The notes under the pieces are model-generated. The model had not been told where the DNA came from and did not search any database. It saw only the letters and a list, made by a program, of their open reading frames with translations. From a virus, in IMG/VR virus record IMGVR_UViG_3300009128_000148, positions 1 through 21,909 of that record: a stretch of DNA of 21,909 bases; one strand, given 5' to 3'. Made by a program: the position numbers and the translations under genes. Of the stretch, positions 1-21,909 are shown piece by piece; position 1 is the stretch's first letter, and each line of letters starts with the position of its first letter.

Positions 1-416
1 AACTATTTACTGGTACTGGAGCAGACGCTGCTTATCCTTGGTCACATCCAACTCCTGCTTCAACTCTTACTCGTAATATGCAACTAGGTCATATATTAGG
101 TTATCAACGAGTTACTTGTGAACTTTGGGGAAATTCTGGACTCCAAATAGGTAAACAATTAATTACTGAATTTCCTGCGGTTGGTTTAGCCTCAGGTACA
201 CCTGCTCAAACTGGACTTGAAGCTTCTAAAGAAGTTTGGCCTGATAGAAATAATAATGTTTGGATGATAACTAAACTAGGTCATCATATAGAAGCTAAAG
301 CTGGCGGATTTCTAGCTGAAGAAAGTCAAGATCCTGTTTATACTACTTCAGTTGAAATGGTAAATACTTTTGCTGCAACTGAAAAAGTATTACCTGCTTA
401 TGGTGGGTTAGGCTAA
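1..416 (+). CDS. C-terminal part of an unrecognised phage protein (partial)
   Basis: The reading frame is open from the first bases of the window (first full codon at position 3) to a TAA at 414-416, so the gene begins outside. About 137 residues are visible. The sequence is rich in Gly, Thr and Ala, with no membrane segment and no motif that I recognise. It is the only + strand gene and converges on gene 32. In T4-like phages a strand change next to the replication genes often marks the edge of a virion or late module, so a structural protein is plausible, but that is inference. The ATG at 78 is internal to the open frame and is unlikely to be the true start. Confidence 0.7.
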   Translation, partial: LFTGTGADAAYPWSHPTPASTLTRNMQLGHILGYQRVTCELWGNSGLQIGKQLITEFPAVGLASGTPAQTGLEASKEVWPDRNNNVWMITKLGHHIEAKAGGFLAEESQDPVYTTSVEMVNTFAATEKVLPAYGGLG

Positions 417-440
417 AAAAGACCCCGCCGAAGCGGGGTC
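415..440 (-). terminator. Rho-independent terminator of gene 32
   Basis: On the - strand an 8-bp perfect GC-rich stem (421-428 with 433-440) closes a TTCG loop flanked by C and G, the extra-stable cUUCGg tetraloop. Six T residues follow at 420-415. It lies 21 bp after the gene 32 stop. The T-run is on the - strand side, so it chiefly terminates leftward transcription; the + strand side has no T-run. Confidence 0.93.
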
Positions 441-461
441 GTCATCGTAGTTGCCGTACGA

Positions 462-1337
462 TTAAGTTTCATCTGCCAACTTGGCAAAATAATCCAAAGT
501 TTCATCATCATCGGTTGTTTCAGGTGTTGATACCTCCGCAACTGGTTCGACATTCTTCTTTGGAGTAAATGTCTCAACAGTACCTTTTACAGATGTTCCT
601 GTAAGAGTTCTATTGAGTTTTTCCTTCAATTCCTCATAAGTCTTAAAGTTTTTTGGATCTACAAATTCTTGAAGTCCATGTAACTTCTCATTATATAACT
701 CCTCTAGACGAGTATCATCGCCATCGAAAAGTTGTGAAGGATTGTCAAACTCCGATTTGTCATAGTTCCAAAAACCATCGACTTTGCGAATCTTGAGTTT
801 GAAGTTAGCACCTTGCCAAAGATCAAATGGATTCAAGGGAGTTTCATCATCAAATGCCGGATTCATGGCTTCGGTAATCTTATCAAAGATTTTCTTACCA
901 TAACGGAACAACCGGACAGTACCATCGTTCTCTGGGTGCTTTGGATCACTCACAACTAAGACGTTGGAGTAATATTTTAAGATACGTTTCTGTTTACGAG
1001 CCGTATCTTTATCAGACTCAAGACCACTGTTCCAAAGTTCGGTATTATATTCTGATACTGGATCATTTTTACCGATAGTAGTCAATGAGTTTTCAATATA
1101 CCAACCACCGGGGCCATTGAAAGCATGGTTCCAGATACGGACCCATGGCAAATCTTCGCCTGTCGGTTGTGGTAGGAAACGAATGACCGCATAACCGTTA
1201 CCAGTCTTATCGAGGTCAGGTTTCCAGAATCGGTTATCTTCAAATGAAGAACCGGATGTGGGATTGTTGATATTCTTCAACTCAGTCTGTAATTTTTCAA
1301 AAGAGCCAGACTTACTCTTTAGGTCTGCAAAAGACAT
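462..1337 (-). CDS. 32: Single-stranded DNA-binding protein gp32
   Basis: The 291-aa product matches T4 gp32 in length (T4 about 301 aa) and architecture. It has a short basic N-terminus, an OB-type core rich in aromatic residues (FWKPDLDKTGNGYAVIRFLP at about residues 37-56), and a long acidic tail ending in DDDETLDYFAKLADET. In T4 the protein coats ssDNA cooperatively and recruits gp59 and the replisome. No cysteine is present anywhere, so the zinc-binding subdomain of T4 gp32 cannot form here. A consensus sigma70 promoter lies about 75 bp upstream, the AGGAG ribosome binding site is close to the ATG, and a strong terminator follows, so it is probably a single-gene, highly expressed unit. 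Gene 59 and gene 33, its T4 neighbours, lie further right in the same orientation. Confidence 0.93.
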   Translation of the reverse strand: MSFADLKSKSGSFEKLQTELKNINNPTSGSSFEDNRFWKPDLDKTGNGYAVIRFLPQPTGEDLPWVRIWNHAFNGPGGWYIENSLTTIGKNDPVSEYNTELWNSGLESDKDTARKQKRILKYYSNVLVVSDPKHPENDGTVRLFRYGKKIFDKITEAMNPAFDDETPLNPFDLWQGANFKLKIRKVDGFWNYDKSEFDNPSQLFDGDDTRLEELYNEKLHGLQEFVDPKNFKTYEELKEKLNRTLTGTSVKGTVETFTPKKNVEPVAEVSTPETTDDDETLDYFAKLADET

Positions 1338-1406
1338 ATTATTGTATCTCCTATATTATTGTATTAAAATATTGAACAAGACTTTATATTTTTTCTTGAA
1401 CAATAC

Positions 1407-1414
1407 TATTTATT
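1407..1414 (-). promoter_or_regulatory. T4-late-like motif AATAAATA upstream of gene 32
   Basis: The - strand reads AATAAATA, one base from the T4 late consensus TATAAATA, and it overlaps the -10 element of the sigma70 promoter. It may allow late as well as early expression. AT-rich DNA makes chance occurrence possible. Confidence 0.35.
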
Positions 1415-1440
1415 ATACCACAGTTTTACAGCTTTGTCAA
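1412..1440 (-). promoter_or_regulatory. Consensus sigma70 promoter of gene 32
   Basis: On the - strand: -35 TTGACA (1440-1435), exactly 17 bp, then -10 TATAAT (1417-1412) preceded by TGG, giving an extended -10. Both hexamers are perfect matches. The predicted start leaves a leader of about 65-70 nt before the gene 32 ATG. Confidence 0.9.
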
Positions 1441-1446
1441 GCGTTT

Positions 1447-2511
1447 TTAAACAGCCTTTAAAGCACCAAATGGGACTGTAGTAACTGATGATTTGCCGTC
1501 AAGAAGGTTAAAGAAATCTCTAGCTTGTTCTTCATCCTTATACCCCACAGCAACATCCTTCCAATTTCTTCCTGGCTTTGAACCTTTTTCATCTTTCATA
1601 TACTTATCAATCCAATAAAGGCAATAAGAAACATTAGGTTCTAATATTGCCCAAGATGTAGTTTTAACCGGGATGAACTTATGAGTTTTATATTCATCTA
1701 CAATATGAGTAATACCATCCCATTGCCTTCCTCTAGTATCAGCACCTCTCTTATTAATAGATTTAAGGCCTGCTATTAATTTTTTGTTATTAGTTCCATG
1801 TCGTTTAAGTGCCATCAATGCAGCACATATTAAAGCTTGATCCCAAGCAGTTGAATCTTCCATCAAAAGATCCAACGCCTTAATTTCTTCTAAAAAAGAA
1901 CCAATTAGGCCTGGCAAAATATCTGCTTTTACAGTTGACTGATTATAGTTCTCAGGAAAATAAAAACAACAAGCTTTGTTCAACCCAGTAAGAATGGTGC
2001 CCCCTTTGAGTTTCTTTGACTTCGGAGTATAACCATATATTCCATAAAGAATACCATAAATTTTTTCTTGAGTTTTTTCAACAGAATCAGCAGAATCAAA
2101 AGTATTATATGATTCACGAATTGCATCACAACTATCATAAGAATATTCAATAACCAATACTTCTCCCGGAATTTCGTCAGACCCACCTTGGCTCCAGTTT
2201 AAGTTACGAGTATTAGAATCTACAATGAACCTATGTCCTGCCTTATAGGTTACACCAAATATAGTATCTTTCTTTGTAAGTTTTACCACTGTTACCACAC
2301 AATGTTCTGCTCTAAGGACAGACAAATGTTTTCTTGCTTTATTTAATCTTCCCTCGGTATCTCTCTGGCAAAATACTTCATCTAATTGACTATATTCTGG
2401 ATATGGCATCCAATAATAGTTAATAGCACCATTACCTTTGTTACTCTGTACAGCTCGATATGGAACAGGATTGTTATCCTTGTCTAAAATAGGTTCTACT
2501 TTTAATGTCAT
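1447..2511 (-). CDS. ParB-like domain protein, conserved unknown (second of a pair)
   Basis: I chose the ATG at 2511 because AGGAGT lies 9 nt upstream; the open frame extends 12 codons further but without a ribosome binding site. The 354-aa product has a stretch at residues 92-106 (GHRFIVDSNTRNLNW) followed by a proline-valine segment and a YNTFDS motif near 135-140. This arrangement resembles the ParB/sulfiredoxin-fold nuclease domain in phage proteins that carry a substrate-binding G-x-x-R type loop. The C-terminal half is not recognised. It is preceded by another ParB-like gene and has its own perfect promoter, whose -35 lies in the 3' end of that gene. A DNA-binding or nuclease role is inference; assignment is moderate at best. 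Confidence 0.6.
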   Translation of the reverse strand: MTLKVEPILDKDNNPVPYRAVQSNKGNGAINYYWMPYPEYSQLDEVFCQRDTEGRLNKARKHLSVLRAEHCVVTVVKLTKKDTIFGVTYKAGHRFIVDSNTRNLNWSQGGSDEIPGEVLVIEYSYDSCDAIRESYNTFDSADSVEKTQEKIYGILYGIYGYTPKSKKLKGGTILTGLNKACCFYFPENYNQSTVKADILPGLIGSFLEEIKALDLLMEDSTAWDQALICAALMALKRHGTNNKKLIAGLKSINKRGADTRGRQWDGITHIVDEYKTHKFIPVKTTSWAILEPNVSYCLYWIDKYMKDEKGSKPGRNWKDVAVGYKDEEQARDFFNLLDGKSSVTTVPFGALKAV

Positions 2512-2553
2512 TATATTTTCACTCCTATATAATAATTTAATTGTCATGTACTA

Positions 2554-2582
2554 ATTATAACACGGTTCTTAACTATTGTCAA
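2554..2582 (-). promoter_or_regulatory. Consensus sigma70 promoter for the 354-aa gene
   Basis: - strand -35 TTGACA (2582-2577), 17-bp spacer, -10 TATAAT (2559-2554). The -35 hexamer lies inside the last codons of the upstream gene, whose TAA stop (2571-2569) is in the spacer. The 5' flank CGC before TTGACA is the same as at the gene 32 promoter. Confidence 0.88.
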
Positions 2583-3606
2583 GCGTTTTCCCATCTTTAT
2601 CGACTCTAGTTGTTTCTGTATAAACACCACCTTTTGTAACATCTGGTGATATAATTTGTGGTAAAAAACCATGAGATATGAAAGGTGAATTTCCTAACTC
2701 CTTAACTTTATCTAAATCCATACCTGTTACCTTGGCAGAAATTTTATAGATCATTTCATTTAATCTCACTATTTCTTTTTCCCAAGTAATCCTTCTACTT
2801 TTAATTGTAGCAGGATTTGGGTGGGTTATATAACCAGTAACATATATAGGTTCATCATACTCTAACCATAACCTTAACCCATCATGCATTACTGTTTTAA
2901 AGCCGCCAGGTTCCTTAATAAATCCATACTGGCCGGTGGCTTCATAACTTTCTTCATCATCCCCACCGTATGGAATTTCAAGTTCTGCAGCCAACTCATT
3001 AGCAGATTTACCATCTAAAGGTCGCATACTATCGTGTGCTGATTTTTTATTTCTAACTTTCTTAAAAATATTTCTTTTTTGTGGATCTGTTTTATCAGAT
3101 GCTACCCGATTGATATAAGCTTTTATATCCTTATCTTCATTTGGTATAAGTTTCCTTTCAATAGCTAGACAAGCTCCTTTGGCCAAATCTTCAATTGTAG
3201 ATTCTGCCCTAGGATTCTGAACTATATTAGATGTAAAACCATGCTCTAATTGAGCTAAAGGTGTCTCATATTCTACAACATCATAAATTGCCATATCCCA
3301 ACCTAAATTTTCTTGGGCTTTATTTCTTTGATACCCAATAATACCTATAAATCTTTTAGGATTATCAGGATCTACTACTACAACCTGAGGCGGTTCTGTG
3401 TAAATCATATGATTTATGGTGTAAGAATTTTGTAAAGTTCTTACATGGCCTGCATTGTTTACATCTACCCTATACGGTTGAGCTTCCGGCCATGTAGTAA
3501 GGTCTCGTCTACACCGGATTCTCCTGATATGTTTACCGCCTGGGGGATTTTGGGGTGGGCACTCTTTTTTAGACCTTTCTAGGTCCAAGTCTATTGTATG
3601 TAACAT
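2569..3606 (-). CDS. ParB-like nuclease/DNA-binding domain protein (first of a pair)
   Basis: The 345-aa product carries GYQRNKAQENLGW at residues 91-103 followed by an IYDVVEY strand. This fits the ParB box (G-x-x-R-x-x-A-x-x-x-LGW-x-x-ipv). The start at ATG 3606 is favoured by AAGGAG six nt upstream; a longer frame to 3630 has no ribosome binding site. The C-terminal part (after about residue 200) has a charged region and no motif known to me. The family occurs as stand-alone ParB-domain proteins in many phages, where activity ranges from nuclease to DNA-binding; which applies here cannot be read from sequence. It sits immediately upstream of a second ParB-like gene and then gene 32, suggesting a link to DNA replication or packaging. 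Confidence 0.65.
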   Translation of the reverse strand: MLHTIDLDLERSKKECPPQNPPGGKHIRRIRCRRDLTTWPEAQPYRVDVNNAGHVRTLQNSYTINHMIYTEPPQVVVVDPDNPKRFIGIIGYQRNKAQENLGWDMAIYDVVEYETPLAQLEHGFTSNIVQNPRAESTIEDLAKGACLAIERKLIPNEDKDIKAYINRVASDKTDPQKRNIFKKVRNKKSAHDSMRPLDGKSANELAAELEIPYGGDDEESYEATGQYGFIKEPGGFKTVMHDGLRLWLEYDEPIYVTGYITHPNPATIKSRRITWEKEIVRLNEMIYKISAKVTGMDLDKVKELGNSPFISHGFLPQIISPDVTKGGVYTETTRVDKDGKTLDNS

Positions 3607-3704
3607 ATTACGCTCCTTGGTTTCTACCATTGTTGCAAAGGTATAAGGATCATCCTTACTTACCTTCTGTTACTTTAACTATGTATACGTTTTGCGTTCT
3701 TTTT

Positions 3705-3935
3705 TCAATCTTTTTTTGAATCTAGTTCGGCTTCGATTAAAGCCTGAATAAATGCTTTAGGTGTGATTTCGTTTTGTACTGCGGCAATAATAAATTCAGC
3801 CATCTGTATTTCTTTCTCAAGCCAAAACTTCTTTCTTTTCATATCTTCTAGACGCATATTATAATCGTCTAGTTCTTTTTGTTTACGGACTTTATTCTCT
3901 ATAATATCCGTAATCGAAATAATATTTTTATTCAT
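3705..3935 (-). CDS. Small coiled-coil protein, unknown
   Basis: This 76-aa product has a heptad-like charged middle (residues 13-45, rich in K, E, L and M) predicted to form a coiled coil, and a C-terminal segment with hydrophobic residues. No catalytic motif is seen. The ATG at 3935 lacks a close purine-rich ribosome binding site. Instead a stable hairpin (3951-3970) lies 15 nt upstream. Similar short coiled-coil proteins are common near replication genes of marine T4-like phages, but I do not recognise a named family. Confidence 0.75.
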   Translation of the reverse strand: MNKNIISITDIIENKVRKQKELDDYNMRLEDMKRKKFWLEKEIQMAEFIIAAVQNEITPKAFIQALIEAELDSKKD

Positions 3936-3950
3936 GGTGAATTGGAACTA

Positions 3951-3970
3951 GGGGAGGATGCACCCTCCCC
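3951..3970 (-). other. 7-bp GC-rich hairpin between two small genes
   Basis: Perfect inverted repeat GGGGAGG / CCTCCCC with a 6-nt loop. On the - strand it lies 22 nt after the stop of the membrane protein gene and 15 nt before the ATG of the 76-aa gene. No T-run follows on either strand, so it is not a classic terminator. An mRNA-processing or stabilising hairpin, or sequestration of the GGAGG it contains, is possible. Confidence 0.6.
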
Positions 3971-3992
3971 ATAGATCCGTTAGTCAAACTTA

Positions 3993-4226
3993 TTAGTCCC
4001 TCTTGGTGAAGATCCAATAAATGACGCCTAAGGCGACCAATCCAACAAGTCCCTGGCTGCCTAGCGATGCCACTAGGCCTGTGATATTCCCGATGACATC
4101 TACGGGTAGAAAAATCAGGTCAGAACCGAATAGAACCTGAAGTACAACTGCTAGAGCGATTAGACTCACAGCAACCTCAGAAATTTTATTGATCCAACCT
4201 TTTACGCTGGTAATAATATCAGCCAT
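3993..4226 (-). CDS. Small two-helix membrane protein
   Basis: The 77-aa product has two strongly hydrophobic segments (about residues 18-36 and 48-72), separated by a short loop containing D and P, and a charged end (TKRD). GGAGG lies 7 nt before the ATG, one of the strongest ribosome binding sites in the window, implying high expression. A hairpin follows the stop codon. Size and topology would fit a holin or a small virion membrane protein; neither can be decided here. The lysis enzyme lies about 9 kb away, so a holin assignment has no support from position. Confidence 0.7.
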   Translation of the reverse strand: MADIITSVKGWINKISEVAVSLIALAVVLQVLFGSDLIFLPVDVIGNITGLVASLGSQGLVGLVALGVIYWIFTKRD

Positions 4227-4249
4227 TTTACTTCCTCCTTTAATGAAGT

Positions 4250-5125
4250 TTAAATAATCCTCTCGTACATTTCATCTAGTGTAATGTATTTGAGGTTTGG
4301 AATGTCTTCCCATTCCTCTATTACACAATTAATCCTATCATAATTTGTTATAGGTTTAGGATTAACCTTGTAATATTGTATGTGTGGAAACTTATCAAAA
4401 ACTAACTTGTGCTGTTTTATCCAGTTTTCTGGTGGAATCATAGATCCATCAGCACTTATATAACAGTCTGTTCCCTTATACACATTATTTGCATTATTGT
4501 TATTTGAATATAAATCCATACCAACCAGATAAACTTCTTCGGTTTCTGGTTCTAGTGATGCAAAGAGATTACACAAAGCTCCTGAAGAAAAACTATAATC
4601 TGAATTACCAGGTAATGATTCTGTCTTTCTTACTTTATCTTCGGGTGCAACCCATGTCACCCACAAGCCTGCTCTCTTGTCTCCTAGTACAATATCTATA
4701 TTTGATGGATTTATGTCCATGCCCTTTTCAAGGCAATCGGTTAAATAATCTTCTCGGATTTGTCTTAAGCGGTCTAAATCTTGACCGCTCATTACAAACT
4801 CATTCCAACCTTCAACCCTTGGACTTTCATGGATATAGGACTCTAAATCAATTATGTCCTGTTGGGATATGTGAGATGGTGTTACTACTTGCTCGTATGC
4901 CTCCTCAGGCAATCGACACCAATCTCTAAAATAAACTACATTATTAAAAGCATAACCTGAGCGATATATCTCATGGCTCATTTCTATATCGCAGCACACC
5001 AAATAATCTGGTGCCCAATCACGATATAAGGCGTTGCATCCCCAGATGGTTGCATACTTCCGCAAGTCATCTAAATCAAGTCCGAGACGGGATTCGCCGT
5101 TACCAAGACATATCACTCTATTCAT
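4250..5125 (-). CDS. DUF115/CstI-like nucleotide-sugar-binding protein (putative glycosyltransferase)
   Basis: The 291-aa product begins with a Rossmann-like motif: VICLGNGESR (residues 4-13), then IWGCNALYRDWAPDYLVCCD (27-46). This G-N-G-x-S ... N-x-x-Y ... D-x-x-x-x-x-D pattern is shared by DUF115/MptE-like proteins and by the CstI/CstII sialyltransferase group, which bind nucleotide-linked substrates. The SFSSGALCNLFASLEP segment (about 178-193) resembles the SG-x-x-A helix of that group. It could modify phage or host surface glycans, but activity is inference. The gene starts 19 nt after the FmdB gene without a clear ribosome binding site; an AATAAATA motif lies 12 nt upstream. Confidence 0.6.
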   Translation of the reverse strand: MNRVICLGNGESRLGLDLDDLRKYATIWGCNALYRDWAPDYLVCCDIEMSHEIYRSGYAFNNVVYFRDWCRLPEEAYEQVVTPSHISQQDIIDLESYIHESPRVEGWNEFVMSGQDLDRLRQIREDYLTDCLEKGMDINPSNIDIVLGDKRAGLWVTWVAPEDKVRKTESLPGNSDYSFSSGALCNLFASLEPETEEVYLVGMDLYSNNNNANNVYKGTDCYISADGSMIPPENWIKQHKLVFDKFPHIQYYKVNPKPITNYDRINCVIEEWEDIPNLKYITLDEMYERII

Positions 5126-5137
5126 TTTAATATGCTT

Positions 5138-5145
5138 TATTTATT
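5138..5145 (-). promoter_or_regulatory. T4-late-like motif AATAAATA upstream of the DUF115-like gene
   Basis: - strand AATAAATA ends 12 nt before the ATG at 5125 and overlaps the stop of the FmdB gene by one base. If it is a late promoter the transcript would start only about 5 nt before the start codon, so translation would be nearly leaderless. Confidence 0.35.
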
Positions 5146-5339
5146 TAGTCTTTTTCATCTTTTGATGGGGACGGTTTATACCATCCATCACCCTTTAACA
5201 TGAAATTTGCAGAAGTTATCATTTTTCTAACATGACCTCCACACTCTGGACAAAATTCTAAAGGTAGTTCATTTGTCTTTTGAAAAACATCAACTATTTC
5301 GTGACCACAAGTTTCACATACATAATCATATATTGGCAT
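5145..5339 (-). CDS. FmdB-family zinc-ribbon protein
   Basis: The 64-aa product starts MPIYDYVCETCGHE and has a second pair of cysteines in CPECGG, the CxxC...CxxC zinc ribbon of the FmdB family, followed by the usual basic linker and polar tail. The start at ATG 5339 is chosen because the family begins MP-x-Y-x-Y and because GGGAG lies 10 nt upstream; a longer frame to 5429 only duplicates thyX sequence. It overlaps the thyX stop by 14 nt, so translation is probably coupled. The family is described as a putative regulatory protein; its molecular role is not established. A second, cysteine-free relative lies at 12116-12358. Confidence 0.85.
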   Translation of the reverse strand: MPIYDYVCETCGHEIVDVFQKTNELPLEFCPECGGHVRKMITSANFMLKGDGWYKPSPSKDEKD

Positions 5340-6006
5340 AAAATAATGACTCCCATGACACAGGAAACTTCTCCTTAGCCAAGTCATATATTTCCCATGC
5401 AACATCTCTTGTTTCTTCTTGAGTATCACCTTTACATCTTAAAGTACATACTCGGGCAAACGCATATAATGAACCGGTCCAATACCATTCAGTATATGTG
5501 TTCTGTGGTAGTACCATACGGGCTTGTTCCGGCGCTACACCGGCTTCTAATAAGGTTTTATATGTATGCATAGCAAATTCACAAGCCTTTATTACACACC
5601 CTCCTGTTCGTTCTGATCGGTTTATCCAATCAACATATTCATCAGACGAACCTTGCTTCTTATCTTCGGCACGACCTCTCCAATGTTCTGGATACCAAAA
5701 CTCTGGGTCATCATCAACATATCTCCTACTCACTTCATTCCACACCAAACCCACTTGATGTTTCACTAACTGCCGTGCAACAAATATAGGTGCCTTGATA
5801 TGAAATGATAAGGTTGCATGACCAAAAGGAGTCCAATGGCCATGTTTGGCAAGATAAAGAATTAACTTTTTATCTTTTTCTGTTAGCTCATAGATACCCT
5901 GACTAGGAACATTATGTCCCCAATTGGATTTTTTAGCAAACGATACTCTTGCCGCATTGGCTATAGAGAGATCATTTCCCATACTATCTATTAATGTTAC
6001 TTTCAT
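5326..6006 (-). CDS. thyX: Flavin-dependent thymidylate synthase ThyX
   Basis: ThyX makes dTMP from dUMP using FAD, NADPH and methylene-tetrahydrofolate. The 226-aa product has the family core: FVARQLVKHQVGLVWNEVSR from residue 75, then RYVD, and EQARMVLPQN near 160-170. The classic RHR-x7-S signature is altered to KHQ-x8-S, with both arginines replaced and one extra residue. The NExSxRY half is intact (NEVSRRY, 90-96). The ATG at 6006 overlaps the preceding stop as ATGA, which fixes the start; the upstream TTG in frame is not needed. It is part of the overlapping chain with glutamine synthetase and the deaminase, consistent with thymidylate supply for phage DNA synthesis. Confidence 0.93.
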   Translation of the reverse strand: MKVTLIDSMGNDLSIANAARVSFAKKSNWGHNVPSQGIYELTEKDKKLILYLAKHGHWTPFGHATLSFHIKAPIFVARQLVKHQVGLVWNEVSRRYVDDDPEFWYPEHWRGRAEDKKQGSSDEYVDWINRSERTGGCVIKACEFAMHTYKTLLEAGVAPEQARMVLPQNTYTEWYWTGSLYAFARVCTLRCKGDTQEETRDVAWEIYDLAKEKFPVSWESLFYANI

Positions 6007-6215
6007 GGCCAATTTATTGTCATTTGAAATTCTTTGTAAAATTTATCATACTCATATTCGTTGATACATTCTATTTTATAAATCTGTTCACCTAATACAT
6101 CAACACCACTAGGTACCTGAGTATACATTTTCTCTTTAGCTTCTTTCTCCGTATAGGCATCAATAACATACTCTTTCTTTATTGATTCTAATGTACTAAT
6201 AACCCACTTAGTCAT
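6003..6215 (-). CDS. Small unknown protein between glutamine synthetase and ThyX
   Basis: The 70-aa product begins MTKWVISTLESIKKEYVIDA and has no membrane segment or known motif; it looks like a small alpha/beta domain with charged and aromatic residues. Its ATG overlaps the glutamine synthetase stop by 8 nt and its stop overlaps the thyX start as ATGA, so it is translated in the same chain. GGAG lies 10 nt upstream. Function is unknown. Confidence 0.8.
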   Translation of the reverse strand: MTKWVISTLESIKKEYVIDAYTEKEAKEKMYTQVPSGVDVLGEQIYKIECINEYEYDKFYKEFQMTINWP

Positions 6216-7215
6216 CAATTAAAGTCTCCACAATGTGACGAATTACACGATAAGGATCTGCATTGGCGGCGGGTCGTCTATCTTCCAGATAACCATTCCA
6301 GTTATTGTTTATTGTAAAAACAGGAATGCGAATACTAGCACCCCTATCACTAACCCCATAGCTAAATTTTTTAATAGATTGTGTTTCATATTTACCAATC
6401 AACCTCTTTGCATTATCTGAACCGTACTCCTTAATGGCATTTTTATGTACCTTACCTAACTTTTCACAAATTGCCTCAAGCTTATCTTGACTGCCACGGT
6501 GTCTCATTTCATCATTAGAAAAGTTTGTATGCATACCAGAACCATTCCAATCACCAGACTGTGGTTTTGGTGCATAGTTAATAGTCACGCCATGTTTCTC
6601 TGCGATGCGTTGTAAAATATAACGAGCCATCCATAAATCATCTCCTGCACGAATACCTCTACCTAACACCTGAAATTCCCATTGCCCTAGTGCCACTTCT
6701 GCATTTGTTCCAGTGATACCAATGTTGGCGTTCATACAGGCTTCAGCATGACGGTCGACAATCTCACGACCAACCACATTGTTAGAACCTACACCACAAT
6801 AATAATCGCCCTGTGCTCTTGGTTTACCTTTCTCTGGCCAACCCAATGGGCGACCATCCTTATACATGAAATATTCTTGCTCAAAACCAAACCACCATTC
6901 ATCACTCACCAAGTTCTGACAATGCGTTCTGGTGTTTGATTCGTGTGGGTCAATACCATTATTATTCAGTACTTCACACATTACATAAGTGCCTTCTAAT
7001 CCTGGACTGGTTTGTGTTGCATCAGCTCGGATACGATCTATGGTACGATACTCAGCAACAGGATATAATATACAATCAGAATCATCTCCAGTAGCCTGTT
7101 GTGTAGATGAGCCATCAAAAGACCACATATCAACATACTCATCTATTTTTACTTTGCTTCTTAATGACTGTGTAGGTTTGTAACCATCAAGCCATACATA
7201 TTCTAATTTTCTCAT
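6208..7215 (-). CDS. glnA: Type II glutamine synthetase
   Basis: It joins ammonia and glutamate to glutamine using ATP. The 335-aa length fits the GSII (eukaryote-like) class rather than the roughly 470-aa bacterial GSI. All class II signatures are visible: WSFDGSST (31-38), FEQEY (111-115), YYCGVG (138-143), NAEVALGQWEFQ (171-182), NGSGMHTNF (224-232), GKYET (274-278), RGASIRIP (291-298) and EDRRPAANADP (311-321). The start is ATG 7215 in a TAATG overlap with the gene before, with AGGA close upstream; the longer frame to 7245 has no independent support. No glutamine riboswitch can precede it because its 5' flank is coding. GSII lacks the adenylylation control of GSI, so the enzyme may escape host nitrogen regulation (inference). 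Neighbours for deoxynucleotide supply suggest it feeds nucleotide synthesis. Confidence 0.94.
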   Translation of the reverse strand: MRKLEYVWLDGYKPTQSLRSKVKIDEYVDMWSFDGSSTQQATGDDSDCILYPVAEYRTIDRIRADATQTSPGLEGTYVMCEVLNNNGIDPHESNTRTHCQNLVSDEWWFGFEQEYFMYKDGRPLGWPEKGKPRAQGDYYCGVGSNNVVGREIVDRHAEACMNANIGITGTNAEVALGQWEFQVLGRGIRAGDDLWMARYILQRIAEKHGVTINYAPKPQSGDWNGSGMHTNFSNDEMRHRGSQDKLEAICEKLGKVHKNAIKEYGSDNAKRLIGKYETQSIKKFSYGVSDRGASIRIPVFTINNNWNGYLEDRRPAANADPYRVIRHIVETLIDD

Positions 7216-7472
7216 TATGTTCCTACCTTCTTTATGTATTTCCAATATTCTGGTTCATTGGGCCAGAATTCGTTTTTCATACGATACCACTGCCAGTCAC
7301 CATCACCACTTTCTGCTAACCAACCTTGTCTACTGTCATGCATTACAACTTTGACTGCTCGGTGTTCGCCAGTTTGTTCATTTTCTAAAACAACCTGCAT
7401 ACCTCGACGATAGACCATACCCTTCTCACCGAGGTCTTTTATTTTCTTGTAGTATTCATTACTCTTTATCAT
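7215..7472 (-). CDS. Small unknown protein upstream of glutamine synthetase
   Basis: The 85-aa product is rich in charged and aromatic residues (several Trp, Tyr and Glu near the C-terminus) and looks like a small beta-rich domain: GMVYRRGMQVVLENEQTGEH followed by VKVVMHDS. No family is recognised. It is joined to both neighbours by ATGA and TAATG overlaps. A regulatory or accessory role for glutamine synthetase is possible only from position. Confidence 0.8.
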   Translation of the reverse strand: MIKSNEYYKKIKDLGEKGMVYRRGMQVVLENEQTGEHRAVKVVMHDSRQGWLAESGDGDWQWYRMKNEFWPNEPEYWKYIKKVGT

Positions 7473-7885
7473 TCTATGACCTGAAATCCTCCACCATCCA
7501 GAGAATAAACAATGCGCTTAATCCCAAAGTCTGTAATAGCGCCCATACAGCCAGAGCATGGTGCAGAAAGTCCAGGTACGAATCCACGTTTTCTATCTCT
7601 CTTTTTTACTCTGCTAATGTATATGGTTGCTTTGGAAAGGTCATCTACAGATACTCGTCTTAAACTATTCTTAATAGCGTCTATCTCTGCATGAATGTGT
7701 ATGTTATGTTCTGTTTTTCCATACTTGGCCTGTAGTGGATGAGTCTTGTAAGAATTATGGCCCAACCCAACTACAGTATTACCAATTACAATTGCTGATG
7801 CAATCCTCGCATTACTGACAGGAAGAACATCATGAGCAACTTTGGAAACGAGATCAATATACTTTTGATCCTTCTTCTCTTGCAC
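7469..7885 (-). CDS. Cytidine/deoxycytidylate deaminase family protein
   Basis: The 138-aa product has the zinc site of the deaminase superfamily: HAE at 65-67 (general acid Glu) and PCSGC at 109-113. Such enzymes convert dCMP to dUMP or related substrates; dUMP is the substrate of ThyX, encoded three genes downstream, so dCMP deaminase is the most economical guess. It is shorter than T4 Cd (about 193 aa), and the exact substrate cannot be fixed from sequence. The only usable start is GTG at 7885, which overlaps the preceding gene by 32 nt; no Met lies nearby. Coupled translation is likely. Confidence 0.87.
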   Translation of the reverse strand: MQEKKDQKYIDLVSKVAHDVLPVSNARIASAIVIGNTVVGLGHNSYKTHPLQAKYGKTEHNIHIHAEIDAIKNSLRRVSVDDLSKATIYISRVKKRDRKRGFVPGLSAPCSGCMGAITDFGIKRIVYSLDGGGFQVIE

Positions 7886-8138
7886 GGCTCAACTCGCCTC
7901 GCCAGTTTCTGTTGCGGTACTTCTTCTGGTTGTACCGTGAAGATAACTCATCGCTGAGTTCCTGAAGTTTAGGCAAACAGATATCGTTTGCCCATCGTTG
8001 AAGCTCGGCATTGTCATGCTCTAACTTCTTAATTTTTGCTTCTGCCTGCTCATTCTTATATGAGAGGTGAGCTATGCGTCTTTTCGCCTCATCAATATAA
8101 GATTCCTTTGGTGGTGCCAATACTTCTTTTTCTGTCAT
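7854..8138 (-). CDS. Coiled-coil protein, unknown
   Basis: The 94-aa product has a clear heptad-rich helix (about residues 15-65, LSYKNEQAEAKIKKLEHDNA and on) and a basic C-terminal end. No other domain is seen. The ATG overlaps the gene 59 stop as TAATG with AAGGAG eight nt upstream. Coiled-coil architecture suggests oligomerisation; function is unknown. Confidence 0.82.
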   Translation of the reverse strand: MTEKEVLAPPKESYIDEAKRRIAHLSYKNEQAEAKIKKLEHDNAELQRWANDICLPKLQELSDELSSRYNQKKYRNRNWRGELSRAREEGSKVY

Positions 8139-8719
8139 TAGAAATACTCCTTTACCGTGTTTAAAGTTATCCTCTTGAACCTTCTAACCGATACTTTCAT
8201 AAATGGTTCATAATCTTTTATTAATTTACTGACCTTTGGCCAAATAAATTTTTCTGTGATATCTTTATCAAATCTTTCTCTATACTGTAAGACTTTTTCA
8301 AGAATAACTAAAGTCTCTAACGAAATCTTTTTACCAAGATATGCCTTAACAAGTTTAGGATGATTTCCGTTATCACATTTAAATAGTATATCAAATTCGT
8401 GGGAAGATGTCAATAGTTTTTCTAAATCATTTTTATAAAAATAATGTAAACTCTGATTTATCTTCTTATGCTCTATCCAGTTTTTCTGTTCAAAGTCACC
8501 GATCCATTTTTTACCACGAATAAAGTTGGCAAGGTAGTAATCTATGATTTGTGGATCAGATAATTTTTTAGATAGCTTTGCAAATTTGAATTTGTCTTTT
8601 CGTTTCTCAAAAGATTCTAAAGTAGCACTAACTTTACCATTATACCTGTGAAAATCATAATCACCACCAAAATGAAGTTTTAGTGCCAGGTAATTTTGAT
8701 AGCACTCAAATTCGGTCAT
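8138..8719 (-). CDS. 59: gp59-like loader of replicative helicase
   Basis: The 193-aa protein aligns by eye with T4 gp59 (about 217 aa): RYNGKVSATLESFEKRKDKF and on to FIRGKKWIGD (about residues 25-75) corresponds to the T4 segment with KRRDKYFFQKLSEK and AWIGD. The later FDILFKCDNGNHPKLVKAYL region followed by ISLETLVILE corresponds to the second helical domain. In T4 it loads gp41 helicase on forks and recombination intermediates and binds gp32. The start at ATG 8719 is preferred over an in-frame TTG three codons upstream. It follows gene 33 directly, as in T4, which supports the call. Confidence 0.88.
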   Translation of the reverse strand: MTEFECYQNYLALKLHFGGDYDFHRYNGKVSATLESFEKRKDKFKFAKLSKKLSDPQIIDYYLANFIRGKKWIGDFEQKNWIEHKKINQSLHYFYKNDLEKLLTSSHEFDILFKCDNGNHPKLVKAYLGKKISLETLVILEKVLQYRERFDKDITEKFIWPKVSKLIKDYEPFMKVSVRRFKRITLNTVKEYF

Positions 8720-8724
8720 TAGAC

Positions 8725-8943
8725 TCAAAACAACGAACTCGTCTTGGGTAAGTAATTAAGTGCCTCAGCATCATACTGGATTTTCTCACGCATGGTCTTG
8801 TCGATCCATCGTGTAATCGTATGTGCCTCTAATTGATTTTGTTCGCAGTAATACATTACTGCTTCTAGGTGGGTTAGTCTTTTTTCTTTGACTAAATCTT
8901 CTATAATAACTGTGAATTTTTTAGGTGTTATTTTTGTTGCCAT
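8725..8943 (-). CDS. 33: gp33-like late-transcription co-activator
   Basis: The 72-aa product resembles the conserved core of T4 gp33: FTVIIEDLVKEKRLTHLEAV (10-29), then YYCEQNQLEAHTITRWI and EKIQYDAEALNYL, matching the T4 pattern FIIEKMVEE-x-x-x-SYLEA ... EKIQSEA. In T4 gp33 links RNA polymerase to the sliding clamp at late promoters. The T4 acidic N-terminal extension is missing and the end is SSLF rather than LDFLL, so clamp binding needs checking. It lies directly before gene 59, the T4 order. No ribosome binding site is obvious; the 3' end of the tmRNA region abuts the start. Presence of NATAAATA motifs elsewhere in the window is consistent with late control. Confidence 0.8.
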   Translation of the reverse strand: MATKITPKKFTVIIEDLVKEKRLTHLEAVMYYCEQNQLEAHTITRWIDKTMREKIQYDAEALNYLPKTSSLF

Positions 8944-9089
8944 AATATTTTGTAAAGGTGAACACGCCTATCTCTGGTTCGGCGGTTCGTCAGGTGTGGT
9001 GTACTCGGCAGAGACCACTTTTGTTCTTACTCATAATAGATAGATGGGCCCGTTGGATATCAAGGCGGTGCCCATGCCCCGTGAAGAAA

Positions 9090-9134
9090 TTACGCTGCTA
9101 GCGCATAGTCCTCAAAGTAATAGTCGTCATTTGC
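9090..9134 (-). other. ssrA: tmRNA tag reading frame (ANDDYYFEDYALAA)
   Basis: Resume codon GCA at 9134-9132, 14 codons and a TAA at 9092-9090. The peptide ends ALAA, the signal read by ClpXP/ClpAP-type proteases. With the charged alanine the full tag is 15 residues, longer than the E. coli tag and carrying two extra acidic/aromatic stretches. A phage ClpP is encoded at 21031-21603. Confidence 0.9.
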
Positions 9135-9202
9135 GGCTATTGTTATGTAGACTTATCCTCTTGTAAAATTTCATTCGCTCCGTCGAAATCCGTTTCACCC
9201 CC

Positions 9203-9315
9203 ATGTTCGTTTGTTAGTAGTTGCTTTTGCAACTCCCAATTTCGTTCTGGTGGTAATGGACCCCACCCAATACTTCTACTCCATTCGTTTTCGGTATAAT
9301 AATACCAAGCGGGTT
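9203..9315 (-). other. Intervening segment of the permuted tmRNA precursor
   Basis: This 113-nt stretch joins the acceptor 3' CCA to the 5' end of the coding piece and should be removed during maturation. It holds a perfect 6-bp hairpin (9219-9234, AAAA loop on the - strand) and a second 5-bp hairpin near 9296-9309. Confidence 0.8.
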
Positions 9316-9388
9316 TGGTGGAGGTGCCGGGAATTGAACCCGGGTCCGCAACGCCTACTTTTTTACCGTCGTCAGATTTGTCCACGAA
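9316..9388 (-). ncRNA. ssrA: tmRNA acceptor piece
   Basis: It carries the T-arm and the encoded CCA. The 5' end is not precise; it starts after the stop of the beta-barrel gene (9399-9397). It contains a GACGACGGTAAAAAAGTAGG stretch that I cannot fold with confidence. Confidence 0.82.
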
Positions 9389-9390
9389 AT

Positions 9391-9398
9391 TATTTATT
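9391..9398 (-). promoter_or_regulatory. T4-late-like motif AATAAATA before the tmRNA
   Basis: - strand AATAAATA immediately after the stop codon of the beta-barrel gene and just before the acceptor piece. It is a candidate start for tmRNA-gene 33-59 transcription. No sigma70-type hexamers were found here. Confidence 0.35.
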
Positions 9399-9969
9399 AG
9401 AACGAGATGTTTACAGATACCCCTGCTGTTGCGTCACCTCGTTCCCAATCAGTGTCAAATGGTACAGTGATGTTTGGTACTATTGTTGTGTTGTCAGCAA
9501 CGGACCAAGAGTAACCAAAACCAAGTTCTGCACCTGTATAATCAGTTTCATTAATATCAAACTTGAAAGTAGAGCTTGCATCAATACCAGCGATGCCGTA
9601 AGATACCTTCATTTCACCATCAAACTGCGAGTCTGTGACATTCCAATCGACAGAAGGAGCAATACTCATGCCCCACATATCCACGGATGTATCAATACCG
9701 ACTACATTATCATCATCAGCGTGATGGTCCAAAGATACTGAACCAGATAGGCCACCCATAAGTGATGTGCCATATGAGATTCCAATATCTACGGTGTCAC
9801 TATTCTTTAAAGAAATACCACCTACCCCAACGGTAGTTTCTCCACCGTCCTGGTCATAACCAACCGATACACCACCGGCAGTCACGGACATATCGTGTTT
9901 CCAGTCGGTGTCTGCTGCTGATGCAGCCAACGGTAGAGCACAAAATAGTGCGATTAAAGTCTTATTCAT
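9397..9969 (-). CDS. Secreted outer-membrane beta-barrel-like protein
   Basis: The 190-aa product starts with a typical signal peptide (MNKTLIALFCALPLAASAAD, cleavage likely after ASA). The mature part alternates polar and hydrophobic residues in short strands (for example VSVGYDQDGG, VGVGGISL, MGGLSGSVSLDH) and ends in VSVNISF. A C-terminal Phe after alternating residues is the usual assembly signal of outer-membrane barrels. It is acidic and small (about eight strands expected). AGGAG lies before the ATG; a rho-independent terminator just upstream isolates it from the previous gene, and a GATAAATA motif overlaps that region. A phage-encoded outer-membrane protein could alter receptors, block superinfection or be a host-derived porin relative; which one is not decidable. 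Confidence 0.75.
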   Translation of the reverse strand: MNKTLIALFCALPLAASAADTDWKHDMSVTAGGVSVGYDQDGGETTVGVGGISLKNSDTVDIGISYGTSLMGGLSGSVSLDHHADDDNVVGIDTSVDMWGMSIAPSVDWNVTDSQFDGEMKVSYGIAGIDASSTFKFDINETDYTGAELGFGYSWSVADNTTIVPNITVPFDTDWERGDATAGVSVNISF

Positions 9970-9988
9970 AACTTCTCCTATATGTTGT

Positions 9989-10017
9989 AAAAAGACGACA
10001 AGTGTTGTAAACTTGTC
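9989..10017 (-). terminator. Rho-independent terminator after the 213-aa gene
   Basis: On the - strand: 7-bp perfect stem GACAAGT / ACTTGTC (10017-10011 and 10003-9997) with a 7-nt loop, then GTC and five T residues (9993-9989). It lies 8 nt after the stop of the 213-aa gene and about 20 nt before the beta-barrel ATG. Confidence 0.8.
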
Positions 10018-10022
10018 ATAGT

Positions 10023-10030
10023 TATTTATC
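10023..10030 (-). promoter_or_regulatory. T4-late-like motif GATAAATA upstream of the beta-barrel gene
   Basis: - strand GATAAATA overlaps the stop codon of the 213-aa gene and lies 53 nt before the beta-barrel ATG. The same 8-mer occurs before the 489-aa gene. The terminator hairpin would fall within its leader, which weakens the promoter call. Confidence 0.3.
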
Positions 10031-10667
10031 TAACAACGAATCCTATTCTTGGGTTATTTAAATCACCATCCCCATCATCATAAGATTCTACCCATCCGTA
10101 ACCATCTTCCATAAACGATGTAATGATTGATTCACTATCTTGCCATATGGGAATCATAGTCTCATATGTCTCACCATCACCTGGATCTGGATTAGGTCTT
10201 AAATGTATCTCTATAATATTTTCACCAATCGTTTCCACATTTATTCTCCTTACATCGCCCAACTCATAGAAAAGTGAGGAAAGTGGTATTGAAAAATCTG
10301 TTTTATACCAAGCTGTAAACCTAGATAAGTTTGATCTATTTTTAATACCTTCATAAGATATGCAAGGTCTCCAAAATGGAGGTTTATCTATATACCACTC
10401 ATAATCTATTGAATAATGTTTTCCTTCAAAATACTCACACCAAAAATAACCAGGCGGTACGGCGTTGTTCTCTGGTACTAACCATTTTCGTTCTGCACCA
10501 AGACCCATACCAGCCAGGTTATAAATTGGCCGTACTATATAATAACCTTTCTCAGGAACATTTATTCCTGCAGGACCACATTGGTATCCAAGTTTTTCTG
10601 CTAACCATAATTTATTAAACCATTTGTGATGTTGTGGATATTTTATCCAAGCATCATAATCTTCCAT
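10026..10667 (-). CDS. Conserved phage protein of unknown function (213 aa)
   Basis: The protein is rich in Trp, Tyr and Pro, with segments such as YYIVRPIYNLAGMGLGAERK (about 42-61) and PPGYFWCEYFEGKHYSIDYE (about 71-90). This R-P-x-x-N-x-x-GMG-x-GA pattern looks like the core of a family seen in marine T4-like phages and vaguely resembles an ATP-grasp fold, but I cannot identify catalytic residues. Its ATG overlaps the exonuclease stop as TAATG, so the two are coupled. A terminator follows. Confidence 0.75.
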   Translation of the reverse strand: MEDYDAWIKYPQHHKWFNKLWLAEKLGYQCGPAGINVPEKGYYIVRPIYNLAGMGLGAERKWLVPENNAVPPGYFWCEYFEGKHYSIDYEWYIDKPPFWRPCISYEGIKNRSNLSRFTAWYKTDFSIPLSSLFYELGDVRRINVETIGENIIEIHLRPNPDPGDGETYETMIPIWQDSESIITSFMEDGYGWVESYDDGDGDLNNPRIGFVVR

Positions 10668-11329
10668 TAAAGATTCTCGTAAAAATCATCCATCATTGTT
10701 TCTAATTTTGGAAGATAATCAGAAGCTTTCTTTTCAAAACATTCTACCTGACCATCTTCAGCGACCATCATAACAACAATATCCTCAATCGTTTCTCCTG
10801 TGTGTTCTTCATACATAGATGCATATGCCGCACACTGAATAAAATAATCTTCTATCCATTCTTCCTTTTTCATAGTTGTGGCAGTTTTAAAATCAACCAC
10901 AGCCAATGTATCTTTATATACACCAATAAAATCACAGCGACCTGCCACCTTATACTTTGGTGAATACATACTTTGTTCTTGTAATACTACTTTCTTAATC
11001 TTCTCATCAAGGTGTGATTTCATTTCACCGAACATACAATATGCAAGAAAATTCTTTTCCTTATGGTAACTTATATCTTCAATACCATTTAAATAATCTT
11101 CACATATATTATGAAAGGCAGTACCACGCCTAGCGGCCTTACCAGAAACAATACGAGCTTGTTCTTCACCAATACGCTCACGCCAGGCCTGTAAACCTTT
11201 TTGCTTACCAGGCTGTTTACCTATCACCGTAGTAATAGAAGGATACTTATTACCATCAGGCGCTTCATAAAAACGCATTCCATTATGGGTATGTACGACC
11301 AATTCAGGCCAGTTTATTTCTGTATTCAT
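10667..11329 (-). CDS. PD-(D/E)XK exonuclease, RecB/Cas4-like
   Basis: The 220-aa product has the RecB-type nuclease motifs in order: RRGTAFHNICEDYL (68-80, His motif), GRCDFIG (130-136, catalytic Asp), VVDFKTA (144-150, D-x-K) and QCAAY (165-169). Enzymes of this kind degrade DNA ends for recombination or host-DNA breakdown in phages. Conserved residues look intact. The start is ATG 11329; no ribosome binding site precedes it and the promoter -10 ends only 6 nt upstream, so its mRNA may be leaderless. It is followed by a coupled unknown gene and then a terminator, giving a two-gene unit. Confidence 0.88.
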   Translation of the reverse strand: MNTEINWPELVVHTHNGMRFYEAPDGNKYPSITTVIGKQPGKQKGLQAWRERIGEEQARIVSGKAARRGTAFHNICEDYLNGIEDISYHKEKNFLAYCMFGEMKSHLDEKIKKVVLQEQSMYSPKYKVAGRCDFIGVYKDTLAVVDFKTATTMKKEEWIEDYFIQCAAYASMYEEHTGETIEDIVVMMVAEDGQVECFEKKASDYLPKLETMMDDFYENL

Positions 11330-11335
11330 AATATA

Positions 11336-11364
11336 ATTATCTCATAAAGGTAAATGAATGTCAA
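11336..11364 (-). promoter_or_regulatory. Sigma70 promoter of the exonuclease gene, leaderless geometry
   Basis: - strand -35 TTGACA (11364-11359), 17 bp, -10 GATAAT (11341-11336) preceded by TGA (extended -10). Only 6 nt separate the -10 from the ATG at 11329, so transcription should begin at or next to the start codon. The -35 overlaps the TGA stop of phoH (11363-11361). Confidence 0.8.
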
Positions 11365-12080
11365 GCATTATCCGTTTTGATTCCTATATTAGTTTTTGCT
11401 ATCAGATAAGACCTAACAAGTCCACTTCTAATAATATCACCAATACCGAATTCAACAACTTCAAATTCTTTCATTTCTTCTAAAATAGCTAAAAAATTAT
11501 GGTAACCATCACGGTCACCATTATGTTTGCGGAGATCAGATTGTGCCATATCACCTGCAAACATTATCTTACTATTTTGACCAACTCTAGTCATAATAGT
11601 ATCTAATTCTTGAAAAAGTAAATTAGAAGCCTCATCAACTATAATAATGCTTCTATCAAATGTTTGACCTCGCAGAAAGGAGGTTGAGTAAAATTCTAAT
11701 GATCCTTGACCAGCAAGTTTATCATATAATGTTACAAACTCTTGTTCGTTTGGCATTTCAAACAAATATCTTACCAATATGCGGTAAGGATCTTGATAAA
11801 GTAGGCTCTTCTCCTCTAGTGTTCCTGGAAGATAACCTATATCTCTTGATGGTAGTAATGAACGAACTAAAACTACCTTATCATATTGAGAATTTTTATC
11901 TAGTACTTCTTTAAAGGCTAGATGTAATAATATAAATGTTTTACCTGTCCCGGCCGAACCAGAAAGAAAAAGATTCTTACCTTCTTCATAAGCCTTAAAG
12001 GCCTTCTCCTGGGCAGGTCCAACAGGTTCTATTTTTACTAAACTGTCTTTATTAATATACATCTTTTTATGTCTACTCAA
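11361..12080 (-). CDS. phoH: PhoH-like P-loop ATPase
   Basis: The 239-aa product has Walker A GSAGTGKT (41-48), Walker B IIIVDEAS (145-152) and the PhoH-type segments VRSLLPSRDIGYLPG (72-86), TFDRSIIIVDEAS and MFAGDMAQSD. PhoH proteins are ATPases with proposed RNA helicase or nuclease-linked roles and are widespread in marine phages; the function during infection is unsettled. The start codon is TTG at 12080, supported by a perfect AGGAGG seven nt upstream; the first in-frame ATG (12062) is poorly placed. Motif AATAAATA lies 29 nt upstream. The stop overlaps the next promoter. Confidence 0.92.
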   Translation of the reverse strand: MSRHKKMYINKDSLVKIEPVGPAQEKAFKAYEEGKNLFLSGSAGTGKTFILLHLAFKEVLDKNSQYDKVVLVRSLLPSRDIGYLPGTLEEKSLLYQDPYRILVRYLFEMPNEQEFVTLYDKLAGQGSLEFYSTSFLRGQTFDRSIIIVDEASNLLFQELDTIMTRVGQNSKIMFAGDMAQSDLRKHNGDRDGYHNFLAILEEMKEFEVVEFGIGDIIRSGLVRSYLIAKTNIGIKTDNA

Positions 12081-12109
12081 AATGAGTCCTCCTATAAGAC
12101 ATTCAATAA

Positions 12110-12117
12110 TATTTATT
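12110..12117 (-). promoter_or_regulatory. T4-late-like motif AATAAATA upstream of phoH
   Basis: - strand AATAAATA, 29 nt before the TTG start and upstream of AGGAGG, so a late transcript from here would keep the ribosome binding site. No sigma70 hexamers are visible before phoH. Confidence 0.4.
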
Positions 12118-12358
12118 AAATGTCGATGGTTGACCCAGGATTATTATCTCTTATTCTCCGTAATGTATCTTTCCAACCTTCATCTGTGCCATGGCCACCA
12201 CTATGGCCTGAATGATCTCTACCACTAATAATAGAATTGGGGTTGGGAACAAATACATGAACCCAACCCTCTTGTTTAAGCACTTCCATATCAGCAATAG
12301 TACAACTGATATCTTCTGCTTCTCCCGTTACGGGATTTACCATACGGTAGTTAGGCAT
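12116..12358 (-). CDS. FmdB-like small phage protein without zinc ribbon
   Basis: The 80-aa product starts MPNYRMVNPVTGEAEDISCT and ends DEGWKDTLRRIRDNNPGSTI. This frame (MP-x-Y-x-x-x-N-x-x-TGE ... GW/GF-K-D-x-L-x-x-I ... PGS) is typical of short phage proteins related to FmdB N-termini. The CxxC pairs of true FmdB proteins are absent and only one Cys remains. A His/Gly-rich middle (GRDHSGHSGGHG) could bind metal. The start at ATG 12358 forms a TAATG overlap with the lipoprotein gene; a longer frame to 12376 is inside that gene. Confidence 0.72.
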   Translation of the reverse strand: MPNYRMVNPVTGEAEDISCTIADMEVLKQEGWVHVFVPNPNSIISGRDHSGHSGGHGTDEGWKDTLRRIRDNNPGSTIDI

Positions 12359-12828
12359 TACTGTTGAATCTTCCAACTACCGTCTGCCTGTCGGCAAGCA
12401 GTACCATAAGCCTGTTGAGGTTTACCACCAATGGTTACGGTTTGTGTAAACTCACGGCAAGGTGTACCGTTAGATGCTACAACTGTTCGTGTTGGAGTTG
12501 TGTACCCACTATTACCAGTATTAGGATTACGCCAAGAACTTGAACTGTTATCAGGCGCCTGTTCAAGAGCAGCCTGGAAACTCTGGCCCATCATAAGACG
12601 GTCACGCTCATCCAACTGTTGACCAATCTGATTGCCCAACATCGCACCAAGACCGATACCAAGAACTGTCCAGATTTCCTTGTTACTTGAGTTCTGCCCA
12701 AGACCGTAGGCCAGACCACCACCTAAGAGAGCACCAGCAGCAGTACCGGTATCTTGTTTTGAATATGTACCAGCACAGCCAGTCATAAGGGCTGCGGACA
12801 TTACGGTTGCGATTACTAACTTATTCAT
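12358..12828 (-). CDS. Lipoprotein, 17-kDa surface antigen-like, glycine zipper
   Basis: The 156-aa product has a lipoprotein signal peptide with lipobox LMTGC; Cys18 is the predicted lipidated residue. Residues 28-70 (TGTAAGALLGGGLAYGLGQN, then GIGLGAMLGNQIGQQLDERD) form a glycine-zipper segment as in the rickettsial 17-kDa antigen family. The C-terminal domain (PCREFTQTVTIGGKPQQAYG, then TACRQADGSWKI) matches the surface-antigen domain with its paired cysteines. Such proteins sit in the outer membrane of alphaproteobacteria and relatives. It looks host-derived. It has its own promoter, and AGGAG is 6 nt before the ATG. A role in altering the infected cell surface, for example superinfection exclusion, is inference. 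Confidence 0.87.
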   Translation of the reverse strand: MNKLVIATVMSAALMTGCAGTYSKQDTGTAAGALLGGGLAYGLGQNSSNKEIWTVLGIGLGAMLGNQIGQQLDERDRLMMGQSFQAALEQAPDNSSSSWRNPNTGNSGYTTPTRTVVASNGTPCREFTQTVTIGGKPQQAYGTACRQADGSWKIQQ

Positions 12829-12857
12829 TTAAAACTCCTGTTTGTGTTTACTATATA

Positions 12858-12886
12858 AAGATACACTATTCTGTATCATTTGTCAA
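12858..12886 (-). promoter_or_regulatory. Sigma70 promoter of the lipoprotein gene
   Basis: - strand -35 TTGACA (12886-12881), 17 bp, -10 TATCTT (12863-12858). The -35 and most of the spacer lie within the last codons of the 61-aa gene upstream; its TAG stop is in the spacer. Confidence 0.72.
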
Positions 12887-13051
12887 GGGTTGTCGTACTT
12901 CGGACAACTTCTTTTCTCTGGATAGATATGACTTTCTTGCTTTCTCTTTCAATCTGTATCTATCCGCATTGTAAAGCCTGTCGGCTTCAGATTGAAAATG
13001 AGAATTCACTTTTGACATAGCCATTATGTCTACTTTTGCTCCTGATTGCAT
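12866..13051 (-). CDS. Small basic protein, unknown
   Basis: This 61-aa, Lys/Arg-rich product has a helical middle (SEADRLYNADRYRLKEKARK) and no other feature. GAGG lies 6 nt before the ATG and the gene starts one nt after the SleB stop, so it is the last gene of the lysis-region operon. Its 3' end carries the lipoprotein promoter. Confidence 0.72.
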   Translation of the reverse strand: MQSGAKVDIMAMSKVNSHFQSEADRLYNADRYRLKEKARKSYLSREKKLSEVRQPLTNDTE

Positions 13052-13052
13052 T

Positions 13053-13526
13053 TTATTCCTCTTTATAAAATATATGATTGCCGATATGAGCAGTTTGTGT
13101 CATACTCTCTGTCCAGTAAGGTTCTATACTTTCGCTGTGATAGTGTGTTGCTTCATTCGTAACATCATCCTCTATCAGTGACATAACAGCATAAAAAACT
13201 GATTTCATCCAGACACGACGATTTTCTTTAGTGGACAGTTTTATTCTGTCACTCTTGCCGTCATGGGTCCAACTGAATTGTTTTTCTTGCCAAACAACAT
13301 CACAAATAGTTTCAGGCCATTTAGGACTCTTTACTCTATTTAGAACTACCTGTCCTACACCGAGTTGTCCTAAACCAGGTTCACCTCTACTCTCAAAGTA
13401 GATATTCTGTGCGGCACAATAGAGTTCATCTCTATTCACATTAGCGGCATCATCGTAACCGTGTTTCGCCAATAGTGGTGATAGAACTGTCATCACAGCA
13501 AATAAAATTGATACTGAAGGTTCCAT
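13053..13526 (-). CDS. SleB-type cell-wall hydrolase (endolysin)
   Basis: The 157-aa product has the Hydrolase_2 (SleB) domain: LYCAAQNIYFESRGEPGLGQ (35-54, with Glu45 as the likely catalytic acid), VGQVVLNRVKSPKWPETICD (57-76), QFSWTHDGK (83-91) and HYHS near the end. Enzymes of this family cut the glycan strand of peptidoglycan. A hydrophobic N-terminus (residues 5-20) could be a signal or signal-anchor, which would let it reach the periplasm without a holin. The start at ATG 13526 forms TAATG with the upstream stop. It is the most probable lysis enzyme in the window. Confidence 0.9.
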   Translation of the reverse strand: MEPSVSILFAVMTVLSPLLAKHGYDDAANVNRDELYCAAQNIYFESRGEPGLGQLGVGQVVLNRVKSPKWPETICDVVWQEKQFSWTHDGKSDRIKLSTKENRRVWMKSVFYAVMSLIEDDVTNEATHYHSESIEPYWTESMTQTAHIGNHIFYKEE

Positions 13527-13822
13527 TATTTCTCCAATTTATGACTTTCATTAGGTCGGTAGTCAGTCGGTATACCTTTGTCTTGTGGATCAAATGTCTG
13601 AACGCCAACGTGTTCAATGCCCAAATGATGAATAAAGATAATCAACTGTCTTTCTTCTAACCCCATAGAATATAACATACGAGCCGTGATGTGTGACCAA
13701 CTCTTTAGTGAGGTAAGATATCTTTCTTGATCTGCACCAAACCAATCTCGTTTAGGTCGTTTCTCTGCCATGTTCTCGGCAATCTGTCTCACTTGCCAGT
13801 CTGCCCAATGACCCTCAGCCAT
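13526..13822 (-). CDS. Conserved phage protein of unknown function (98 aa)
   Basis: The product begins MAEGHWADWQVRQIAENMAE and contains an aromatic helical middle (RYLTSLKSWSHITARMLYSM) and a His-rich stretch (FIHHLGIEHVG). It seems a small soluble helical domain. The ATG overlaps the previous stop by 8 nt. No function is assigned. Confidence 0.78.
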   Translation of the reverse strand: MAEGHWADWQVRQIAENMAEKRPKRDWFGADQERYLTSLKSWSHITARMLYSMGLEERQLIIFIHHLGIEHVGVQTFDPQDKGIPTDYRPNESHKLEK

Positions 13823-14156
13823 TATTCAATTCTTCCATAGCTTCTTCATAGGCATCTGGCCATTTCTCTTTCAACCATTTCACATAAGAATGATAATCAC
13901 CTTCTATAGAACTACCTTGATAGTTCATATCTGGACCATCAGCACGCTGCTTATAGCCTCGTTCTATAGTGACTTCAAAATCATAGCCATCATTCCATAA
14001 AGTGATTTCTTCTAGGTTATCACCTTCATCGGCATTGCCTTCCATTTCATTGTGCTGAAAACTATATTCAAAATCAATATAATCACCAATAGCATACATT
14101 ACCGCTTCATGTAGTAATTCAATATCAGGGACCCCAACATTTAGAGTTTCAACCAT
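13815..14156 (-). CDS. Acidic protein of unknown function (113 aa)
   Basis: The product is strongly acidic (many Asp/Glu, for example EMEGNADEGDNLEEITLWND) with a C-terminal helix HSYVKWLKEKWPDAYEEAME. No known motif. Overlapping start and stop codons link it to both neighbours in the operon. Confidence 0.78.
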   Translation of the reverse strand: MVETLNVGVPDIELLHEAVMYAIGDYIDFEYSFQHNEMEGNADEGDNLEEITLWNDGYDFEVTIERGYKQRADGPDMNYQGSSIEGDYHSYVKWLKEKWPDAYEEAMEELNNG

Positions 14157-14394
14157 TGATAATATCCTGTGTTGTCATTTGACTTATCTGATGCATCTCC
14201 ATATCTTCAATCTCTTGAAGCTTATCTCTCGCTTCAGCAATAATCTGTATCTGACTATCTACTGATGCAACGATATCTGGATGTTCTGCAACACCCGCTG
14301 GATGATTGAGGTATACTGCCACATTAGTACGGGCACAATCTATCTCTGCTTCATATTTTCTTCGTAAAGAATTTACTATCTGTTGACTAAGCAT
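14149..14394 (-). CDS. Helical protein of unknown function (81 aa)
   Basis: The start at ATG 14394 is chosen because AGGAGG lies 6 nt upstream; the in-frame TTG five codons earlier would place the start on top of that site. The product is helical with many polar residues and no motif. It overlaps the metallopeptidase gene by 8 nt. Confidence 0.78.
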   Translation of the reverse strand: MLSQQIVNSLRRKYEAEIDCARTNVAVYLNHPAGVAEHPDIVASVDSQIQIIAEARDKLQEIEDMEMHQISQMTTQDIING

Positions 14395-14845
14395 TATATA
14401 CCTCCTCAAATTCTTTATACAATTTAGATTCTAAACGATACGCCTCTTTCTCCCAAGGTTGGTCGTTATAGTTCATTCGTTCCTTGAATCTTTTAGTTTT
14501 CCACTGAACACCTCCAGTAAAATAATCGAACAGTTCACCTCTGGCAAATTGTTTTAGATGCACACATTCATGGGCAAGCCAAGTAAGTATTTGTGAAAAA
14601 CTATGTTTAGTTGATGCGTCTAACTCAATACAAAACTCTCTAGGTTTATTAAGCTCGCCGGCGATATGACAGAATCCGTAAGCATCTTCTTTCTCTTTCA
14701 AGTCCTTTGTCAGTTTGATATCTAAAGATATATGTCTCGCCAGACGACCACCTAATAACTTATACACATAGAAATAGGCCGCATTGGTAAGATTTTCTAC
14801 CAATGCCTTATTCTGAGTTCGATAACCTTCAATGTACAAGATCAT
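14387..14845 (-). CDS. HExxH zinc metallopeptidase-like protein
   Basis: The 152-aa product holds the zinc-peptidase motif HECVH (92-96) in the context LTWLAHECVHLKQFARGE, and a downstream Glu in PWEKEAYRLE (130-139) that could be the third zinc ligand. The fold resembles small SprT/M78-like phage peptidases. The substrate is unknown; position in an operon with the SleB lysis enzyme allows either a role in lysis or in cleaving a host protein. AGGAG lies 7 nt before the ATG; the start overlaps the upstream gene by 17 nt. Confidence 0.78.
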   Translation of the reverse strand: MILYIEGYRTQNKALVENLTNAAYFYVYKLLGGRLARHISLDIKLTKDLKEKEDAYGFCHIAGELNKPREFCIELDASTKHSFSQILTWLAHECVHLKQFARGELFDYFTGGVQWKTKRFKERMNYNDQPWEKEAYRLESKLYKEFEEVYNA

Positions 14846-15044
14846 CTTCTATCTCCTGCTCCCAATAGCGACAATAAAAATGTTCACCAAGGGCATCTAT
14901 TTCCTGTTGAGGATAACCATTCTCAACCAGCCATTTTTTTACATCCTCTACACCTTCTGGTAACGGTTTAGGAAATCCGTATCTCCAACCAGAAGGAGGA
15001 TCAATCATTTTAATCTTTATCCTCGCCTCACTGTACAGGTTCAT
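14829..15044 (-). CDS. Small conserved phage protein (71 aa)
   Basis: The start ATG 15044 is preferred because AAGGAG lies 10 nt upstream; the longer frame to 15131 runs inside the preceding short gene. A second possible start is the Met of MIDPPSGWRYGFPKPLP. The product is rich in Pro, Trp and Glu. No function known. Confidence 0.72.
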   Translation of the reverse strand: MNLYSEARIKIKMIDPPSGWRYGFPKPLPEGVEDVKKWLVENGYPQQEIDALGEHFYCRYWEQEIEDDLVH

Positions 15045-15204
15045 CTTCTTCAAGCTCCTTAAAGATGTATTGAATGATATTATCTGTACCCTGTATAAGT
15101 TTTCGACATTTTTCAATATCATCAGGACCATGCTCAGAAATCACCACTTTCTGATCTGGGGTCTTGATCTGCAACTTCTCAATTTTGGGCATAATTATTG
15201 ACAT
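15028..15204 (-). CDS. Short protein of 58 aa, first gene of the lysis-region operon
   Basis: Translation from ATG 15204 gives MSIIMPKIEKLQIKTPDQKV and continues to a TGA at 15030-15028. AGGAG lies 8 nt before the ATG and a near-consensus promoter sits about 35 bp upstream, so this is a real gene although very short. It is acidic at the C-terminus (KELEEDEPVQ). It overlaps the next gene by 17 nt. No motif recognised. Confidence 0.8.
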   Translation of the reverse strand: MSIIMPKIEKLQIKTPDQKVVISEHGPDDIEKCRKLIQGTDNIIQYIFKELEEDEPVQ

Positions 15205-15238
15205 ATTGGGCTCTCCTAGTTATTGCAATATATCATAT

Positions 15239-15267
15239 ATTATACCACATATGGGCAAAAAGGTCAA
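15239..15267 (-). promoter_or_regulatory. Sigma70 promoter of the lysis-region operon
   Basis: - strand -35 TTGACC (15267-15262), 17 bp, -10 TATAAT (15244-15239) with TGG before it (extended -10). It lies directly downstream (in - strand sense) of one copy of a 28-bp repeat. Confidence 0.85.
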
Positions 15268-15270
15268 TAG

Positions 15271-15298
15271 CTGTAAGTCATTGATTTATAAAGGAAAA
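15271..15298 (-). repeat. 28-bp direct repeat, copy 1
   Basis: It differs from the copy at 15358-15385 by a single base (15277 G, 15364 C on +). On the - strand each copy contains TTTATAAATCAATGA. Copies are 87 bp apart start to start. Confidence 0.9.
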
Positions 15299-15314
15299 GG
15301 GAATTAATTTTCCC
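15295..15314 (-). terminator. Possible terminator after the 162-aa gene
   Basis: On the - strand GGGAA, a 6-nt loop and TTCCC, followed by TTTTCC. The stem is short and AT-rich inside, so the call is weak. It would close the S21-RNase H operon. Confidence 0.4.
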
Positions 15315-15357
15315 TGTAAAATCAAGTACTTACGGGAACGGGCGGGAGGCAGACTCC

Positions 15358-15385
15358 CTGTAACTCATTGATTTATAAAGGAAAA
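15358..15385 (-). repeat. 28-bp direct repeat, copy 2
   Basis: Second copy, starting 8 nt after the stop of the 162-aa gene in - strand sense. The 59 bp between copies include a GC-rich block unusual for this genome with a GGGAG/CTCCC hairpin at 15344-15358. Confidence 0.9.
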
Positions 15386-15393
15386 CTAAACCT

Positions 15394-15882
15394 TTATGCT
15401 GGTTCAAAATTATCAGTCCAACCATAAGCTTCTTGGACTGCGTTAGCTGTTAATCCTTTATATTTTTTGCTGAGATTCTTATCTTTAGCACAAATTATCA
15501 ATTCAGCTTCATCTCTATGGAGACCTTCAAGCATCTGAATAAACAACATCTCTCTCCGGGCCCTATTAATATTTGGATTGCCTATAACTGGTTCCATATT
15601 AACATTATCTCGATGCATTTTCACATAATTATGACATTTATAAATTTCTCGATATAATTTGGTATGTTCTGTACCATCAGGTGCTTCATTTGGAATAAAT
15701 GGAACATCACCTTCTGGCAACAACCATTCAATATTTGGGTCTAGTGCAGCCTTCAAAAACATCTCAAAAGCTTGTGATCTGTGTTCTCGCAATACAGCAA
15801 TTTTCTTTGGTTTATCCTTTGCATTATTCACCTTAGTGCAAATCTCAGCAAACGATGGTGCATATGTTGATTGTTCTGGCAT
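15394..15882 (-). CDS. Conserved phage protein of unknown function (162 aa)
   Basis: The product contains PNIEWLLPEGDVPFIPNEAP (about 49-68), a central helical part, and EMLFIQMLEGLHRDEAELII followed by KYKGLTANAVQEAYGW. I recall this arrangement as a conserved hypothetical of marine T4-like phages located beside RNase H, without known function. AGGAG lies 8 nt before the ATG; the start lies just after the rnh stop. Confidence 0.8.
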   Translation of the reverse strand: MPEQSTYAPSFAEICTKVNNAKDKPKKIAVLREHRSQAFEMFLKAALDPNIEWLLPEGDVPFIPNEAPDGTEHTKLYREIYKCHNYVKMHRDNVNMEPVIGNPNINRARREMLFIQMLEGLHRDEAELIICAKDKNLSKKYKGLTANAVQEAYGWTDNFEPA

Positions 15883-15883
15883 T

Positions 15884-16753
15884 TCAAAAATCTCCTAAAT
15901 TATCTAACAATTTTGTAAGTTTATTATCAACAAAATAATTAAGCAAGTTGGACCTATCTCCTACTTTTGCTTCATTGTACTGTCTATTTATATCAGCCAT
16001 AAGTTCGTCTGGAATAAAGCCCAAGTCAATCAAAGTCTCGTTTCTATTATAGTTGCGAATCCAAGTGTCTCTCGGACATTTGGCTAGATTATATAAATCA
16101 ACAGGATCATGTTCATCCATCGCCTCTAAAATTGTGCTGATCGTTGTTTTTCTTAACGGTTTCTGTCGCTTATCTTCTACAAAGGTATCATCGGCCGATA
16201 GCACATTAGGTATGCCATCACTACGGTCACCTTTTAGAATATGCTCTTGCAGATATGCCTTGGGGTCTTGACCATTGACTATTTTCTTTGTAACAGGACT
16301 AAACTGATCGACATTAGGACCATGTAACTGAATAAAGTCTTTGTCGGATGATAGTATCAGGTGTTTGCGATTAGTCTCGACATAACGGACAAGTGTAGCG
16401 ATAATATCATCAGCCTCTGCACCGTATGCCTCTACTACTTTATATGGGAAGTGTTCTTTTAGTTCATCTCGTATTGCATTAAGGCAACCGAAAATAACAT
16501 CCCAGTCATATCCAGTAGATGCTCGTTCTTTCTTTCTATTTGCTTTATAGTTTGGAAAATAATCTCGGCGCCAGTAATGTTTATTGTCACAACAGATTAC
16601 CAACTCACCATATTCTTCATTAAATCTTGATCTATAATAACGGAGACTATTCAAGACAAGATGACGAACCAAATCTTCGCTCAGTTCTTCACCTCTATTA
16701 AGCGCAACCATTGTACTACCAATAGCTATTTGTGTATAATCAATTAATATCAT
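15884..16753 (-). CDS. rnh: RNase H / FEN-like 5'-3' nuclease
   Basis: The 289-aa product is the T4 Rnh type (T4 about 305 aa). Acidic metal-binding residues sit in MILIDYTQ (Asp5), VICCDNKHYWRR (Asp56), FPNYKANRK (66-74), AYGAEADDIIA (109-119) and LSSDKDFIQL (134-143), matching the FEN-family active site. It removes RNA primers and flap DNA from lagging strands together with gp32. The ATG at 16753 follows tRNA-Thr by 12 nt with no strong ribosome binding site. The gene continues the operon headed by S21. Confidence 0.92.
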   Translation of the reverse strand: MILIDYTQIAIGSTMVALNRGEELSEDLVRHLVLNSLRYYRSRFNEEYGELVICCDNKHYWRRDYFPNYKANRKKERASTGYDWDVIFGCLNAIRDELKEHFPYKVVEAYGAEADDIIATLVRYVETNRKHLILSSDKDFIQLHGPNVDQFSPVTKKIVNGQDPKAYLQEHILKGDRSDGIPNVLSADDTFVEDKRQKPLRKTTISTILEAMDEHDPVDLYNLAKCPRDTWIRNYNRNETLIDLGFIPDELMADINRQYNEAKVGDRSNLLNYFVDNKLTKLLDNLGDF

Positions 16754-16765
16754 ATTATATTACTT

Positions 16766-16841
16766 TGGAGCCACCGAGAGGAATCGAACCTCCGACCTAA
16801 GGTTTACAAAACCCTTGCTCTACCGACTGAGCTACAGTGGC
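16766..16841 (-). tRNA. tRNA-Thr (anticodon UGU)
   Basis: 76 nt on the - strand fold as a full cloverleaf: acceptor GCCACTG/CGGTGGC with one G-T pair, D-arm GCTC/GAGC, anticodon stem AGGGT/ACCTT, loop TTTGTAA with anticodon TGT (16808-16806), T-arm GGAGG-TTCGATT-CCTCT and an encoded CCA. It reads ACA codons. It is located between the 133-aa gene and rnh, inside the S21 operon. A 14-bp perfect palindrome (16850-16863) just upstream may help processing. Confidence 0.96.
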
Positions 16842-16864
16842 CATTTATCATACTTATAAGTATA

Positions 16865-17266
16865 TCAAATATCTTCGTAGAAGTCAAGGGGTCTTGGAAT
16901 TTTCATAAATCCGTCTTTATCATATGCAGGAGCAATAGTTTTCCACCGCATAGTATTTTCTTGATCTTTTCCATAAAACAAATCCAACCATGTTGCAGTA
17001 TCTAAATATGTTGCAATATTTTTTAGATAACCTTCACGATTAAATAACTCTCGTCTTAATTCACGCTCATCTTTACCTGATGCTTTGCGAATAAGAGGTT
17101 TCAATTCTTTCACACGGACTTTGTTATGTTTTTCCCATTCTTTAACATTTTTGAGACTGAGGTAGTCATCGACATCAAGAGCCTTTACATCTGGATGGAC
17201 ATTTTTGTACTCTGCTGGTTTCTTGGCCGCTCGGACCTTTGCCATTTTATCTACATTTTCTGACAT
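16865..17266 (-). CDS. Conserved phage protein of unknown function (133 aa)
   Basis: It is a charged helical protein: HPDVKALDVDDYLSLKNVKE, EHNKVRVKELKPLIRKASGK-like basic segment (about 45-65), then REGYLKNIATYLDTATWLDL followed by FYGKDQENTMRWKTIAPAYD. This pattern recurs in marine T4-like phages, where it has no function assigned. Start ATG 17266 overlaps the glutaredoxin-like gene by 16 nt. Confidence 0.8.
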   Translation of the reverse strand: MSENVDKMAKVRAAKKPAEYKNVHPDVKALDVDDYLSLKNVKEWEKHNKVRVKELKPLIRKASGKDERELRRELFNREGYLKNIATYLDTATWLDLFYGKDQENTMRWKTIAPAYDKDGFMKIPRPLDFYEDI

Positions 17267-17526
17267 GGTGATTTGCCTTGATAATTAATGATGCCTTCAT
17301 TCACTAGGTATTCAATCAAATCATAATAACGTCCGACTCGTTTACCATCTACCATAACTACAGGTAGGCGTCTAATCTTCTCACCTACTCTATTAGAAAT
17401 TAAATCTAACGAATCGTTTTCACCAAAAGTATACACTGAAAATCGTATATTATTTTCATCCAATAATTTCAATATGTCCAATGCAGCCTTATCATATTTA
17501 GCATATAGATACAACTCAATATTCAT
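17251..17526 (-). CDS. Glutaredoxin-like protein lacking the CxxC site
   Basis: The 91-aa product has glutaredoxin layout: beta strand MNIELYLYAKYD, helix ALDILKLLDENN, strand FSVYTF, the cis-proline strand RRLPVVMVDGKRVG (52-65) and helix YYDLIEYLV. In the position of the CPYC/CxxC motif stands YAKYDKAAL, without cysteine; the only Cys is near the C-terminus (SPCQKM). Ordinary thiol reduction is therefore unlikely. It might act as a binding protein or be a diverged NrdH/Grx relative. It is coupled to S21 upstream by overlapping codons. Confidence 0.8.
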   Translation of the reverse strand: MNIELYLYAKYDKAALDILKLLDENNIRFSVYTFGENDSLDLISNRVGEKIRRLPVVMVDGKRVGRYYDLIEYLVNEGIINYQGKSPCQKM

Positions 17527-17738
17527 TATCTCGCAGGATTTCGCTTTATGCGTTGATCCTCCTGCCTCTTTTTTTCCTTTTTAACAGCCATTTCTTTCGC
17601 TAATTTTTTCCTAATACTAGGTTTAATATAATGCTCTCGCTGTTTAACTTCATTTATAATATCCTTTTTCTCTACATTTTTCTTAAACCGTCTATATAGA
17701 GAATCAAAAGATTCGCCTCTAAATTTCTTTTTTACCAT
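17526..17738 (-). CDS. rpsU: Ribosomal protein bS21
   Basis: The 70-aa basic product aligns with bacterial S21 along its length: KFRGESFDSLYRRFKKNVEK (5-24), then INEVKQREHYIKPSIRKKLA (28-47), corresponding to the E. coli pattern E-x-FD-x-x-LRRFKR-x-x-EK ... E-x-R-R-R-E-x-YEKP. S21 sits near the anti-Shine-Dalgarno end of 16S rRNA and helps initiation, so a phage copy may bias ribosomes to phage mRNAs (inference; S21 is known in some phages). A strong promoter precedes it and AGGAG lies 8 nt before ATG 17738. Confidence 0.93.
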   Translation of the reverse strand: MVKKKFRGESFDSLYRRFKKNVEKKDIINEVKQREHYIKPSIRKKLAKEMAVKKEKKRQEDQRIKRNPAR

Positions 17739-17750
17739 AATATATTCTCC

Positions 17751-17758
17751 TATTTATA
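17751..17758 (-). promoter_or_regulatory. T4 late promoter consensus TATAAATA before rpsU
   Basis: A perfect - strand match to the T4 late consensus, 12 nt before the ATG and downstream of the sigma70 promoter. Late transcription from it would start within the ribosome binding site. Confidence 0.45.
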
Positions 17759-17768
17759 CCTTTTTATT

Positions 17769-17797
17769 AGTATACCATATTATTAAATTGTTGTCAA
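17769..17797 (-). promoter_or_regulatory. Sigma70 promoter of the rpsU-rnh operon
   Basis: - strand -35 TTGACA (17797-17792), 17 bp, -10 TATACT (17774-17769) with TGG before it. It gives a leader of about 25 nt for rpsU. Confidence 0.87.
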
Positions 17798-17850
17798 GTT
17801 AAAAAAGTCTGGAACTCAAAAATTGCTGGGCGGATTTAGCAGGGTGCTTT

Positions 17851-18321
17851 TTATTCAGAATTTTTTGGCATCCACTCATTAGGCGGCATATCATAGAACA
17901 GATACTTTTCCTCATCATCACTAAATGCATTAGTATTTTTCTTTGATTCTTCTTTTATCTCACCAACTACCATAATGCCTAGTTTATTTTTATTATCAGC
18001 AGCTTCCAAATTTTTTTCCAATTCTTCTGACCATGGATAGATATGCAATCTAGGTTCTTTTTCTCCTGCTGCAATCAATAATATATAAATTCTATCATTA
18101 CGTTTATCAGACAAATGATACAGATATACCACTCTTTCTTTTATTTTATATTCTGTTCCGTATCCTAAAACAGATTGATATGTATACCATGTAGAAATGG
18201 CCACCGCTATCATAGATGGTATCAATATGGACTTAAACAAATAATTTTTTGGTACAAGTATCAAAGCCCATAAGGATAAAAGAGCAATCAAAACTAAACT
18301 AGCATATATAATAAATTCCAC
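17851..18321 (-). CDS. Small membrane protein, third gene of the ExbB/TolR-like cassette
   Basis: The start is GTG 18321 in a TAGTG overlap with the previous stop, with GGAG 7 nt upstream; a longer TTG frame to 18363 would lie within that gene. The 156-aa product has two N-terminal membrane helices (about 3-23 and 30-48) and a soluble, charged C-terminal domain with strands such as RVVYLYHLSD and RIYILLIAAG. Family not recognised. Tight coupling to the two upstream genes suggests it belongs to the same complex. Confidence 0.78.
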   Translation of the reverse strand: MEFIIYASLVLIALLSLWALILVPKNYLFKSILIPSMIAVAISTWYTYQSVLGYGTEYKIKERVVYLYHLSDKRNDRIYILLIAAGEKEPRLHIYPWSEELEKNLEAADNKNKLGIMVVGEIKEESKKNTNAFSDDEEKYLFYDMPPNEWMPKNSE

Positions 18322-19049
18322 TAATCTTCTCCAAACTCTCCGGGTGGAGGTCCTGTATTCCAATCACCAAACCAATTTTCTAGTGCAACAGGATCTGGTT
18401 GTGCATTTTCAGGTCCATCACCACTTATATCATACACAGAACCTGCTCCTATCAATAATTCCTTATCTCTATTTATTTCCACCACTTTACCTTCATCATC
18501 CAATGTAAATTTAAATGCGGTAAATTCTTGTCCTTTTTTAGAAGCTATAAATGTTGCCTCAATTATCTCCTCATAAGGATTTAATTTAATCAACTGAACT
18601 TTTACAGTACTATCACGAAACCTTTTATCTAACCAACCTTTTTTATTATATACATGAACATTTACTAAATATTGACCGCTCTGGTATCCTCTCAAAGAAA
18701 CTACTTCTTTATTTCTTAAAACATATTTAACTTTACCATCAGCAGTTTTTATTTTATCATTAGAAAGACCTAGATCATCTCTATCTAAATGCATAAACCC
18801 CACACCACGATTTCTAAACGACAGAATACCACCATTAGGACCTCTTACCCACAAATCTAAATCATCACCAGATTCATCATCCCATTTCATAATTATAATA
18901 AAATCTGATTTTTCTTCAACATCATTTTCTTTGGCAATTGGATTCATCAATATGAATGCCAACAAAAACAAAAAGGCCAGGCCTACTACAATGTTAAAAA
19001 GTAAATCTGTGAAGGCAACATTCGATACATATTTTGGATTATTGGCCAT
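18321..19049 (-). CDS. TolR/ExbD/MotB-like protein with a DUF2135-like domain
   Basis: The 242-aa product has one N-terminal membrane helix, NVAFTDLLFNIVVGLAFLFL (10-29), with an Asp (15) at its start, the position of the proton-carrying Asp in ExbD, TolR and MotB. A soluble domain follows containing DDLDLWVRGPNGG (62-74), like the D-x-D-L-x-V-x-x-PNG motif of DUF2135/YfaP-type domains, and further beta strands. The usual TolR/OmpA-type peptidoglycan-binding domain is not visible. It lies one nt after the stop of the channel-like gene. It is probably the stator partner of that gene; what the extra domain binds is unknown. Confidence 0.8.
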   Translation of the reverse strand: MANNPKYVSNVAFTDLLFNIVVGLAFLFLLAFILMNPIAKENDVEEKSDFIIIMKWDDESGDDLDLWVRGPNGGILSFRNRGVGFMHLDRDDLGLSNDKIKTADGKVKYVLRNKEVVSLRGYQSGQYLVNVHVYNKKGWLDKRFRDSTVKVQLIKLNPYEEIIEATFIASKKGQEFTAFKFTLDDEGKVVEINRDKELLIGAGSVYDISGDGPENAQPDPVALENWFGDWNTGPPPGEFGED

Positions 19050-19050
19050 A

Positions 19051-19533
19051 TCATTTTTCTATTTGTCTTTCAATAGTAACCAATTGTATCTTAATAGCCA
19101 AAGAACTTATTAGACCAACAAGAGTTGTATACAAGGCAGTAGACATACCCAAAGACATATTAATCAAGGCCTTTTGTACTGATACTATATTAGTAACATC
19201 TAATTCATTAAATGCAGTTCCCAGCATTAAAATAAATCCTGTTACCGTACCAATAAGACCTAGTACAAGACAAGATTCAGCAATAAACCATCCATCTTCT
19301 AGATCATAAACAGCTTCCTTGGGTGTAATATTTTTTTCTTTAAATGAATATATCTTTTTTCCTAACCATAAGGAAACTAGAATTAATATTCCGAGAATAA
19401 TAAACCCTATCCGAGTCGTATCTTCTCGGTACAGGTGATGGAAGAAATTAAAATGGTATGCTACTGTGCCTAAAGCAATTTGAGTACAGAATAAGAACCA
19501 CCATCTTATTAAGATACTAGAAACATTTCCCAC
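19051..19533 (-). CDS. MotA/TolQ/ExbB-family proton-channel-like protein
   Basis: The 160-aa product has four hydrophobic helices (about 10-30, 42-60, 87-107, 130-150). The family signature is in the last two: LVLGLIGTVTGFILMLGTAF (89-108) and GMSTALYTTLVGLISS (129-144), matching the ExbB/TolQ LG-x-x-GTV-x-G and G-x-x-x-AL-x-TT-x-x-GL pattern. In hosts these subunits form a proton-driven channel with ExbD/TolR/MotB, and a TolR-like gene follows directly. The start is GTG 19533, three nt after the preceding stop, without a ribosome binding site, so translation is coupled. It is shorter than typical ExbB (about 240 aa), the cytoplasmic loop being reduced. Confidence 0.87.
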   Translation of the reverse strand: MGNVSSILIRWWFLFCTQIALGTVAYHFNFFHHLYREDTTRIGFIILGILILVSLWLGKKIYSFKEKNITPKEAVYDLEDGWFIAESCLVLGLIGTVTGFILMLGTAFNELDVTNIVSVQKALINMSLGMSTALYTTLVGLISSLAIKIQLVTIERQIEK

Positions 19534-19535
19534 AA

Positions 19536-21005
19536 CTAGTCGTCGTCTTTAGATGATAAATCTTTACCTTGACCACGCAATCTAAAATCCTTTCTTTTTG
19601 ATGATTTGGTAACTCTATCTACAGATTCTATATCATCGGGTCGTTTTACTTGTCTCCTAAGCATCATTCTTACAGCTGCAGCACTTTTACCGGGAACATA
19701 AAAGGAAGGTAATCCTTTTAATTTAACTTTGAAATCCATTTCTTCGGTTGTCGTATTATTTTTTAATCTATCAAGAATTTTATTTGTATCATTACTAAAC
19801 TTTCTACGAGTGGCTCTTAACTTACCAGCGATTCTCTTATCTGCTGTCTTGTAGTCTTGTTTCTTTTCAGCATCGGCTTGTGATGCAGATGCCTTCTTGG
19901 CATAACTGTCCATCGTCTTGTTGCTGAGTTCGTCAATCTCTACCTCTTCAAAATATCCTCTATCAGGATCATCCATTCGTGGTGGAACTTTCATATCTTT
20001 AGAAGGTTTTGTTTTCTTATTAAATACTTTCTCAACATCTTTCATTCTTTTGGCAGCTTGAGCTCGCCTCTGCGCTCTAACCTTTTGCAGATCCAAAGCT
20101 TCTGGCGTCAGTTCAACTTCGTCCTTGATACCTTGTACGGCAGGATGGTCTGGATCTTTCTTCTTAATATCCTTCATAACCTTTTGCAACTTCTCTCTTG
20201 CTGCTTTTGCTTTTGGACTATCTAAAGGAGACTTATCTCGTATCAAGGCTGAACCAAAAGCTCGTGCCTGATGTTTATTTACTTCATCAATCTCTACTTC
20301 TTCTCGTTTTTGACCCATGTCTATTTTGCCTTTGTAGGTCGTCTTACGAACTTCACCATGTTTAGTTTTAGTCACAGTAGTCTTATCTTTCCGTATACCC
20401 AAACGCTTTTCTGCATCTCTTACTTTTTTCGCAGCATCTTTTAGACCACCACCATAAGCACCACCTTCTTCTATTTCTTCTTCTTTAACATTTTGTACGG
20501 CAGGATGATCTGGGTCTTTCTTCTTAATACCCTTCAAAACCTTTTTCAATTTTTCTCTTGCTGCTTTTGCTTTTGGACTATCTAAAGGAGACTCATACGC
20601 CTCTTCTACTTCTTCATTAGGACCATAACCTTTTGGTGTTACATCTTTTGTTTTGTATTTGACTTCTCGTTTCTTTTGGCCATCTGCCATGCGCTTAGCG
20701 GCATCTGGTTTTGGATTACCTTTCTTATCAAAGAACTTGGCAAGATGTGGTGGTAAGTTTGCCTCATCTACATCTTCCTTATACTTCTCTTTCTTTTCAG
20801 GTTTTCCATCTTCATCTTTATAATGAGGTTTATTACCTTTATTCTTCATGTGCCAAGCTAATGCCCAAGGATTATCAATATCCTTATGCTTTTTCATTGC
20901 CTTCACCGAACCTTCCCAACCAGGTGGTGCTACTTCAGGAAGTTCTTGACCTATTCTCTCGACTTCGGCCATAGTTTCGGCCATTGACTTTCTATATCTT
21001 GACAT
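19536..21005 (-). CDS. Highly charged repeat-containing protein (putative virion/internal protein)
   Basis: The 489-aa product is Lys/Glu/Asp-rich with almost no Cys and little hydrophobic core. It contains a 34-residue repeat (139-172 and 259-292; SPLDSPKAKAAREKL... to HPAVQ), spaced exactly 120 residues. A motif ELSNKTMDSYAKKASASQ (about 371-388) resembles E-LS-x-KT-L-x-SY-x-KKA repeats seen in structural or internal proteins of marine T4-like phages. The C-terminal domain (LKGLPSFYVPGKSAAAVRMM onward) looks globular. GATAAATA and AGGAG precede the ATG, consistent with late expression. Function as a packaged or scaffold-like protein is inference. Confidence 0.8.
   Translation of the reverse strand: MSRYRKSMAETMAEVERIGQELPEVAPPGWEGSVKAMKKHKDIDNPWALAWHMKNKGNKPHYKDEDGKPEKKEKYKEDVDEANLPPHLAKFFDKKGNPKPDAAKRMADGQKKREVKYKTKDVTPKGYGPNEEVEEAYESPLDSPKAKAAREKLKKVLKGIKKKDPDHPAVQNVKEEEIEEGGAYGGGLKDAAKKVRDAEKRLGIRKDKTTVTKTKHGEVRKTTYKGKIDMGQKREEVEIDEVNKHQARAFGSALIRDKSPLDSPKAKAAREKLQKVMKDIKKKDPDHPAVQGIKDEVELTPEALDLQKVRAQRRAQAAKRMKDVEKVFNKKTKPSKDMKVPPRMDDPDRGYFEEVEIDELSNKTMDSYAKKASASQADAEKKQDYKTADKRIAGKLRATRRKFSNDTNKILDRLKNNTTTEEMDFKVKLKGLPSFYVPGKSAAAVRMMLRRQVKRPDDIESVDRVTKSSKRKDFRLRGQGKDLSSKDDD
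20133..20233 (-). repeat. 101-bp in-gene repeat, copy A
   Basis: Matches 20493-20593 with seven mismatches by my count and an offset of exactly 360 bp (120 codons), so the repeat is in frame and recent. Confidence 0.9.
20493..20593 (-). repeat. 101-bp in-gene repeat, copy B
   Basis: Partner of the repeat at 20133-20233 within the 489-aa gene. Confidence 0.9.
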
Positions 21006-21024
21006 GGTAGTATTCTCCTAATAC

Positions 21025-21032
21025 TATTTATC
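21025..21032 (-). promoter_or_regulatory. T4-late-like motif GATAAATA upstream of the 489-aa gene
   Basis: - strand GATAAATA, 19 nt before the ATG, overlapping the clpP TGA stop. The geometry puts the expected start just upstream of AGGAG. Confidence 0.45.
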
Positions 21033-21603
21033 AGTATATTGTTTTTACAGAATCACATAAATTCAATTTTTTTGCCTCTTTTGCTGAAAGGTATACATCT
21101 TCTGGTGGCAATAATTTTTCTCGTATCCTATCTTCATTTAAACCAGTGCATTTTTTATAGTGATTTATCATTCGTTCAGTAGATAATTCAAACTCTACTA
21201 CTTGAGCAAACAGTTCATGTTCTTTACCCCATGACATCCAACTATACTGATGAGATAATATGGAAGTATTTGGTGTTAGAATACGATGGCCTGGTTCACC
21301 AGCAATGAACATCAATAGACCGCATGATGCAATAACACCCAACCCTACTGTGTAAACAGGAATAGTTGAGGCCTTCATTACATCAATTAAAGCAAACGCT
21401 GATGGTACATCACCACCATTACTACAAATCATTAGTTTGAGATATGGTCTTTTCTTTTTCTCTATATTTTGTTTTAGAATAAACTCTATCGCATCTTTAC
21501 TACTTGATTCATCAACATCACTCATAAACAAATGAATACCTGACTCGTACAAATCGGCATCAGTTGTTGTTGAGTTATCGGTTTCATATATCTTTTTTGC
21601 CAT
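21031..21603 (-). CDS. clpP: ClpP-like serine protease
   Basis: The 190-aa product is the ClpP fold: ICSNGGDVPSAFALIDVM (59-76), catalytic Ser93 in GVIASCGLLMFIAG, catalytic His118 in SILSHQYS and Asp169 in PPEDVYLSAKEAKKLNLCDS. All three triad residues are present. ClpP forms the proteolytic barrel used by ClpX or ClpA, which also degrade tmRNA-tagged peptides; a phage copy could work with host ATPases or process virion proteins. GGAG is 7 nt before the ATG; the start overlaps the upstream gene by 20 nt. Confidence 0.9.
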   Translation of the reverse strand: MAKKIYETDNSTTTDADLYESGIHLFMSDVDESSSKDAIEFILKQNIEKKKRPYLKLMICSNGGDVPSAFALIDVMKASTIPVYTVGLGVIASCGLLMFIAGEPGHRILTPNTSILSHQYSWMSWGKEHELFAQVVEFELSTERMINHYKKCTGLNEDRIREKLLPPEDVYLSAKEAKKLNLCDSVKTIY

Positions 21604-21909
21604 TCACATTCTCCATAATATCTACAAACTTTTCGGCGTCAATAACTACGAGTGGTTTGTGGTTGTTTCTTTTTATCACTACCAATGGTGTGTAGTCGCC
21701 CGCATTGGCACAGGCCTGCTCATAGGCATCCCAAACATTTATCTTCTCTTGGTTCTTCGCCTCTACAGAGAATGGGAACTTCTCACGAGCTGCACGAGCC
21801 ATTATCAAGTCCTCACCCCCGGCTCCCATAGACCTGGACTCAATATCTTCCGGATGTATGTCCAACTTCTCTATGAGCAGCGACCTCACCCATTGCTGGA
21901 GGCGTCTAC
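21584..21909 (-). CDS. PD-(D/E)XK nuclease-like protein (partial, 5' end outside window)
   Basis: The frame is open to the right edge (RLQQWVRSLLIEKLDI... at the margin), so the start lies beyond the window; the GTG at 21889 is internal. The visible 108 residues contain SMGAGGEDLIMARAAREKFP and FSVEAKNQEKINVWDAYEQA, then PLVVIKRN. The GED ... E-x-K spacing with a following Q-A is the pattern of a PD-(D/E)XK nuclease of the Holliday-resolvase/restriction-like type found in phages. The catalytic residues would be the Asp of GED and the Glu/Lys of VEAK. The substrate is not known. Confidence 0.75.
   Translation of the reverse strand, partial: RRLQQWVRSLLIEKLDIHPEDIESRSMGAGGEDLIMARAAREKFPFSVEAKNQEKINVWDAYEQACANAGDYTPLVVIKRNNHKPLVVIDAEKFVDIMENVNGKKDI

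Follow-up and report, generated by a model that had tools for sequence, protein, structure and literature searches.

In the 21.9-kb viral contig analysed here (hereafter the window), we found a permuted, two-piece gene for tmRNA, the RNA by which stalled ribosomes are released; its intervening segment, absent from the mature tmRNA, encodes a conserved peptide core. Codon statistics of homologous spacers make it very likely that this core is under selection at the protein level, and the core belongs to a small phage protein family that is repeatedly associated with permuted tmRNA genes. We consider it rather probable that the locus produces a dual-use precursor, namely, a host-compatible tmRNA and a tmRNA-linked small phage protein.

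The tmRNA gene as a whole was assigned to positions 8999-9408 of the minus strand by ARAGORN (as tmRNA*) and was also recognised by Rfam model RF04321. In the covariance-model search, the latter model (tmRNA_permuted) aligned end to end (model positions 1-213) with positions 9378-9090 of the minus strand at 93 bits (E = 3.8e-17), well above its gathering score of 47, which bears out the original prediction of a permuted tmRNA with the acceptor half first, all parts being on the minus strand. The fold z-score of the gene is -3.1. According to direct reading of the sequence and the RF04321 alignment, the acceptor half covers positions 9316-9385, its 5' end being presumptive, and comprises the T-arm (9343-9327; stem CCGGG/CCCGG, loop TTCAATT), the acceptor 3' strand CACCTCC (9326-9320) with discriminator A, and CCA (9318-9316). 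The 113-nt intervening segment (9203-9315) separates it from the coding half, which up to the tag stop spans 9090-9202 (ARAGORN, RF04321) and includes the acceptor 5' strand GGGGGTG (9202-9196) and the tag ORF (9134-9090). The predicted acceptor pairing (7/7) across the 113-nt spacer, the G3-U70 pair, the encoded CCA, and the tag frame were all recovered. The tag deduced by ARAGORN is ANDDYYFEDYALAA, followed by a stop, and its frame has a resume codon and a hydrophobic end terminating in ALAA.

Comparison with related phage sequences points to a functional molecule. Pairs 1-4 of the T-stem show compensatory changes among relatives (distinct pairs, e.g., GC, CG, AT, TA), G3-U70 is present in all eight distinct relative sequences, and the tag ends are kept (..YALAA, ..YRLAA). 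The full complement of conserved elements, which had been taken to argue for function, thus agrees with an apparently functional gene, and we predict with high confidence that the locus is a working phage tmRNA of a known kind. The same features bear on the possibility that, instead of working as a tmRNA, the molecule obstructs trans-translation of the host as a decoy or inhibitor, similar to the tag-less form of phage DS6A (PMC11915505), with the spacer ORF being incidental. This appears improbable, as the window tmRNA retains an ALAA-ending tag frame, T-arm covariation, G3-U70, and CCA, and the tag ends are conserved among its relatives.

The genes recognised in the window encode gp32 ssDNA-binding protein, ThyX, glutamine synthetase, dCMP deaminase, gp59, gp33, an outer membrane protein (OMP)-like protein, PDDEXK nuclease, PhoH, cell-wall hydrolase, RNase H, and ClpP; nearly all convincing genes, as identified with Pfam and PHROGs, are on the minus strand. 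The downstream neighbour of the tmRNA gene encodes a gp33-like late-transcription coactivator (8725-8943, minus strand; PHROG 254, E = 1.9e-18) and is adjoined by the gene of a gp59-like helicase loader (8138-8728, minus strand; PHROG 269, E = 2.2e-54). Upstream of the tmRNA gene, on the same strand, lies an OMP beta-barrel-like ORF (9397-9969; PF13505, E = 1.8e-4, which is under the curated cut-off), so that the predicted location between an OMP-type gene and gene 33 of a T4-like phage was correct. This ORF is kept upstream of the tmRNA in relatives. The glutamine synthetase gene of the window (6208-7245, minus strand; PF00120/PF03951) has counterparts downstream of gp59 in about 30 related loci, with identities of 77-100%.

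The presence of a permuted tmRNA in such a phage had been regarded as unusual, a view that finds no support here. Two-piece tmRNAs of marine phages have been described already: among 133 unique phage tmRNA structures, 53 were of the two-piece type, and marine or aquatic phages accounted for 50 of the latter (PMC9004378). Of 13 related viral contigs gathered by us through gp59, 12 gave an above-threshold RF04321 match at the corresponding site, i.e., all that could be assessed, the remaining contig (L010) starting too close to gp33. The alpha-type model RF01849 also matches relatives (106.7 bits for L137 and 50.3 bits for L007, against a cut-off of 50); among the matches listed for the window, none is to this model. 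A search with the T-arm pattern retrieved at least 120 viral stretches; ARAGORN classified 61 loci as permuted, and a gp33 homologue is close by in about 30. The permuted tmRNA of the window therefore represents a kind already known among phages, and the novelty of the locus is its protein-coding spacer.

A close described counterpart is Melnitz, a Methylophilales phage (MZ577097; PMC9004378), in which ssrA is also directly upstream of the gene of a gp33-like coactivator, within a block shared with the window (PhoH, nuclease, ssrA, gp33, gp59, thyX, gp32), and in which the 14-aa tag likewise ends with DYALAA. The differences concern, among others, the glutamine riboswitch (RF01739) that follows the tmRNA in Melnitz; in the window no such riboswitch was found, either at E up to 1 in the region 8850-9550 or at the gathering score in the window as a whole. 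This riboswitch is described as common but not defining (PMC9004378). Conversely, the window carries a glutamine synthetase gene, while Melnitz has none according to its authors (PMC9004378). The Melnitz spacer contains an unrelated ORF with its own Shine-Dalgarno sequence and ATG (MFKWLSKTRL...; MFKWLSKTRLVVITRD... after GGAG), and no CDS is annotated there. Pelagibacter phage HTVC008M, a related T4-like phage (NC_020484, 145161-145370; L140, L159), also has a permuted tmRNA upstream of gp33, which is missing from the annotation of its record; the HTVC008M spacer is 49 nt long and does not encode the peptide, and its tag is ANFNEYALAA. Permuted tmRNAs of alphaproteobacterial chromosomes (RF04321 / RF01849) share with that of the window the gene order and the tRNA-like domain, and their tags are also of 14 aa (e.g., ANDNVASQDYALAA in L157). 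Their spacers, however, are short (median of 32 nt in the 30 best-scoring genomes). Unusually long tags of 29-30 aa were predicted in certain other phage tmRNAs (L105, L136, L292, L309, and similar; e.g., ANDKALDNVSFVNFGEQKDVRLSEDFALAA and AKASTGEVTVSGKNVKFSARTAKAESFAV); some of them have ends unlike ALAA and may be ARAGORN frame errors.

In the window, an 80-aa ORF runs from GTG at 9385 to a stop at 9143 (minus strand), covering the acceptor half, the spacer, and the start of the coding half. The T-arm is read in this ORF as ..VADPGSIPGTSTK, and the stop is located 8 nt ahead of the tag codons. The other two frames of the spacer both contain stops. Spacers of relatives share with that of the window a common peptide core, (W/Y)YYTxxEWSRxGxxGxxPxERN, and differ in their N-terminal inserts; in the window, the core is YYYTENEWSRSIGWGPLPPERN (9239-9304, minus strand). 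For 35 unique cores, each of 22 codons, the in-frame pN/pS was 0.28, as opposed to 1.3 when either of the remaining frames was read, and the three codon positions varied at 0.24/0.20/0.45. The synonymous sites are near saturation (pS of 0.73, with pN of about 0.2). As this set had been largely recovered with the peptide itself, the test was repeated on nine sequences found only through gp59 or the T-arm pattern, with a similar outcome: pN/pS of 0.32 in frame versus 1.17 and 1.65 in the other frames, with none of 500 column shuffles reaching so low a value. Conservation of the spacer solely as RNA was rejected on these codon statistics.

The alternative that the open frame is non-coding altogether, conserved on account of the structure of the RNA or of recent shared ancestry, with the tmRNA as the sole product, seems to us very improbable. 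The acceptor-half part of the frame does show little coding constraint (pN/pS of 0.70), and the conserved GTG could be a transcription start only. Nevertheless, the low pN relative to pS and the codon-position pattern of the core are absent in the other frames, and homologues of the peptide exist as free-standing genes initiated with ATG.

How the core would be translated in the window is less certain. In each of the motif-bearing spacers for which delimitation regardless of frame was feasible (35 unique spacers without stops, of at least nine insert lengths), the motif was in the frame of the T-arm, which is expected if translation passes through the T-arm and not otherwise. The frame-blind extraction missed those nested members that have a Shine-Dalgarno sequence and ATG of their own. 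Among 45 nested relatives, an in-frame GTG is positioned exactly 23 codons ahead of the CCA boundary in 43; the members of this set were chosen as in-frame, and the claim on the frame is therefore drawn from the frame-blind extraction. In the window, an ATAAATA box resembling T4 late promoters (9391-9397, minus strand) is found 5 nt ahead of the GTG, overlapped by the stop codon of the OMP-like ORF, and ATAAATA precedes the GTG by 4-6 nt in 41 of 42 nested relatives. All nine ATAAATA boxes of the window are on the coding strand, and their number is not above that expected by chance. Late promoters of T4-like phages have a TATAAATA-type box, with transcription starting about six bases after it. 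Such spacing would place the 5' end of the RNA at or beside the GTG, which would then be either a leaderless start or the mere end of the RNA. Leaderless GUG starts are usually weak. No ATG, GTG, or TTG in the ORF frame is present ahead of the core in the spacer of the window. The weak coding signal of the acceptor-half stretch leaves a GTG start plausible only; on the sequence data, we regard the chances that the 80-aa ORF is translated from GTG 9385 as evenly balanced, and the GTG may be conserved merely as the 5' end of the RNA.

The peptide core is a member of a small-protein family defined here by the pattern YYYT-EW-RLG-GPLPxERN, the conserved core of which is subject to purifying selection at the codon level. 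A core profile matched 176 viral loci and a profile of free-standing members matched 145, 80 loci being retained from each search. No credible match to this family was found in Pfam, PHROGs, or PDB (including a PDB profile search), and tblastn of the peptide against cultured phage records gave matches at chance level only; by these searches, it is a previously undescribed family of small phage proteins. No homologues were detected in 398 Pseudomonadota genomes, in a search run without a positive control. AlphaFold yielded no confident fold for the free-standing family (pLDDT of 66).

Members of the family occur in three arrangements. In the marine T4-like group, which includes the window, they are nested within the tmRNA gene in the T-arm frame. 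In others (L202, L211, L305; e.g., CCAAAAGGAGATTTAATG), the nested gene has its own Shine-Dalgarno sequence and ATG right after CCA. The third arrangement is a free-standing gene, which often directly follows a gene for tRNA-Met or tRNA-Ala and precedes a permuted tmRNA by 83-900 nt. Of the assessable free-standing genes, about 41 of 51 have a permuted tmRNA in the same locus as detected by ARAGORN, nested members with their own ATG being counted in; ten tmRNAs in these contigs scored above the Rfam cut-off. About ten assessable free-standing members have no tmRNA nearby, and neither do larger motif-bearing proteins (L225, L226). In 32 of 40 free-standing genes (of L259-L338), the 20 nt ahead of the ATG include a TAAATA box (at 5-8 nt in 31 and at 2 nt in one); the corresponding figure for the other ORFs of these loci is 26 of 326. 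The genes with this box usually lack a Shine-Dalgarno sequence. Together with the proximity of the box to the ATG, this suggests leaderless late transcripts. The gene neighbourhood is consistent with a role of the peptide in trans-translation, which we put forward tentatively, as a possibility that falls somewhat short of an even chance.

Protein-coding potential in the spacers is not confined to this family. When phage spacers were dereplicated and those shorter than 70 nt or with the family were set aside, 34 remained, of which 11 contain a Shine-Dalgarno sequence near CCA and an ORF covering the spacer, against 2.7 expected from 200 dinucleotide shuffles (sd 1.6, max 8), while no such ORF was found in 24 spacers of alphaproteobacterial chromosomes. 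The spacers concerned are those of L047, L092, L095, L098, L135, L269, L271, L272, L273, L322, and Melnitz (L137); their ORFs, e.g., MENLILLVLIVVLNVYWVYSLVTYDWSNFEKDQEQAKKDFF in L092 and MFENWHWVYIWGIIVFVNY... in L047 with a relative in L098, are unrelated to the peptide family, and several apparently encode membrane peptides. An unusually long tmRNA spacer of 232 nt with an ATG-started ORF, devoid of a Shine-Dalgarno sequence, was observed in one alphaproteobacterial genome (L368; G102:C36:18700-19700); this tmRNA could be a phage-derived copy. In the literature, one permuted tmRNA with tRNA-Ala in its intervening sequence and another with a repetitive element have been reported, neither with protein genes (PMC11915505). 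The former of the two (GCA-2688965) resembles the permuted tmRNA of the window in having a gene inside the intervening sequence, but the inserted gene is a tRNA, and the case is a single, nominally archaeal one. No protein-coding intervening sequence of a permuted tmRNA was found in the literature searched, which covered few subscription journals.

The diversity of these ORFs is also what would be expected if the window encoded an ordinary two-piece tmRNA whose spacer is, within a tightly packed genome, a tolerant site for unrelated small genes carried on the same transcript, with no role in ribosome rescue. The existence of peptide homologues without a nearby tmRNA and the length of phage spacers (median of 97 nt, n = 125, related sequences included, versus 32 nt in the sampled alphaproteobacterial chromosomes) are in line with this explanation, which we judge doubtful and yet far from negligible. 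It accounts poorly for the recurrence of one family beside or inside permuted tmRNAs, in varied arrangements and in freshwater as well as marine groups of phages, which exceeds what random cargo would lead one to expect.

The original prediction also named a phage ClpP as a possible destination of tagged products, and a clpP gene is indeed present in the window (21031-21603, minus strand; PF00574). Of the 61 other phage loci with a permuted tmRNA, nine encode a close ClpP homologue about 1-2.2 kb downstream of it, whereas none of 26 one-piece loci does; the homologues in the nine loci (L092, L129, L080, L081, L075, L126, L120, L033, L017) show 55-62% identity, and several of these loci are arranged as tmRNA-clpP-gp33. 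Routing of tagged products to the phage ClpP thus has modest support from synteny. A search for an SmpB gene, in which the control worked, gave none in the window, the contig of L012, Melnitz, or HTVC008M, and the phage tmRNA would therefore rely on SmpB of the host. The comparison of the tag with candidate host tags singled out no host: by the pattern used, no genome of the collection has a tag of the ANDDxYFxDYALAA type, and a looser pattern retrieved mostly one-piece tmRNAs of gammaproteobacteria and two permuted ones of alphaproteobacteria. A 17-kDa-surface-antigen-like protein of the window (12358-12828, minus strand) is 59% identical over 99 aa to a protein of an alphaproteobacterial MAG locus (L157), where about 5.6 kb separate the counterpart from the chromosomal tmRNA; this likeness may hint at an alphaproteobacterial host.

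From the computed tmRNA, synteny, core selection, and family linkage, we infer the following course of transcription, processing, GTG initiation, and peptide action. A processed transcript would yield a two-piece alanyl tmRNA working with SmpB and proteases of the host, while an unprocessed one would serve as mRNA for a small protein, with the intervening segment specifying its core. In the lineage of the window, the GTG with which the transcript begins, immediately past the late-promoter-like box, would be the most likely start of translation, which would then continue across the T-arm to the spacer. Elsewhere among phages, the peptide would be produced from its own Shine-Dalgarno sequence and ATG in the spacer or from a free-standing gene just upstream. 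The peptide may assist or modulate trans-translation. As a broader proposal, which we advance with reservation and hold to be possible rather than probable, a second protein gene would be common in the spacers of phage permuted tmRNAs, and in the case of the window, with its frame leading from the RNA 5' end via the T-arm, one precursor would become either a tmRNA or a protein acting with or on trans-translation, with processing as the switch.

Permuted tmRNAs are described as lacking the intervening sequence in their mature form, and conserved protein coding in this segment has no precedent in the literature searched. Standard annotation overlooks both products, as illustrated by the unannotated tmRNA of HTVC008M and the Melnitz spacer without an annotated CDS. 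If the proposed relationship is true, the peptide would represent a phage-encoded factor connected with ribosome rescue and would give a concrete starting point for explaining the presence of tmRNA in lytic phages.
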